Part shown: piece by piece, positions 1-64,000 of the stretch
Position numbering within the stretch: position 1 is the stretch's first letter
Layout: each line of letters starts with the position of its first letter
Origin: an uncultured Parabacteroides sp.
GTDB taxonomy: Bacteria > Bacteroidota > Bacteroidia > Bacteroidales > Tannerellaceae
Direction: 5' to 3'
Length of the DNA: 64,000 nt
NCBI GenBank assembly: GCA_944325355.1
Contig: CALUZS010000010.1
Coordinates: 1 to 64,000, forward strand
Position numbers and translations under genes: made by a program
The notes under the pieces: generated by a model
Told to the model about the DNA's origin: nothing
What the model saw: the letters and a program-made list of their open reading frames with translations, nothing else
Databases searched by the model: none

Positions 1-71
1 CGTTGACGGATTCGAACCGCCGACCCTCTGCTTGTAAGGCAGATGCTCTGAACCAGCTGAGCTAAACGCCC
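1..71 (-). tRNA. tRNA-Val (anticodon UAC), 3' end cut by window edge
   Basis: Read on the minus strand this is a cloverleaf with 5' acceptor GGGCGTT, D-loop AGCTCAGCTGGTTCAGAGC, an anticodon loop CTTACAA giving UAC (Val), and a T-arm GGTTCGAATCC. The last four 3' bases lie outside the window. It is base-for-base identical to the complete copy at 113-187, so this is a tandem duplicate, probably co-transcribed from the promoter at 215-245. Confidence 0.95.
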
Positions 72-112
72 CAAAAGCTATGTGCTTCCGAGAACAAGTT
101 TTCGTTTTTGAG

Positions 113-187
113 TGGGCGTTGACGGATTCGAACCGCCGACCCTCTGCTTGTAAGGCAGATGCTCTGAACCAGCTGAGCTAAACGCCC
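113..187 (-). tRNA. tRNA-Val (anticodon UAC)
   Basis: A complete cloverleaf: the 7-bp acceptor GGGCGTT/AACGCCC, anticodon stem CTGCC/GGCAG around loop TTACAA-type sequence with UAC, T-arm GGTTCGAATCC, and discriminator A. No CCA is encoded. It is separated by 41 bases from an identical second copy downstream (1-71). It reads valine codons GUA/GUG, and perhaps GUU/GUC. Confidence 0.96.
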
Positions 188-214
188 AAAAAGATTTCTT
201 TCTCTAAAGCGTTG

Positions 215-245
215 CAAAGATACGCCTTTTTTTGTTCCTGCCAAA
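215..245 (-). promoter_or_regulatory. Bacteroidota-type promoter for the tRNA-Val pair
   Basis: On the minus strand TTTG (245-242), 19 bases, then TATCTTTG (222-215) matches the TTTG/TAnnTTTG -33/-7 consensus known for Bacteroides. It lies 28 bases upstream of the first tRNA-Val. Confidence 0.75.
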
Positions 246-449
246 TATTTTGGCTGTAAAAAAGAAATAAGTTCTTTTTTCGCATAGGTTTTTTTCTTTT
301 GTTGTCGGAATCGGAGAGATGCAGTGTGCGGATGGAGTGGAATTGTAAAAATAGTTTACCCGTATTGTTGAAATTCTTAATGGGACTTGAGGGAAAGGGA
401 ATAACTGGATAAATAGTGTTAAATGCGAACAAAAATATTGCGCAGTTAT

Positions 450-479
450 GTTGTATAACATATAAAGTTTATATATTTG
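450..479 (+). promoter_or_regulatory. candidate promoter of a small transcript
   Basis: GTTG (450-453), 18 bases, TATATTTG (472-479): a perfect -7 box with a 3-of-4 -33 box. No annotated gene follows on this strand. A hairpin terminator lies about 50 bases downstream. Confidence 0.4.
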
Positions 480-484
480 CACTG

Positions 485-552
485 TGTTTTTCATGGTATT
501 AGATTTAAGGTTAGCAATGAAGATTGGCTGTCTGTGAAGATGGCCTTTTTTT
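485..552 (+). ncRNA. candidate small RNA, promoter to terminator, about 68 nt
   Basis: Between the promoter-like element at 450-479 and a terminator (stem 526-532/539-545 with two G-U pairs, then seven T at 546-552) there is room for a transcript of about 68 nt. It contains one tiny open frame, 493-537 (ATG to TGA, 14 codons, peptide MVLDLRLAMKIGCL), whose stop falls in the terminator loop. It is convergent with the capA-like gene, so it cannot be that gene's leader. It could be a small RNA, a micro-protein or a chance arrangement. The rest of 188-572 shows nothing else that I can support. Confidence 0.35.
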
Positions 553-572
553 ATTTCCCTTTCTTTCCAAAT

Positions 573-1706
573 TCATTCAATCATATATTCATTGATATTC
601 TTTGTGTGTTGCCTGTATAATTCTCTGGAGTTTTTGAGGTATCTTTCCATACGTATTGTTTCGTTCTGGTTCATGAGACGGCGGTCATGGCTTGACGGGT
701 AGAGGATGTATTGTTTTTTTCCATTCAATGCAGGCCGGGAAGTCCATACGAATGTGTATCCGCAATCGGTAATATGTATCTGTCCGTCTTGTTTGGTGAG
801 ACAGATTTTCAGCATGATTCCTCCGTCGGTATTGTTTGCCGACATGTTTGAGATAAAGTTACCTAACGAATAGGCTAATAACCGTTGGTTGGAAACTTCT
901 TGTGTGTTGTTCTCTTGATGTAGCTCAATGGGCTGTATTACGTGCGGATGCCCTCCGATGATGTAATCTACCCCTTTTTGAAATAACCAGTCGGCTAATT
1001 GTTTGGTCGATTCTCCCGGTAATGAACGGTATTCCGTATCCCAGTGCATGCAGGCGATGATTAAGTCTGGCTTGCACTGTTTTGCTTCAAAGATATCGGC
1101 TTCCATCTGTTTCCGATTTATGTAGTTTACCATATTCGGAGGGGTGGGGGAGATTCCGTTTGTCCCATATGTATAGTTCAGCAGGACGATGCGAAATCCG
1201 TTCCTGTCGATGACCAGTGGGCATCGCCGTTGCCGTTCGAGCGAGTCCCGATATGTCCCGGTGTGATAGATCTGTAAAGAGTCAAGTAACCGTATGGTTC
1301 TTTCCAGTCCCTTTTGCCCTTTATCCAAGCAATGATTGTTGGCTGTCAGCATAATATCGAATCCTGCTTTTTTGATTGCCGATAGATATGCATCGGGAGC
1401 GCAGAAAAGCGGATAGCCGCTATAAGGTGCACCTCCGAGAGTTGTTTCCAAATTCCCTACGGCGATGTCAGCCGATGAAATCTCTTTTTGCACGAATGCA
1501 AAACATTCCGAATAGTCGTATGTGCCATCTGTTTGCCGTGCGGCATCTATCTGTCCTTGGTGTTGCATGAGGTCGCCGGCAAAAAGCAACGTAAGCGTGT
1601 CGGTTTGTGCTATTCCGTGCATAAAAGGGAACAGAAGCAGTACTGTTACGTAGAACAACTGAAAGGTTGTTGTTTTTCGTTTCTTGGAGTAGTTTTCCCG
1701 TTTCAT
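573..1706 (-). CDS. CapA-family (PGA_cap, metallophosphoesterase-like) exported protein
   Basis: A 377-residue protein counted from the ATG at 1706. An upstream in-frame ATG (1802) exists, but the later start begins directly with a basic N-terminus and one hydrophobic segment (about residues 15-33), a signal peptide or anchor. Metallophosphatase-like motifs follow in order: GDLMQH (44-49), NLE (85-87), ANNH (122-125), HWDTEY (221-226) and GGHPHV (251-256). This is the pattern of the PGA_cap domain of CapA, which takes part in poly-gamma-glutamate synthesis in bacilli. In Bacteroidales such genes are usually solitary and their substrate is unknown. No capsule genes adjoin it, so the polymer role is not supported here. 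It lies after folD on the same strand but behind a strong terminator (1783-1819), so it is probably transcribed alone. Confidence 0.8.
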   Translation of the reverse strand: MKRENYSKKRKTTTFQLFYVTVLLLFPFMHGIAQTDTLTLLFAGDLMQHQGQIDAARQTDGTYDYSECFAFVQKEISSADIAVGNLETTLGGAPYSGYPLFCAPDAYLSAIKKAGFDIMLTANNHCLDKGQKGLERTIRLLDSLQIYHTGTYRDSLERQRRCPLVIDRNGFRIVLLNYTYGTNGISPTPPNMVNYINRKQMEADIFEAKQCKPDLIIACMHWDTEYRSLPGESTKQLADWLFQKGVDYIIGGHPHVIQPIELHQENNTQEVSNQRLLAYSLGNFISNMSANNTDGGIMLKICLTKQDGQIHITDCGYTFVWTSRPALNGKKQYILYPSSHDRRLMNQNETIRMERYLKNSRELYRQHTKNINEYMIE

Positions 1707-1782
1707 GTAGACAATTGTTCTCGGGTGGTATAATAAGGGTGAGTAGCGTTCCGGTTTCCCGGAAAAAATTTGTGGATAGAAT

Positions 1783-1819
1783 AAAAAACTGCCGATGTTC
1801 ACCTTTATCGGCAGTTTTT
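1783..1819 (-). terminator. terminator after folD
   Basis: A perfect 9-bp stem ACTGCCGAT/ATCGGCAGT (1788-1796 with 1807-1815) is flanked by A-run and T-run, so it works in shape on both strands. On the minus strand it ends ffh-folD before the capA-like gene. Confidence 0.85.
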
Positions 1820-1870
1820 ATTTAAGTATGGCATGCGTTGCTTGTTATGGCAACGAACGGTATTTATTAC

Positions 1871-2755
1871 TTATTTGTATATGGCTTTTTTGCCGGCGAG
1901 TAAAGTGTTCCTCATCAGGGAAATGATTGTCATCGGTCCTACGCCACCGGGAACGGGTGTGATGAAAGAGCATTTTGGTGCAACCTCGTCGAATTTGACG
2001 TCTCCGGTCAGCTTGAAACCGCTTTTCCGGCTGGCGTCCGGTACGCGGGTTGTGCCGACGTCGATAACTACGGCTCCTTCTTTTACCATGTCTCCCTTTA
2101 AAAATTCAGGAACTCCCAGTGCCACGATGATAATATCCGCTTGCATGCACATCTCCTTCAGGTTTTTCGACCGGCTGTGGCAGATTGTTACTGTACAGTT
2201 GCCGGGATATGCTTTTTGCATCATCAGTGTTGCCATGGGCTTTCCGACAATGTTGCTGCGTCCTAACACTACGCAGTGTTTGCCTTCCGTTTCGATGTTG
2301 TACCGTTTGAGCAGTTCCAATATACCTGCCGGAGTAGCTGACACGAAGCATGGCAGGCCGATGGACATGCGCCCTACGTTAATCGGGTGGAATCCGTCCA
2401 CGTCTTTCCGGTAATCGATGGCTTCTATTATTTTCTGTTCCGAGATATGTTTCGGCAGTGGCAACTGTACGATAAAGCCGTCTATGTCGTTGTCTTTGTT
2501 TAGTTCATCTACTTTCCTGAGCAATTCGTCTTCGGTCACGTCGCTTTCGTAACGGATAAGTGTAGATTTGAACCCGATTTCCTCACATGTTTTTACTTTG
2601 CTGGCCACGTAGGTTTCGCTGCCACCATCGTGCCCTACAAGGATAGCGGCGAGGTGAGGAATTTTCCCTCCGGTTGCTTTAATCCGGGCTACTTCTTCCG
2701 CCATCTCCTGTTTCATGCAGGCAGAAGTAGCTTTACCATCTAATAGTTGATACAT
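1871..2755 (-). CDS. folD: bifunctional methylenetetrahydrofolate dehydrogenase/cyclohydrolase FolD
   Basis: A 294-residue cytosolic enzyme. It oxidises 5,10-methylene-THF with NAD(P)+ and hydrolyses methenyl-THF to 10-formyl-THF, supplying one-carbon units for purines and initiator tRNA. Visible signatures are YVASK (49-53) with the catalytic Lys53, VQLPLP (96-101), the Rossmann loop GRSNIVGKP (165-173) and the C-terminal [10 protein letters not shown]. The length is normal for the family. It starts 13 bases after the ffh stop, so the two genes are very likely one transcript, closed by the terminator at 1783-1819. Confidence 0.96.
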
Positions 2756-2768
2756 AAAATCCTCCTTT

Positions 2769-4091
2769 TTAACGGAATGACGGGAACTTCTTGCTGCCTG
2801 GTTTTGCCGAAGTCAGCATCCGCATCATTTTCCGTGTTTCGTCAAATTGTTTCAGCAGTTTGTTTACTTCCTGGATACTTGTCCCGCTCCCTTTGGCTAT
2901 GCGTTGGCGGCGTGAGCCGTTTAAAATGGCAGGGTTCGAGCGTTCTTCCGGAGTCATGGAATAGATGATTGCTTCGATGCTTTTGAAAGCGTTGTCATCT
3001 ATGTCTACGTTTTTCAAAGCCTTCCCTACTCCCGGAATCATTGAAGCAAGTTCTTTCAGATTCCCCATTTTTTTGATTTGTTGTACCTGGGAGATGAAGT
3101 CGTTGAAGTCGAATTGGTTTTTTGCAATCTTCTTTTGCAACCGCTTCGCTTCTTTCTCATTAAATTGCTCTTGGGCGCGTTCTACCAAAGATACAATGTC
3201 ACCCATCCCTAAGATACGGTCTGCCATACGTTCGGGATGGAAAACATCAAGTGCGTCCATTTTCTCTCCGGTACCGACGAACTTGATAGGTTTGTCGACT
3301 ACGGTGCGGATAGAAAGGGCGGCACCGCCGCGCGTATCACCATCCAGTTTGGTTAATATGACACCATTGAAATCTAATCTGTCGTTAAACTCCTTGGCGG
3401 TGTTGACGGCGTCCTGTCCGGTCATGGCATCTACCACGAACAGTATTTCATTTGGTTTTATGGCTTCCTTGATAGCTGCAATTTCCTGCATCATTTCTTC
3501 ATCGATAGCTAAACGTCCGGCGGTATCGACAATGACGATATCGTTGTTTTTCGCTTTCGCTTCATTGATGGCATGCAGCGCTATCTGTACAGGGTCTTTG
3601 CTTTCCGGTTCCGAATATACGGGAACACCTATTTGTTCGCCTAAAACCTTGAGCTGTTCGATGGCTGCCGGACGGTAAACGTCGCAAGCCACCAGCAATG
3701 GCTTTTTGCTTTTCTTTGCCTTGAGCATGTTTGCCAGTTTGCCGGCAAAGGTCGTCTTACCGGAACCTTGCAATCCGGACATCAGGATTACGGTAGGATT
3801 CCCGTCGAGTTGCAATTCGCTTGCTGAACCTCCCATTAACTCCGCCAATTCGTCGTGTACAATCTTAATCATCAATTGCCCCGGTTTGACGGAAGTCAAT
3901 ACGTTTTGTCCCAAGGCTTTTTCTTTTACACGGTCGGTAAATTGTTTGGCGACTTTATAGTTTACATCGGCATCCAGCAATGCGCGGCGAACATCCTTCA
4001 ATGTTTCTGCGATGTTAATCTCGGTGATTTTTCCTTCGCCTTTCAACAACTTGAAAGAGCGTTCTAATCTTTCGCTAAGATTCTCAAACAT
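2769..4091 (-). CDS. ffh: signal recognition particle GTPase Ffh
   Basis: A 440-residue SRP54 homologue that binds 4.5S RNA and signal peptides and delivers nascent chains to FtsY and SecYEG. Domains in order are the helical N domain (1-95), the GTPase G domain with GLQGSGKTT (106-114), DTAGR (189-193) and [10 protein letters not shown] (247-256), then the signal-peptide-binding M domain (about 300-433). The length is typical. It is first gene of an ffh-folD transcript. A TACATTTG -7 box lies about 100 bases upstream of the start. Confidence 0.97.
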
Positions 4092-4185
4092 AATTTGCGT
4101 ATATAGTTTAATTATTATTCAAAATTTGAAAGTAATAGCCCTGTTTGTGTTCCCAGTTGCAGTGCTCTTTGTGTACAATATTGCG

Positions 4186-4193
4186 CAAATGTA
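4186..4193 (-). promoter_or_regulatory. -7 box of probable ffh promoter
   Basis: TACATTTG on the minus strand matches TAnnTTTG. A TTTG -33 box at the usual 19-base spacing is not clear. The 5' leader to ffh would be about 90 bases. Confidence 0.4.
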
Positions 4194-4223
4194 CAAAAAA
4201 GAGTGTAATATATAATGCAAAAC

Positions 4224-4252
4224 AAAAAAGCATTGTCTCAAAAAGACAATGC
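4224..4252 (-). terminator. terminator of panC-panD
   Basis: The 9-bp perfect stem GCATTGTCT/AGACAATGC (4230-4238 with 4244-4252) is followed on the minus strand by TTTTTTGTTTT. It sits 24 bases after the panD stop. Confidence 0.88.
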
Positions 4253-4275
4253 TCCTTTGCCATATTTGGATGAAA

Positions 4276-4629
4276 TTACTTAATCAGTTTGTTGGTCGCT
4301 GTATCGGGGAAAACGACTGCCGGCTTGAAATGTTTGGCTTCTTCGAAATCCATGAGGGCATACGACATGATGATGATGACATCCCCTGGCTGTACTTTTC
4401 GTGCTGCCGCTCCATTCAGGCAAACGACACCCGAGCCACGTTCGCCTTTGATTACATAGGTTTCAAAGCGTTCTCCGTTGTTGTTGTCTACAATTGCAAC
4501 TTTTTCGTTTGGAATCAGGTTGGCAGCATCCATCAAATCTTCGTCGATGGTAATGCTTCCGATGTAATTCAAATCGGCTTCGGTGACTGTGACCCGGTGA
4601 ATCTTTGATTTTACAACTTCAATATACAT
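4276..4629 (-). CDS. panD: aspartate 1-decarboxylase PanD (pyruvoyl proenzyme)
   Basis: A 117-residue proenzyme that decarboxylates L-aspartate to beta-alanine, the second substrate of PanC in pantothenate/CoA synthesis. The self-cleavage site Gly24-Ser25 is visible in YIGS (22-25). Ser25 becomes the pyruvoyl group. Lys9 and Tyr22 of the family are present near the N-terminus. It lies 58 bases downstream of panC on the same strand and ahead of a strong terminator, so the two genes form a short panCD operon. Confidence 0.96.
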
Positions 4630-4687
4630 ACTATTTCCTGTTTGTCAACAAACTGATATTCTCCTTTCCTTTCAGGGAATATCAAAA

Positions 4688-5542
4688 TTATTTGGATAAT
4701 GGTTGGTACTTGATGTTGTCGATTAGGCGGACTTCCCCGCAATATACGGCGATACATCCTACCGGATAATCCGTATCCGACCATTGCGATATGGATTGCA
4801 GCGTGTTGCCGTCAACGATTTCATAATATTCTACGCGCATTTCCGGAACAGCGTTAATTGTGCTCGTCACATAATCGATAACCTCTTGTACGCTTTTTTC
4901 GGGTGCAAAGTTAACACTTTCTTTTAAGGTGCGAGCAATAACCGGAGCTTTTTGACGTTGCCCGGCTGTCAATCGCACATTTCTGCTGCTCAATGCCAAT
5001 CCGTCTTCTTCACGCAGGATTGGGCAGTCAACAATATTTACGGGAATGCCAAGCTGTTTGACCATTGCCCGGATGACGGCTATTTGTTGGAAATCTTTTT
5101 CTCCGAAATAGGCATTGTCGGGTTCTACGGCGTAAAAGAGTTTACTTACGATTTGAGCGACGCCGTTGAAATGTCCCGGCCGACGGATTCCTTCCATGAC
5201 AGAAGATACGGTTCCGAAATCGAATTGTCTGGTATCTGGTTCCGGATACATCTCTTCAACAGAGGGAGCGAAAGCGACAGCACATCCGGCTTGTTCCAGT
5301 AATTTGCAGTCTTGCTCCAGCGTCCGGGGATAAGTTTCCAAATCGTGTTTGTCGTTGAACTGGGTCGGATTTACGAAGATGCTGACTACGCAAATATCGT
5401 TCTCGCTTATACATTTTTTTACTAAACTGAGATGCCCGGCGTGCAGCGCACCCATTGTGGGAACAAATCCAATTTTTTTATTATCTTTCTTGTATTCAGA
5501 AAGATAAGATTTTAAATCTTTGATATTGTCTATTACTTTCAT
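4688..5542 (-). CDS. panC: pantothenate synthetase PanC
   Basis: A 284-residue enzyme that joins pantoate and beta-alanine with ATP through a pantoyl-adenylate. Signatures are [10 protein letters not shown] (28-37) with the nucleotidyltransferase HAGH (HIGH-type) motif, the FVNPTQF segment (about 57-63), and LSSRN near 183-187, which stands for the KMSKS-like loop. The length is normal. It is divergent from the glycogen-synthase-like gene at 5638, the same neighbourhood I recall from Bacteroides genomes. panB is not in the window. Confidence 0.96.
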
Positions 5543-5606
5543 TGCAATAAATGCTTAATCACGGTGCAAAGCAACTAAATAATTATCGTAAATGAAAGAT
5601 TTTTCG

Positions 5607-5614
5607 TATCTTTG
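5607..5614 (+). promoter_or_regulatory. -7 box before the glycogen-synthase-like gene
   Basis: TATCTTTG sits 24 bases before the ATG at 5638. This excludes an upstream in-frame start at 5592 and supports 5638. The -33 box is poor. Confidence 0.5.
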
Positions 5615-5637
5615 TTGCGAAATAAAAAGAAGAAAGA

Positions 5638-6465
5638 ATGGATGCAAAAAGAATCTTATTTATAGCTCAAGAAATCTTTCCTTATTCGCCAGAATCGGAA
5701 ATCGCGACGATTTGTCGGAATTTGCCACAAGGAATACAGGAACGGGGGCGGGAAATAAGGACTTTCATGCCAAAATATGGAAACATTAATGAACGGCGGA
5801 ACCAGTTGCATGAAGTGATTCGTCTATCGGGAATGAACTTGATTATAGACGACACCGATCATCCTCTGATTATCAAAGTTGCATCTATTCAGGCTGCAAG
5901 AATGCAGGTTTATTTCATAGATAATGATGATTATTTCCAACGAAAAGCGGCTGTTTGCGATGAAAACGGCAATGAGTTTGAAGACAATGACGAGCGCTCA
6001 ATTTTCTATTCGAGGGGCGTATTGGAGACAGTTAAAAAGCTGCGTTGGATTCCGGATTTGATACATTGTCATGGTTGGATGTCGGCTGTTACGGCGCTTT
6101 ATATCAAACGGATGTATGCCGATGACCCTTGCCTGCGGAATGCAAAAGTCGTTTATTCCGTTTACAATGATGAGTTTAATATTCCTTTTCGCGAAGGCTT
6201 TGCTAAACAGCTTGTCATGGATGGAGCGAAAGAAAGCGATGTGAAGAATTTGAAGAAAGATTCCAGTTTTGTAGGGCTTACTAAACTTGCCATTGATTTT
6301 GCTGATGGTGTTATCCAGGGTAGCGAACATATCAATGCGGAAATTGGAGAATATATAGATAAAAAGAAAGCTAAAAAATACTTCCTTCCTTATCAGCCGT
6401 CGGACGTTTATATAGATAAAATCAATGAATTTTACGATATCGTCTTGGAAGGGAAAAATAACTAA
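5638..6465 (+). CDS. one-domain glycogen/starch synthase-like protein (GT5 N-terminal half)
   Basis: A 275-residue protein matching only the N-terminal Rossmann domain of GT5 glycogen synthases: RILFIAQEIFPYSPES at the start, FIDNDDYF (93-100), SIFYSRG (121-127) and DLIHCHGW (140-147). Two things normally needed for catalysis are missing. The KxGGL ADP-glucose loop near the N-terminus is replaced by SPESEIA, and the whole C-terminal GT-B half is absent although the frame ends cleanly. This is therefore probably a stable family of non-catalytic or differently acting proteins, not a truncation in this genome. It is followed after 10 bases by a DUF4270 lipoprotein gene, probably co-transcribed. 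Function unknown. Confidence 0.8.
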   Translation: MDAKRILFIAQEIFPYSPESEIATICRNLPQGIQERGREIRTFMPKYGNINERRNQLHEVIRLSGMNLIIDDTDHPLIIKVASIQAARMQVYFIDNDDYFQRKAAVCDENGNEFEDNDERSIFYSRGVLETVKKLRWIPDLIHCHGWMSAVTALYIKRMYADDPCLRNAKVVYSVYNDEFNIPFREGFAKQLVMDGAKESDVKNLKKDSSFVGLTKLAIDFADGVIQGSEHINAEIGEYIDKKKAKKYFLPYQPSDVYIDKINEFYDIVLEGKNN

Positions 6466-6475
6466 ATAGTTTCAG

Positions 6476-7843
6476 ATGAAAAACCGGTTGTTTATACTTG
6501 GTGTCGGCCTTGGATTGGCAATCTTGGGCGGATGTAATGATGAGTTAAGTGAGGTTGGGTCTTCTATCCAACCGGATGGGGATAAATCCTTTGTTTATGT
6601 GGATTCTTTCCAGTTGTCGGCGAAAACTGTTTTGATGGATTCCGTTTACGCGCGGACAACAAGCGGCTTGTTGGGTGAGATATATGATCCATTGTATGGG
6701 AATATCAAATCCGATTATTTATGCCAATTTTATTGTCCGGAGAATTACCAGTTTCAGAATACACCTCTTAACGGGGTAATCGATTCTATGGATTTGAGAA
6801 TCTTTTATTCTTCGTGGGTGGGTGATTCGTTGACCCCTATGCAGGTAACAGTTTATCCGATATCGACTGTCCCGGAAAGAAATTTTTATACAAATGTAGA
6901 TCCGGAGAAGTATTGTGACATGCAGACCGTTTTGGGGCAGAAAATGTATACGGCGTATGACGTGACTATTTCAGATTCTGTTAGAAATGGTCTCACTTCT
7001 ACCACCTATACGCCGGTGGTGCGTGTGAAACTTCCCACCGAAATAGGACAGGATTTCTATAACGAGACAGTAAATAATCCGGGCTCTTTCGAAAACCAGG
7101 ATGCTTTCAATCAGTACTTTCCAGGTCTCTATATTACGAATACATTCGGTTCAGGAAATTTGTTGACGGTTTATCAAACAAGTTTCTTTATTTATTATAG
7201 ATATACGGTAGAGGGAAGTGCAGGACAGGACTCGATTGTAAATGGCAGGGAGCAATTTAATGTGACCAGGGAGGTTATCCAATTAAATCATGTAGCAAAT
7301 GCCAATTTGGAGCCTTTGTTGCTGCCGGATGAGAAGTATACGTATATGAGAACGCCTGCCGGTGTTTATACAGAATTGACACTCCCTATTACTGAAATAA
7401 AGGAAACAGTTGGGAGCCGCTTTTTGAATAATCTGCCTTTGACATTGCACGCAATGCCGCAGGAAAATTGGGATTATGCCTTTGAACCGCCATCGTATCT
7501 GTTGTTGCTGCCAACTGATTCGGTAAAAGGCTTTTTTGAGCAAAACAAAGTTGAGAATAATGAGACCGCTTTTTTGTCAGGTATCTATGACTCCTCAACT
7601 CGTACTTATACATTTGGGAATATTTCTAATCTAATAAAGTATCAGTTGGAAAATGCTCCGGACGAAGATTTGCAGGTGTCTGTGATTCCTGTCAGCCGAG
7701 AGACGCAGAGTGATTCGTACAGTGGGACGGAGTATACAGTTACATTAAGCAATTATATGCTTCCTTCCGGAGTGAAGATTGTGAAAGATAACGATTATAT
7801 GAAGGTAGGCTTGACAACGAGTGAGTATAATTCAGATAGATAA
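6476..7843 (+). CDS. DUF4270-type lipoprotein
   Basis: A 455-residue exported protein. The N-terminus has a hydrophobic segment ending in the lipobox LGGC (17-20), so Cys20 is probably acylated. The mature part is rich in beta-strand-type sequence and carries repeated elements such as DSVYARTTSGLLGEIYDPLYG (about 57-77) that I associate with DUF4270. No catalytic motif is evident. It lies 10 bases after the glycogen-synthase-like gene and ends before a strong terminator (7875-7906), forming a two-gene operon. An outer-membrane or periplasmic location is likely; its role is unknown. Confidence 0.8.
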   Translation: MKNRLFILGVGLGLAILGGCNDELSEVGSSIQPDGDKSFVYVDSFQLSAKTVLMDSVYARTTSGLLGEIYDPLYGNIKSDYLCQFYCPENYQFQNTPLNGVIDSMDLRIFYSSWVGDSLTPMQVTVYPISTVPERNFYTNVDPEKYCDMQTVLGQKMYTAYDVTISDSVRNGLTSTTYTPVVRVKLPTEIGQDFYNETVNNPGSFENQDAFNQYFPGLYITNTFGSGNLLTVYQTSFFIYYRYTVEGSAGQDSIVNGREQFNVTREVIQLNHVANANLEPLLLPDEKYTYMRTPAGVYTELTLPITEIKETVGSRFLNNLPLTLHAMPQENWDYAFEPPSYLLLLPTDSVKGFFEQNKVENNETAFLSGIYDSSTRTYTFGNISNLIKYQLENAPDEDLQVSVIPVSRETQSDSYSGTEYTVTLSNYMLPSGVKIVKDNDYMKVGLTTSEYNSDR

Positions 7844-7874
7844 AAAATCAATATAGAGAAAAAATCCTTTTTTG

Positions 7875-7906
7875 AGGTCGGAGATATATAAATGTCCGAC
7901 CTTTTT
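7875..7906 (+). terminator. terminator after the DUF4270 gene
   Basis: The stem AGGTCGGA/TCCGACCT (7875-7882 with 7895-7902) is followed by TTTTTC. Between here and 8062 nothing further is recognisable. Confidence 0.85.
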
Positions 7907-8062
7907 CTTTTCCAAAATATTCCGGTCTTTCGGGAAAAAGGTTGCGGTTTTATCGGAGAAGATGCTGATTTGTTAGAAAAAAAGACCCCGGTTTTTTAGT
8001 GTCTTGGAAAGGGCTTCTTGGTGTTGATTGTAGAAGGTAAATCTGTATTGCGTAAGATTAAT

Positions 8063-8099
8063 AAAAAAACCGGACAGATTTCAGTGAAACCGTCCGGTT
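8063..8099 (-). terminator. terminator after the DUF4491 gene
   Basis: The perfect 8-bp stem AACCGGAC/GTCCGGTT (8068-8075 with 8092-8099) is followed by a T-run on the minus strand (A-run 8063-8069). It closes the long minus-strand gene series. Confidence 0.82.
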
Positions 8100-8144
8100 A
8101 TCGTTCAATAAAATACCGCTGTTCTTCTTCAGCAATATGTCTTT

Positions 8145-8447
8145 TTATTCTTTAGGAGTTTTCTTTTTGCGTTTTGGGTTCTCCGGGAACCATCCTTTCT
8201 TGACCCGCTCTTGTTGTTCAAATAGCTCTTTTATTGTCCAGAAAGAGGAGAAAGAAAATACTCCGCATAGTATAGAAACGACTGTGTTTTCGATAAATAG
8301 TGAAGCGGCAATTCCAGCAATTCCCAATATGAGGAAGAACCACCAGCATTTTACACCCCAATAGTATTCGGCTTTGATGGTGATTGGGTGGAAGATTCCA
8401 ATGATTAGAAATGTGGCAATGCCCACTAAAACACCTTCGTAATTCAT
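8145..8447 (-). CDS. small inner-membrane protein, DUF4491 family
   Basis: A 100-residue protein with three to four hydrophobic segments (about 5-22, 33-50, 54-72) and a basic, lysine-rich tail ending KRKKKTPKE. The N-terminus MNYEGVLVGIATFLIIGIFH is typical of DUF4491 as I remember it, a Bacteroidota family without known function. It is the last gene of the minus-strand series after secG (78 bases apart), ending at the terminator 8063-8099. Confidence 0.7.
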   Translation of the reverse strand: MNYEGVLVGIATFLIIGIFHPITIKAEYYWGVKCWWFFLILGIAGIAASLFIENTVVSILCGVFSFSSFWTIKELFEQQERVKKGWFPENPKRKKKTPKE

Positions 8448-8525
8448 TTCAAAAAATAGAAAAAGCAGTCTCTCAATAATTTGATGAATGATTTCCTTTA
8501 ATCCTTTTTGCCTGTTTCCTATTTA

Positions 8526-8933
8526 TTATTTTGATTCCTCGGTGTTCGACGGAGTTGTTTCTGTCTGGTTGGTCGCGTCTTGTTGCTCATTTGCCTGGTT
8601 CGGTGTTACAGGCTGTTGTGCTGTCCCGAAGTCAGGTGCAATCGCATTCGGATCTATTGTAACCGTATTCTGGACCTGGTTTTGTATTTCCGATTGATTT
8701 GTATTGTGAGAGTCGGGAATAAAAGCAGTGATAACCATGCATAGAACAACAACAACCCCTGCCAATGTCCAAGTTGCCTTTTCGATAGAATCGGTTGTTT
8801 TGCGGACTCCCATTATTTTGTTAGCTGAAGAGAACCCGGAAGCCAAACCGCCTCCTTTGGAATTTTGAATAAGCACCACGAAAATTAAGAGCAGTGATGC
8901 AACCAAAATGATACCAGAAATAAATTCGTACAT
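8526..8933 (-). CDS. secG: preprotein translocase subunit SecG
   Basis: A 135-residue inner-membrane protein, the accessory subunit of SecYEG. Two membrane segments (about 5-24 and 55-74) flank the conserved cytosolic loop with NSKGGGLASGFSS (24-36). The C-terminal tail (about 78-135) is long, Gln/Asn/Thr-rich and of low complexity, longer than in proteobacterial SecG and common in Bacteroidota. It begins 3 bases after the TPR gene. Confidence 0.92.
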   Translation of the reverse strand: MYEFISGIILVASLLLIFVVLIQNSKGGGLASGFSSANKIMGVRKTTDSIEKATWTLAGVVVVLCMVITAFIPDSHNTNQSEIQNQVQNTVTIDPNAIAPDFGTAQQPVTPNQANEQQDATNQTETTPSNTEESK

Positions 8934-8936
8934 TTT

Positions 8937-9650
8937 TTATTTGTTTTTGTCGTTAATAATCAATTTCTCTAAAAGTTTGATTTGGTCTGCAAAGTAAATA
9001 TTTTTTTTCGGATATTTCAAGCTTAAGTTTCTAATTATTTGCAAGGCTTTTTCGTATCGTTTTTGTTTAATATATATACGTGCTAATGTTTCTGTGAAAT
9101 AAGATTTCTGGAAATTGTTGGTATTTTCCTGTTCTTTGTCTGACGGGGATACATCGTCTGCCGTTTTTTCTATTTGCGGAGCCAGAGTCTTGAGCAGTTC
9201 TTGGTATTCCGTATTTGGATCTGGTTCCTTTTTTTCTTGGGTATGTGGCTTTTTTCCCTCCGATAAGTTCCATTGCAGGTAATCGGAATAGGAAGTTGGT
9301 TGCAGCAGGTATAAGTCTGTCAGTTCCTGTTTCTGCGATGCGTTTACAGCAGACAAGTATTCGTCTATTAATCGGAATGGGTCTGTCTCTTTTTTTGTCC
9401 TGTCGTTTATGTAATCAGGTGCTTCTAAGAAGAAAAAAAGGTTTTTCCTGTCTGAGATATAAAGGGCATTTTTGTTTAAAGCCCTCTCTTTTCCCTCATG
9501 GTTCTCTGCATACAATTTGCGAAGATAGAGCAACCTAAGTACAGAGAAATAGGGGTATTCTTCGTATTCAAGTTCCAGATCCTTGCTGCTTATTGCCGAA
9601 TTATAGGAATCCGGTTCGGTTATCAAATTGTATAACAGGGTACGGTCCAT
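8937..9650 (-). CDS. TPR-containing protein of the lptE-secG locus
   Basis: A 237-residue protein without signal peptide. The middle part (about 125-175) is charged and low in complexity. The C-terminal stretch (about 185-225), with ARIYIKQKRYEKALQIIRNL and the following helix, reads as a tetratricopeptide repeat. The start overlaps the lptE stop by one base and the stop is 3 bases before secG, so it is translationally coupled in this operon. A role in outer-membrane or secretion assembly is an inference from context only. I recall the same order in Bacteroides. Confidence 0.65.
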   Translation of the reverse strand: MDRTLLYNLITEPDSYNSAISSKDLELEYEEYPYFSVLRLLYLRKLYAENHEGKERALNKNALYISDRKNLFFFLEAPDYINDRTKKETDPFRLIDEYLSAVNASQKQELTDLYLLQPTSYSDYLQWNLSEGKKPHTQEKKEPDPNTEYQELLKTLAPQIEKTADDVSPSDKEQENTNNFQKSYFTETLARIYIKQKRYEKALQIIRNLSLKYPKKNIYFADQIKLLEKLIINDKNK

Positions 9651-10165
9651 TACCAGTTTGCTACGGTCGCGTTATAAATTTGGTCTACTAATTCATCAAT
9701 GATTTCGTCGCAAAGGTCATCCTGTACGTCTTGGAGCATCACGTTACTGTCAAATTCCCGGTAAGCGGAAACGGTCTGTTCCGTGTCTTCTTCCGGTTTC
9801 ACCCGGTTGGTGTAGCGGAAACGGACGGTAATCGTCAGTCGTGTCTGGGCAGATAATGCGTCTTCCTGCACAGCCAATGGGGTCAGGTCATATCCGGTAA
9901 TCTCTCCTTCCAAATCCAAATCGCCATTATCCCTCACAATCTGCAAACGTGTTTGCCTGGTGTATAAGTCTTTTAATGCTTCGGTGAACATTTGCGAAAG
10001 AGGTGGATAAACCAATGGTGCCTGGTTTGGGAAATCTTTTATCGAAATTGATTTGATTTTTGTGTAATCGATAGAAGCCCCGTTGAATTTGTAAGAGATA
10101 GTGCATGCGGAAAACATCGCAAACAATACTAAAAAAAGTATGGATAGATATTTCTTTTGCGGCAT
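9650..10165 (-). CDS. lptE: LptE-like LPS-assembly lipoprotein
   Basis: A 171-residue lipoprotein with signal peptide and lipobox FSAC (Cys21). The mature domain begins with ISYKFNGASIDY and continues with the alternating strand/helix pattern of LptE: the segment FPNQAPLVYPPLSQMFTEAL (about 45-64), then VTVRFRYTNR-like strands and an acidic C-terminal helix. LptE plugs the LptD barrel and helps insert LPS or lipooligosaccharide at the outer membrane. It lies one base after the sigma-54 activator and overlaps the next gene. Confidence 0.85.
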   Translation of the reverse strand: MPQKKYLSILFLVLFAMFSACTISYKFNGASIDYTKIKSISIKDFPNQAPLVYPPLSQMFTEALKDLYTRQTRLQIVRDNGDLDLEGEITGYDLTPLAVQEDALSAQTRLTITVRFRYTNRVKPEEDTEQTVSAYREFDSNVMLQDVQDDLCDEIIDELVDQIYNATVANW

Positions 10166-10166
10166 A

Positions 10167-11351
10167 TTATTCCAGATTATATTCTTTTATTTTCCGGTAA
10201 AGTGTCCTTTCCGAGATTTTTAAGTCGGCGGCTGCACTTTTTCTTTTCCCGTTATGGCGTTCGAGTGCTTTACGTATCATTTCTTTTTCGACTTCTTCCA
10301 AGGAGAGAGTCTCTTCAACAGTTTCTGCCATTTGAATGGGTTGTTCTTCTCCTTTCACCGTATGTATCGGTTGCGCCGCAGGGAATCTTGTGTTTTCATT
10401 CTCCTGTATTTGGATGCTTCCGGACATGATGCCATGGACAAGTTTTTTCAAGTCGTTGACATCCTTTTTCATATCGAACAACACTTGGTACAGGATTTCC
10501 CGTTCGTTGTTGAAAATTTTCTGTTCGTTTTCGTGATTAACCAAAACAGGAAGCTTTTCCGTGTTGAGGTTCGGCAGGTAGAGCCGTAGAGTTTCTGCCG
10601 TTATGTCCCGTTTTTCCTCAATGACAGACAGCCGTTCGGTTACATTTTTCAGTTCCCGGATGTTCCCCGGCCAACGGTAGGATAGGAGGAGCTGTTTTGC
10701 ATTTTCTTCCAATCGTATGGTAGGCATGCGATATTTTTCTGCACAATCGCTTGCAAACTTGCGGAATAACAGCAGTATGTCGGCTTCTCGTTCCCGTAAG
10801 GGCGGAAGTTGTATAGGGACGGTGTTCAACCGGTAGTAAAGATCTTCACGAAACTTTCCTTCGGAGACTGCTTTTATCAGGTTGACGTTTGTGGCAGCCA
10901 CGATTCGCACATTGGTTTTTTCCACTTTAGAGGAGCCAACTTTAATAAATTCTCCGGTTTCCAATACTCGGAGCAGGCGTGCCTGTGTGGGGATGGGGAG
11001 TTCTCCGACCTCATCCAAGAAAATAGTCCCGCCGTTGGCTACTTCAAAATAACCTTTTCTATCGGATAATGCTCCTGTAAATGATCCTTTTTCGTGTCCG
11101 AACAGCTCGGAGTCAATCGTTCCTTCGGGAATGGCACCGCAGTTGACGGCGATGTATTGTCCATGCTTTCTGGCACTGAACTGATGGATGATTTGCGGGA
11201 ATGATTCTTTCCCGACTCCACTTTCTCCGGTAATCAAAACAGATAAATCGGTACCTGCTACTTGCAATGCAATGTCAATGGCTCGATTCAGACCGGGGCT
11301 GTTGCCAATAATTCCAAAACGTTGTTTGACTTGCTGAATATCTATTTTCAT
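10167..11351 (-). CDS. sigma-54-dependent transcriptional activator without receiver domain
   Basis: A 394-residue enhancer-binding protein. The AAA+ domain starts almost at the N-terminus: Walker A GESGVGKE (42-49), GSFTGA (89-94, the sigma-54 contact loop with Ser where Ala is commoner), Walker B-type DEVGEL (113-118) and the arginine-finger region near RLNTVPIQLPPLRERE. A linker (about 260-345) precedes a Fis-type helix-turn-helix at the C-terminus (about 366-394). No receiver, GAF or PAS domain is present, so activity may be set by expression or by a partner. It sits immediately before lptE and 52 bases after the lipid-headgroup genes, so envelope genes are plausible targets (inference). 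Confidence 0.9.
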   Translation of the reverse strand: MKIDIQQVKQRFGIIGNSPGLNRAIDIALQVAGTDLSVLITGESGVGKESFPQIIHQFSARKHGQYIAVNCGAIPEGTIDSELFGHEKGSFTGALSDRKGYFEVANGGTIFLDEVGELPIPTQARLLRVLETGEFIKVGSSKVEKTNVRIVAATNVNLIKAVSEGKFREDLYYRLNTVPIQLPPLREREADILLLFRKFASDCAEKYRMPTIRLEENAKQLLLSYRWPGNIRELKNVTERLSVIEEKRDITAETLRLYLPNLNTEKLPVLVNHENEQKIFNNEREILYQVLFDMKKDVNDLKKLVHGIMSGSIQIQENENTRFPAAQPIHTVKGEEQPIQMAETVEETLSLEEVEKEMIRKALERHNGKRKSAAADLKISERTLYRKIKEYNLE

Positions 11352-11403
11352 AAGATTCCTTTCCCTTAATGGCTACTGCCGTTTTGCTTTCAAATATACG
11401 GAT

Positions 11404-12246
11404 TTAATCTGATGAATCTTGCTTTTTTTGTTTCTTTATATTGTAGGTGCATTCATAAAGGAAATTTGCAAGAGCTGTATCATCCGGATATTTTGCTATT
11501 TCTTCCGGGGAAATAGGATTTCCCAGATATATGTTTACGGTCCTTCCTCTTTTGTTAAAGGCTTGTGCCGGTAGGAATAGTGTTCTTATTTTCCAACTGA
11601 TTCTCCCCAGTATGTAGAAAAAGAACGTATTGTAAAAGTCGAAAAACACAGGATATACGGTCACTTTGCTTTTACGAATCAGGCGGATAATACTGTGGAC
11701 CCATGTCAAATCGCGCGGTTGACGGTATTTCCAGTTGAAGAAAGAGACCGAACCTGCCGGAAAGAATCCCATCGGATGCCCCTCTTTCAGCTGTTGTAAA
11801 GAGAGACGTACCCCGTTGATGTTTTCCATGTTGCCTTTTTTTGTGGGCTCTACCGAAATGAAATTCTCTTCCATTGCGCCGATGTGGGAAAGTATGCCGT
11901 TGACCATCACTTTGAAATCGGGACGTTTTTTTGCAAAAATATCAATTAGGATGATGCCGTCCAAAGAGCCGATTGGATGGTTGGAGACTGTTACGAACGC
12001 TCCTTCCGGCAATGTGTCCAATATTTCCTTGTTATGGATTACATATTTCAAATCGATTAGGGGATCTTTCAATAGCCTGGTGGTGAAATCCGAACCTGTG
12101 GAATCGCAATTGCGGGCGTGGACTTCGTTAACCTTGTTAATCTGGGTAATCTTCAAGAGCCAATTGCCGAGCTTAGTGCCGAACCGTCCCTTAAGAAAGG
12201 GGAGAAGCTCTTGGAGATCATGGATATCTAATACGGTTTTCTTCAT
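11404..12246 (-). CDS. PlsC-like (lysophospholipid) acyltransferase family protein
   Basis: A 280-residue protein. The acyltransferase motif is NHPIGSLDG (89-97), an H-x5-D variant of the usual H-x4-D, followed by the FPAGSVS block (162-168) and a hydrophobic C-terminal third with one likely membrane segment (about 198-212). It probably transfers an acyl group to a hydroxyl of a lipid or polar head. It is the last of four tightly packed genes (3-base gap to the CDP-alcohol phosphatidyltransferase), which implies a joint lipid pathway. A GlsA-like ornithine/glycine-lipid O-acyltransferase is an alternative. The exact substrate is unknown. Confidence 0.8.
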   Translation of the reverse strand: MKKTVLDIHDLQELLPFLKGRFGTKLGNWLLKITQINKVNEVHARNCDSTGSDFTTRLLKDPLIDLKYVIHNKEILDTLPEGAFVTVSNHPIGSLDGIILIDIFAKKRPDFKVMVNGILSHIGAMEENFISVEPTKKGNMENINGVRLSLQQLKEGHPMGFFPAGSVSFFNWKYRQPRDLTWVHSIIRLIRKSKVTVYPVFFDFYNTFFFYILGRISWKIRTLFLPAQAFNKRGRTVNIYLGNPISPEEIAKYPDDTALANFLYECTYNIKKQKKQDSSD

Positions 12247-12249
12247 ATT

Positions 12250-13137
12250 TTATTTATCTAATAACGATTCGCACAAGGATTCATGCTTCTTGATAGAGAT
12301 AGCGACGACAGTATTTAAAACAAGTATCTCATAAAGATAATAAACCCAGACGAATCCGCTTAAGACGATGACGAACATGACTAACGTGCGTCCGTTAAAT
12401 GTCAGCAGGTCTATGTATTTTTTCATCAATTGTTTGCTTTGTGCACGGAATTTTAGCCGGATTTCTTCCGGAATATCGTCTCCGTATTTATCATGCAATT
12501 GCGTTAACATCTGCTGCAACTTCGGAGTTGATTTGACTTGGAGCGTAGTGTACCATTCATAAAGGAAATAAAACATACGGGATATGCCGAATTTCATTTG
12601 AGCATGTTGCTTTTTTATCTGTTCCGGCGTCTGAAATTCCGCACCTTTTTCCTTGCTTATGAAATAGAGATGCAGTGTCTTGTAATAATCTGTAATGTTT
12701 GCCTGGAATAAATGCGACATTCCGGACAAAACTGCTAATGCGAAAAACCAATACGTCCCATATTCGTTGGCGAGACGTAAGGCGAATCCAATATATATAC
12801 TGGCAAACCATAAATCGCCGGCGAATCCGTCTAAGATTCTTCCGATTTTGGATTTGATTCCGGTCAGCCGAGCCAATTGCCCGTCGACACAATCCAATAT
12901 GTTGGCGCAGACCAACAGTAAAATACCTCCGATGTTATAGAGCAGGTTGTCATAATAAAAAAGGAATCCGGCTCCGACTCCCACAAAGATGGAGAGTACG
13001 GTAATCATGTTTGGAGTAATGCTTGTATTTTTTAGCAGCTTTGCAATTTTAAATCCGATAGGACGATAGAAAGTTCTGTCCACAATATTTTCCGTCTCTA
13101 TGGATTTTAGAGATGATTCATATTCTTTTTTGTCCAT
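12250..13137 (-). CDS. CDP-alcohol phosphatidyltransferase family membrane enzyme
   Basis: A 295-residue multi-span protein. The family signature is at 82-108: D82xxD85G86xxAR(89-90), G99, D103 and D108. In the usual motif the last two Asp are separated by three residues; here there are four (DGFAGD), a small but possibly specific deviation. Membrane segments are evident at about 46-60, 68-84, 112-135 and 255-280. The charged stretch from about 170 to 250 is unusual for simple PgsA/PssA enzymes. These enzymes join CDP-diacylglycerol, or a CDP-alcohol, to a second alcohol with release of CMP. The adjacent cytidylyltransferase suggests that the CDP-activated partner is made by the same operon (inference). 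Confidence 0.88.
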   Translation of the reverse strand: MDKKEYESSLKSIETENIVDRTFYRPIGFKIAKLLKNTSITPNMITVLSIFVGVGAGFLFYYDNLLYNIGGILLLVCANILDCVDGQLARLTGIKSKIGRILDGFAGDLWFASIYIGFALRLANEYGTYWFFALAVLSGMSHLFQANITDYYKTLHLYFISKEKGAEFQTPEQIKKQHAQMKFGISRMFYFLYEWYTTLQVKSTPKLQQMLTQLHDKYGDDIPEEIRLKFRAQSKQLMKKYIDLLTFNGRTLVMFVIVLSGFVWVYYLYEILVLNTVVAISIKKHESLCESLLDK

Positions 13138-13147
13138 TTTCTGTTAG

Positions 13148-13876
13148 TTATTTGTAAGAATAAGCTCCGTCGACAACGACGATTTCCCCATTAAAATATT
13201 GATTCTCTATTAACATTTTGTACACGTTAGCCACCTCTTCGGGCTCGCAAAAGCGGTGTGATGCCACTTTGTTTTCGATGTTGTGCCTGATTTCCGCCGG
13301 TTTTGTCTTTTGCCATTCCGTATCGACAAAGCCGGGTGCCACGCCATTGACCCGGATTCCGTAAGGCTCCATGAATTTTACCAAGTTTTTGACTAATGCG
13401 TGTACTCCGCTTTTGGTAACTCCATAAGCTAATGATACTGAATGGGGGTGTATCCCCATCAGGGAACCGGTGAATACCACGCAGCCGTTCTGGTTTATTT
13501 TCTTCCCGTTTACCAGTTTCTGAAGCAAAAAGACGGGGAAGTGAATGTTGGCAAAAAAGACACGTTCCCAATCGGCTAATGAGAGGTTTTCAAAAGAATC
13601 CCGGCAAGTCAGCCCGGCATTCAGTATTACCGTGTCCAAGCATTTCTGCTTATTTGTCAGAAATGAATAAATCGTTTGGATTGCATCCGCAGAGGTTACA
13701 TCCGCTTTCAGCACATCTGCTTTTTCCTCTCCCAATTGCTTCCGGATGGTGTTGGCTGCTGTATCGTCTGATGCATAAGTCAACAGCACATGGTAGCCGG
13801 CATTTACAAGAGTGGCGGCAACGGCTTTGCCGATACCTTTTGTCCCTCCTGTTATCAGTGCATATTTTTCTTCCAT
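13148..13876 (-). CDS. short-chain dehydrogenase/reductase of the lipid-headgroup operon
   Basis: A 242-residue Rossmann-fold oxidoreductase. The cofactor loop is TGGTKGIG (9-16), and the full catalytic tetrad Asn110, Ser138, Tyr151, Lys155 is present, with VDGAYSYK at the C-terminus. It resembles FabG-type SDRs, but it lies between a cytidylyltransferase (8-base gap) and a CDP-alcohol phosphatidyltransferase (10-base gap). A role in reducing a keto precursor of the headgroup or of an acyl chain is therefore more likely than in bulk fatty acid synthesis. That is inference from context. Confidence 0.85.
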   Translation of the reverse strand: MEEKYALITGGTKGIGKAVAATLVNAGYHVLLTYASDDTAANTIRKQLGEEKADVLKADVTSADAIQTIYSFLTNKQKCLDTVILNAGLTCRDSFENLSLADWERVFFANIHFPVFLLQKLVNGKKINQNGCVVFTGSLMGIHPHSVSLAYGVTKSGVHALVKNLVKFMEPYGIRVNGVAPGFVDTEWQKTKPAEIRHNIENKVASHRFCEPEEVANVYKMLIENQYFNGEIVVVDGAYSYK

Positions 13877-13884
13877 GATGTTTT

Positions 13885-14352
13885 TTATTTTTCTCCGAAT
13901 CCTTTTACCGAGTCCGGTTTCGCCTGCCGTTGGTCATGCAGATTTTTTTCATAAGAGTCGTGAATGGTCTTCTTCAAGTTTGAGGAGGATACGCCTGTCC
14001 CGTAAGGGAAATAGAATACTTGCACCCCCAAGTCTTTCAGATAATCATATTTGCCGTACCAGTCGTCGCCAACAACAAATGCGTCGATGTTTAATTTCTT
14101 GACGATTTCCGTATGATCCAACGTGTGTTGCGGAATGACAATGTCCGGAGTTTTCAAAGCTTCAATGATTTGAAGCCGTTCATTGAATGGGATGATTGGT
14201 TTTGCTTTGTAAGAGGAAACCAATTCGTCTGTACTGACTCCGACGATTAGAATATCCGCCAAGCTGCGGGCGTAGTTAATCATCCGGAGATGATTGTAAT
14301 GGAACATGTCGAATGTCCCTGAAGTATATACGATTGTCTTATCTTTAAACAT
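13885..14352 (-). CDS. cytidylyltransferase, glycerol-3-phosphate (TagD)-like
   Basis: A 155-residue single-domain nucleotidyltransferase. GTFDMFHYNH (12-21) is the HxGH motif with Asn in place of Gly (His18, His21 kept). YGTGVSSSNLKKT near the C-terminus stands for the RTEGISTS signature. The family makes CDP-glycerol, CDP-choline or related CDP-alcohols. It is first gene of the four-gene lipid set, behind its own promoter-like element (14373-14400). Glycerol-3-phosphate is only one of several possible substrates. Confidence 0.85.
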   Translation of the reverse strand: MFKDKTIVYTSGTFDMFHYNHLRMINYARSLADILIVGVSTDELVSSYKAKPIIPFNERLQIIEALKTPDIVIPQHTLDHTEIVKKLNIDAFVVGDDWYGKYDYLKDLGVQVFYFPYGTGVSSSNLKKTIHDSYEKNLHDQRQAKPDSVKGFGEK

Positions 14353-14372
14353 AGTCTGATCATTTTAGTTTG

Positions 14373-14400
14373 CAAACATACTGAATTTATTCCTATTAAA
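14373..14400 (-). promoter_or_regulatory. promoter of the lipid-headgroup operon
   Basis: On the minus strand TTTA (14400-14397), 16 bases, TATGTTTG (14380-14373). The -7 box is perfect and lies 20 bases before the ATG at 14352. The -33 box is imperfect. Confidence 0.5.
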
Positions 14401-14518
14401 GAAGTTCTGCATTTAAAAAGATAATTTAATACCGCTTCAGGCGTAAAAAAGAAGGGTTTCCACATAAAGATTCCGCCATTCGGATAACTTGTCTAACTGT
14501 TTCGGGGAAAGAAACTTG

Positions 14519-14539
14519 CCGGGATAAAATCTTTATCCC
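14519..14539. promoter_or_regulatory. perfect 9-bp inverted repeat upstream of metA (possible operator)
   Basis: CGGGATAAA-ATC-TTTATCCCG is a perfect dyad with a 3-base spacer. It ends 11 bases upstream of the metA -7 box, so it covers the -33 region. This suits a dimeric repressor or activator. It is not followed by a T-run, so it is not a terminator for either strand. Confidence 0.5.
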
Positions 14540-14550
14540 GATATTCCTAT

Positions 14551-14558
14551 TATCTTTG
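14551..14558 (+). promoter_or_regulatory. -7 box of metA promoter
   Basis: TATCTTTG lies 42 bases upstream of the metA ATG. The dyad 14519-14539 occupies the place of the -33 box. Confidence 0.55.
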
Positions 14559-14600
14559 CAAAATGTTATAATGTTGAGTGACCAAAAAACGTAATAAAAG

Positions 14601-15533
14601 ATGCCTTTAAATTTGCATAAGAATCTTCCGGCGATTGAATTGCTGAAGAGGGAACATATATTTGTAATGGATTCGATGCGGGCTTCATCGCAGGACATTC
14701 GCCCGTTGAAAGTAGTGATATTGAATCTCATGCCGTTGAAGATTACGACGGAAACGGACTTAATCAGGTTGTTGAGCAACACTCCTTTGCAATTGGAAAT
14801 TGAATTCATGAAGATAAAAGGGCATACCCCGAAGCATACGCCTATCGAACACATGAAAGAGTTCTATAAGGATTTCGATACGATATCTTCCGATTATTAT
14901 GATGGAATGATTGTAACCGGTGCTCCTGTTGAACAGATGCCGTTTGAGGACGTTACCTATTGGCAAGAACTTACGGGTATCTTTGATTGGGCGCGTGAAC
15001 ATGTTACCTCTACTTTGTACATTTGTTGGGCGGCGCAAGCCGGATTGTACCATTTTTACGGGATACCGAAATATGACCTTCCAGTGAAGATGTTTGGCGT
15101 TTTCCGGCATACGTTAAGGGAACCGTATGTTCCAATTTTTCGAGGGTTTGATGACGAGTTTTATGTTCCTCACAGCCGTCATACGGAGATCCGCCGGTCG
15201 GATATATCGAAATGCCAGGAACTGACCATTTTGTCGGAAAGTGAAGAGAGCGGGGTATATATGGTCATGGCACGTGGTGGCAGGGAGTTTTTTATTACCG
15301 GGCATTCGGAGTATTCTCCATATACGTTGAATGATGAGTATGTGCGCGATTTGAAAAAAGGTCTTCCGATAACAGTCCCCTACAATTATTATAGAAATAA
15401 TGACCCGGCGCAAGGTCCGGTGGTCCGTTGGCGCGGACATGCCAATTTGTTGTTTACCAACTGGCTGAATTATTATGTATATCAAGAGACACCTTATCGC
15501 CGGGAAGATATCCGTTTTCTTACAACTTTATAA
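14601..15533 (+). CDS. metA: homoserine O-acyltransferase MetA; Glu111 predicts acetyl-CoA specificity
   Basis: A 310-residue enzyme of methionine synthesis that activates homoserine. The catalytic Cys142 lies in YICWAAQAG (140-148), and the His/Glu partners are in GHSEYSP near 235. Position 111 lies in TGAPVE (106-111) and is Glu. In the MetA family Gly111 goes with succinyl-CoA and Glu111 with acetyl-CoA (established by structural and parallel-evolution studies of MetA/MetX), so this is predicted to be a homoserine O-acetyltransferase despite the usual label O-succinyltransferase. A U32 gene follows 3 bases after the stop. The dyad at 14519-14539 may regulate it. Confidence 0.93.
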
Positions 15534-15536
15534 ATT

Positions 15537-17366
15537 ATGCGGAAACCTGTACGTGTAGAACTGCTCTCCCCTGCAAAAGACCTTGAATGTGGGATGGAAG
15601 CTATTAACCATGGAGCCGATGCTGTGTATATCGGGGCTCCACGTTTTGGCGCGAGAGCTTCTGCCGGAAACAGCGTGAAGGATATTCGTCTTCTCTGCGA
15701 TTATGCTCATCAGTTTGATGCCCGTATTTATGTGACAGTCAATACCATTCTTTGGGAAGAGGAGCTGCGTGATGCCGAACATCTGATATGGCAGATGTAT
15801 GACTCGGGGGTAGATGCTCTGATTGTGCAGGATATGGGAATTACTAAACTGAACTTGCCGCCGATTCCTTTGCATGCCAGTACGCAGACGGATAACCGTA
15901 CGGCCGAAAAGGTGAAGTTCCTGGAAGATGTTGGCTTTTCGCAAGTAGTTTTGGCTCGTGAGCTTTCACTTGATGAAATCAGAAACATTCGGGAAAAGAC
16001 AACTGTTCCCCTTGAAGTTTTTGTGCATGGTGCGTTGTGTGTCAGTTATAGCGGACAATGCTATTTGAGTGCTGCCCGGAACGGGCGAAGCGCGAATCGG
16101 GGAGAATGTGCGCAGCTGTGCCGGCTTCCTTATGATATGGTAGATGCAGAAGGTAGGGCGATTGTGAAAGATAAGCATCTGCTTTCATTGAAGGATATGA
16201 ACCGTTCTGCCGATATTGAAGCTTTATTGGATGCCGGTGCGACCTCTTTCAAGATAGAGGGGCGTTTGAAGGATGTGACTTATGTGAAGAATATTACAGC
16301 ATATTACCGGCAATGTATCGATGAGATAATATCCCGCAGACCGGATTGTTTTGTCCGTTCTTCAAGCGGACATACTCGTTTTTCATTTGTGCCGGTTCCG
16401 GAAAAATCGTTCAACAGGGGATTTACGCCGTTCTTCCTGCATGGTAGGGATAAGGATATTGCTGCTTTTGACACCCCGAAGTCACAAGGAGAATATGTCG
16501 GTCGGGTGAAAACGGTGGAAGGGCGTGCGTTTACCCTGGCAGGTACAGCCGAAATCAATAATGGTGACGGGCTGGCTTTTTTTAATAGGCAGGGAGTTTT
16601 GGAAGGAGTCCGGGTAAACAAGGTAGAGAAGAACCGGATTTTCCCGTTATCTATGCCGTCGCTTAAACCGGGAGTAGCGGTGTACCGTAATTTTGACCAA
16701 AACTTTTCCCGTTGTTTGTCCAGACCGTCTGCTGAACGGAAGATATTGGTGAAGCTTCTCTTTTCGGACGTGCCCAATGGCTTTTCTTTGGAACTGACCG
16801 ACGAGACAGGCGCCCGGACTGTACAGGTGATGCCTTTGGAAAAGTCGGTAGCCCGGAAGAATCAGACGGAGATAATCCACAGCCAGCTCTCAAAAATGGG
16901 AAATACAATATTTGAAGTATCGGAGTTGGAGATTCAGATGTCGGATGACTTTTTTGTACCGTCATCTGTGCTGGCAGCATTGCGGAGACAAGCTGTGGAC
17001 AAGTTGCTGCAAGTGCGGAAAATCCGTTATCGTCGGGAACTCCGGCGTTTTGAACAGACTCACATCCATTATCCGGAAAAGATACTTTCATACTTGGGAA
17101 ATGTGTCGAACCGTCTTGCCCGTACATTTTATTATGACCACGGCGTAAAACAGGTGGATGATGCGTTTGAGGTGAAACCGCAGGGGAATGTTCCTCTGAT
17201 GTTTACTCGTCATTGCCTGCGTTACAGCATGGGATGGTGTCCTGTTTATCAGAAAAAGAAATCTCCTTACCGGGAACCTTATTTCTTGCAGGACAAGAAT
17301 GGCGTCCGTTTGCGGTTGCATTTTAATTGCAAGCAGTGCCGGATGGAAATATATGCGGTTGAATAA
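15537..17366 (+). CDS. peptidase U32 family protein (RlhA/YdcP-like)
   Basis: A 609-residue protein. The N-terminal U32 barrel starts with VELLSPAKDLECG (7-19). The cysteine cluster is Cys168, Cys175, Cys191 and Cys195 within CVSYSGQCYLSAARNG and ANRGECAQLCR. A C-terminal extension ends with NCKQCRMEIY. Family members studied so far (RlhA, TrhP, UbiU/V) are not proteases but Fe-S or prephenate-dependent hydroxylation factors. The length and C-terminal domain fit RlhA, which makes 5-hydroxycytidine in 23S rRNA. Only 3 bases separate it from metA, so it is very likely in the same operon. Assignment within U32 is uncertain. Confidence 0.85.
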   Translation: MRKPVRVELLSPAKDLECGMEAINHGADAVYIGAPRFGARASAGNSVKDIRLLCDYAHQFDARIYVTVNTILWEEELRDAEHLIWQMYDSGVDALIVQDMGITKLNLPPIPLHASTQTDNRTAEKVKFLEDVGFSQVVLARELSLDEIRNIREKTTVPLEVFVHGALCVSYSGQCYLSAARNGRSANRGECAQLCRLPYDMVDAEGRAIVKDKHLLSLKDMNRSADIEALLDAGATSFKIEGRLKDVTYVKNITAYYRQCIDEIISRRPDCFVRSSSGHTRFSFVPVPEKSFNRGFTPFFLHGRDKDIAAFDTPKSQGEYVGRVKTVEGRAFTLAGTAEINNGDGLAFFNRQGVLEGVRVNKVEKNRIFPLSMPSLKPGVAVYRNFDQNFSRCLSRPSAERKILVKLLFSDVPNGFSLELTDETGARTVQVMPLEKSVARKNQTEIIHSQLSKMGNTIFEVSELEIQMSDDFFVPSSVLAALRRQAVDKLLQVRKIRYRRELRRFEQTHIHYPEKILSYLGNVSNRLARTFYYDHGVKQVDDAFEVKPQGNVPLMFTRHCLRYSMGWCPVYQKKKSPYREPYFLQDKNGVRLRLHFNCKQCRMEIYAVE

Positions 17367-17410
17367 TAGAATCTGCGCGACGGACTCATCGGAGGTGCGC
17401 GGCTAAGCCG

Positions 17411-17878
17411 TTAAATCTGCGCACCCAGAAAATCGATGTATCGTCTGGCTTCTTCGGTATTGTTGGCATCCGGGCTCCATTTTGCCAGGTTTTCTTCCGA
17501 TAAAGGCGCAAAAGGTCCGTGTTTTATTTCATAGATGACGGTTCCTTCCTCGAGGGAAATCAGGCTGTGCCAAACACCGGCTTCAATTTCTCCTCCATAG
17601 GTGTTGTTTTCGGGAGAAATGATTTTCTTGTCGATGATGACACCTTCGTCATCGAACAGGAACAGAGCGATTTTGCCTCGCAGGACCAGGAATATTTCTA
17701 CTTTATCCGGGTTTGAGTGCCTGTGGGGACGGATATAAGAAGTAGGTTCGATGGCATTTAACAGCCGGTTGACAGGGTCTTGCAAGTCGGAATGGAAATT
17801 GTAATTCATCCGTTTCCGGTCTGATTTCTTTGCTTTTTCTGTTACGTTGTCGAGAAGCTCTTTGTCGATTAGTTTCAT
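17411..17878 (-). CDS. WbuC-family cupin-fold metalloprotein
   Basis: A 155-residue cupin counted from the ATG at 17878; an earlier in-frame start (17959) would run back through the rpsO terminator. The metal site is suggested by RPHRHSNPDKVEIFLVL (about 51-67), with two His and Glu in the HxH-x6-E arrangement, and a later His in GVWHSL. WbuC proteins occur in O-antigen loci and elsewhere; the reaction is not known. No glycan genes adjoin it here. Confidence 0.75.
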   Translation of the reverse strand: MKLIDKELLDNVTEKAKKSDRKRMNYNFHSDLQDPVNRLLNAIEPTSYIRPHRHSNPDKVEIFLVLRGKIALFLFDDEGVIIDKKIISPENNTYGGEIEAGVWHSLISLEEGTVIYEIKHGPFAPLSEENLAKWSPDANNTEEARRYIDFLGAQI

Positions 17879-17910
17879 AATTCTATTGTTTTTAGATAAA
17901 GCAAAAGTAT

Positions 17911-17949
17911 AAAAAAAGAGAGGAATCGGAAATATTTCCGGTTCCTCTC
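17911..17949 (-). terminator. terminator of rpsO
   Basis: A long 16-bp hairpin, GAGAGGAA with TTCCTCTC at the base (17918-17925 with 17942-17949), is followed on the minus strand by TTTTTTT. It ends 28 bases after the rpsO stop. Confidence 0.88.
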
Positions 17950-17976
17950 GGTTTTGCAAAACTCATGTTGAAAAAA

Positions 17977-18246
17977 TTATTTCCTTATACCTAACTCTTT
18001 GATTATGGAACGGTAGCGTTCGATATCTACCTTTATCAGATAATCTAAGAGACGGCGACGTTTACCTACCAACATTTTCAGAGAACGGGAAGTGCCGTAG
18101 TCTTTGTGGTTCTTTTTCATGTGCTCTGTCAAGTGAGCAATACGATACGTAAATAGCGCAATCTGGCTTTCAGGAGAACCTGTGTCGTTCGCAGATTTGC
18201 CGTACTTTTCAAAAAGTTCTTTTTTCTTTTCTGAATCTAAATACAT
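17977..18246 (-). CDS. rpsO: 30S ribosomal protein S15
   Basis: An 89-residue protein, exactly the usual length. Signatures are NDTGSPESQIALFTYRI (20-36), the LTEHMKKNHKDYG block (38-50) and KRRRLLDYL (62-70). It binds the central domain of 16S rRNA early in small-subunit assembly. It is monocistronic, between the promoter at 18294-18321 and the terminator at 17911-17949. Confidence 0.98.
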   Translation of the reverse strand: MYLDSEKKKELFEKYGKSANDTGSPESQIALFTYRIAHLTEHMKKNHKDYGTSRSLKMLVGKRRRLLDYLIKVDIERYRSIIKELGIRK

Positions 18247-18293
18247 GATTCTTTACACTTTAATAAATTAATACTATGTTATCTAAGCGGTTG

Positions 18294-18321
18294 CAAAGAT
18301 AGGCATTTTTTTTATTTGCAA
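18294..18321 (-). promoter_or_regulatory. promoter of rpsO
   Basis: On the minus strand TTG (18321-18319), 17 bases, TATCTTTG (18301-18294). The leader to the ATG is about 40 bases. Confidence 0.6.
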
Positions 18322-18373
18322 CAGATTTTTCGGTTGTTTTTTGTTTTGTCTGCAGAATCTCATAAAAATGTAG

Positions 18374-18381
18374 TACTTTTG
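18374..18381 (+). promoter_or_regulatory. -7 box of typA promoter
   Basis: TACTTTTG lies 21 bases before the typA ATG. The -33 side is T-rich without a clear TTTG at 19 bases. Confidence 0.5.
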
Positions 18382-18402
18382 CACGCGTAAAATTGGTATT
18401 CG

Positions 18403-20202
18403 ATGCAAAAAATCAGGAACATTGCAATTATTGCACACGTAGATCACGGAAAGACTACGTTGGTTGATAAAATGTTATTGGCGGGGAAACTTTTCCGGGA
18501 AGGACAAGCGGAGCCTGATCAGTTTCTCGACAGTAATGATTTGGAACGGGAACGCGGTATAACTATTTTGGCGAAGAATGTTTCCATTAATTACAAAGGC
18601 TATAAAATCAATATAATTGATACTCCGGGGCATGCGGACTTCGGAGGAGAGGTCGAGCGTGTTTTAAACATGGCAGACGGCTGTCTGCTTTTGGTGGATG
18701 CATTTGAAGGTCCGATGCCTCAAACTCGTTTTGTATTGCAGAAAGCAATTCAGATAGGATTGAAGCCAATAGTTGTCATTAACAAGGTCGATAAGCCGAA
18801 TTGCCGTCCGGAAGAGGTTCAGGAAATGGTTTTTGATTTGATGTTCAGCCTTGATGCGACAGAAGAACAGCTGGATTTTCCTACTATCTATGGTTCGGCG
18901 AAACAGGGATGGATGTCGTTGGATTGGAAACAGCCGACATCGGATATCACCGCGTTGCTGGATGCCATTATTGAATATATACCAGAACCTCAGGTTTTGG
19001 AGGGAGCTTCCCAAATGTTGATAACCTCTTTGGATTACTCCAAGTACGTAGGACGTATTGCCGTTGGACGGGTTCATCGGGGAGAATTACGGGAAGGACA
19101 AGATATCATGCTTTGTAAACGAGATGGAAGCATGGTTAAATCGAGGATTAAAGAGATAGACGTCTTTGAAGGCTTAGGGCGTGTGAAAGTAGAATCTGTC
19201 AAGTCTGGAGATATTTGCGCAGTTATAGGGGTGGAAGGTTTTGAGATTGGGGAAACAATCGCGGATGTCAATATGCCGGAAGCGTTGCCTACCATTGCGA
19301 TTGACGAACCGACGATGTCAATGCTTTTTACTATAAATAATTCTCCTTTCTTTGGTAAAGATGGAAAATATGTAACGTCTCGTCATATTCATGACCGTTT
19401 GATTCGGGAACTGGACAAGAACCTTGCATTGAGGGTAATGCCGACTGATTCGGCTGACTCGTGGCTGGTTTATGGACGCGGGGTATTGCATTTGTCGGTG
19501 TTGATAGAGACCATGCGCCGTGAAGGCTATGAGTTGCAAGTGGGGCAACCGCAAGTTATCATTAAGGAGATTGACGGCGTTAAATGTGAGCCGGTAGAAC
19601 AGCTTACCATCAATTTGCCGGAAGAATGTTCAAGCCGTATCATTGATATGGTGACGAAACGGAAAGGCGAGATGGTTATGATGGAAAGCAAGAATGACCG
19701 GATGCACTTGGAATTTACGATTCCTTCGCGCGGAATCATCGGGTTGAACAATGCAGTTCTTACTGTTTCTGCCGGAGAGGCGATTATGGCACACCGCTTT
19801 TTGGAATACCAGCCGTGGAAAGGAGAGATAGAGCGTCGGCAGAACGGCTCCATCATTGCTATGGAGACGGGAATGGCGTTTGCATATGCTTTGAATAACC
19901 TTCAGTCGCGGGGGCGTTTCTTTATAGCTCCAGGTGAAGAAGTTTATGCAGGTCAGGTCGTTGGCGAACATACAAAAGAGAATGATTTGGTGGTGAATGT
20001 AACCAAATCGAAAAAACTGACAAACATGCGTGCTTCCGGTTCCGATGAGAAAGTTTCGTTGGCTCCGCCTGTGGTATTCAGTCTGGAAGATGCTTTGGAA
20101 TATATCAAGGGGGATGAATATGTAGAAATAACACCGCATTATATGCGTATGCGCAAGATTATTCTTGACGAGACGGAGCGGAAACGCCAGAACAGGAACT
20201 AA
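18403..20202 (+). CDS. typA: ribosome-associated translational GTPase TypA/BipA
   Basis: A 599-residue EF-G-like GTPase. The G domain carries AHVDHGKTT (11-19), ERGITI (46-51), DTPGH (about 74-78) and NKVDK (128-132). EF-Tu-like domain II, two alpha/beta domains and the BipA-specific C-terminal domain follow (RGRFF and [16 protein letters not shown] near 540-555). It assists 50S assembly and adaptation to cold and stress. It is monocistronic with its own -7 box and a terminator at 20227-20263. Confidence 0.97.
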
Positions 20203-20226
20203 TATTAATACAAGTTGAATAAATAA

Positions 20227-20263
20227 GAAAGACTGTCTTGGTTCATTAGAGACAGTCTTTTTT
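20227..20263 (+). terminator. terminator of typA
   Basis: A perfect 10-bp stem AAAGACTGTC/GACAGTCTTT (20227-20236 with 20250-20259) runs into a T-run. Confidence 0.9.
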
Positions 20264-20294
20264 ATTTTGAGATTTCTATTCCTGAACTTGCCGG

Positions 20295-21206
20295 TTATGA
20301 ATATTTAAAAAAATCGAGTTTTCTGTATTCGTTTGGCGTATAGCCTACGTTCTTTTTGAATATTCGGTTGAAATGTTGTGAGTATTGGAAGCCCAGTTCG
20401 TAAGCAATTTGGCTGACGGTCTTGTTGGTTCCTAAAATCATCTCTTTTGAAAGGTCTATGATTTTGTTTTGAATATATTCTTGGGCTGTTTTTCCTGTCT
20501 CCTTTTTTATCAAGTCCCCGAAGTAGTTGGAGGAAAGGAACACTTTGTCAGCAAAATATTTTACCGTTGGCAATCCCTTTAGTTGGGGCTTTTCGTTCAG
20601 GAAATAGTCATCAAGCAAAGCTTCAAATTTGGTCAATATATCTTTATTTGCTTTCGACCGGGTAATAAACTGGCGTTCGTAAAAGCGCATGCAGTAATCT
20701 AATAAGAGTTGTATGTTGCTTGAGATTAAACGTTTGCTCAGTTTGTCGACCGGATGTCCCAATTCTGTTTTTAGATTTTTCAGGCAGTTTAGGAAAATCT
20801 TTTTTTCTTCTTCAGACAAATGCAAGGCTTCGGCGGAAGAGTAAGAGAAAAACGAATACGATTTTATACTTTGTCCGAGAGCTGTTCCTTTAATCAAGTC
20901 GGGATGGAATAACACTCCTTGAGCTTTAGGTCTTACGTCTTGGTTTAGTTCCGTTTCAACGATTTGCCCGGGAGCAAAGCTTGTAATGGTCCCTTCCTGA
21001 TAGTCGTAAAACTGTTTTCCGTAACGTAAATCCCCGCATTTGGTATCTTTTAGAAAAAGGGCGTATACGCCATAGTTGAGGGTGAAATGTGTTGGAAAAG
21101 TAGTGGCATTGGACAGATCGATGACGCTGACTAATGGATGCTCTGTTTCCAATCCAAACAAGTTATTATAGTCGCTTACCGTATTGATATTGATTATAGT
21201 TTTCAT
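20295..21206 (-). CDS. AraC-family transcriptional regulator
   Basis: A 303-residue protein from the ATG at 21206 (upstream in-frame codons to 21509 cross the divergent promoter and are rejected). The N-terminal part (about 1-150) is a cupin-like sensor. The C-terminal part (about 200-300) holds the two AraC helix-turn-helix motifs, the second visible as VSQIAYELGFQYSQHFNRIFKK followed by GYTPNEYR. The effector is unknown. It is divergent from the radical SAM gene, which could be a target, but no operator is evident. Confidence 0.9.
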   Translation of the reverse strand: MKTIININTVSDYNNLFGLETEHPLVSVIDLSNATTFPTHFTLNYGVYALFLKDTKCGDLRYGKQFYDYQEGTITSFAPGQIVETELNQDVRPKAQGVLFHPDLIKGTALGQSIKSYSFFSYSSAEALHLSEEEKKIFLNCLKNLKTELGHPVDKLSKRLISSNIQLLLDYCMRFYERQFITRSKANKDILTKFEALLDDYFLNEKPQLKGLPTVKYFADKVFLSSNYFGDLIKKETGKTAQEYIQNKIIDLSKEMILGTNKTVSQIAYELGFQYSQHFNRIFKKNVGYTPNEYRKLDFFKYS

Positions 21207-21290
21207 ACGCCTTAATAATTTGTCATGATAACAAAAATAGCGATTTTTTAATATATTCCTTGGTGTAAAGAAAAAACAGGTGGAAAAACG

Positions 21291-21298
21291 TATATTTG
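21291..21298 (+). promoter_or_regulatory. -7 box before the radical SAM gene
   Basis: TATATTTG lies 20 bases before the ATG at 21319. It lies downstream of the in-frame GTG at 21280, which argues for 21319 as the start. Confidence 0.5.
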
Positions 21299-21318
21299 TA
21301 TCAAAAAATATCCGGCTC

Positions 21319-22581
21319 ATGGACGAAAGCGTACTCAAGAAAGTAAAGATATTGGCAGATTCTGCGAAATATGACGTTTCTTGTGCATCCAGCGGTACAT
21401 CGCGTTCGCATAAAAAAGGGATGGAAGGAAGCGCGTCGGGCTGGGGAATTTGCCATAGCTTTGCGGAAGACGGTCGTTGTATCGCTTTGTTGAAAATCAT
21501 GCTTACCAATTATTGCATGTATGATTGTGCTTATTGTATTAACCGTCGTAGTAACGATATCCCTCGGGCGACATTATCGGTGTCTGAACTTGTGAATTTG
21601 ACAATGGCGTTTTATCGCCGGAATTACATTGAAGGGCTGTTCCTAAGCTCCGGTGTTGTCCGCAATCCTGACTATACGATGGAGCGTCTTGTACGTGTCG
21701 TCAAAGATTTAAGGACGGTGCACCGTTTTAACGGATATATCCATTTGAAGACGATTCCTGGTGCCAGCGAAGAGTTAGTTAAGGAGGCCGGGTGTTATGC
21801 CGACCGTTTGAGTATAAACATTGAAATCCCGAGCGAGTCCAACTTGCAGAAACTCGCACCAGAGAAAAGTTATCAGTCCATATTTTCACCGATGCGCTAT
21901 ATTAATCAGACTGTCTTGCAGAGCAAGGAGGAGCGTAAAATCTTCCGGAATGCTTCCCGTTTTGCCCCGGCAGGGCAGAGCACACAGGTGATAATTGGAG
22001 CGACACCCGATACCGACAAGGATATTTTGCGCCTTTCATCGGCATTGTACCGCCGTCCGACGATGAAGCGGGTTTATTATTCCGGGTATATCCATGTGAA
22101 TAATTACGACTCTCGTTTGCCTGCCTTGAAGCAGGTTCCTTTGATTCGGGAACATCGATTGTACCAGGCGGATTGGTTATTGCGTTTTTATCAGTTCGGT
22201 GTGGATGAGATTGTAGACGATAGTTTTCCGGAGCTTGATTTGGATCTTGACCCGAAGCTGTCGTGGGCGCTCCGGCATCCGGAATATTATCCGATAGATG
22301 TAAATAGAGCGGATTATGAATGGCTGTTGCGTATTCCGGGGGTTGGCGTGAAGTCGGCTAAAATTATTGTGGCGTCGCGGCGTTTTGGGCGTTTAGGCAG
22401 TGACCAGTTGAAGAAAATCGGAGTTGTGATGAAGAAAGCCCGTTATTTTATTGAATGTAACGAGTTGCCGGGAAGATGTGTGCAGGATTTAACTCCGGAG
22501 CGCGTCAAGCGGATATTGACGGGTAACAAGCGTTTGTCCGATACGTTACAACTATCGTTTCAGTTTAAGGAAGAAATATAA
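21319..22581 (+). CDS. putative DNA modification/repair radical SAM protein (TIGR03916-like) with HhH
   Basis: A 420-residue protein. The radical SAM cluster motif CxxxCxxC is at Cys66, Cys70, Cys73 (NYCMYDCAYC). A conserved cysteine pair precedes it (SCASSG, ICHSF). Near the C-terminus LLRIPGVGVKSAKIIVASRR (about 336-355) is a helix-hairpin-helix, a DNA-binding element. This matches the family known as putative DNA modification/repair radical SAM protein, whose reaction is not established. It normally sits beside a TIGR03915-type partner; here that partner follows one gene later (24480), with a nuclease-phosphatase gene in between. Gaps are 13 and 7 bases, so the three genes are one operon. 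Confidence 0.88.
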   Translation: MDESVLKKVKILADSAKYDVSCASSGTSRSHKKGMEGSASGWGICHSFAEDGRCIALLKIMLTNYCMYDCAYCINRRSNDIPRATLSVSELVNLTMAFYRRNYIEGLFLSSGVVRNPDYTMERLVRVVKDLRTVHRFNGYIHLKTIPGASEELVKEAGCYADRLSINIEIPSESNLQKLAPEKSYQSIFSPMRYINQTVLQSKEERKIFRNASRFAPAGQSTQVIIGATPDTDKDILRLSSALYRRPTMKRVYYSGYIHVNNYDSRLPALKQVPLIREHRLYQADWLLRFYQFGVDEIVDDSFPELDLDLDPKLSWALRHPEYYPIDVNRADYEWLLRIPGVGVKSAKIIVASRRFGRLGSDQLKKIGVVMKKARYFIECNELPGRCVQDLTPERVKRILTGNKRLSDTLQLSFQFKEEI

Positions 22582-22594
22582 ACGTAATAATACA

Positions 22595-24472
22595 ATGAAA
22601 ACAATATCGGTAAAATTTTTGCTAAAAGCTGTTTCCTGTAGTCTGTTACTGCTGGGAAATTTGAGCAGTCCTGCATTTGCAGGCGAGAAATTGCCTTTGG
22701 ATAGGGAGTTGACTCTCATTTCGTATAATATTCATCATGGAGAAGGCCTGGACGGAGTGACCGACTATAAGCGAATCGGACAGCTGTTCAGGAAATATGA
22801 TGCAGATATTGTCGCTTTGCAGGAGCTGGATAGCGTAACAGCACGTAGTGGAGGAAACGATGTTATTCGGAAAGTCGCAGAAGAAGCATTGATGTATCCG
22901 GTTTTTGCCCGTGCCATTCCTTTGGGTGACGGTGCGTATGGTGTAGGGTTGCTTTCCAAGGAACATCCGTTGTCGGTTCAGCGGATTCCTTTGCCTGGCA
23001 GAGAAGAACCGCGCGTATTGTTGGTGGCAGAATTTTCGGATTATTATATAGGCTGTACTCATTTTTCTTTGACACAAGAAGACCGGTTGGCATCGTTGCA
23101 ATTGATTCGGGAAGTGGCTTCTTCTTGTAAGAAACCTTTTTTCTTGGCAGGCGATTGGAATGCGACTCCGGAAAGCGAAGAGTTAAAGGAGGTGCAGAAG
23201 GATTTTATTTTGTTGAATGACATAAAAGTTCCGACATATCCGGCCGATAAGCCGGATGTAACCATTGATTATATTGCCGTGTGGAAAGAGACCGGGCAGC
23301 AGGTCGTACGGAAAAACAGTTTTGTCGTACCGGAAAGTGTTGCATCCGACCACCGTCCGGTTGTGGTGACGGTACGTTTCATGTTGCCGAAGGAGCAATT
23401 GCTTTATTCGGCGCCTTATTTGCAGAATCCAACGGAGGATGGTATAACCGTAATGTTCCAGACTCGTGCTGTGGCGCATTGTTGGGTGGAATATGGGACG
23501 GATACGTTGAATTTGAAACGTGCGCGGACTTTGTACGGCGGACAGGAAGTATGTTATGATATTGAGAATAAAATCCGTTTATCAGGGCTGATTCCGGGGA
23601 AAACGTATTATTACCGGGTGTGTACGCAAGAGATAGGCGATTATCGTGCTTATAGCAAGACTTTTGGAGAGATCGTTCGTACGCCTTTTTATAGTTTCCG
23701 GTTGCCGGAGAGTCGCCAGCAGGATTTTACTGCCGTGGTCTTTAACGATACCCATCTCGACCGTTCCTTGGAGCAGGCACTTGCCGATGCGGTGAAGGAG
23801 ATTCCATACGATTTTGTCGTGTTTAATGGGGATTGTTTGCCGGAACCGACCGACAGGGAGGATGCCATGACGCATATTAACCGTTTGTCCCGATTGTTTG
23901 ACGGAGCTTCGCACCCAATCTTTTTTGTGCGGGGTAATCATGAAATCCGGAACGCCTATTCGGCAGGAATGTATTCGTTGTTCGATTATCCGGGGGGAAA
24001 TACCTACGGCGCATTCAGTTGGGGGGATACCCGTTTTGTCATATTGGATTGTGGGGAAGACAAGCCCGATGACCATTGGGTATATTATGGGCTGAATGAT
24101 TTTGACGGGTTCCGGCGGGAGCAGGTTGATTTCCTGAAAAAAGAGTTGAAGAGTAAAATTTTCAAGAAGGCGAAACGGCATATACTTATCAACCACATTC
24201 CACTTTGGGGGAATGGTTCCGAATACAATCCCTGTTTGGAGTTGTGGTCACCTGTTTTGGAAAAAGCCCCGTTCGATGTTGAGTTGTGCGCCCATATGCA
24301 TCGGTTTGCATTTTATCCGGAAAAGGAGTTAGGGAATCCGTTTCCGGTTTATGTGGGAGGGGCGCCCAATAAAGCTACTGCAACAATTGCGATTCTTCAG
24401 AAGAGAGGAGATGAGCTGAAATTGACGGTGAAGAATCTGGACGGGAAAGTTTTGAAAGAGGTCAGTTTATAA
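22595..24472 (+). CDS. exported fusion: endonuclease/exonuclease/phosphatase domain plus metallophosphoesterase
   Basis: A 625-residue protein with signal peptide (cleavage near Ala29). Domain 1 (about 38-262) is EEP-type, with SYNIHH (43-48), QELD (76-79), GDWNATPE (186-193) and SDHRPV (251-256). Domain 2 (about 268-362) resembles the fibronectin-like N-domain of purple acid phosphatases. Domain 3 (about 376-605) is a metallophosphoesterase with FNDTH (383-387), NGD (411-413), RGNHE (446-450) and later NHIPLW and CAHMH. Domains 2-3 are clearly paralogous to the phosphatase at 44978; both share the string DCGEDKPD. A secreted enzyme that cleaves and dephosphorylates nucleic acid or a phosphodiester is plausible. 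It is inserted between the two putative DNA-repair genes. Confidence 0.85.
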   Translation: MKTISVKFLLKAVSCSLLLLGNLSSPAFAGEKLPLDRELTLISYNIHHGEGLDGVTDYKRIGQLFRKYDADIVALQELDSVTARSGGNDVIRKVAEEALMYPVFARAIPLGDGAYGVGLLSKEHPLSVQRIPLPGREEPRVLLVAEFSDYYIGCTHFSLTQEDRLASLQLIREVASSCKKPFFLAGDWNATPESEELKEVQKDFILLNDIKVPTYPADKPDVTIDYIAVWKETGQQVVRKNSFVVPESVASDHRPVVVTVRFMLPKEQLLYSAPYLQNPTEDGITVMFQTRAVAHCWVEYGTDTLNLKRARTLYGGQEVCYDIENKIRLSGLIPGKTYYYRVCTQEIGDYRAYSKTFGEIVRTPFYSFRLPESRQQDFTAVVFNDTHLDRSLEQALADAVKEIPYDFVVFNGDCLPEPTDREDAMTHINRLSRLFDGASHPIFFVRGNHEIRNAYSAGMYSLFDYPGGNTYGAFSWGDTRFVILDCGEDKPDDHWVYYGLNDFDGFRREQVDFLKKELKSKIFKKAKRHILINHIPLWGNGSEYNPCLELWSPVLEKAPFDVELCAHMHRFAFYPEKELGNPFPVYVGGAPNKATATIAILQKRGDELKLTVKNLDGKVLKEVSL

Positions 24473-24479
24473 ACGGCAG

Positions 24480-25256
24480 ATGCAAGTCTTTCTATATGAC
24501 AAAACATTTGAGGGGCTGTTGACTGCAATATTTGATGCGTATTCCCGTCGTTCCTTCCCAGATAAACTGTTGGATGAGAAAGAAGCAGTTCCGTCTTTGT
24601 TTGAAGAACCGTACATAGTCTGTACAGAAGAAATGAAGGCCGATCGGGTATGGAACGGATTGGGAAAGCGTTTATCCCGGACAGCCTTTCATGGAATATT
24701 CGCAGTTTGGTTATCGGAACAGCCCGGGGTAGATATTTTGCTGTTCCGGTATATTTGCAAAGTGATAGATTCCACTAAACCGGTGGAGTTGAATTTTGGC
24801 GACCCGGATATCCTTGCATATTCCAAAATATTGAAGAAAGTTGTTCAGGAAAGCCATTATGTCATGCAGTTCCTGCGTTTCCAGCAGACAAAAGATGGTG
24901 TTTATTTTGCTGCGGTAGAGCCTTTGTATAATGTATTGCCTTTGGTAATATCCCATCTGGAAGACCGTTTTGCTTCTCAAAGCTGGATGGTGTATGATAT
25001 GAAACGGGAATATGGCTTTTATTATGACAAGCAAAGCGTAAGTGAGGTCTCTTTTTCTTCAGAGAAAGCATTTGGGGAGGATGGAAACTTAAAGGCGGAT
25101 TTGATGAGTGAAGATGAGCAGTTGATACAGCGTGTGTGGCAGACCTATTTCAAATCGATTGCCATTGAAGCGAGACGAAACCCTCGTTTGCATCGGCAGA
25201 ATATGCCGCGTCGTTTTTGGAAATATCTTATTGAAAAGAAAGAGTTCCGGGGATAA
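24480..25256 (+). CDS. TIGR03915/DUF4130-type putative DNA metabolism protein
   Basis: A 258-residue protein beginning MQVFLYDKTFEGLLTAIFDA, the typical opening of TIGR03915. The C-terminal half (about 90-250) has the pattern described for DUF4130, with RNPRLHRQNMPRRFWKYL near the end. In other genomes this family is paired with the radical SAM protein (here 21319) and sometimes fused to a uracil-DNA-glycosylase domain, hence the repair or modification hypothesis. It starts 7 bases after the nuclease-phosphatase gene. The reaction is unknown. Confidence 0.85.
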   Translation: MQVFLYDKTFEGLLTAIFDAYSRRSFPDKLLDEKEAVPSLFEEPYIVCTEEMKADRVWNGLGKRLSRTAFHGIFAVWLSEQPGVDILLFRYICKVIDSTKPVELNFGDPDILAYSKILKKVVQESHYVMQFLRFQQTKDGVYFAAVEPLYNVLPLVISHLEDRFASQSWMVYDMKREYGFYYDKQSVSEVSFSSEKAFGEDGNLKADLMSEDEQLIQRVWQTYFKSIAIEARRNPRLHRQNMPRRFWKYLIEKKEFRG

Positions 25257-25298
25257 CGGTTTACTTGTGGCAGGTTCCGGAAAAAATCCTGTAATCTT

Positions 25299-27107
25299 TT
25301 ATATGGTGATTCCCATTTTCTTCATAAGAAAGCATGCGTTCATGTTTTTTGCGATGCCTTCTTGCAGTTGGTAGGAAAAAGTCAGTTCGTTATCCTTGAT
25401 ATCAGCTTCGAAGCGGAAATTCTTGACTTCATTGGGAAACTCTTGTTCCAAACTACCGAGAACCAGGTCGTGAGTGGCGATGATGCCGCAGGAGTTTAGC
25501 GATATTAATTGTTTGAGCAAAGCAAGTGAGCCTTTTTGTTTGTCTTCGGAGTTCGTTCCTTTTAGGATTTCATCGAGGATAATAAACAGTTGCTTGCCGG
25601 ATTTGAGCTGCTCTATAATCATTTTCAGGCGTTTTAGTTCTGCAAAAAAATACGATTCGTTGTTTACCAACGAATCGTTGGTCCGCAAGCTGGTGAATAA
25701 TTTCGCTGGGTAAAAAGAGAATGAATGGGCACAGACCGGCACACCCATTGAAGCCAAAAGGAAATTTGTCCCGATGGTTCGTAGGTATGTGCTTTTTCCT
25801 GCCATATTTGCTCCTGTAATGATGAGGAACGATGGCGCTTTGTCAATATGTATGTTGTTACGGACGCAGCTGTTCCTGTTCAGGAGAGGATGCCCCAGCC
25901 CTTTTCCCCTCAGACAGAAATATTCGTCTGTTACGGTAGGGTAGATATAATCTGGATGGTTGAATGCGAATCCTGCAAGCGAACAATATGCGTCGATTTC
26001 AAATAGGATGTTTAACCAAGCCGAGGTGTCTCCTGCATGGTCTTTTACCCATTGCTCCAGTCTTAAAGCATGTCTGGTATCACGTAAATAGAGGATATTC
26101 AATAAAATTCCGGCAAGACTGAAGCGTTGGTTCAGCCCTCCGATGAGGGATGAAAGGCGTTTGATATGGGTTGAAGCAGATAGTTTGTTTGTGAACAAAC
26201 CGTTGCTGATGCGCTGTAAAGCTGTTGCTTGGAACGTTTGTTGTTCGATGCTCTTTATCAGTTCCGAATAGATGAGCAGTATTTTTTCTGTTTTATCAGC
26301 GGTGTTGTACAAGTCGTTCACTTTTTTGCTTTTGGCATAGGCAAAAGCTCCGGCTATGATAACATAGATGCCGAAGACAGAGGTAGGTATCAGGTTAAAA
26401 AGGCAAGCAACTCCTAAAGCAATCCATCCGAAGGGGATTAACAACATCCATAATTTCCACATCCGGCTTTCGGAAAAGAAAGGTTGGATATGGAGTAGTT
26501 TGCTTAATTCTACTGTCTGCATCTTATGCCTTGAGCATGTTTTTCCTGTTGCGTAAAAGTGTTGTCTCCATTGTACGGCTTGGCTTAATTCTTTGATGGC
26601 TTCTTGCCGTTCCAAGATATCGTTCTTATCGTTCAGAGGGTGTAAAAAACTGTTTGCGAGATATTCTTTGCCTCCGGCGGTAACTGTCCGGTTGATGGAT
26701 TGGAACAGAGATTTTTCCCCGAAAATATCAAGGTCAAGGCAATAGGGGTGGCTTTCTTTCATTTTTTCGGAGGAATCGTAATCTTCGAATGCCCTGAAAT
26801 CGTAATCTAATCCGTTTAATTCGTCTTTATTGAGTTTGCAGAGGGTTTCAAAATACTCTTTCTCGTTTGAGAGTTTTGTATGCAGGTACATCAGATAAGC
26901 GAAAATGAGAAGGATGCTTATTGAGGTTGAAGCTAGTACGATTGCGCTTCCTGATTTGAATATCCAGATGTTGATGAATAAGAGGAGTATTAAAACAAGG
27001 CGTATCGTCCCCAGCAAATGTATTTTTTTAGATAGTAAGGCGATTCGTTTTGTATATGCTGTTATGTTTTCTTGGTAGTAATGGTATATTTGTTTCATAT
27101 ATGTCAT
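25299..27107 (-). CDS. membrane-anchored MutS-family ATPase
   Basis: A 602-residue protein (start 27107, or ATG at 27098). Two hydrophobic blocks, about 30-73 and 217-263, each look like a membrane hairpin. The C-terminal MutS ATPase domain has Walker A GANMAGKST (432-440), LDE (511-513) and a THD switch (545-547). It lacks the mismatch-recognition domain I and the connector, so it is unlikely to do classical mismatch repair. The family is widespread in Bacteroidota and uncharacterised as far as I know. It is convergent with the TIGR03915 operon. Confidence 0.85.
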   Translation of the reverse strand: MTYMKQIYHYYQENITAYTKRIALLSKKIHLLGTIRLVLILLLFINIWIFKSGSAIVLASTSISILLIFAYLMYLHTKLSNEKEYFETLCKLNKDELNGLDYDFRAFEDYDSSEKMKESHPYCLDLDIFGEKSLFQSINRTVTAGGKEYLANSFLHPLNDKNDILERQEAIKELSQAVQWRQHFYATGKTCSRHKMQTVELSKLLHIQPFFSESRMWKLWMLLIPFGWIALGVACLFNLIPTSVFGIYVIIAGAFAYAKSKKVNDLYNTADKTEKILLIYSELIKSIEQQTFQATALQRISNGLFTNKLSASTHIKRLSSLIGGLNQRFSLAGILLNILYLRDTRHALRLEQWVKDHAGDTSAWLNILFEIDAYCSLAGFAFNHPDYIYPTVTDEYFCLRGKGLGHPLLNRNSCVRNNIHIDKAPSFLIITGANMAGKSTYLRTIGTNFLLASMGVPVCAHSFSFYPAKLFTSLRTNDSLVNNESYFFAELKRLKMIIEQLKSGKQLFIILDEILKGTNSEDKQKGSLALLKQLISLNSCGIIATHDLVLGSLEQEFPNEVKNFRFEADIKDNELTFSYQLQEGIAKNMNACFLMKKMGITI

Positions 27108-27162
27108 TGCAGGAAAGAATGTTTCTAAAAGGAAAGATCAAAAAATGCCAATTAATCAAAAG

Positions 27163-27235
27163 CACGGAACGAGAGACTCGAACTCCCGACACCTGGTTTT
27201 GGAGACCAGTGCTCTACCAACTGAGCTAGTTCCGT
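27163..27235 (-). tRNA. tRNA-Trp (anticodon CCA)
   Basis: Acceptor ACGGAAC/GTTCCGT, anticodon stem CTGGT/ACCAG with loop CTCCAAA giving CCA, T-arm GAGTTCGAGTC, discriminator G. The length is 73 nt and no 3' CCA is encoded. Confidence 0.96.
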
Positions 27236-27245
27236 AAATCGGCTG

Positions 27246-27276
27246 CAAAAGTAGTTGAATATTTTAAATAAGCAAA
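27246..27276 (-). promoter_or_regulatory. promoter of tRNA-Trp
   Basis: On the minus strand TTTG (27276-27273), exactly 19 bases, TACTTTTG (27253-27246): a perfect Bacteroidota consensus 10 bases before the tRNA. Confidence 0.78.
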
Positions 27277-27304
27277 GGAATACGCTTAGAACTTGCGTCT
27301 GTTT

Positions 27305-27892
27305 TTACAACAGTCCTGTTTCTGAGAACATTTGTTTGTAGGCGATGGCTTTTTCTATAATCGGTTTAGGGTATGCTCTCGAAGAAGATGGCATCCGGTA
27401 AAGGCGGAAAGCCCTTTCTTCTATTTCAAAGGTGCTGAAAGAGCCGGTGGACGGTTCTTTTATCCCTTCCGGTAATACCGACAATAACGTGTCCATTGCT
27501 TTTTGTCCGGTGATGGCAATAGCTTTGCATTGCGGTATGCTTCTTAATATTTCCGGTATATTGAACGGTCGGATAACTTCCAGATGTTTGTCGGACGCAT
27601 TTCCCCGTTGCCGGACAACCTGTTCTGCGGTATCGCCTAATCCTAATCCTGTTTCGGTGCAGAACTGTCTGCATTTGTCGATGGAAAAACTTTTTGGCGA
27701 ATCGAGAAAATAGTCTTTATCCGCGAAGAACAGCCATCCGATGATTCTCCACATGTCGTTTTGTATATTCGGATAATAGAAATCCATCGACCAGCGTTGA
27801 CGGGGCGGGGGAAAACTTCCCAGCATCAGTACTTGTGTGTTGCTGGGAAGAAAAAATCCCCACGGATGTGTTTCAATAATTTTTTCCGCCAT
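27305..27892 (-). CDS. uracil-DNA glycosylase-superfamily protein
   Basis: A 195-residue protein. GSFPPPRQRW (25-34) followed by DFYYPN (37-42) is the motif-I region of a UDG-superfamily branch, and MPSSSRAYPKP (about 172-182) is the motif-II-like region with Ser in place of the common His. It could excise uracil or other deaminated bases, but the catalytic assignment is uncertain. The next gene upstream (27912) is 19 bases away on the same strand. Confidence 0.78.
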   Translation of the reverse strand: MAEKIIETHPWGFFLPSNTQVLMLGSFPPPRQRWSMDFYYPNIQNDMWRIIGWLFFADKDYFLDSPKSFSIDKCRQFCTETGLGLGDTAEQVVRQRGNASDKHLEVIRPFNIPEILRSIPQCKAIAITGQKAMDTLLSVLPEGIKEPSTGSFSTFEIEERAFRLYRMPSSSRAYPKPIIEKAIAYKQMFSETGLL

Positions 27893-27911
27893 ACCTGGAG
27901 GAGGTTATACA

Positions 27912-28553
27912 TCAGTCTTTTTTGTTTTCCTTTGCTTGCCGTTTGCTGTCTTCACGGGCTAAAAGCACAACATTGTACACGAAGTCGACTATCCATTGTT
28001 CCGAATAGCCGAGCGTATGGGAATATTTGCGAATATTCCATGCGGCTTTTTGGACATTTATGTCTTTCCATTCGGATTTGGTCAGGATTTCGTGGATGGT
28101 TTTTACAGTCATGCTATGAAGCATCTTCTTCATCAGCATGGAAAAACGGAATTTCCATTGCATCAGATTGCCCATCAATGAGAACAGATCATTGCAGAAT
28201 CCTTGGAAAAGGAAGAAATAGCTTTTGATGTCGTTCTGATTTTTGCAATTCTTTTTGATGGAAGAGTCAATCTCTTTAAAGAATGATTCGTTGAGCCCGT
28301 ATTGGCTGATAAGTATTTTTTTGACTTTTGATTTTTCGGCAACGCCCAATTTGTTGTTTTGTGTAGGAATTTTAAGCATCCGTTTAAATAAAGCCATGTC
28401 GGCAAGGATATTCAAATTGGTTATTCCTAAATTAACAGCCATTACAGCTTGATAGTAAACCCGTATTAAAGAAACGAAGTCTTCGACGCCGTTCTTCGGT
28501 ACTGAGTTTTCATCTTCTGCCTGTTTTCTGAATAATTTTGAAAAAACACCCAT
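27912..28553 (-). CDS. conserved hypothetical, alpha-helical
   Basis: A 213-residue protein without signal peptide. It is predicted almost wholly helical, with a polar N-terminus, a hydrophobic segment near 115-135 (FFLFQGFCNDLFSLMGNL) and a strongly charged C-terminus (REDSKRQAKENKKD). I recognise no family. It shares its strand and a short gap with the UDG-like gene, so the two may be co-transcribed. Confidence 0.55.
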   Translation of the reverse strand: MGVFSKLFRKQAEDENSVPKNGVEDFVSLIRVYYQAVMAVNLGITNLNILADMALFKRMLKIPTQNNKLGVAEKSKVKKILISQYGLNESFFKEIDSSIKKNCKNQNDIKSYFFLFQGFCNDLFSLMGNLMQWKFRFSMLMKKMLHSMTVKTIHEILTKSEWKDINVQKAAWNIRKYSHTLGYSEQWIVDFVYNVVLLAREDSKRQAKENKKD

Positions 28554-28720
28554 ACTTTTCTTTGATTGATTTTTTTTGATTGTTTGTAAAGTGTTGCAAA
28601 CATACTGATAATTTTGGAAAGACGATGTATTGTTGTCGTATTAAATATTGGATATTTATGGCAAAAGAGCCTTTGTTTTTTCCAAATTATGGGCATTGGA
28701 GAAGAGAAGGACGGGCAGCA

Positions 28721-28767
28721 ATAAAAGAGAGACTGCACTAAAATCTTTCAATTTTAGCGCAGTCTCT
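28721..28767 (-). terminator. terminator of the ATP synthase operon
   Basis: A long hairpin, AGAGACTGC/GCAGTCTCT at the base (28728-28736 with 28759-28767), continues as CTAAAAT/ATTTTAG after one mismatch. A T-rich tail follows on the minus strand. It lies 28 bases after the atpG stop. Confidence 0.9.
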
Positions 28768-28794
28768 CTGAAATGAAAAGTCGTTTTTATTAAA

Positions 28795-29652
28795 TTATCG
28801 CTTGATACCGCCCATAATATCCAGCAATTCGTTTGTGATGGCTTGCTGCCGCGTTTTATTATATTGCAAAGTCAGTTCTTGAATTAAGTTGTTTGCATTA
28901 TCATTGGCAGTTTGCATAGCCATCATACGAGCGGCATGTTCGGATGTTATCGTATCCAATACTGTTGCGTATAGCGTGAGGTTCAGCATCTTTGGGATAA
29001 TCATTTCCCGCAGTTCCTCAGCCGATGGTTCTAAAATGTAGTCGTTGTTCACTATATTTTTGTTTGTTTCCGGGATAGTGAACGGAAGGTAATTCTTTTT
29101 TTCACAGGGTTGTTCTGCCATATTTTTGAAATGATGGTAGAGTAGCACGACTTCATCCGTATCTCCGGCTACGAACAGTTTTTGCAATTCGGTAGCGAAA
29201 TTTTCTACTTCCTTGTAATTGAGTTTGTCTGCTAATAGGAGAAAACGTCTGTCTACTTGATACCCGGCTTTCTTTAGTTCGTTATCAATTTTTTTCCCAA
29301 TGGGAAAGAATGTTGTTTCAATGTTCTTTTTTTTGTATTCGGACGCTATGGCATGGGCTTCCTTGATGGTATTGGCATTGAATGCCCCGCATAAGCCTGT
29401 GCTGGACGAGAATACAATAACCGTTGCCTTTTTGACCTCTCTTTGCTGGATAAACGGAGATTCTTGGTCGCATTCAACGGAAAGGAGTGCATTGAATATC
29501 CCGGATAATTTTTCCGCGTATGCCAAAGAATGCTCGGAAATGTTTTGGATGTGGTGCAATTTTGCGGATGACACCATCTTCATTGCCGAAGTAATCTTCT
29601 GCGTATTACGGATAGAACCCAATCTGTTTTTTATCTCCTTTAATGACGCCAT
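28795..29652 (-). CDS. atpG: ATP synthase F1 subunit gamma
   Basis: A 285-residue central rotor shaft. The N-terminal coiled-coil MASLKEIKNRLGSIRNTQKI and the C-terminal helix with NELLDIMGG are the two family signatures that pair to form the shaft. STGLCGAFN (about 82-90) lies in the Rossmann-like middle domain. It is last gene of the operon, 3 bases after atpA, and is followed by the terminator 28721-28767. Confidence 0.97.
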   Translation of the reverse strand: MASLKEIKNRLGSIRNTQKITSAMKMVSSAKLHHIQNISEHSLAYAEKLSGIFNALLSVECDQESPFIQQREVKKATVIVFSSSTGLCGAFNANTIKEAHAIASEYKKKNIETTFFPIGKKIDNELKKAGYQVDRRFLLLADKLNYKEVENFATELQKLFVAGDTDEVVLLYHHFKNMAEQPCEKKNYLPFTIPETNKNIVNNDYILEPSAEELREMIIPKMLNLTLYATVLDTITSEHAARMMAMQTANDNANNLIQELTLQYNKTRQQAITNELLDIMGGIKR

Positions 29653-29655
29653 AGT

Positions 29656-31242
29656 TTACTCTTTGTATGATTGAGCCAAATCGTTGGCTGTATCTTCCAG
29701 TATCTTGCTGACTTCATCATTGATAGTCCCGCTTTTCAGTACGTCCAAAACGTCTTTCTGGTGATTTGTGCGCAATACGTTCAGATAATCTTTTTCGAAT
29801 TTGTGGACCTTATCCAGAGGGACGTCCTTTAATAGTCCTTTTGTCCCGCAATAAAGGATGGCTATTTGTTGTTCAACAGGCATCGGGCTGTATTGCGGTT
29901 GGATTAGCAGGCGGGTATTTTTTTGTCCTTTGTTGATGGTAAAGGCTGTAACCGCATCCATCTCGCCGCCGAATTTTGTAAACGATTCCAATTCCCGGAA
30001 TTGTGCCTGGTCGATTTTCAATGTGCCGGCCACTTTCTTCATTGCCTTGAGTTGGGCATTTCCTCCGACACGGGATACGGAGATTCCGACGTTAATAGCT
30101 GGCCGGTTTCCCTGGTTGAACAAATCCGTTTCAAGGAAAATTTGTCCGTCTGTAATGGAGATAACATTTGTCGGGATGTAAGCTGATACGTCACCCGCTT
30201 GGGTCTCGATGATTGGCAACGCCGTAAGGGAGCCACCACCTTTTACTTTATCTTTCATGCTCTCCGGCAGATCGTTCATTTTAGCTGCAACTTCCTGCTG
30301 GTTGATGATGCGGGCTGCGCGTTCCAGCAATCTGGAATGTAGGTAAAAGATATCACCGGGATAGGCTTCACGACCAGACGGACGGCGGAGGATTAGAGAA
30401 ACTTCACGGTATGCCACTGCCTGCTTTGAAAGGTCATCGTAAACGACTAAGGCATGTCGCCCGCTATCCCGGAAATATTCTCCGATAGCAGCACCGGCAA
30501 AAGGCGCAAAATATTGCATTGCGGCAGGGTCGGAAGCTGTTGCACTTACAACAATCGTATAATCCATCGCTCCCTTTTCTTGTAGCGTATTTACCAAGGC
30601 TGCAACTGTCGACCCTTTTTGACCGATAGCTACATATATGCAATATACAGGATCTCCGGCTTCGTAGTTGCTCCGCTGGTTGATAATCGTATCAACTGCA
30701 ATTGCCGTTTTACCGGTCTGACGGTCGCCGATAATCAATTCACGTTGACCACGACCAATCGGAATCATTGCGTCAATGGCTTTGATTCCGGTTTGCAAAG
30801 GCTCGTTTACCGGTTGGCGGAAAATGACCCCGGGAGCTTTACGTTCCAAAGGCATTTCGCAGAAGTCGCCTGTTATTTCCCCTTTCCCGTCAATCGGATT
30901 GCCTAATGGGTCAATGACGCGTCCAACCATCCCTTCCTTGACTTTGATAGAGGCGATGCGCCCCGTACGTTTTACAGTGTCTCCCTCTTTTATCAAATCG
31001 GTAGGACCCAATAATACGGCGCCGACATTGTCTTCTTCCAAGTTCATCACGATAGCTTCCATGCCATTGTCGAATTGCAGTAATTCGTTGGCTTCGGCAT
31101 TATCGAGCCCGTAAATTCTTACTACGCCATCGCTGACCTGCAAGACAGTTCCGACTTCTTCCATGTGAATGTTCGTTGTTATGCCTGCTAATTCGCGCCG
31201 CAAAACTTCCGTAACTTCACTAACTTTTATTTGGTCTGTCAT
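29656..31242 (-). CDS. atpA: ATP synthase F1 subunit alpha
   Basis: A 528-residue regulatory nucleotide-binding subunit of the catalytic hexamer. Walker A is GDRQTGKT (172-179). [14 protein letters not shown] near 365-378 is the alpha/beta signature. Lengthwise it is normal for Bacteroidota. It lies between atpH (20-base gap) and atpG (3-base gap). Confidence 0.98.
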
Positions 31243-31262
31243 AGTTTCTTGTCTCTTATGCG

Positions 31263-31805
31263 TTAATTACTTTTGATAAGCCGTTTCTTTATCTGCTTTA
31301 ATTGAGAGGAAAAACTTGCATCGAATCGGTAGTTCCCTATGCGCAAGACAAATCCTCCAATTAAATCGGGCTTTATCTGCCCGGAAAATTCAATAGAGCA
31401 TCCTGTCTCTTCTGCCAGTTTTTGCTTGAGCAGGTCTTTTGTTTTTTCATTGACAGGTACTGCCGTATCGAATGAAACTCGGGTAATTTTCTTCTCTTTC
31501 CGATAGCGGTGGATATAAATATAAGTGATAAGCTGCAAAATGTTTTCTCTTTTGTGTTTCAGAATCATTTGGATGAATCGTTTATAAATATCCGAAACAT
31601 TTATTCCTCCAGCTGTAATAAGCAACTTTTCTTTTTCATTGTACGAAATAATCGGATTATTCAAAACATTCTTTAATGTAGGTTCTGACAAGAAATTTTG
31701 TTGCAGTATCTTCATGTCGTTATACACCAAGCTGTCTTGTTTCTCTTCTTTTGCTAAAGAGAACAATGCATTTGCATATCGGGAAGAAATCGTACCTATA
31801 TCCAT
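31263..31805 (-). CDS. atpH: ATP synthase F1 subunit delta
   Basis: A 180-residue stator subunit. It opens with [20 protein letters not shown] and ends with the family block [19 protein letters not shown] (about 145-163). It connects the F1 crown with subunit b. It starts 3 bases after atpF. Confidence 0.95.
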
Positions 31806-31808
31806 AAC

Positions 31809-32309
31809 TTACGATTTATAAAGCTTGACTTCGTCTATCAGTTTATCTATAACTTCCAATTGCTTATTGTCGCGACTGATTTGTTCCGACAAAATCTTTT
31901 CAGCAACGGAAACCGATAAATCCACTATCTCGGAACGAATTTCAAGAATAGCTTTTTGTTTCTCTTCTTCAATTCGCCGGGTCGCATTTTTTATTTGTAA
32001 AAGTGCTTCGGATTGGGCTTTTAGACGAGCTTCGTTTATAATCTCTTCTTTCTTGGCGAAAGCTTCTTTTAGGATAGCCTGTTGTTGCTCTCTTGCTTCC
32101 AATAAAATCTTTTCACCCTCTTCCTTGATGTGGGCGAGTTGTTCATTGGCTTTACGGGCTGTCTCCAACGAATTATCTATATAAGCTTTCCTCTGTTCGA
32201 TTGATTTAATGATTATGGGGAAACCATATTTAGATAAAACTACCAGAACAATCCCGAAAGAGAGGACCATCCAGAAAAGAAGTCCGGAATCCGGCGTTAA
32301 TAATGACAT
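31809..32309 (-). CDS. atpF: ATP synthase F0 subunit b
   Basis: A 166-residue peripheral stalk. One N-terminal membrane helix (about 9-29, LLFWMVLSFGIVLVVLSKYG) precedes a long charged coiled coil to the C-terminus. It lies between atpE and atpH in the usual order. Confidence 0.95.
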   Translation of the reverse strand: MSLLTPDSGLLFWMVLSFGIVLVVLSKYGFPIIIKSIEQRKAYIDNSLETARKANEQLAHIKEEGEKILLEAREQQQAILKEAFAKKEEIINEARLKAQSEALLQIKNATRRIEEEKQKAILEIRSEIVDLSVSVAEKILSEQISRDNKQLEVIDKLIDEVKLYKS

Positions 32310-32319
32310 ATTCTATTAT

Positions 32320-32586
<267 letters not shown>

Positions 32587-32641
32587 TTATACTCTTTTCT
32601 TTATATATTGTGAGATTAGTCTTACAAAGAAGACAATCGTT

Positions 32642-34099
32642 TCAATTTTCTTTTATTCTTGCCGACCCGATGTAATTTGCCGAAAGCAATGTGAAAATAT
32701 ATGCTTGCAGGCATGCCACAAATAGTTCCAAACAATTCATGAACAGGCAAAACAGAACCGATATAATTGTCATGCCTGAATTGATAATGACGCCCATCGA
32801 TGTCGTTATGAAAATCAAACAGGTCAGAGCCAAGATAATTGTATGACCCGCCATGATGTTTGCGAATAGACGAAGCATTAAGGAAAATGGTTTCGTGAAG
32901 ACTCCGAAGAATTCGACAAACGGCATAATAGGAAGGGGCACTTTCAGGAATATTGGTGTATTCGGCCAAAATATGTCTTTCCAATAGGTTTTTGTTCCGA
33001 ACAAGTTTACCGCAAGAAAAGTGCACAGCGCAAGAACCATTGTGATTGTGATGTTCCCTGTTATATTGGCTCCTCCCGGGAAAATAGGAATAAGCCCTAT
33101 CAGATTATTTGTCAGTATGAAGAAAAATACGGTTAAGAGGTATGGAGCGAATTTGCCATAGTCTGTGTCTATATTCTTTTTGATGACATCTTCATGAATA
33201 TAGTTAACCATTACTTCAATGACTCCGATGAATCCTTTTGGAACTTCGTTAGGATGTTTTTTGTACCATTTGGCTGTATGTAATATAATGGAACTTATTA
33301 CGATACATCCGAGTAACAATCCGAAAACATTCTTGGTTATGGAAATGTCGAGTGGGCGGACACTTGTTCCATCTTCCAGCTTTTCCATAATTTTTCCTGC
33401 ATGATCACCTTCTGTTGCGATATAATAATTGTTATATGTCTCTCCATTTTCTAATTTGGAGGACAAGAAACAATCCCATCCGTTATTTCCTTTTACTATT
33501 ATGGGCAGAGGTATACTGATTTCCTTATCTCCCCATTTTGTAATATGCCAGATATAGGCATCTTGTATGTGGGAAAATACAATTTCTTGGACATTGATGT
33601 CTCCTGATGTCTCTTTTTCTGCTTTAATGTTGGGACAAAGCAGAAGGCAAATCATCCATATAACTATTTTATTGAAAAACTTAATGTCCATTTTTTCTTG
33701 TTTTTTCTTTTTTAATCTTTTCTTTTCAAACAGATATACGGTATAAGTTTCCAATGTAAGATAAATAAAATAGAACAGCATTAAGGTGAGACCAAACGCT
33801 TTCATCTTTTCTCCTACGAATTTTGCATATATCCAAAGGAAGAAAACAGCAAGAATCAGCTTGCTTATTCTCACAATCATGAAAGTTGTTACGGTTACAT
33901 CTCCTTTTTTCTGTTTTACGTAATCCAGGAAAAACACCATTGCTAAAGCAGTAATGCAGTAAAATCCGGGTATTGACGGATACCATGAGAAATAGTGCTC
34001 CGGCCAAAAGGAATGTAATAATCCTCCCAATGAAATACCTATCGCCGTATAAATTAGGATGATTAAAGCAAATAACTTGATTTTTAAACGTGCACTCAT
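32642..34099 (-). CDS. atpB: AtpI-like protein and ATP synthase F0 subunit a in one open frame (AtpI-AtpB)
   Basis: Counted from the ATG at 34099 (5 bases after the atpC stop) the frame has 485 codons. Codons 1-136 give a four-helix AtpI-like protein ending in a lysine-rich tail. Codon 137 is an ATG (33691) followed by a signal-peptide-like start (MDIKFFNKIVIWMICLLLCP) and a complete subunit a, including the essential Arg in LRLFAN and the half-channel helices. Two separate genes are usual in Bacteroidales. No stop separates them here, although in the neighbouring frame a TAA follows 6 bases behind that ATG. Either the proteins are fused, or AtpB also starts at 33691 (349 residues), or one A was gained or lost in the A-rich junction. 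AtpI helps c-ring assembly. Confidence 0.88.
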   Translation of the reverse strand: MSARLKIKLFALIILIYTAIGISLGGLLHSFWPEHYFSWYPSIPGFYCITALAMVFFLDYVKQKKGDVTVTTFMIVRISKLILAVFFLWIYAKFVGEKMKAFGLTLMLFYFIYLTLETYTVYLFEKKRLKKKKQEKMDIKFFNKIVIWMICLLLCPNIKAEKETSGDINVQEIVFSHIQDAYIWHITKWGDKEISIPLPIIVKGNNGWDCFLSSKLENGETYNNYYIATEGDHAGKIMEKLEDGTSVRPLDISITKNVFGLLLGCIVISSIILHTAKWYKKHPNEVPKGFIGVIEVMVNYIHEDVIKKNIDTDYGKFAPYLLTVFFFILTNNLIGLIPIFPGGANITGNITITMVLALCTFLAVNLFGTKTYWKDIFWPNTPIFLKVPLPIMPFVEFFGVFTKPFSLMLRLFANIMAGHTIILALTCLIFITTSMGVIINSGMTIISVLFCLFMNCLELFVACLQAYIFTLLSANYIGSARIKEN

Positions 34100-34103
34100 A
34101 TTC

Positions 34104-34337
34104 TTATTCAATACAAACAGAAATAATGTCATTATTGATTTCTATAAATCCGCCGTTGACGGATAGCTGATGTGCTTTCCCCTCAGTGAAGTATTCAATA
34201 ATGCCTTTGTTCAGTGCGGAAATCATAGGAGCGTGGTGTGGTAATACATCAAAACGTCCTTGAATACCGGGAAAAGAGACTTCATTTACTTCTCCACTGA
34301 ATATTTTCCCTTCCGGAGATATAATCTCAAGTTTCAT
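34104..34337 (-). CDS. atpC: ATP synthase F1 subunit epsilon
   Basis: A 77-residue protein holding only the N-terminal beta-sandwich (IISPEGKIFSGEVNEVSFPG, 5-24; HHAPMISAL, 38-46). The C-terminal helical hairpin that inhibits ATP hydrolysis in E. coli is missing, which is normal for Bacteroidota. It lies between atpD (12-base gap) and the atpI-atpB frame. Confidence 0.94.
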   Translation of the reverse strand: MKLEIISPEGKIFSGEVNEVSFPGIQGRFDVLPHHAPMISALNKGIIEYFTEGKAHQLSVNGGFIEINNDIISVCIE

Positions 34338-34349
34338 GATTTTTCTGTT

Positions 34350-36543
<2,194 letters not shown>

Positions 36544-38460
36544 ATGAAAGAGAAAAGGATTGTTGTAGCAACGGTTTTATTGGTTAATATGATTTTCTCG
36601 GTAGAAGTTATGCAGGCTCAGCATGTCGATACTGCGTCAGTTAACCGGGATTATTCTCTTGATGAGGTAGTAGTAACTGGTAGCCGGGAGGAAACGGATA
36701 TACGTCATTTGTCTCAAACGGTGACGGTTGTGGATCGTCTTAAAATAGAGAAGGCTTTGCAGCCGTCGTTGCTCCCGGTTTTGACAGAACAGGTGCCGGG
36801 TTTATTCGTTACTTCGCGCGGCATCATGGGGTATGGAGTATCTGGTGGTGCTGCGGGGAATATTTCTTTGCGAGGATTGAGCGGCGGCAGTGCCCAGTTG
36901 ATGGTAATGATAGACGGACATCCCCAATATGCCGGAATTTTCGGTCATCCGGTATCGGATGCTTATCAGTCATTTTTGGCTGAAAAAGTGGAGGTACTTC
37001 GTGGTCCAGCTTCGGTTCTTTATGGATCGAACGCAATGGGTGGAGTAATAAACATAGTTACCAGGAAAATGAAGGAGGATGGTGTAAATACAAATTTGCA
37101 TGTGGGTTATGGCTCTTACAATACTTTGGAAACAGAATTGACAAATCGGATTCGCAAAGGAAGATTTTCCAGCATAGTTTCCGGTTCTTATAATCGTACT
37201 GACGGACATCGGGACGATATGGGCTTTGAACAGTATGGAGGATATGCAAAGTTGGGCTATGATTTGGCGGAAAACTGGCTTATCCGTGGCGATGTGAATA
37301 TTACCCATTTCAACGCTTCTTATCCTGGACCGGTAAGTGCGCCGTTGGTTGACGGAGACCAGCGTATTACCCGGGGGATGACTTCATTCGCTTTGGAAAA
37401 TAGGTATGAAAAATCTACCGGAACATTGAGTTTCTTCTATAATTGGGGAGACCACTGGATTAATGACGGTTATACACCTTCCGACGGGGAAAGCCCGCAG
37501 GATGGACGCTTTAATTCTCATGATAATATGATGGGAATATCTGTTTATCAAAGTTTTCAGCTTTTCAGGGGAAATCGCCTTACTGCCGGATTTGACTGGT
37601 TCCGGTATGGAGGAAGGGCGTGGAATGAATATGTGAGCGGTCCGAATGCCGGGACAACTTCCGATATTGTAGACAAGGATGAAGATGAACTTGCCGGGTA
37701 CCTGGATTTACGGCAGAATATAAGCTCTTGGTTGACTGTTAATGCCGGTATTCGTGTAGATCATCACTCGCGTGTCGGTACGGAGTGGATCCCACAAGCC
37801 GGACTTGCTTTTCATCTGCCGCACGCCATTGAGCTGAAGGCATCAGCTACCAAAGGATTCCGTTATCCTATCCTGCGCGAAATGTATATGTTTCCCCCGC
37901 AGAATCCGGATCTTCAGCCGGAATCGATGTGGAATTATGAACTTGCCTTTGCGCAATATTTGCTGGACGGCCGTTTGGTTTATGGTATAAATCTGTTTTA
38001 TATCGACGGAAAAAATCTTATCATGACATTGCCGAATCCGAACGGCAGCGGAATGTTGAATCAGAATTCCGGGGAAATAGACAATACAGGCGTCGAGGTT
38101 CAGGTCGCTTATGCCATTAATCGGACATGGTCGGTAGATGCCAATTATAGTTTCTTGCACATGGAAAACCCGGTAGTGGCAGCGCCGGAGAATAAATTGT
38201 ATGTAGGAGCGAACTTCTCTAAGGGACGTTGGAATATATCGTCCGGATTGCAATATATTCATGGTCTTTATACAGCCGTGGGTAAAAATGAAGCTAAAGA
38301 GAATTTTGCCCTTTGGAACGTCCGTGTCTCTTTCCGTGTTCTTGACTGGTTGAACATATGGGCTCGTGGAGAGAATCTCTTAGCTCAAGAATATGAAATA
38401 AACGCCGGTTATCCGATGCCGAAAGCTACGGTTATGGCAGGTTTTAATGTCAATTTTTAG
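36544..38460 (+). CDS. TonB-dependent outer-membrane receptor (BtuB/FepA-like size)
   Basis: A 638-residue protein with signal peptide (cleavage near 25). The TonB-box-like DEVVVTG is at 40-46. The plug domain (about 55-165) includes NISLRGLSGG, VEVLRGPASVLYGSNAMGGVINIVTR. The C-terminal 22-strand barrel ends with the outer-membrane Phe (NVNF). There is no carboxypeptidase-regulatory N-domain and no SusD partner, so a small substrate such as a metal chelate, haem or cobalamin is more likely than a glycan. No riboswitch or regulator is visible beside it. Confidence 0.9.
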   Translation: MKEKRIVVATVLLVNMIFSVEVMQAQHVDTASVNRDYSLDEVVVTGSREETDIRHLSQTVTVVDRLKIEKALQPSLLPVLTEQVPGLFVTSRGIMGYGVSGGAAGNISLRGLSGGSAQLMVMIDGHPQYAGIFGHPVSDAYQSFLAEKVEVLRGPASVLYGSNAMGGVINIVTRKMKEDGVNTNLHVGYGSYNTLETELTNRIRKGRFSSIVSGSYNRTDGHRDDMGFEQYGGYAKLGYDLAENWLIRGDVNITHFNASYPGPVSAPLVDGDQRITRGMTSFALENRYEKSTGTLSFFYNWGDHWINDGYTPSDGESPQDGRFNSHDNMMGISVYQSFQLFRGNRLTAGFDWFRYGGRAWNEYVSGPNAGTTSDIVDKDEDELAGYLDLRQNISSWLTVNAGIRVDHHSRVGTEWIPQAGLAFHLPHAIELKASATKGFRYPILREMYMFPPQNPDLQPESMWNYELAFAQYLLDGRLVYGINLFYIDGKNLIMTLPNPNGSGMLNQNSGEIDNTGVEVQVAYAINRTWSVDANYSFLHMENPVVAAPENKLYVGANFSKGRWNISSGLQYIHGLYTAVGKNEAKENFALWNVRVSFRVLDWLNIWARGENLLAQEYEINAGYPMPKATVMAGFNVNF

Positions 38461-38564
38461 TCGCGTTCCGGAATAGGTAAGGAATTTGTTTGTGATAAAA
38501 AGCGAATAAAAACATGTTCTTACTGAAAAAATGAAAGAGAAAACTATATTTTTCTTTTAATTTC

Positions 38565-38595
38565 TTTGTTTATTCCGATTAAAGTCCTACATTTG
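38565..38595 (+). promoter_or_regulatory. ilvDp: promoter of the ilv operon
   Basis: TTTG (38565-38568), exactly 19 bases, TACATTTG (38588-38595): a perfect Bacteroidota promoter. The transcript would begin near 38602, giving a leader of about 207 bases before ilvD. Confidence 0.8.
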
Positions 38596-38645
38596 CGCCA
38601 CTGAACAGGTAATTGAAGTTAAATAGCAACAAAGAGATTTTGTAG

Positions 38646-38705
38646 ATGACAACGAATATATTGCATATTATTCTCGTGGTGGTCCTTCTAGTTATTAGCA
38701 GGTGA
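38646..38705 (+). CDS. ilvL: ilv operon leader peptide, 19 residues, Ile/Leu/Val-rich
   Basis: An ATG-to-TGA frame encodes MTTNILHIILVVVLLVISR. Twelve of 19 residues are Ile, Leu or Val, the three products of the pathway encoded downstream, with ten of them in one unbroken run (residues 8-17). It lies about 44 bases after the predicted transcript start and 103 bases before ilvD. The last sense codons overlap strand 1 of the RNA switch (38684-38689) and the stop touches strand 2 (38706). This is the geometry of a ribosome-sensed attenuator, functionally like E. coli IlvL but without sequence likeness. It is too short to be predicted by gene finders. Confidence 0.82.
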   Translation: MTTNILHIILVVVLLVISR

Positions 38706-38790
38706 GGAGAAGGGTATGCAAATCGTTTTTGTTAGTTATTAATAAATAGAGAGCCTTTCTCCTTGCAAAGAGGGAAAGGCTCTTTAGTTT
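38684..38790 (+). promoter_or_regulatory. transcription attenuator of the ilv operon
   Basis: Four RNA strands can pair in exclusive ways. Strand 1 CCTTCT (38684-38689, leader codons 13-15) pairs with strand 2 AGAAGG (38708-38713). Strand 2 GGAGAAGGG (38706-38714) pairs alternatively with strand 3 CCTTTCTCC (38754-38762), 9 bp with one G-U. Strand 3 AGAGCCTTTC (38750-38759) forms a perfect 10-bp terminator stem with strand 4 GAAAGGCTCT (38774-38783), followed by TTTAGTTTT. A ribosome stalled at the Ile/Leu/Val run covers strand 1 and frees strand 2 for the antiterminator. A ribosome reaching the stop covers strand 2 and lets the terminator form. Confidence 0.85.
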
Positions 38791-38808
38791 TATAGGAGAA
38801 TTTGATAA

Positions 38809-40644
38809 ATGAAGAATCCGTTAAGAAGTTCACTTAGCACTGAAGGACGCAGGATGGCAGGGGCGCGTGCTTTATGGCGGGCAAATGGAATGACAGAAGA
38901 ACAATTCGGAAAGCCGGTCATTGCAGTTGTCAATTCTTTTACACAGTTTGTCCCTGGGCATGTGCATTTGCATGAAATTGGTCAGTTCGTGAAAAAGGAG
39001 ATAGAGAAATTAGGCTGTTTTGCAGCCGAATTCAATACGATAGCCATAGATGATGGCATAGCGATGGGACACGATGGAATGCTTTATTCGTTGCCGTCTC
39101 GTGATATTATCGCCGATAGTATTGAGTATATGGTCAACGCCCATAAAGCCGATGCGATGATTTGTATCAGTAACTGCGATAAAATCACACCGGGGATGCT
39201 TATGGCTGCAATGCGGTTGAATATACCGACAGTATTTGTGTCGGGAGGTCCGATGGAAGCCGGCGAGTGGAATGGACGGCATCTCGATTTAATCGATGCG
39301 ATGATTGAAGCTGCTGATACATCTGTGAGCGATGCCCAGATAGCCGAGGTCGAGCGTCATGCTTGTCCTGGTTGTGGTTGTTGCTCGGGGATGTTTACCG
39401 CTAATTCGATGAACAGCCTGAATGAAGCGATAGGTCTTGCTCTTCCGGGGAACGGTACGATTGTGGCTACACACATCAACAGGCTGCGGCTTTTTAAAGA
39501 TGCAGCCGAGCTAATCGTAAAGAATGCATATAAATATTACCAGGATGGTGATGCTTCGGTCTTGCCGCGCAGCATTGCAACAAGACAAGCTTTCCTGAAT
39601 GCGATGTCTCTCGATATAGCGATGGGTGGTTCCACAAATACCGTCTTGCATTTGTTGGCAGTGGCTCAGGAGGCCGGGGTGGATTTTTCGATGGATGATA
39701 TTGACATGTTGTCGAGGAAAATACCGTGTCTCTGTAAAGTGGCCCCGAATACGCAGAAATATCATATACAGGATGTGAATCGTGCCGGCGGAATTATTTC
39801 TATAATGAATGAGCTGTTGAAAGCCGGACTGGTGGACGGTTCAGTCAAACGGGTAGACGGTTTGACGTTGGCTCAGGCGGCAGACCGTTATGCGATAACC
39901 TCAGACCATGTGATGGATACGGCAATTCAAAAATGTAAGAGTGCTGCGGGAAATAAGTTCTGTCTCCGGATGGGTATGCAAGAGAATTATTATGAAACGC
40001 TTGATACCGACCGCGCGTCAGGATGTATCCGGGATATTGAGCATGCCTATTCGAAAGATGGCGGTCTTGCCGTATTGAAAGGAAATATTGCTGAAGACGG
40101 ATGCGTAGTGAAGACGGCAGGTGTGGACGAAAGTATTTGGAAGTTTTCAGGAACTGCTAAAGTGTTCGATTCGCAAGAATCTGCTTGTGATGGTATTCTT
40201 AATGGCGAGGTTCAGTCTGGCGATGTTGTCGTAGTCGTTTATGAAGGGCCGAAGGGCGGACCGGGTATGCAGGAGATGCTATATCCTACTTCCTATATTA
40301 AAAGCCGTCATTTGGGAAAAGAGTGTGCTTTGATTACAGACGGGCGTTTTAGCGGAGGAACATCTGGCCTGTCAATAGGGCATGTTTCTCCGGAAGCAGC
40401 TGCAGGTGGTGCAATTGGGCTGGTTAGGAATGGAGATATCATTGAAATAGATATTCCGGCACGTCGCATAAATGTGAAACTGACAGACGAGGAATTGGCT
40501 ACCCGTCGTCGGGAAGAAGAGATGCGTGGGAATAAGGCTTTTACACCTCCTTGCCGCAAACGAGAAGTTTCGAAAGCTCTAAAGGCGTATGCTAAAATGG
40601 TTAGTTCGGCAGATAAAGGCGGTGTCCGGATTGTTGAAGATTGA
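38809..40644 (+). CDS. ilvD: dihydroxy-acid dehydratase
   Basis: A 611-residue Fe-S dehydratase that converts 2,3-dihydroxy-isovalerate or -methylvalerate to the 2-keto acid in Val/Ile (and Leu) synthesis. Cluster-ligand motifs are [10 protein letters not shown] (Cys123) and [17 protein letters not shown] (Cys186-Cys192). The sequence is very close to the E. coli type. It is first gene of ilvD-ilvB-ilvN-thioesterase-ilvC, behind the attenuator. Its TGA overlaps an ATG (40644) of the next frame. Confidence 0.98.
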
Positions 40645-40667
40645 TGAAAATAAAAAAGGAAAATATA

Positions 40668-42362
40668 ATGACAGAAGAATATATAACAGGTGCAGAAGCA
40701 TTGATGCGTTCCCTTGAACGTCAAGGGGTGGATACTTTGTTCGGTTATCCTGGCGGTTCTATTATTCCAGTATTCGATGCGCTGTATGACCATCGTGACA
40801 AGTTACGTCATGTATTGGTACGTCATGAGCAGGGTGCCGCACATGCAGCTCAAGGATATGCACGGGTTTCCGGGAAAGTAGGCGTTTGTTTGGTGACAAG
40901 CGGACCGGGAGCTACCAATACGATTACAGGTATTGCCGATGCGATGATGGATAGTACGCCGCTTGTTGTGATTGCAGGTCAGGTTGGTACATTATTGCTT
41001 GGAACGGATGCCTTTCAGGAAGTGGATTTGGTAGGAGTCACCCAACCGATTTCCAAATGGAGTTACCAGATACGTCGAGCGGAAGATGTGGCTTGGGCTG
41101 TAGCACGTGCTTTTTATATCGCAGGAAGTGGTCGATGTGGTCCGGTGGTTCTCGATTTTGCGAAAAATGCTCAAGTAGAGAAAACCGTATATAAACCTAC
41201 GGTAGTAGATTTTATCCGCAGTTATGAGCCGGTTCCAGATACAGACCAGGCAAGTGTGGAGAAAGCTGTTAAGCTTATCGATGAAGCGGAGCGCCCGTTG
41301 GTGCTTGTCGGCCATGGCGTTGAACTGGGAAATGCGCAGAAAGAGCTGCAAATGTTTGTTGAAAAGGCAGATGCACCTTGTGGTTGTACGCTTTTAGGGC
41401 TTTCGGCTTTGCCAACATCCCATCGGTTGAATAAAGGAATGCTGGGAATGCATGGGAATTTGGGACCGAATGTGAAGACAAACGAGTGTGATGTGCTGAT
41501 AGCGGTAGGTATGCGGTTTGACGACCGGGTTACCGGAAACTTGGATTCGTATGCACGTCAGGCAAAAATTATTCATTTGGATATTGATCCTTCGGAAATC
41601 AACAAGAATGTAAAGGTTGATGTTGCCATTTTGGGCGATTGCAAGCAGACCATATCTCTTTTGTCGCAGAAAATACGGAAAAATAGCCACACTGAATGGA
41701 TAGATAGCTTTAAAAAATATGAAGAAGAGGAGTATAAATCAGTTATCAGCAAAGAGCTCTTCCCTGCATCCGGTCCGTTGAATATGGGCGAGGTTGTACG
41801 GGCGGTCAGCGATGCCGTAAACGATGACGCTGTTCTTGTTACGGATGTGGGACAGAACCAGATGATGGCAGCACGCTATTTCCGGTATAAAAAAGAGCGC
41901 AGTATTGTTACTTCAGGAGGATTGGGTACGATGGGATTCGGTTTGCCGGCTGCTATCGGTGCAACTTTCGGACAGGAGCGGACGGTCTGTGTGTTCATGG
42001 GAGATGGTGGTTTGCAAATGAACCTGCAGGAATTGGGTACGGTAATGGAACAGCAGGCTCCGGTGAAGATGATTTTGTTGAATAATAATTACCTGGGTAA
42101 TGTGCGGCAGTGGCAGGCAATGTTTTTTAACCACCGGTATTCCTTTACTCCAATGCTCAATCCCGATTATATGAAAATCATGTCTGCATATGGAATCCCT
42201 GCAAGGCGGGTGATGAGCCGGGACGAACTGGCGGATGCAGTCAAAGAGATGTTGTCGACCAAAGGGGCTTTTTTCCTTGAAGCGTGCGTTATTGAAGAGG
42301 GAAATGTCTTGCCAATGACACCTCCCGGAGCGTCGGTAAATTATATGTTGCTGGATTGTTAA
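40668..42362 (+). CDS. ilvB: acetolactate synthase large subunit
   Basis: A 564-residue ThDP enzyme that condenses pyruvate with pyruvate or 2-ketobutyrate. I chose the ATG at 40668 because AAGGAAAATATA precedes it and MTEEYITGAEAL matches the family start. An in-frame ATG at 40644 overlaps the ilvD stop and would add eight residues. Motifs are FGYPGGS, the catalytic Glu54 in RHEQGAAHAAQGYAR, and the ThDP/Mg motif GDGGLQMN to NNNYLG (about 444-475). The small subunit follows. Confidence 0.97.
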   Translation: MTEEYITGAEALMRSLERQGVDTLFGYPGGSIIPVFDALYDHRDKLRHVLVRHEQGAAHAAQGYARVSGKVGVCLVTSGPGATNTITGIADAMMDSTPLVVIAGQVGTLLLGTDAFQEVDLVGVTQPISKWSYQIRRAEDVAWAVARAFYIAGSGRCGPVVLDFAKNAQVEKTVYKPTVVDFIRSYEPVPDTDQASVEKAVKLIDEAERPLVLVGHGVELGNAQKELQMFVEKADAPCGCTLLGLSALPTSHRLNKGMLGMHGNLGPNVKTNECDVLIAVGMRFDDRVTGNLDSYARQAKIIHLDIDPSEINKNVKVDVAILGDCKQTISLLSQKIRKNSHTEWIDSFKKYEEEEYKSVISKELFPASGPLNMGEVVRAVSDAVNDDAVLVTDVGQNQMMAARYFRYKKERSIVTSGGLGTMGFGLPAAIGATFGQERTVCVFMGDGGLQMNLQELGTVMEQQAPVKMILLNNNYLGNVRQWQAMFFNHRYSFTPMLNPDYMKIMSAYGIPARRVMSRDELADAVKEMLSTKGAFFLEACVIEEGNVLPMTPPGASVNYMLLDC

Positions 42363-42374
42363 CAAAAATAGGAT

Positions 42375-42935
42375 ATGGATAAAACATTATATACATTGAT
42401 TGTCTATTCTGAGAATATCGCCGGTTTGTTGAATCAGGTTACGGCTGTGTTTACAAGGCGGCAGATAAACATAGAAAGTCTGAATGTCTCAGCTTCTTCG
42501 ATTGATGGTGTCCATAAATATACCATTACAGCATGGACCGATGAGGACACGATAAAGAAAGTGGTAAAGCAGATTGAGAAAAAAATAGATGTTTTGCAGG
42601 CCCATTACTTTACCGACGATGAAATTTTCCTGCAAGAAATAGCTCTGTATAAAATATCGACACCCGAACTGCAATCGAATGCGAATGTCTCGAAGATTAT
42701 CCGCCGTTACAATGCGCGGATAGTAGAAGTTAATTCTGTCTATTCGATTGTGGAAAAACCGGGTCTGACGGAAGAGATCATCGCCTTGTATAAGGAGTTG
42801 CAGGAAGCCGGTTGCGTCTTGCAGTATGTCCGTTCCGGTCGGATTGCGATAACCAAAAGTCGTGTGGAACGTATTAACGAATTCCTTGCCGGCAGGGAAG
42901 AGAAACATCGTCATTGTTATAATGATTTGAATTAG
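42375..42935 (+). CDS. ilvN: acetolactate synthase regulatory small subunit
   Basis: A 186-residue protein. The N-terminal ACT domain (about 3-80; LIVYSENIAGLLNQVTAVFTR near 8-28, then INIESLNVS) binds valine for feedback control. The C-terminal ALS_ss_C-type domain (about 85-175) contacts IlvB. It starts 12 bases after ilvB. Confidence 0.96.
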   Translation: MDKTLYTLIVYSENIAGLLNQVTAVFTRRQINIESLNVSASSIDGVHKYTITAWTDEDTIKKVVKQIEKKIDVLQAHYFTDDEIFLQEIALYKISTPELQSNANVSKIIRRYNARIVEVNSVYSIVEKPGLTEEIIALYKELQEAGCVLQYVRSGRIAITKSRVERINEFLAGREEKHRHCYNDLN

Positions 42936-42951
42936 CATAGGATTGGATGTC

Positions 42952-43677
42952 ATGGATAAAGTCGGTCTGTTTACTTTTACGGTAGAGCCTTATCTGACGG
43001 ATTTCCGCGGACAGGTTACTTTGGCGATGCTTGGAAACTACTTGATTCATGCAGCATCGAACCATGCAGCGTGCCGGGGATTTGGGTTTGATGACATGAC
43101 GGAGAACCATACGGCATGGGTCTTGTCCCGTTTGGCAATAGAAATGCAGGATTATCCGCGTTCGGGAGCGTCGGTTTCTCTTTATACTTGGATAGAAGGT
43201 GCGGGAAAATTGTTCACCAGCCGTTGTTTTGAATTTGTGGACGGAAAAGGGAAAACTTTCGGGTATGCCCGTTCTGTCTGGGCGGCAATCGATATTCGGA
43301 CAAGACGTCCAACCTTGCTGGATGTCGAAGAATTGAATCGGTATATCGTTGAGCGTCCGTGTCCGATAGCGACCCCGAAGAAAATTCCTCCGGTGGAAGC
43401 GCAGGTGAATGGTATTCCCTATACAGTGAAATATAGCGATTTGGATATAAATGGGCATTTAAACAGCATCAAATATATTGAACATTTGCTGGATTTGTTT
43501 GATTTGGAACGGTTCAAGCAGAAACAAATCGAGCGTTTCGAAATCGCTTATTTGTCGGAAGGACGCTATGGAATGGAACTTTCGTTGCATTCCATGGAAG
43601 TTTCGTCAGATCATTATCGGATGGCGATATGCAATGACGGTAAGGCAATATGCCGCGCTGAAGTTGTTTGGAAATGA
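42952..43677 (+). CDS. acyl-ACP thioesterase (FatA/FatB type) within the ilv operon
   Basis: A 241-residue tandem hot-dog protein (ATG 42952; the TTG at 42943 is less likely). The first hot-dog spans about 1-140 and carries TENHTAWVLSR. The second (about 155-241) holds DLDINGHLNSIKYIEHLLD, the D-x-N-x-H-x-N catalytic block known from plant acyl-ACP thioesterases. It releases free fatty acids from ACP. It is placed between ilvN (16-base gap) and ilvC (44-base gap), so fatty acid release is under branched-chain amino acid control, which suggests a link to branched-chain fatty acids (inference). Confidence 0.92.
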   Translation: MDKVGLFTFTVEPYLTDFRGQVTLAMLGNYLIHAASNHAACRGFGFDDMTENHTAWVLSRLAIEMQDYPRSGASVSLYTWIEGAGKLFTSRCFEFVDGKGKTFGYARSVWAAIDIRTRRPTLLDVEELNRYIVERPCPIATPKKIPPVEAQVNGIPYTVKYSDLDINGHLNSIKYIEHLLDLFDLERFKQKQIERFEIAYLSEGRYGMELSLHSMEVSSDHYRMAICNDGKAICRAEVVWK

Positions 43678-43721
43678 AAGTTAAGTATTAAGTATAACAC
43701 TCATTAAAATTTTTTACAAAA

Positions 43722-44765
43722 ATGGCAGTTATAAATTTCGGCGGTGTTGACGAGAATGTTGTTACCCGCGAAGAATTTCCTTTGGAAAAAGCAAGAGAAG
43801 TATTGAAAGATGAAGTAATCGCCGTCTTGGGCTATGGTGTACAAGGTCCGGGACAGAGCTTGAATCTTCGAGATAATGGTTTTAATGTGATTGTAGGACA
43901 GAGACCCGGGAAAACTTACGACAAGGCTGTGGCTGATGGCTGGGTTCCGGGTGAGACATTGTTCGGCATAGAAGAAGCTTGTGAAAAAGCAACTATCATA
44001 CAGGTTCTTCTGTCGGATGCTGCACAAATACAGTGCTGGCCGATAATAAAGAAACATTTGACAGCAGGTAAAGCGCTTTATTTCTCTCACGGTTTTGCTA
44101 TTACCTATAACGACCGGACGCATATCGTTCCTCCGGCAGACGTGGATGTTATTATGATTGCGCCGAAAGGTTCTGGAACCTCTCTCCGACGGATGTTTTT
44201 GCAGGGAAGAGGTTTGAATTCAAGTTACGCAATATACCAGGACGCTACCGGTAAGGCATGGGATCGTGTAGTCGCATTGGGTATCGGTGTTGGTTCCGGT
44301 TATTTGTTTGAAACGACATTCAAGAAAGAAGTTTATTCCGACTTGACCGGTGAACGCGGAACATTAATGGGGGCAATACAGGGATTGTTGTTAGCTCAGT
44401 ATGAGACGTTGCGTGAACATGGTCACGAGCCTTCGGAAGCATTTAATGAAACGGTAGAGGAGTTGACACAGTCGTTGATGCCGTTGTTCGCTGAAAACGG
44501 AATGGATTGGATGTATGCAAACTGTTCCACTACGGCACAGCGTGGCGCATTGGATTGGATGGGACCGTTCCATGATGCGGTAAAACCTGTTTTTGAAAAG
44601 TTATATAATGAGGTGGCTTGTGGTAATGAAGCTCAACGCTCGATAGACACGAACAGCCAGCCGGATTACAGGGAAAAACTGAATGCCGAGCTGAAGGCAC
44701 TTCATGACAGCGAAATGTGGCGTGCCGGAGCTGTCGTACGGAAACTCCGTCCAGAAAACAACTAA
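43722..44765 (+). CDS. ilvC: ketol-acid reductoisomerase, class I length, eukaryote-like sequence
   Basis: A 347-residue enzyme that isomerises and reduces acetolactate or acetohydroxybutyrate with NADPH and Mg2+. The cofactor loop reads GYGVQGPGQSLNLRDNG in place of the bacterial GSQGHAQALNL type. The C-terminal segment, with DWMYANCSTTAQRGALDW, SQPDYREKL and VRKLRPEN, closely matches yeast Ilv5 as I recall it. It is last gene of the operon, followed by a strong terminator. Confidence 0.97.
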   Translation: MAVINFGGVDENVVTREEFPLEKAREVLKDEVIAVLGYGVQGPGQSLNLRDNGFNVIVGQRPGKTYDKAVADGWVPGETLFGIEEACEKATIIQVLLSDAAQIQCWPIIKKHLTAGKALYFSHGFAITYNDRTHIVPPADVDVIMIAPKGSGTSLRRMFLQGRGLNSSYAIYQDATGKAWDRVVALGIGVGSGYLFETTFKKEVYSDLTGERGTLMGAIQGLLLAQYETLREHGHEPSEAFNETVEELTQSLMPLFAENGMDWMYANCSTTAQRGALDWMGPFHDAVKPVFEKLYNEVACGNEAQRSIDTNSQPDYREKLNAELKALHDSEMWRAGAVVRKLRPENN

Positions 44766-44787
44766 AATATTCCGGATTTAGAGGAAA

Positions 44788-44826
44788 AGCTGCCTGGTCC
44801 CTGTAAGGGACTGGGCAGCTTTTTTT
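44788..44826 (+). terminator. terminator of the ilv operon
   Basis: A 14-bp stem, AGCTGCCTGGTCCC/GGGACTGGGCAGCT with two G-U pairs (44788-44801 with 44807-44820), is followed by seven T. Confidence 0.93.
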
Positions 44827-44909
44827 GTCTCTTGTCTCCGGGATGGTGCTGCCGTTTCCCGGTATTTTCTCCTTTAGTCGGTTTGCAGATTTAAAAAAGT
44901 GTCCGACCG

Positions 44910-44940
44910 ATTGCTTTTATTGTCAGAAAGGTTATCTTTG
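44910..44940 (+). promoter_or_regulatory. promoter of the phosphatase gene at 44978
   Basis: ATTG (44910-44913), 19 bases, TATCTTTG (44933-44940). The -7 box is perfect, the -33 box is 3 of 4. Confidence 0.65.
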
Positions 44941-44977
44941 TTGGTAGTATTAATCATTAAAAAAATAAGATAGTTTG

Positions 44978-46144
44978 ATGAAAAGTTTACGAAGTTTATT
45001 GACTTGTCTGATGCTGTTCTCAGTCTTTTCTGCGTTTGCAGAAGAGGGATTCCGCTTGTCCCATGACCCCTACTTGCAGAATCTCGGAACAGATGAAGTG
45101 ACAATTGTTTGGGTTGCCAACAAACCGTCCGTTGGATGGGTGGAGCTTGCTCCTGATGGTGACGAGTCGTTTTACAGTGAGGCGTGGCCCCGTTTTTTCG
45201 ATACGAAGAATGGTATAAAACGGGCTACAAAGGTACATTCCGTGCGTATTACAGGGCTGAAGCCGGGAACGCGCTACCGTTATCGTGTTTATTCACAGGA
45301 AGTGGTCGAACATACCGGTTACTTTGTCCAGTATGGCGCAATCGCGGCTACCAATGTCTACTCTAAGAAACCGTTGAGTTTTAAGACCAACGATTATAAT
45401 AAGCCGGATGTTTCGTTTGCCGTAGTTAATGATATTCATGGGAACAACCGCTTGCTGGAGAATCTGCTCAAGCAGTGCGATAAGGAGACTACCGATTTGG
45501 TCTTTTTTAATGGCGATATGATTTCAATTGCCGATAAGGAGGAGGATTATTTCAACGGTTTCATGGATAAAGCGACCCAATTGTTCGCTTCTGAGATTCC
45601 TATGTATTATGTCAGGGGAAACCATGAGACGCGCGGCTCGTTTGCTACCTCTTTTCAAGATTATTTTTCTCCCCGGGTGGAGACTATTTATCAGGTATTC
45701 CGGCAGGGACCGGTCTGTTTTGTAATGTTGGATTGTGGAGAGGATAAGCCCGATACGGATTTGGAATATTACGGCATTACCGCTTACGACGAGTACCGGA
45801 CAGAACAGGCGGCATGGTTGAAAAACATATTGGAAAGCCCCATCTATAAGGATGCTCCGTATAAAGTGATTTTATGCCACATGCCGGGTATCGGTGATTG
45901 GCACGGAGAGCGTGATATTGCCAAGAAATTTATTCCGCTTATCAATAATGCAGCCCCCGATGTTATGTTAAGCGGTCACTATCACCGTTATACGCGTCAC
46001 GAACCGAATGACAAAGTGTCTTTTCCGTTGATTGTCAATGCTAATAATATGCTGATTAAAGGCGAGGTAAAGGGCAATGCGCTGACATTAACGGTATACG
46101 ACCAACAAGGAAAGATGGTTGACCGGTTTGAAATAAAGAAGTAA
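44978..46144 (+). CDS. exported purple-acid-phosphatase-like metallophosphoesterase
   Basis: A 388-residue protein with signal peptide (cleavage after AFAEE region, near 21). The N-terminal fibronectin-like domain (about 28-130; LKPGTRYRYRV) precedes the metallophosphoesterase domain (about 140-375) with VNDIHG, FFNGD, YVRGNHETRG, CHMPG and SGHYHRY as metal-binding blocks. It is paralogous to the C-terminal two thirds of the fusion at 22595. It probably hydrolyses phosphate esters in the periplasm or outside. It is monocistronic with its own promoter. Confidence 0.88.
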   Translation: MKSLRSLLTCLMLFSVFSAFAEEGFRLSHDPYLQNLGTDEVTIVWVANKPSVGWVELAPDGDESFYSEAWPRFFDTKNGIKRATKVHSVRITGLKPGTRYRYRVYSQEVVEHTGYFVQYGAIAATNVYSKKPLSFKTNDYNKPDVSFAVVNDIHGNNRLLENLLKQCDKETTDLVFFNGDMISIADKEEDYFNGFMDKATQLFASEIPMYYVRGNHETRGSFATSFQDYFSPRVETIYQVFRQGPVCFVMLDCGEDKPDTDLEYYGITAYDEYRTEQAAWLKNILESPIYKDAPYKVILCHMPGIGDWHGERDIAKKFIPLINNAAPDVMLSGHYHRYTRHEPNDKVSFPLIVNANNMLIKGEVKGNALTLTVYDQQGKMVDRFEIKK

Positions 46145-46174
46145 ACCCGTTTGGTTGGCGGGAATTTTCTCTGG

Positions 46175-46801
46175 TTAATCCAAGTCTGTACAGATTTCTT
46201 TTGCCCGGTAAAGTGCCCGCATCCGTAAAATCTCTTCCGGTAAGACACGCTCCAAAGAGAGTGGTGGAAGCGAGTCGCATGCGAAAAATCCTTTGTCCTC
46301 AATGTCGAAAACCTGATTGAATTCTCCTCCGGCAATTCTGCATGCAATGAACATTTTGTATACATAAAAAGGAATTGCCGGATGGGGGTGTTTCGACATA
46401 TCCAATACGGCAAGCAGCCTTTCGGGAACGACTTCAAGTCCGGTTTCCTCTTTTACCTCTTTTACGGCAACTTCGGCAGGAGAGTAGCCGATATCTGCCC
46501 AACCGCCCGGTAGCGACCAGTGTCCGTCGGCGGCTTCTTTAACCAGTAAAATTTCCTCTTTCTCGTTAAATACCACGGCGCGAATGTCAACTTTTGGTGT
46601 CTGGTACTCTTTCATCGGTTTGTAGTTGATGTCTATTTTTTCTTCCTTGAGACCGGTTTGTAAAGAGGTAATTCGGTTGCTGAGGTCAATTAATTCATGG
46701 TAACGCTCAATGTCGTATTCGTCTTTTGAGTATGTCAGCCCGTTTTGAGCCAATGCCCGGATGCGCAAGGCAATCCGATGTAATTCTTTTGTTTTTCCCA
46801 T
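46175..46801 (-). CDS. NUDIX hydrolase with N-terminal helical extension
   Basis: A 208-residue protein from the ATG at 46801. Residues 1-60 are charged and helical, as in the NUDIX-associated N-terminal domain (PF12535-like). The NUDIX box G-x5-E-x7-REUxEExGU is seen in GWADIGYSPAEVAVKEVKEE followed by TGLE. It hydrolyses a nucleoside diphosphate linked to X; ADP-ribose or nucleotide sugars are usual for this type. It is convergent with the phosphatase gene and divergent from the GH13 gene. Confidence 0.9.
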   Translation of the reverse strand: MGKTKELHRIALRIRALAQNGLTYSKDEYDIERYHELIDLSNRITSLQTGLKEEKIDINYKPMKEYQTPKVDIRAVVFNEKEEILLVKEAADGHWSLPGGWADIGYSPAEVAVKEVKEETGLEVVPERLLAVLDMSKHPHPAIPFYVYKMFIACRIAGGEFNQVFDIEDKGFFACDSLPPLSLERVLPEEILRMRALYRAKEICTDLD

Positions 46802-46864
46802 AAACGGCAATTAAATTCTGAAATAAATTTAGGCAAAATTGACAGTGTAAAGATAAAAATGTAT

Positions 46865-46889
46865 CTTTAACGTGTAAATGTATGAAATT
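46865..46889 (+). repeat. duplicated promoter/leader segment, copy 1
   Basis: CTTTAACGTGTAAATGTAT (46865-46883) is identical to 48901-48919, and the match continues to 25 bases with one difference. A -7-like TATCTTTA (46862-46869) and ATTG (46838-46841) at 20 bases overlap it. TAAAGATA/TATCTTTA (46848-46855 and 46862-46869) is also a perfect dyad. The ATG of the GH13 gene follows at 46947. Confidence 0.75.
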
Positions 46890-46946
46890 AGTTTTAACTT
46901 TACATCTTTAAACCTGAAAGAATTATATCCACTTATCTTTAATTGT

Positions 46947-48803
46947 ATGAAAATAAATCTAAAAGCGTTGATTGTTGTGCCATTATTAATTGTGGTAAGC
47001 AATTTTGCAACGGCGGAAAAGAAGCAGGGAGAGATTAGTATTGACCCGCCATATTGGTGGGCAGGAATGAAGAATTCAAGTGTTCAGTTGTTGGTGCATT
47101 ATCCTCAGATTAGAGATACTGAGCCTTCGGTCAGCTATCCGGGAGTCAGCATAGACAGTGTTGTGCGTCTCGAGAGTCCCAATTATCAGATTATCTATCT
47201 GAATGTGAATAAGTCGGTCGCTCCGGGAAAGATGGATATCTTTTTCAAGTCGGAGGAAAAGTCTTTGGCGGCTAAATATGAACTGAAGAAGCGTGACGGA
47301 GTGATGCCTACTCCTTTCTCTTCGGCTGATGTGCTTTATTTGATAATGCCCGACCGTTTTGCTGATGGTGATACCACCAACAATGATGTGGATGGACTCA
47401 AGTTTCATGCTCCGGTCAACCGTAACGTTCCCAGCGGACGTCATGGCGGCGACTTGAAAGGCATAGAGCAGCATTTGAAATATATAGATTCGCTCGGCGT
47501 GACGGCAATATGGCTTAATCCGGTGCTTGAGAATGATATGCCCGGCGGCTCTTACCATGGGTACGCTATTACCGATTATTATAAGGTGGATCCGCGGCTT
47601 GGCAGTAATGAAGATTATGCTTCGCTTATCGCAAAAGCTCATGATTGCGGCTTGAAAGTGGTGATGGATATGATATTCAATCATAGTGGCAGCGAACATC
47701 CATGGATGCATGACAAGCCATCTTCCGACTGGTATAACCACCCCGATGGCAATGTGATGACAAATTTCCGCCTGTCGACCATCAATGATCCATATGCCAG
47801 TGAGTATGATTATGACCGTACGGTGAAAGGCTGGTTTGTCTCTGCAATGCCGGACTTGAACCAATCCAATCCGCATGTGATGAAATATTTGATACAAAAC
47901 TCTATCTGGTGGATTGAATATAGCAAAATCGATGGTATAAGAATGGATACTTACCCGTATGCTGATATGAAGCCGATGGCGCAATGGATAAAGGATGTGC
48001 AACTGGAATACCCGGGATATAACATTGTGGGTGAATGTTGGTACAACGATGTTGCGGGCACTGCATTTTGGCAGGGCGAAAGCCGCCTGAACACTGTGGG
48101 CAATCCTGTATTACCTACAGTGATGGATTTTCCAACTATGATCATCGCTAACGCAGCTTTTCATGGTGATACTAAAGTAAATGGAAAAGGTTTGAACGAG
48201 ATATACAACCGACTGTCGCTTGATTACCTGTATGCCGACCCGCAACGTGTGCTTACTTTCCTTGATAATCATGATTCAGACCGCTTTTTGTTAGAGATGC
48301 CATCCGATCTTGGTTCGTGGAAGCAAGCCGTGGTTTTTCTGCTTACTACGCGTGGCATTCCGCAATTGTATTATGGCACTGAGTTGCTTATGAATGGTAC
48401 AAAGCATCGATCTGACGGTGATGTGCGCCGCGATATGCCCGGTGGTTTTCCGGGGGATACCCATAATGAATTTACGGTAGCAGGTCGCAGCAAGTTGCAA
48501 AACGAGGCATACGATTTTTTAAGTCGCATTGCGCATTGGCGTCGCGGTAATGACGTGATAGCGCGCGGAACGCTTAAGCATTTCATACCCGATAACGGCA
48601 TATATGTGTATGAGCGGAGCTACAAAGGGAAGCGTGTAATAGTAGTAATGAACGGTACTGACAGCGAACTTGACGTAGATATGTCGATATACCGTGAAAT
48701 AATGCAGCCGGGACAGTCGTTCAAGGATGTGGTCAGCGGCAGTGAAGTCACAATATTGCCCAAGATGAAGTTTTCACCGCGTGCCGTATACATATTAGAA
48801 TAG
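46947..48803 (+). CDS. exported GH13 enzyme (neopullulanase/cyclomaltodextrinase-like)
   Basis: A 618-residue protein; the ATG at 46947 gives a clear signal peptide (cleavage near Ala23), while an upstream in-frame ATG at 46878 would bury it. The N-terminal beta domain (about 27-115) resembles Cyc-maltodext_N. The GH13 barrel has DMIFNHS (241-247), nucleophile Asp334 in GIRMDTY, acid/base Glu363 in VGECW, and NHD (441-443). A beta C-domain follows (about 535-618). It should cut alpha-1,4-glucans or cyclodextrins in the periplasm. Codon use looks richer in GCG/CGC/GGC than in the neighbours, and the gene is bracketed by the 25-base repeat, so later insertion is possible. Confidence 0.92.
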   Translation: MKINLKALIVVPLLIVVSNFATAEKKQGEISIDPPYWWAGMKNSSVQLLVHYPQIRDTEPSVSYPGVSIDSVVRLESPNYQIIYLNVNKSVAPGKMDIFFKSEEKSLAAKYELKKRDGVMPTPFSSADVLYLIMPDRFADGDTTNNDVDGLKFHAPVNRNVPSGRHGGDLKGIEQHLKYIDSLGVTAIWLNPVLENDMPGGSYHGYAITDYYKVDPRLGSNEDYASLIAKAHDCGLKVVMDMIFNHSGSEHPWMHDKPSSDWYNHPDGNVMTNFRLSTINDPYASEYDYDRTVKGWFVSAMPDLNQSNPHVMKYLIQNSIWWIEYSKIDGIRMDTYPYADMKPMAQWIKDVQLEYPGYNIVGECWYNDVAGTAFWQGESRLNTVGNPVLPTVMDFPTMIIANAAFHGDTKVNGKGLNEIYNRLSLDYLYADPQRVLTFLDNHDSDRFLLEMPSDLGSWKQAVVFLLTTRGIPQLYYGTELLMNGTKHRSDGDVRRDMPGGFPGDTHNEFTVAGRSKLQNEAYDFLSRIAHWRRGNDVIARGTLKHFIPDNGIYVYERSYKGKRVIVVMNGTDSELDVDMSIYREIMQPGQSFKDVVSGSEVTILPKMKFSPRAVYILE

Positions 48804-48900
48804 CGCGAACAGCGGAAAAATGACCGTAGAAGTACAAATCTGCCGGATACTATATTAAGATGGATTCAAGAGGAATTGATAATACAGAAATAAAACATAC

Positions 48901-48925
48901 CTTTAACGTGTAAATGTATAAAATT
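48901..48925 (+). repeat. duplicated promoter/leader segment, copy 2
   Basis: It is identical to copy 1 over 19 bases (24 of 25 overall). ATTG (48875-48878), 19 bases, TACCTTTA (48898-48905) is the promoter-like context. The ATG of the SGNH hydrolase follows at 48934. Confidence 0.75.
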
Positions 48926-48933
48926 TTTTGGAG

Positions 48934-49704
48934 ATGAAGTTCAGGGTGATTTTTCTTTTAATGGCTGCATGTACGTTTTTTACTTCTTATGCGGCAGAAA
49001 AAGATAAGTATCTCAATATTGTATATATCGGGAACAGTATAACGTATGGTGCAGGAGTCGAGGATCGGTTACATAATGCCCCTCCTGTGAAAGCGTCGAT
49101 GTTTTTACGGCAGAAGCCGGATATAAAGAGTGTGCAGTTCAGCAATCAAGGCGTTTCCGGAGCAACGACAGTCGATTTCCTTCCGTCTACCAATACGTTG
49201 TTTCCGAAGGTGACGGCAGCGGCCGACCAGTTTGCTACCGAAGATTGGGCTATGTTGCTCTTTTCGGTCATGCTTGGGACAAACGACAGCGCGATAAAAG
49301 GACCTAACGGTTCTCCGGTTTCTCCGTCACAGTATAAAGAAAATATGAAAACTATCTTGGATGCGCTTCTGGAAAAGTACCCCGGTTGCAAAATTGTTGT
49401 GCACCGCCCGATATGGTATTCTCCGAATACGCATAACGGTGCTTTATATTTGAAAGAGGGGTTGAAGCGGTTGAAGAAATATTATCCGCAACTCAAACGT
49501 TTGGTTAAAGAGTATCGGGAAACCTATCCGGGAAGGGTGTTTCTGGGTGATACGGGTGCTTTCAACTATTTTGAGAAATATCATTTGACAAAGGTGCAGG
49601 CGGAAGATGGAAATTCAGGTGTTTTCTATCTTCATCCGAACAAGGAGGGAGCAGCCGACTTAGGGCAGTTCTGGTGCGATGCTATCTATTCTGTGCTGAA
49701 ATAG
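48934..49704 (+). CDS. exported SGNH/GDSL-type hydrolase
   Basis: A 256-residue protein with signal peptide (cleavage near Ala21). Block I GNSIT has Ser35, block II Gly is in NQGVSGAT (71-78), block III GTND (115-118) has Asn117, and block V His lies in LHPNKEG. The Asp normally three residues before this His is Phe here, so catalysis would rest on a Ser-His dyad. It is probably a carbohydrate esterase or lipase. It shares the duplicated leader with the GH13 gene. Confidence 0.85.
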   Translation: MKFRVIFLLMAACTFFTSYAAEKDKYLNIVYIGNSITYGAGVEDRLHNAPPVKASMFLRQKPDIKSVQFSNQGVSGATTVDFLPSTNTLFPKVTAAADQFATEDWAMLLFSVMLGTNDSAIKGPNGSPVSPSQYKENMKTILDALLEKYPGCKIVVHRPIWYSPNTHNGALYLKEGLKRLKKYYPQLKRLVKEYRETYPGRVFLGDTGAFNYFEKYHLTKVQAEDGNSGVFYLHPNKEGAADLGQFWCDAIYSVLK

Positions 49705-49790
49705 TGGTTTGTTCCCCTGTTTATAGCCAGTCTGTTGAACCAAACGGAATTGCGTCAGTTTGAACTGTCCGGGGAGAAGATAAAAATAAG

Positions 49791-49818
49791 AAAGGCGACC
49801 GGTTATCGGTCGCCTTTT
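49791..49818. terminator. bidirectional terminator between SGNH hydrolase and ferritin
   Basis: A perfect 11-bp stem AAAGGCGACCG/CGGTCGCCTTT (49791-49801 with 49807-49817). It serves the plus-strand SGNH gene and, 26 bases after its stop, the minus-strand ferritin gene. Confidence 0.85.
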
Positions 49819-49843
49819 CCGTTAACGATAATATGGAATCTTA

Positions 49844-50326
49844 TCATCGTTTAGACAATTTGTTATCCATGATGGCAATGTGGCATTCTCCATATGCCTT
49901 CAATTGTTCGAGGATTGATTTTGCAGTCGATTCCTCTTCTACTTGTTCGCGTACATATTTAAATAAGAAATCTCTTGAAGCGTGATCCTTGTCTGCTTCG
50001 GCAATGTTTACCAAGTTGTCAATCATTTGTGATACGTGACATTCGTGTTTGTAAACATTTTCGAAAACTTCAATGGCATTTCCCCATGCAGTGGGAACAA
50101 CATTTACTTGCCCTATCTGGATATCTCCGCCACGGTCGATGGTGAAGTTTATCATGTCTTCTGCATGTTCAAGTTCTTCCGAAGCTTGTTTTCTCATCCA
50201 ATGAGCGAATCCGTTTAATCCTTGTTTTTGGAAATAAACTGCCATGGATAAGTATAAGTTGGCTGACCACATTTCAGCATTTACCTGTGCGTTGAACGCT
50301 TCTGTTAATTTTTGACTTAGTTCCAT
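49844..50326 (-). CDS. ftnA: bacterial ferritin (FtnA type)
   Basis: A 160-residue four-helix protein that oxidises and stores iron in a 24-subunit cage. The ferroxidase residues are visible in NAEMWSANLYLSM (Glu17 region), ASEELEHAEDM (Glu and His of helix B, about 48-58), and VEEESTAKSIL (helix D). There is no haem-binding Met of bacterioferritin type. It is monocistronic, between the bidirectional terminator and a 344-base intergenic region. Confidence 0.96.
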   Translation of the reverse strand: MELSQKLTEAFNAQVNAEMWSANLYLSMAVYFQKQGLNGFAHWMRKQASEELEHAEDMINFTIDRGGDIQIGQVNVVPTAWGNAIEVFENVYKHECHVSQMIDNLVNIAEADKDHASRDFLFKYVREQVEEESTAKSILEQLKAYGECHIAIMDNKLSKR

Positions 50327-50624
50327 AATATGTTTCCTTTTATATTGATTTATATTCTGTCTTGATTTATTTCTCCTTTTCGGGAATAATCATTTTCTGA
50401 AAAAGAATATTCAAAAAACATGCCAATCTTTTTGATTCATGATTGTGCCGTGAAAGGGCGGAGAGAAGTTGTTAAAACCGGAAGGAAATGACAATTTGTC
50501 ACCAGACACTTCCTCGTGCACTTAAAGGTATCTGTTTGTCGGATTTGATTTCGTTATCCGTTGTTGTCTCCGTTTTCTGTGTGTTATTTGTTTGTAAGGA
50601 GTGGGGAATGTGCAAGAAAATTCC

Positions 50625-50632
50625 TAACTTTG
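50625..50632 (+). promoter_or_regulatory. -7 box before the IMPDH-family gene
   Basis: TAACTTTG lies 38 bases before the ATG at 50671 and downstream of the in-frame ATG at 50488, so 50671 is the start. In the remainder of 50327-50624 I see no other element. Confidence 0.5.
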
Positions 50633-50670
50633 CAAAATTATTTAAGGATATCGTAATAATTAGGAAACTT

Positions 50671-52164
50671 ATGGCAGTCTATTTAGAAGATGTATCGAGA
50701 ACATTTGGTGAATATTTGTTGATTCCCGGATTGACAACGAAACAATGTGTACCGACAAATGTTTCTTTGAAAACTCCGCTCGTAAAGCATAAAGCGGGAG
50801 AAAAATCGGCGATTGAACTCAATATCCCATTCGTTTCTGCAATTATGCAGTCGGTTTCCGGTCCGGAGCTTGCGATTGAATTGGCACGTAATGGCGGTCT
50901 CTCGTTTATTTTCGGTTCGCAAACAATCGAAAACCAGGCAGAAATGGTCCGGAAGGTGAAAAAGTTTAAGGCAGGTTTTGTAATCAGTGATTCCAATTTG
51001 ACTCCGGAAAATACGCTTGCCGACGTTTTGGATTTGGTTCATCGTACAGGTCATTCAACCATAGGTATTACCCATGACGGTACTGCCAACGGAAAGTTGC
51101 TTGGAATGGTTACCAGCCGTGACTATCGGGTGGAAAAGGATTCGCCGGAGACAAAGATAAAGGAGTTCATGACTCCGTTTGACAAATTGATTGTCGGGGA
51201 ACTTGGTATCTCTTTGAAAGACGCCAATCAGATTATTTGGGAGCATAAATTGAATACGTTGCCGATAATAAACAAGAGCCAGAATTTGCAATACTTCGTG
51301 TTCCGCAAGGATTACGACAGCCATCGTGAGAATCCAAACGAGTTGTCGGGTAAGGACAAGACTTTGTTGGTTGGCGCCGGAATCAATACCCGCGATTATA
51401 AAGAACGTGTCCCGGCGTTGGTTGAAGCCGGTGTAGACGTTGTCTGCATAGACTCTTCCGACGGTTACTCGGAATGGCAGTACGACACGCTCCGTTGGAT
51501 TAAAGATACCTACGGAGACAAAGTACTGGTTGGAGCCGGTAATGTGGTGGATAAAGAAGGTTTCGATTATCTGGTTAATGCTGGTGCAGACTTTATAAAG
51601 GTCGGAATCGGTGGTGGTTCCATCTGCATTACTCGTGAGCAGAAAGGAATCGGACGCGGACAGGCAACGGCGTTGATTGATGTCGCAAAAGCTCGGAATG
51701 AGTACTTTGAAAAGACCGGTATTTATATTCCGGTTTGTAGCGATGGTGGCTTGGTTCATGATTATCACATGGTATTGGCTTTGGCAATGGGTGCCGACTT
51801 TCTGATGATGGGTCGCTATTTTGCCCGCTTCGATGAATCTCCTACGAAGAAATTAAGAATCGGAAATAATTTCGTGAAAGAGTATTGGGGTGAAGGCTCT
51901 AACCGCGCGAAGAACTGGCAGCGCTATGATATGGGCGGCAGCGAAGCTTTGAAGTTTGAAGAAGGAGTAGATAGCTACGTTCCATACGCCGGAAAGATGA
52001 AAGACAATCTGGATGTGACGCTCGGTAAAATCCGTGCGACCATGTGTAGTTGCGGCTCGATAACGATACCCGATTTGCAGAAGAATGCGAAAATTACGTT
52101 GGTCTCTTCTACCAGTATCGTAGAAGGTGGCGCACACGATGTGATTTTGAAAGATCAAGGTTGA
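50671..52164 (+). CDS. IMP dehydrogenase/GMP reductase family protein with CBS domains
   Basis: A 497-residue TIM-barrel enzyme interrupted by a CBS pair (about 100-215; [21 protein letters not shown]). The active-site loop is [15 protein letters not shown], with the catalytic Cys in SIC (usual form SICTTR). The flap region is [21 protein letters not shown]. If an IMP dehydrogenase it oxidises IMP to XMP for GTP synthesis. The changed loop and the C-terminal [12 protein letters not shown] segment mark a branch different from the common bacterial GuaB, so the exact reaction needs proof. It is monocistronic, with a terminator at 52185-52221. Confidence 0.88.
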
Positions 52165-52184
52165 TATAAATATTCTGGATTTGT

Positions 52185-52221
52185 ATCCGGCGGGGAGTTT
52201 CTCTTCGCCGGATTGTTTTTT
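52185..52221 (+). terminator. terminator after the IMPDH-family gene
   Basis: An 8-bp stem ATCCGGCG/CGCCGGAT (52185-52192 with 52206-52213) is followed by TGTTTTTTG. Confidence 0.85.
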
Positions 52222-52280
52222 GAGCCTGTTCAATGATTGGAAAAGATATTCCTGTTTTGAGACTTGAAATGCGAGAAAAA

Positions 52281-53009
52281 ATGAAACGAATCGTAATTGT
52301 TGGGGCAACTTCGGGGATAGGTCTGGAGGTAGCGAAGCTGTATATGGCAAAAGGTTGGAAAGTTGGTGTTGCCGGTCGGAATGTGTCGGTCTTGGAGTGG
52401 TTGAAAGCTTCCAATTCTGAATCAGTGGAGACGCAGGTGTTGGATGTTTGCCGTGAGGATGCTGCGCAACGTTTGAATGGCTTGGTCAAGAAATTGGGTG
52501 GTATGGACGTATATCTTCATTGTGCAGGTATCGGAAAGCAGAATATGGATTTGGAAGAATCGATAGAGACTGGTACGGTGCAGACTAATGTCGCCGGTTT
52601 TGTCCGGATGGTGATGGCGGTTTTCCATTTTTTTGAGAAGCAAGGAAGCGGGCATATAGCGGTTATCAGCTCCATCGCCGGAACTAAAGGGCTGGGAGCT
52701 GCGCCATCTTATTCAGCTACGAAATGTTTCCAAAACAGTTATATGGAGGCGTTGGAGCAGCAGATACGGATGCGGGGATTGGATATCCGGGTGACGGACA
52801 TCCGTCCTGGATTTGTCGATACGCCGTTGTTGCAAGGCGGCACTTATCCGGCGTTGATGCGTCCCGAGAAAGTCGCAAAAGCGATTGTACGAGCCATCGA
52901 CCGGAAGAAATCGGTTGCCGTTATCGATTGGAAGTATCGGATACTTGTCTTTTTCTGGCGAATGATTCCCCGTTATCTTTGGGTACGAATGAATATACGG
53001 ACACGATAA
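52281..53009 (+). CDS. short-chain dehydrogenase/reductase
   Basis: A 242-residue protein from the ATG at 52281. The cofactor loop is GATSGIG (about 8-14), the catalytic Ser lies in ISSIAG and Tyr/Lys in YSATK (YxxxK). The C-terminus has a hydrophobic, basic segment (ILVFFWRMIPRYLWVRM) that may attach it to the membrane. This tail and its overall form resemble DltE/YdfG-like SDRs acting on lipid or sterol-like substrates; the substrate is unknown. Solitary gene. Confidence 0.85.
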   Translation: MKRIVIVGATSGIGLEVAKLYMAKGWKVGVAGRNVSVLEWLKASNSESVETQVLDVCREDAAQRLNGLVKKLGGMDVYLHCAGIGKQNMDLEESIETGTVQTNVAGFVRMVMAVFHFFEKQGSGHIAVISSIAGTKGLGAAPSYSATKCFQNSYMEALEQQIRMRGLDIRVTDIRPGFVDTPLLQGGTYPALMRPEKVAKAIVRAIDRKKSVAVIDWKYRILVFFWRMIPRYLWVRMNIRTR

Positions 53010-53040
53010 CTTTTTATTGTAAGTTTCGTTGGATTCCAAT

Positions 53041-53076
53041 AAAATAAAGAGCTGGTAGAAAAATTCTGCCAGCTCT
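53041..53076 (-). terminator. terminator after the GH2 gene (bidirectional shape)
   Basis: A 13-bp stem AGAGCTGGTAGAA/TTCTGCCAGCTCT with one G-U (53048-53060 with 53064-53076). On the minus strand TTTATTTTATT follows. It lies between convergent SDR and GH2 genes and may serve both. Confidence 0.82.
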
Positions 53077-53112
53077 CGTTGTTTATATTATGGAATGGTT
53101 TCGGGCTATCGT

Positions 53113-54975
53113 TTATTTTTCTGTTTTGGGCTCTTTTGTGAAGATAGCACGGATGCGCTCCATGTCGAATTTCGGTTTACGGTCATAGTAATAGATACCG
53201 TTCTGCTCTTGTTCTACATCAGTAAGCTGCGTGTAGCAATATCCCCAGATGTCATCGGAAAGTGACAAGACGGCATCAACCTGTCCTTCCAAGCGGTGGT
53301 AGAACTCTTCCAGCGAATGTGGCGGTTCACCGTATCCCCAAGAGGTGTTTTGGGCGCTTTTCTCTTGCTGTGCGGGATTCCATTTGATACCGCCAAACTC
53401 ATCAATCAGATAAGGCATGCTACCTTTCTTGTATGAAGGGAAGTTGTATTGGTCGGTATATTTGAGGGGGTTGAAGCCGATGTTGCGTTGCTGCAACTGT
53501 ACCTCCCAGCGTGGAGTTTCAAACATTTTCCCGTTGTTGATAAGTTGCTCTTTCAATTTGGCAGGATCCTGCTCGTAGTTGTGTACCGTCCAGATGTCGG
53601 TAGCGATGTGCGTTCCTCCGCTGGCTCCGTGGAATGGACGTGTCGGGTCAATCATTTTGGTCAATGCATACAAATCTTCCATGAAGCGGGGATATTGTAC
53701 GCGGTCGGGCCAGAACTCCTCGTTTGTCGGAGTCCAGATAAGTAGCGACGGGTGGTTACGGTCACGGCTTACGATGCTTGCCCATTCCGTCATGAAGTTT
53801 CTGGCAACTTCCACATCGTTGCAATCCATACCCCAACTTGACGCTTCACCCCAAGTCAGGTAGCCCAATTTGTCTGCCCAGTAATAGAATCGTTCTTCAA
53901 ATACTTTCTGGTGAAGACGTGCTCCGTTGAATCCGGCAGCCATTGATAATTCGATGTCTTTTTTCAGCGCCTCATCGCTCGGTGCGGTCCATATTCCGTC
54001 GGGATAGAAACCTTGGTCGAGAACCAAACGTTGGTAATAAGGTTCGTTGTTCAAGAAAATCTTATTCCCTTCAATATGGATTTTTCTCATTCCCAGATAA
54101 CTGTTCACGCGGTCTACCACATTCCCTTCCTTGTTATAAACAATGTATTCCACATCATAGAGGAATGGGTTTTCCGGACTCCATGTTTTCATTTTCTTGA
54201 CCGGCAGTACAACGGTAGAGTGTGCGCTTGCTGTCACTTTCTTGCTGGCAACAGTCTTTTCGCCATCTTTCAGGATTACTTCCAGCTTCCCGCCCAATTC
54301 TTGATAGAAACGGGGATGGATAACAACCTCTTTCTGGTCAATGTCGGTAATGACCTGTACCGAGTGGAGACCTTCCGGTGCTACGGCTTCCATCCATACG
54401 GTCTGCCAGATACCGGTCGTGCGGGTATAATTGCAGGCATACGATTCGTATTGCAGGTTCTGTTTTCCCGCAGGCTGTTTCCCTGAGCGGACGTCGCTCT
54501 CAACAAATACGACCAGATTGTGTGTAGAGCCGGGCTTTACCAAATCGGTGATGTTAACGGCAAACGACGACATCCCGCCGAAATGACGTGCGGCAAATAC
54601 CCCGTCGATATAGATTTCGGCTTTGTAATAGACAGCACCGAAATTCAGGAAAATATTTTTTCCGTTCCAGTTTTCGGGGATGGAGATTTTCCGGTGATAC
54701 CAGAAGCAGTTGATAAAATCGGTGTATCCTACACCGGAAAGTTTGCTTTCCGGGCAAAACGGAACGGTGATTTTGTCTTGAAATCCTTCAGATTTGTACA
54801 AGCCGCGCTCCATACCGGATGCGCTGAAATCGAACGAATAGGTCCATTCGCCGTTCAAGTTGACCCAGTCGGTTCGTTCGAACTGTGGGCGTGGATACTC
54901 CGCGCGTGGTTGGGCGCATAAGTTGGTTACGATACTTATTGCAGCCAATAGTGCAAAAATGGTTTTTTTCATCAT
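53113..54975 (-). CDS. exported glycoside hydrolase family 2 enzyme
   Basis: A 620-residue protein with signal peptide (MMKKTIFALLAAISIVTNLCAQ region). It has the GH2 sugar-binding domain (about 25-190; WVNLNGEWTYSFD), an Ig-like domain (190-290) and a TIM barrel with acid/base Glu in TPTNEEFW and nucleophile Glu in LIDEFGG. It is short of the 1000-residue beta-galactosidases and closer to beta-glucuronidase, beta-mannosidase or beta-galactosidase-like enzymes of this phylum; specificity is open. It lies 32 bases after an SGNH hydrolase gene, with which it probably acts on a decorated glycan. Confidence 0.92.
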   Translation of the reverse strand: MMKKTIFALLAAISIVTNLCAQPRAEYPRPQFERTDWVNLNGEWTYSFDFSASGMERGLYKSEGFQDKITVPFCPESKLSGVGYTDFINCFWYHRKISIPENWNGKNIFLNFGAVYYKAEIYIDGVFAARHFGGMSSFAVNITDLVKPGSTHNLVVFVESDVRSGKQPAGKQNLQYESYACNYTRTTGIWQTVWMEAVAPEGLHSVQVITDIDQKEVVIHPRFYQELGGKLEVILKDGEKTVASKKVTASAHSTVVLPVKKMKTWSPENPFLYDVEYIVYNKEGNVVDRVNSYLGMRKIHIEGNKIFLNNEPYYQRLVLDQGFYPDGIWTAPSDEALKKDIELSMAAGFNGARLHQKVFEERFYYWADKLGYLTWGEASSWGMDCNDVEVARNFMTEWASIVSRDRNHPSLLIWTPTNEEFWPDRVQYPRFMEDLYALTKMIDPTRPFHGASGGTHIATDIWTVHNYEQDPAKLKEQLINNGKMFETPRWEVQLQQRNIGFNPLKYTDQYNFPSYKKGSMPYLIDEFGGIKWNPAQQEKSAQNTSWGYGEPPHSLEEFYHRLEGQVDAVLSLSDDIWGYCYTQLTDVEQEQNGIYYYDRKPKFDMERIRAIFTKEPKTEK

Positions 54976-55007
54976 AGTGTAATATAATAAATATGTGTAT
55001 AATGCGA

Positions 55008-56090
55008 TTATTTCATGTGTTTTTTGATGACAGGGCAAACCAAATCCGCATACCTCATCATGCCGAGGTCCGTGAAGTGTGTCCCGTCGACGGTTGCTTC
55101 ACTGTCATTGCCAAGCATCTTCTCTGAAGATATCATGTATATTTTCTTTTCCCCTTTCTTTTTCAGCTCTTTGAAAATACGGTTTACCGTTTCGTTTTTC
55201 CTTGTTATCTCTTTTAAGATTTTTTGGTCGAAACGCGAATGCGTGAAGATTGGATCTTCAATAAAGATAATAGGCGTGTCCGGATGTTTATCACGTATGA
55301 TGCGGTAGAACTTTTCCATTTTCTCATTCATTTGTTCTACGCTGGCATTCGGTACGAAGTCGAGGACATATACGGATGCGTCTACTCCGGCAATGAGTTC
55401 GGCTATTTCCAAGTCAAGGAGGGCATTCCCGCTGAAGCCCAAGTTGATGCACTCGCGGTCAAGCCGGCGGGAGATAATGCTTGTGTGCGCCATGCCGGGG
55501 CGGTTCGAGCATCCGCCTTGCAAAATGCTTGTCCCGTAAAACACGACAGGTTTTTCCCTGACAGGCGAATTGACGACGGGCTGTTCCAAGGCAGACAATG
55601 AATCCACCCCTATTTCCAGGCTGGTGATGCCGTCGTATAGGGAGAGGTAAAGCATGTATTCACGCATTTCCGGTTTCATGTTTGCAATGATGGTTGCGCT
55701 GTTTTCTTTCCCGGTCGGGCGTCCGCTGTTTACAAAAGTCCATTCCCCGTTGTGCAGGCAATAGAGGTCAAGCCCTCGTGTACCTGTTTGTGTCTGGTGG
55801 TTCATGGTATTGTTGTACAATGCCGTCCAGCGTGCTGCGATTGTCGTGGAGTTGCTACGGAAACGGACTGCAAGCCCTGCGCAGTCCTTGCCTAATGTCC
55901 AGACAGCCGGGCGTGAGATTCCTTTGAAACGTGCCGGCAAACGTTCATAACGGGTTTCTGTTTCTTCTGTAGCTTTACCCAACAATGGAAAAGCCGCTGC
56001 GTCGTGATAGATAATTTGTGCCTTGATTCCTGCCGATAGTGTAATCAGCAGTGCTGTAATAAAGCATTTGGCAATAAAATTCATGGTCAT
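55008..56090 (-). CDS. exported SGNH hydrolase with GxDLY domain
   Basis: About 360 residues from the ATG at 56090; in-frame ATGs at 56117 and 56084 are alternatives, and the open frame upstream to 56252 runs across the -7 box and is rejected. After a signal peptide, residues about 25-170 form a beta domain carrying GTRGLDLYC, the GxDLY hallmark. The SGNH domain follows with YGTSILQGG (nucleophile Ser), the Gly/Asn blocks, and DGTHFTDLG near the C-terminus (Asp and His). It is probably a carbohydrate esterase. First gene of an SGNH-GH2 operon. Confidence 0.87.
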   Translation of the reverse strand: MTMNFIAKCFITALLITLSAGIKAQIIYHDAAAFPLLGKATEETETRYERLPARFKGISRPAVWTLGKDCAGLAVRFRSNSTTIAARWTALYNNTMNHQTQTGTRGLDLYCLHNGEWTFVNSGRPTGKENSATIIANMKPEMREYMLYLSLYDGITSLEIGVDSLSALEQPVVNSPVREKPVVFYGTSILQGGCSNRPGMAHTSIISRRLDRECINLGFSGNALLDLEIAELIAGVDASVYVLDFVPNASVEQMNEKMEKFYRIIRDKHPDTPIIFIEDPIFTHSRFDQKILKEITRKNETVNRIFKELKKKGEKKIYMISSEKMLGNDSEATVDGTHFTDLGMMRYADLVCPVIKKHMK

Positions 56091-56138
56091 GTTTCCGCTA
56101 ATTAAAGAATTTTGCATATCATAAAATATAATTAGAAG

Positions 56139-56146
56139 CAAAGATA
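56139..56146 (-). promoter_or_regulatory. -7 box of the SGNH-GH2 operon
   Basis: On the minus strand TATCTTTG (56146-56139); TTTC at 56168-56165 is a weak -33 box. The transcript would start near 56131. Otherwise 56147-56397 shows no gene. Confidence 0.5.
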
Positions 56147-56397
56147 GGCAATTAAAAAGAATTTGAAAGCAGAAGTCGGTTGTCAGATGTTTCTTTTTTT
56201 CCTTACGGAAGGTCGGCGGTTTTCGGATTTTTGTTGCCCGGTTCTGTTCCAAGGACTGGGCATCCTTATCTGAAAGGATGGTGATGCTTTATTTATGCTG
56301 TTGGCTATTAGTGTTTTAATTGACGATGAAATTGTTTTGTAACGGGACTGACATGGTAATAAGATGAAAGCGTTATATCCTTGTAATAACCGGATTC

Positions 56398-56405
56398 TAT
56401 TTTTG
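56398..56405 (+). promoter_or_regulatory. -7 box before the TonB receptor gene at 56433
   Basis: TATTTTTG fits TAnnTTTG and lies 27 bases before the ATG. The -33 box is not evident. Confidence 0.4.
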
Positions 56406-56432
56406 CGCTCGAAATAAGAGAAGTAAATAGAT

Positions 56433-59114
56433 ATGGAATTACGGAAAATTATTTTGTTTGTATGCCTGTCATTTTCGACAATCGGATTGTTACGGGCGGA
56501 AAAAATAAAAGGGATTGTGTTGGATAAAACACTGAACGAGCCGTTAATCGGAGCGACTGTGCAAGTGGAAGGAACAGCAAAAGGCGCAGTTACCGATTTG
56601 GACGGTTTTTTTGAACTGAAAGATGTAGATGCAAAAGTGGTTTTAATTGTTAAGTATGTCTCTTTCCAAACCCAACGGATAGAATTAGACGTGAAAAAAA
56701 CTCAAGACTTGAAGATTTTAATGGAGCCGGACGAAAAACAGATAGGAGAAGTCACAGTGGTTGCCCGGAAAAATTTGGAAGGAGAACAGGCGCTGCTGCA
56801 AGAACGCCGGATGGCCAATGTCGCTGTGGAGAATATTGGCGCAAAAGAAATGAGCGTCAAGGGTATTTCGACAGTGGAAGAGGGCGTTAAGAAGATAACA
56901 GGGGTGTCTATCGCCCAAGCCGGGCAGTTGATAGTGCGGGGATTGGGTGACCGTTATAGTACGACTACCTTGAACGGGCTGCCGATTGCCTCTCCGAACC
57001 CGGACAATAAGTTGATTCCGTTGGATTTGTTTCCTACATCTACGGTAAAGAACATAACGGTGAGCAAAGTGTATTCGGCGGATGCTTTTGCCGATTATTC
57101 GGGTGCCCATATAGATATCAGCACGAAAGAGCAGACAGGTGCGGATTTCTTTAATATATCTTTTAATGTAGGAGGAAATTTCAATACGATAGGGCAGGAT
57201 TTTTATGCAATGGATAAGAAAGGAAGCCTTTTCCGGACTCCGTCATTGGATAAGAATATCCGCGATATGTCTTTAAGTGATTATGATGAATATGCCCGTA
57301 ACCACAAGCTGTTTGATACGAATTTTGATGTGAGCAAAAGGACGGCGTTGCCGGAATTTGGCGGAAATATCGGGATAGGTCGGAATTACACCGTCGGCGG
57401 AAATAAATTAAGTATTCTGGCTTCATTTGGGGTAAGCAATGATTTGCAGACGATGAATGATGCCACTTTCCGGACGTTGGAAGCTACAGGCCGTACATTG
57501 AAAGAGTTTAATTATGACAGTTATGCCAATACGCTGAAGATTGCCGGATTGGCAAGCGCCAGTTATATGTTCAGAACACGGGATATTATAGGATATACAT
57601 TCTTTTATGCACGGAATGCTATCGACGATTACATGCTCCGGGAAGGAAACGATGTCTATGAGGGTCGCAGCCTTGTTGGAAGCAATAATGTCAGCCATAT
57701 TTATAGTTTGCAGAATCATCAGCTTAACGGGAAGCATTTCTTTGGTGACAAATGGGGATTGAATTGGAGCGGCTCGTATAGCAAGACGGGAAGCCAGGAA
57801 CCGGACCGTCGCCAGGTTATGTACGAAAGAAATGATGATGGCTCATTGGAATTGTTCAAACTGAACCAACAGGAGACAATGCGTTACTTCGGTACGCTTG
57901 ACGAGACCGAGTGGGTAGGGAACTTGTCGGCTGACTACAAGTTTTCCGAGAAAGAAAAAATCCAGTTTGGTGTGACTTATAAGGATAAAGGACGGGATTA
58001 CCAGGCAACGCGCTTCTATTATGATTTGGATGATATAGATCCGGTCATAGATGATATTTACCATCCTTCTGGTTTCTTGACGCAAGAGAATATAGAGAAC
58101 GGGCTGATTACTATTGACCGCTTGAAACAGCCGAAAGACCAGTACGAAGCGGGCAATGAAATTTACGCAGCGTATGTGCAAGCCGATTATTATCCGGTTC
58201 CATCGTTGCTGGTAAATATCGGATTGCGTTACGAGGGAAGCATGCAATGGGTGAATTATCATACGGACGGAGGAGAAGCCCGGAGACGGGAGTTGAATAA
58301 ACACGACCTTTTCCCGGCATTGAACTTGAAATATGAGATGCCGAAAGAGAACAACTTGCGTTTTTCTTTCTCCCGTACGGTGACACGTCCTTCGTTCATT
58401 GAAATGGCTCCGTTCCTTTACCAGGAATCTTATGGGTCAGCGCAGATACGAGGTAATGCCGATTTGCAGAATGGTTATAACTACAACTTGGATTTGCGGT
58501 ATGAACAGTTCTGGAAAAATGGAGACATGTTTTCGGTGACCGCTTACTATAAGTATTTGAGTGACCCGATTGAGCAGACTCAAGAGGTATCGGGTGGTGC
58601 AACAGTCCATTCGTTCAGAAATGCGGATAATGGTATGGCGGCAGGTGTCGAAATTGAATTCCGGAAAGAATTGGTGAAGAATTTGAAATTTGGAGCAAAT
58701 GCTTCGTTTATGTATACCGATGTGAAGCTTCCGGAAGGTGGTGCATATACAAACAGCCAGCGTGCGTTGCAAGGAGCTTCTCCTTATTTGGTCAATGCCG
58801 ACCTTACTTATACGCCGACTTTTGTTAACGATAAGCAGTTGAGTTTGGCACTGCTTTATAATTTGCAAGGTCCGAGAATTCATTCTGTCGGAATTTCCGG
58901 ATTGGGTGATGTGAAACAGCTCCCTGTACATACAATGAATTTCGTGGCGAGTTACCGGATTAACCAACGCTTGTCGGTTAAACTCCAAGTTGACGACCTT
59001 CTGAACCGGGATGTGGTCTTCGAACAGGAAGTTCCGCTGTTGGATCAGAAGATGGAGGTAGAGAGGTTCAAACGCGGAGCCGGATTTGAAGTAGGTATCA
59101 GCTATAATCTGTAA
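56433..59114 (+). CDS. TonB-dependent receptor with carboxypeptidase-regulatory-like N-domain
   Basis: An 893-residue outer-membrane protein. Signal peptide (to about 22), CarboxypepD_reg-like domain (about 24-105; GIVLDKTLNEPLIGATVQVE, TDLDGFFEL), plug domain (about 112-235; VRGLGDRYSTTTLNGLPI) and a barrel ending GISYNL. Compared with SusC proteins the plug motifs differ and the following gene is not SusD but a beta-helix-like lipoprotein. The pair is therefore a non-SusCD import system of unknown substrate. The lipoprotein gene starts 49 bases downstream and is frameshifted. Confidence 0.92.
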   Translation: MELRKIILFVCLSFSTIGLLRAEKIKGIVLDKTLNEPLIGATVQVEGTAKGAVTDLDGFFELKDVDAKVVLIVKYVSFQTQRIELDVKKTQDLKILMEPDEKQIGEVTVVARKNLEGEQALLQERRMANVAVENIGAKEMSVKGISTVEEGVKKITGVSIAQAGQLIVRGLGDRYSTTTLNGLPIASPNPDNKLIPLDLFPTSTVKNITVSKVYSADAFADYSGAHIDISTKEQTGADFFNISFNVGGNFNTIGQDFYAMDKKGSLFRTPSLDKNIRDMSLSDYDEYARNHKLFDTNFDVSKRTALPEFGGNIGIGRNYTVGGNKLSILASFGVSNDLQTMNDATFRTLEATGRTLKEFNYDSYANTLKIAGLASASYMFRTRDIIGYTFFYARNAIDDYMLREGNDVYEGRSLVGSNNVSHIYSLQNHQLNGKHFFGDKWGLNWSGSYSKTGSQEPDRRQVMYERNDDGSLELFKLNQQETMRYFGTLDETEWVGNLSADYKFSEKEKIQFGVTYKDKGRDYQATRFYYDLDDIDPVIDDIYHPSGFLTQENIENGLITIDRLKQPKDQYEAGNEIYAAYVQADYYPVPSLLVNIGLRYEGSMQWVNYHTDGGEARRRELNKHDLFPALNLKYEMPKENNLRFSFSRTVTRPSFIEMAPFLYQESYGSAQIRGNADLQNGYNYNLDLRYEQFWKNGDMFSVTAYYKYLSDPIEQTQEVSGGATVHSFRNADNGMAAGVEIEFRKELVKNLKFGANASFMYTDVKLPEGGAYTNSQRALQGASPYLVNADLTYTPTFVNDKQLSLALLYNLQGPRIHSVGISGLGDVKQLPVHTMNFVASYRINQRLSVKLQVDDLLNRDVVFEQEVPLLDQKMEVERFKRGAGFEVGISYNL

Positions 59115-59163
59115 ATAAATAATTAAAAGATAAACCATAGATTAGAATTTAAATTTGGAAAGT

Positions 59164-60340
59164 ATGAAAACTAATTGGAAATGGGCTGCTTGTTTTTGTG
59201 CAGCGTGTGTAATGTTTACGGCGTGTGATGACGATAATTCTGATATTATTCCGCCAACAGATGAGTATGAATTAACGGGAACCATTTCGGAGGATTTAAC
59301 TCTTGAAGCAGGACAGAACTATACGTTAAGCGGAGGTGTCCATGTAACGGCTGGTGCTACGTTGACGATTCCAGCCGGTGTGACAATTACTGCCGTTTAT
59401 GATGATGTAGTAGACTATATTTTGATAGAGCAGGGTGCAAAAATCGATGCACAGGGTACAGCTGAGAATCCGATTATCATGACTTCGGAACATAAAGAGC
59501 CGACAGCTTGGGGAGGTCTCCATATTTGTGGTTATGCACATACGAATGTTCAAGGCGGAACCGGAAGCTCTGAAATCGGAGATGCTACTTATGGCGGCGA
59601 AAATGATGCCGATAACTCAGGTATCTTGAGATATATCCGTCTGGAATATACGGGCTATGCTTTTGATGAAGAACACGAATCAAACGGTATCTCTTTCTAT
59701 GGAGTAGGGAACGGTACTACGGTTGACCATTGCCAAGTGTATATGGGTGCAGATGACGGTTTTGAGTTCTTTGGTGGCTCTGTTAATGTTAAATATCTGG
59801 TTGCTACGGATTGTGAGGATGACTCTTTCGACTGGACTGAAGGCTGGAACGGAAAGGGCCAGTTCTTGGTTGCAACGCAAAGCGACGGTTCTGAAGGTGA
59901 TTGCCTGATGGAGTGCGACAACAACGGAACTAACGCTGAATTAACTCCGATTGGCAAATGTTACCTTGATTGGAAACAATGGCGATGCACAAGGTGTACG
60001 TTTGCGTGCAGGAACGCAAGTTGAACTTTATAATGCTTTGATCAGTGGTAAAGCGTTACCGTTGACGGTTGAAACCACCCAGACTGAAAATTATTTGGCT
60101 GACGGAACTTCGAAACTGGAATATGTTTCTTTGAGCGGTGAAGTTGATTCAGAAAATGGAATTTATACGAATTCCATGTTTGCGGCAGCTACCGGGAACT
60201 TGACAAATCAGACACTTCCGAACAGTTATGTAGGAACAACAGCCGGTGGAGAAACAATTTCTGATTCTTTCTTTGATGTTGCTAATTACCGTGGCGCTGT
60301 GACTGAAGACAATGACTGGACAGAAGGTTGGACTTTGTAA
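59164..60340 (+). pseudogene. beta-helix-like lipoprotein, frameshifted (391 residues if restored)
   Basis: The first part (59164 to about 59950) encodes a lipoprotein: signal peptide with lipobox FTAC, then DDDNSDIIPP and repeated short strands (GGVHVTAGATLTIPAGVTIT, GGLHICGYAH) of parallel beta-helix character, rich in acidic residues. In ATTGGCAAATG (59951-59960) one G too many (59953 or 59954) sends frame 1 to an early stop, while frame 2 continues without a gap as MANVTLIGNNGDAQGVRLRAG to the normal end at 60340. Removing the G gives AELTPIANVTLIGNN. This is a true mutation or a base-calling error; no slippery site for programmed shifting is present. Partner of the TonB receptor at 56433. 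Confidence 0.85.
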
Positions 60341-60376
60341 TATTGCTATCGGGATAATTATTTGAAATTGCTAAAC

Positions 60377-60417
60377 AAGCCCCATAGGAGAATTTCTTCT
60401 ATGGGGCTTTTGTTTTG
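60377..60417 (+). terminator. terminator of the TonB receptor-lipoprotein operon
   Basis: An 11-bp perfect stem AAGCCCCATAG/CTATGGGGCTT (60377-60387 with 60399-60409) runs into TTTTGTTTTG. Confidence 0.88.
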
Positions 60418-60509
60418 TCTCTGCATGATTTTCCTGTCCGTAATCCCATGCAGATGCTGTAAACCGGATTGGTTGAGATGTGATCGGGCAATACGTGACA
60501 TTGAAAGAA

Positions 60510-61520
60510 TTAATGTTTTTCCAGCCAGCTGTGTATTGTCCGGTAAGTTTCCTGGCGGGATTCTTTCCGGGAAAGGATTAAATCGTGGACACCTTTGGCA
60601 ATTGCGTGGTATTCTGTTTCTTTTCCTAATGTAATTCCGAATTTCTTGATGTCTTCTACGGAAAGGACGATGTCTGATTCTGTATAGATTTCTTGCCATT
60701 CTTTCGTTGCCATCGTCGATTTGTCGGACGATAGGATAAGAACCGGGCATTGGATGTCGCTGTGTTCCATTAGTTTGTTCTGGGCTTGCTCAATGGCGCG
60801 TATCCAACCGGCTTTTTTAGGATGTCCTTCCGGTTTTTTCCAATCGGTGTTGTATGTCCATTCTCCTTTAAATGCTTTGAGAAGGGTATACGCATAGGTA
60901 GGATGGTCATATTTCATGACAACGAAGTTCGGATAGCAGCCACCTATGAAACTGATTATCGGAACGGCTAATTTTTCTAAGACGAATCCCAGGTTCCAAT
61001 CTAAGAAGGGGCTGTTTAAAATCAATCCTTTTATTCCGGAACAGTTTAGGCTGCCGGAATTGAGGTAGGCAGATAGTGTCAGCCCACCGGTGGAATGTCC
61101 CATCAAGTAGACGTCGTTGTTCCCTTCTGCCTTGATAATCGACAGGCAAGTGTCTATGTCTGCAAAATATTCAGAAATATCTTTGCAGAAAAACATATCC
61201 TGGTTAGGGAGGAGTGAGCGTCCGTACTTGCGTAGGTCGACAGCATAGAAGTTGTATCCCCATGTATTCAGGCTGTCACCCAATTGTGTCTGGAAAAAGT
61301 AGTCGTTGTATCCGTGTACATATAGCACGGCTTTGTTCGAACCTGCAAGTTTTTCTTTCTTGATGAGGGTACAAACCACCTTGCCTTCGTAATCGTCGGG
61401 TTGTTCAATCGTTCTGGAAAAATAACCATTCCCTAATGTATCCGGACGATATTGGGCGTTTGCTGCCGGAAAAAGCAAAAATCCGTTGACAAAAATCAAT
61501 AATATCGTTATGGCTCTCAT
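60510..61520 (-). CDS. exported alpha/beta hydrolase (monoacylglycerol-lipase-like)
   Basis: A 336-residue protein with signal peptide (cleavage near Ala22). The alpha/beta hydrolase core has VLYVHGYNDY (oxyanion region, about 65-74), nucleophile Ser in GHSTGG, an Asp following VLILSSDKS, and a C-terminal His in GVHDLI. It resembles the Hydrolase_4 group (lysophospholipase or monoacylglycerol lipase). Lipid or ester substrate in the periplasm is likely but not shown. Monocistronic. Confidence 0.88.
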   Translation of the reverse strand: MRAITILLIFVNGFLLFPAANAQYRPDTLGNGYFSRTIEQPDDYEGKVVCTLIKKEKLAGSNKAVLYVHGYNDYFFQTQLGDSLNTWGYNFYAVDLRKYGRSLLPNQDMFFCKDISEYFADIDTCLSIIKAEGNNDVYLMGHSTGGLTLSAYLNSGSLNCSGIKGLILNSPFLDWNLGFVLEKLAVPIISFIGGCYPNFVVMKYDHPTYAYTLLKAFKGEWTYNTDWKKPEGHPKKAGWIRAIEQAQNKLMEHSDIQCPVLILSSDKSTMATKEWQEIYTESDIVLSVEDIKKFGITLGKETEYHAIAKGVHDLILSRKESRQETYRTIHSWLEKH

Positions 61521-61637
61521 ATCTTTTTCTTTTAAGAACTTGGATACAAATATAGGGATTTGCTGTCGTTATTTTAGATTTTGAGAAAAAACCAGCGTGT
61601 GGATGTAGACTCTGGTTTGATTTTTTTTGATAATTTG

Positions 61638-61668
61638 TTTGCCGGAACCAAAAATATGCCTATCTTTG
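61638..61668 (+). promoter_or_regulatory. promoter of tRNA-His
   Basis: TTTG (61638-61641), exactly 19 bases, TATCTTTG (61661-61668). Perfect consensus 38 bases before the tRNA. Confidence 0.78.
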
Positions 61669-61706
61669 CACCGTCTTTAAAGAGACAGGCTTTGATAGCT
61701 TATATG

Positions 61707-61780
61707 GTGAATGTAGCTCAGTTGGTTAGAGCATTGGATTGTGGTTCCAAGGGTCGTGGGTTCGAGCCCCATCTTTCACC
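61707..61780 (+). tRNA. tRNA-His (anticodon GUG)
   Basis: Anticodon stem TTGGA/TCCAA with loop TTGTGGT gives GUG. G at 61706 can be the extra G-1 facing C73 (61780), as tRNA-His requires. The acceptor GTGAATG/CTTTCAC has one T-T mismatch at position 6-67. T-arm GTGGGTTCGAGCCCCAT. No CCA encoded. Confidence 0.94.
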
Positions 61781-61790
61781 CAGAGAAGGG

Positions 61791-61830
61791 AGCAGTTATT
61801 TCAGTTATTGGAATGACTGCTTTTCTTTTT
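61791..61830 (+). terminator. probable terminator of tRNA-His
   Basis: The stem AGCAGT/ACTGCT (61791-61796 with 61816-61821) has a partly paired interior and is followed by TTTTCTTTTT. It overlaps the region just behind the dnaX stop on the other strand. Confidence 0.6.
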
Positions 61831-61842
61831 ATGAACTCTTTC

Positions 61843-63603
61843 TTAATCGGTGATTAAATTGAATTCGTTTTTTAGCTCCTCGAGGTCCGGATTGATTTTA
61901 AGCAAATGGTTATATTTTTCGGCGGATGTGTATGCTAACTTTTTTGTGTTGTGCTCGTCGGTACAAACCTGCATTTGAATTTTCGAGTTATTTAGCTTTT
62001 CCCTTAAGAACGGGAGTATTTCGATGGAGTTATTTATTAGTTCTTCCTGTTGCCCCGGATTATGTACAAAAATGTCGAAATAAAAATTTTCTTTTAATAC
62101 AGGTTTGCAGTTGAGCATGATATTTTTTAGGTAAATCTTTTGTCCGGCTTGTCCGGCAAATTCGTTCCAATAGTTGATTAATTCCTCTTCTGTAAAATCA
62201 TTGGCGGCAGTTGTCACCTGAATCTGCTGTGGCGCTGTCTTGGGCGCATGCATTTGTGTCCCTATATTTTTCAGAGAAGTGCCGATTGGTGGGCGTTTTG
62301 CTGCCGGTTGGTAGTGGGCGGCAGGCTCGTTTGCTTGTTTTGGGGGCACGATGTTTATCGGAACTTGGGGCACAACGGCTTTTGTTACAGGAGCGGATGT
62401 TGTAGTTTGTTGTACAGCTTTATTCCCTCCTGATGGTTGCGCTGGTCTGTTATTATCGGTAACATTGATTGCTTTGATTTGTTTTTCTGCATTGTTTGCC
62501 GGATTGTGTTGGTTCAATTGGCACAATTGGATGAGTGTCAGTTCCAATAACAGCCGTTTGTTACGGCTCGCTTTATAGTTTATATCGCAGTTATTTGCAA
62601 TCTCTATTGCTTTGAATAGGAATGCGTCCGGACATTGTTTGGCGGTTTCTTTATAACGTTCGCGGATGGATGCCCCTACCTCAAATAAAACCAAAGTCGA
62701 CTCGTCTTTGCAGACTAATAGATCCCGGAAATGGGATGCTAGTCCGGTAATGATGTTTTGTCCTTCGAACCCTTTTCGTAAAATTTCGTTGAGTATCAGT
62801 AGAGCAGCCCTCACATTCCCGGAGAGGATTACCTCTGTCAGCTTAAAATAATACTCATAATCCAAAACATTCAAATTATCTATGACAGCTTTATAAGTAA
62901 TGTTCCCGTTTGTAAAGCTGACAATTTGGTCGAAAATGGACAGCGCATCGCGCATCCCTCCGTCCGCTTTCTGGGCGATGACGTTTAGTGCATCAGGTTC
63001 TGCATTCACTTGTTCACAAGTTGCAACATATTGGAGATGCTCTACGATATCGGCGATGGATATTCGGGCAAAGTCGAATGTCTGGCAGCGTGACAGGATG
63101 GTAGGCAGTACCTTATGTTTTTCCGTTGTTGCCAGCACGAAGATGGCATGATGCGGCGGTTCCTCCAATGTTTTCAGAAACGCATTGAACGCTGCGGAAG
63201 AGAGCATATGAACCTCGTCGATGATGAACACTTTGTATTTTCCGATTGGTGGCGGAATGCGCACTTGGTCAATCAGCGAACGGATATCATCAACGGAATT
63301 ATTTGATGCAGCATCCAATTCGTGAATGTTGTATGAGCGTTGTTCATTGAACGCTCGGCACGATTCGCATTCGTTGCATGCTTCTCCGTCGGGAGTCGGG
63401 TTCAAACAATTTATTGTCTTTGCAAAAATACGGGCGCATGAAGTTTTCCCTACCCCTCGCGGTCCGCAAAACAGGTACGCATGTGCCAATTTATTACTGG
63501 CAATTGCGTTTTTCAGGGTTGTTGTCAATGCTTTTTGTCCAACAACGTTCATAAACGTGGACGGGCGGTATTTTCTTGCAGATACAATATAATTGTTGTC
63601 CAT
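61843..63603 (-). CDS. dnaX: DNA polymerase III subunit gamma/tau
   Basis: A 586-residue clamp-loader ATPase from the ATG at 63603 (an upstream in-frame ATG would give a hydrophobic, Cys-rich extension not typical of DnaX). Walker A GPRGVGKT (47-54), zinc-binding Cys66, Cys76, Cys79, Cys82, DEVHML near 129-134 and the SRC sensor (about 171-173). A Gln/Ala/Pro-rich linker (about 375-450) leads to the C-terminal domain. It loads the beta clamp. Divergent from the DivIC/FtsB-like gene. Confidence 0.96.
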   Translation of the reverse strand: MDNNYIVSARKYRPSTFMNVVGQKALTTTLKNAIASNKLAHAYLFCGPRGVGKTSCARIFAKTINCLNPTPDGEACNECESCRAFNEQRSYNIHELDAASNNSVDDIRSLIDQVRIPPPIGKYKVFIIDEVHMLSSAAFNAFLKTLEEPPHHAIFVLATTEKHKVLPTILSRCQTFDFARISIADIVEHLQYVATCEQVNAEPDALNVIAQKADGGMRDALSIFDQIVSFTNGNITYKAVIDNLNVLDYEYYFKLTEVILSGNVRAALLILNEILRKGFEGQNIITGLASHFRDLLVCKDESTLVLFEVGASIRERYKETAKQCPDAFLFKAIEIANNCDINYKASRNKRLLLELTLIQLCQLNQHNPANNAEKQIKAINVTDNNRPAQPSGGNKAVQQTTTSAPVTKAVVPQVPINIVPPKQANEPAAHYQPAAKRPPIGTSLKNIGTQMHAPKTAPQQIQVTTAANDFTEEELINYWNEFAGQAGQKIYLKNIMLNCKPVLKENFYFDIFVHNPGQQEELINNSIEILPFLREKLNNSKIQMQVCTDEHNTKKLAYTSAEKYNHLLKINPDLEELKNEFNLITD

Positions 63604-63646
63604 TGAATTCTTTTTTGTACAACACAAAGATATGAAATAAATCATA

Positions 63647-63654
63647 TACCTTTG
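63647..63654 (+). promoter_or_regulatory. -7 box before the DivIC/FtsB-like gene
   Basis: TACCTTTG lies 20 bases before the ATG at 63675. No clear -33 box at 19 bases. Confidence 0.45.
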
Positions 63655-63674
63655 CAAAAAAAGAGAATTCGGAT

Positions 63675-63983
63675 ATGCAGGCGTTTTTAAGGAAGATATG
63701 GGAAAAATACATCCGGAAAGTCAATATTTATTGGCTTATTGTTATTTTTTTCTTTGTTATTACGTTCGTTACAGGAGATAGTAATCTGTATAAACGCTAT
63801 GTGTACGATGAAAAAATCCGGAGTTTGGAAAAGGAAATTCAGATGTATCGTGACGAGATAGAAGCCAATAAACAGAAATTGGAAAGTTTGCGAACCGACA
63901 AGGAGGGGCTTGAGCGTTTTGCCAGGGAGGTTTACCTGATGAAGAAGCCGGATGAGGATGTTTTCGTTATAAAAGAGAAATAG
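63675..63983 (+). CDS. septum formation initiator, FtsB/DivIC family
   Basis: A 102-residue bitopic membrane protein. A short basic cytoplasmic N-terminus, one membrane helix (about 18-34), then a coiled coil (about 45-80; EKIRSLEKEIQMYRDEIEANK) and the conserved C-terminal block FAREVYLMKKPDEDVFVI. It joins FtsL and FtsQ/DivIB in the division complex. An ATG at 63995 close to the window end may open the next gene, but only two codons are visible. Confidence 0.93.
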   Translation: MQAFLRKIWEKYIRKVNIYWLIVIFFFVITFVTGDSNLYKRYVYDEKIRSLEKEIQMYRDEIEANKQKLESLRTDKEGLERFAREVYLMKKPDEDVFVIKEK

Positions 63984-64000
63984 GAAGTTGCAGTATGAGT

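Follow-up and report, generated by a model that had tools for sequence, protein, structure and literature searches.

The leaders of the ilvGMEDA and ilvBN operons of E. coli combine a peptide rich in isoleucine, leucine and valine (ILV) with alternative pairings of the leader RNA, and they sense Ile, Leu and Val together. In the Bacteroidota, Shine-Dalgarno signals are mostly absent. A survey from 2010 placed leader-peptide systems in the Proteobacteria and Actinobacteria and then added the Firmicutes (PMC2965389). In Corynebacterium a leader or an upstream ORF with an attenuator precedes ilv genes, as described for the ilvBNC leader and the ilvB-II uORF in the passages considered here (PMC11857589, PMC10272879). 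Within the Bacteroidota, the list of Weinberg and co-workers includes Bacteroid-trp (RF01692; PMC2864571), and a transcriptome study of Flavobacterium psychrophilum speaks, in the part considered here, of 'strong clues' for leader peptide attenuation before amino acid biosynthesis operons (PMC9723704). Small ORFs (sORFs) that recall leader peptides are mentioned in the first B. thetaiotaomicron transcriptome paper (PMC7366714), whose relevant passages, like those of the 2024 atlas (PMC10994844), name no ilv case. In the open-access literature searched we met no experimental work on an ilv leader from the Bacteroidota, although an earlier description elsewhere is possible. On the absence of such systems from the phylum the initial annotation went too far: leader-peptide attenuation in general is not without precedent there, given Bacteroid-trp (PMC2864571) and, from the passages cited, the Flavobacterium candidates (PMC9723704).

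In this work we have analysed the region upstream of ilvD in a window of 64,000 nucleotides, the whole stretch of DNA under study, from an uncultured Parabacteroides sp. We conclude, with a probability of about 0.92, that this region is a classical ribosome-mediated transcription attenuator of ilvDBN-(thioesterase-like)-ilvC, sensing charged Ile-, Leu- and Val-tRNA. The basis of this reading is the anatomy of the leader, its conservation, the covariation of its strands and the consequence of each ribosome position for the fold. The features concerned are the following.

38565 to 38568, plus strand: -33 element TTTG of a Bacteroidota-type promoter, read from the sequence
38588 to 38595, plus strand: -7 element TACATTTG of the same promoter, read from the sequence and kept in congeners
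38646 to 38705, plus strand: leader peptide ORF, MTTNILHIILVVVLLVISR and stop codon, its frame conserved in an alignment of 35 near-relative sequences
38661 to 38675, plus strand: strand 1, codons 6-10 (Leu-His-Ile-Ile-Leu), partner of strand 2 by minimum free energy (MFE) fold, near-relative alignment and covariation across the order
38704 to 38721, plus strand: strand 2, GAGGAGAAGGGTATGCAA, from fold, covariation, sequence and near-relative alignment
38747 to 38786, plus strand: terminator hairpin, strands 3:4, predicted at -23.7 kcal/mol by MFE fold, core pairs conserved
38752 to 38764, plus strand: strand 3, AGCCTTTCTCCTT region, common to antiterminator and terminator, from 2:3 conservation and the swapped-partner test
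38784 to 38794, plus strand: interrupted U-tract, TTAGTTTTATA region, read from the sequence
38809 to 40644, plus strand: ilvD, dihydroxy-acid dehydratase (NF009103, 1055 bits; TIGR00110, 795 bits)
40674 to 42362, plus strand: ilvB, acetolactate synthase large subunit (TIGR00118, 683 bits)
42375 to 42935, plus strand: ilvN, acetolactate synthase small subunit (TIGR00119, 91 bits)
42943 to 43677, plus strand: acyl-ACP thioesterase-like ORF within the operon (ORF call; residue pattern only)
43722 to 44765, plus strand: ilvC, ketol-acid reductoisomerase (TIGR00465, 307 bits)

With the E. coli leaders this one shares the ILV-rich peptide, the alternating pairings 1:2, 2:3 and 3:4 and the predicted multivalent sensing of Ile, Leu and Val. 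No sequence relation to them was seen, however, promoter type and gene order are different, and the ilvDBN-ilvC order, the 19-codon leader and a strand 1 made from codons 6-10 are features of its own. Bacteroid-trp comes from the same phylum and also has a leader peptide with cognate codons before a biosynthetic operon, but it serves Trp sensing before trp genes, and the ilv leader gives no match to its model. The Corynebacterium cases, as far as the passages cited above describe them, differ in phylum, RNA and operon, whereas the F. psychrophilum candidates belong to the same phylum and another order, and the passages concerned neither name the operons nor describe covariation at the level of strands (PMC9723704). 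As for the ORF between ilvN and ilvC, it had no NCBIfam match in a profile search, and its residue pattern suggests a thioesterase-like function, possibly linked to branched-chain fatty acids. By its position it would come under the same branched-chain attenuator.

The two promoter elements are separated by 19 nt, and the transcript presumably starts near 38600. A sigma-70 scan and a simple terminator scan of the window gave no relevant site and did not list the hairpin at 38747-38786, as expected from the phylum's own promoter type and the interrupted T-run. In the leader ORF, which we infer to be translated, 12 of the 19 residues are Ile, Leu or Val, the last of them at codon 17. The 1:2 hairpin (38661-38675 with 38707-38721 in the MFE fold and the alignment) takes in the leader coding region. 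Strand 2 (GAGGAGAAGGG...) begins within the leader stop codon; its 5' part is the arm of the antiterminator, 38706-38714 with 38754-38762, which has nine pairs, one of them G-T, and most of strand 2 is the partner of strand 1. After a spacer of about 30 nt follows the intrinsic-terminator hairpin, located between the leader ORF and ilvD, the first structural gene, with a perfect core of 10 bp (38750-38759 with 38774-38783). Termination probably takes place here, on an interrupted U-tract (CTCTTTAGTTTTATAG) that is weaker than those of most relatives, whose T-runs are clean. The region 38640-38800 as a whole folds at -53.4 kcal/mol, compared with -33.7 (sd 3.6) in dinucleotide shuffles (z -5.5). 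The initial annotation had described a promoter at 38565-38595, a 19-codon frame at 38646-38705 with 12 Ile/Leu/Val codons, a 9-bp antiterminator sharing bases with the terminator and a stop codon at strand 2, and all of these were found again, the last as an overlap. From its description of the terminator the 10-bp perfect stem stands, while the T-run proved to be interrupted. A second correction concerns a protector pairing it had placed at 38684-38689 with 38708-38713: the six pairs exist in the window, but they are not conserved, the second (38685/38712) being unpaired in 30 of the 35 near relatives. We have rejected 38684-38689 as the general strand 1, since the conserved stem is 38661-38675/38707-38721.

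According to the attenuator model, transcription would begin near 38600 and a ribosome would start the 19-codon leader at 38646. With ample branched-chain amino acids the ribosome would reach the stop codon, which overlaps strand 2, and by covering this strand would leave strand 3 free for strand 4, so that RNA polymerase would stop near 38790. If any one of Ile, Leu and Val were short, the ribosome would stall within codons 5-17, on or past strand 1 and short of strand 2; 2:3 would then pair before strand 4 was made, and the operon would be read. With no translation at all, 1:2 and 3:4 would form and transcription would stop. It is in this way that the leader should respond to amino acids.

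To what extent is this arrangement kept among relatives? We compared the DNA upstream of ilvD in about 160 genomes and counted 158 regions; the IlvD homologues came from 39 genomes of the genus, 80 named genomes and 119 sampled genomes of the order, 49 of these with this IlvD type. In 108 of the 158 regions there is an ATG frame in which 8 or more of 12 codons are for ILV, as against 1.9% of dinucleotide shuffles; frames with 10 or more of 12 occur in 40% of the regions, as against 0.05% of shuffles. Almost all genomes of the genus have M(M/L)NNVLHIILVVVLLVISR or a near variant. At loci labelled Bacteroides, Phocaeicola, Odoribacter, Alistipes, Prolixibacteraceae and Paludibacter, among others, the peptide differs and the ILV richness stays; from family to family the sequence varies freely while the ILV content is kept. 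No ILV-rich leader was present in the ilvD upstream regions of Prevotella- and Desulfobulbaceae-labelled loci and of several order-level genomes. Among ilvD matches outside the order, at the level of the phylum, there are only scattered ILV frames, some with 8-10 of 12; five loci elsewhere in the phylum (L230, L231, L242, L243 and L247) have frames of 8-9 of 12 before an ilvD of a different type. The promoter is kept as well, TAnnTTTG standing ahead of the leader ATG in 65 of 76 dereplicated leaders (mean in shuffles 6.8), in 47 of these 65 with TTTG at a spacing of 17-23 nt.

Two variations of the layout were seen. Marinifilum sp. D714 (L102), Labilibaculum sp. K2S (L111), G133 (L140) and possibly L158 have two tandem ILV-rich frames before ilvD; in L102 and L111 both frames have a separate hairpin and T-run. 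These frames are candidate double attenuators in series. At L003, L007, L163, L115, L037 and L126 the leader frame crosses strand 2 and has its stop codon up to about 30 nt farther on, which indicates that the position of the stop codon relative to strand 2 is flexible.

The hairpins of the relatives also bear on the question of whether the leader might expose or hide the ilvD start and act on translation instead of termination. Such control would agree with the end of the hairpin lying only about 22 nt from the ilvD ATG and with the imperfect U-tract of the window. However, when terminators were sought behind the leaders, clean T-runs were found directly after the hairpin in most relatives, and the distance from leader stop codon to ilvD varies widely, from 93 to 169 nt within the genus. 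We consider control at the level of translation very unlikely.

We also asked whether the strands which exchange partners change together. In the near-relative alignment, whose 35 sequences represent the genus and one other Tannerellaceae genome (L033), the 2:3 core is paired in 99.7% of cells, the 3:4 core pairs are likewise conserved, and the stem 38655-38675/38707-38729 is 90% paired with 10 double changes. Across the order we used a swapped-partner test on 66 dereplicated leaders picked for clear 2:3 pairing (own energy of -9 or lower). The 2:3 pairing had -14.0 kcal/mol with its own partner and -10.9 with swapped partners (sd of the permutation mean 0.25, z -12.3), the 1:2 pairing -17.1 and -12.9 kcal/mol (sd 0.33, z -13.0), and in both tests the observed mean lay beyond all 10,000 permutations, although these z-scores ignore phylogeny and shared base composition and could be somewhat inflated. 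Before picking, all 77 dereplicated leaders gave -13.1 for own and -10.4 for swapped 2:3 partners, and here too the observed mean lay beyond every permutation. Whole strands have been exchanged together, as AGGGAGGGCTG/CAGCCCTCC in L120, ATCGGTATG/GCCGATTTC in L146 and CCCGGAAA/TTTCCGGGT in L147. Relative to the end of the stop codon, strand 2 of the dereplicated leaders begins at a median of -3 nt.

We also simulated the effect of the ribosome by masking the bases it covers and folding the transcript as it is before strand 4 has been synthesized. The edge of the footprint was set, as an assumption from E. coli toeprints, 15 nt downstream of the first P-site base. In the window, 2:3 forms with the ribosomal A-site at codons 2-17 and is blocked at codons 18 and 19 and at the stop; a stall at every Ile, Leu or Val codon (5-17) thus allows the antiterminator, and as codon 17 is the last of these, the switch point immediately follows the sensing run. 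In all 66 leaders, 2:3 is blocked when the ribosome is at the stop codon. The initial annotation had inferred a stall logic like that of E. coli attenuation, which works in these simulations, and had proposed a test of conservation and covariation among relatives, which was passed by the leader frame, 2:3 and the 3:4 core. Several points count against the attenuator model, among them the interrupted U-tract and the missing leaders named above. Without a ribosome, the partial transcript favours 2:3 over 1:2, and with strand 4 transcribed, the terminator beats 2:3 at equilibrium in every ribosome state. From these two observations it follows that the switch must be kinetic, and on this model ribosome and polymerase would have to move in step. 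The leaders are further enriched in rare Leu codons compared with seven genes of the window (CTA 21% and 2%, CTC 20% and 5%, respectively), in agreement with the theory of why rare regulatory codons heighten the sensitivity of E. coli and Salmonella attenuators (PMC1183508).

Could the RNA be read by a ligand or a protein, in the manner of a riboswitch or of PyrR or TRAP, with a terminator behind it and the ORF incidental? The length of the 5' UTR and its mutually exclusive hairpins would be compatible with this, and a weak sub-threshold match of the PyrR model (28 of 54 bits, E 0.06) overlaps the region. The Rfam covariance models gave nothing at gathering score near 38500-38900, however, neither a T-box nor another cis-regulatory leader, and no conserved aptamer core is apparent outside the pairing strands. 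The ILV content of the frame is kept while peptide and RNA sequences change, and the stop codon of the dereplicated leaders stays at strand 2. A ligand- or protein-read leader is in our view very improbable. The matches at relaxed threshold (PyrR, mir-471 and a plastid 3' UTR) are below gathering score and we read them as chance. Elsewhere in the window, at 484-555, Rfam recognizes a FopS sRNA (RF04319, a Bacteroidetes family of paralogous sRNAs; 72.8 bits).

The attenuator reading is strengthened by leaders of other operons, since in ten genomes, nine relatives and the source genome itself, the residues in which a leader is rich correspond to its operon, with His before hisG, Trp before trpB, and ILV before leuA and ilvD, the null for this comparison being a simpler dinucleotide-block shuffle. 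Examples are the His runs before hisG (MKTVALHHHHHHYNGQ; in the source genome MKQNIYWAHHNLHYHYQRALVR), Trp before trpB (MKTFIVNTYWWWRSVQLKRS; in the source genome MKQATVNTLFWWRLLQLQKS) and Ile/Leu before leuA of the source genome (MKLVQANSLIISLSIILLWERDRK). At the loci read, a terminator-like hairpin follows each his, trp and leu leader. One or another of the his, trp, leu and ilv leaders is missing in some genomes. In the source genome, contigs C4, C5 and C24 (loci L170, L175 and L193) carry His-rich, Ile/Leu-rich and Trp-containing leaders before hisG, leuA and trpB, and judging from these sequences attenuation looks like a general strategy there. Rfam applied to eight his, leu, trp and ilv loci gave a single match at threshold, RF01692 Bacteroid-trp at the trp locus of a congener (L191); this model had no match at gathering score in the window or in L002, and none of the ilv, his and leu leaders searched matched any family, including the his and leu loci of the source genome. 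It is hardly credible that the ORF is a functional gene for a small hydrophobic peptide with its own terminator, placed upstream of ilvD by chance or for co-regulation and with no attenuator: the peptide does resemble a short membrane segment and is almost identical in many congeners, but across families we saw no conserved residues beyond the ILV composition, for which reason a peptide with its own function was rejected, and moreover the stop-codon region covaries with the 5' arm of the terminator and his and trp operons are preceded by the same layout with codons for His or Trp.

The mechanism of attenuation is ordinary and already known, though scarcely described in this group, and the novelty of our finding is limited, as Bacteroid-trp and the Flavobacterium clues came earlier. 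The interesting part is its breadth in the phylum. The attenuator reading is well supported, and the leader is conserved across the Bacteroidales and has no Rfam match. It adds a small ORF and a cis-element which Rfam annotation misses, and it extends amino-acid-sensing leaders in the Bacteroidota from trp, the one Rfam family met, to the branched-chain, leucine and histidine operons. We think it probable that the Bacteroidales run the whole classical set of attenuators (ilv, leu, his and trp) and that some lineages have ILV attenuators in tandem. If so, this set would imply a working coordination of ribosome and polymerase at leader mRNAs in the Bacteroidota, and the ilv leader offers a ready test of whether the two keep step in this phylum. 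The Bacteroidales are abundant in the human gut and the leader is conserved across the order; very probably these bacteria sense amino acid shortage by stalled ribosomes, as E. coli does.
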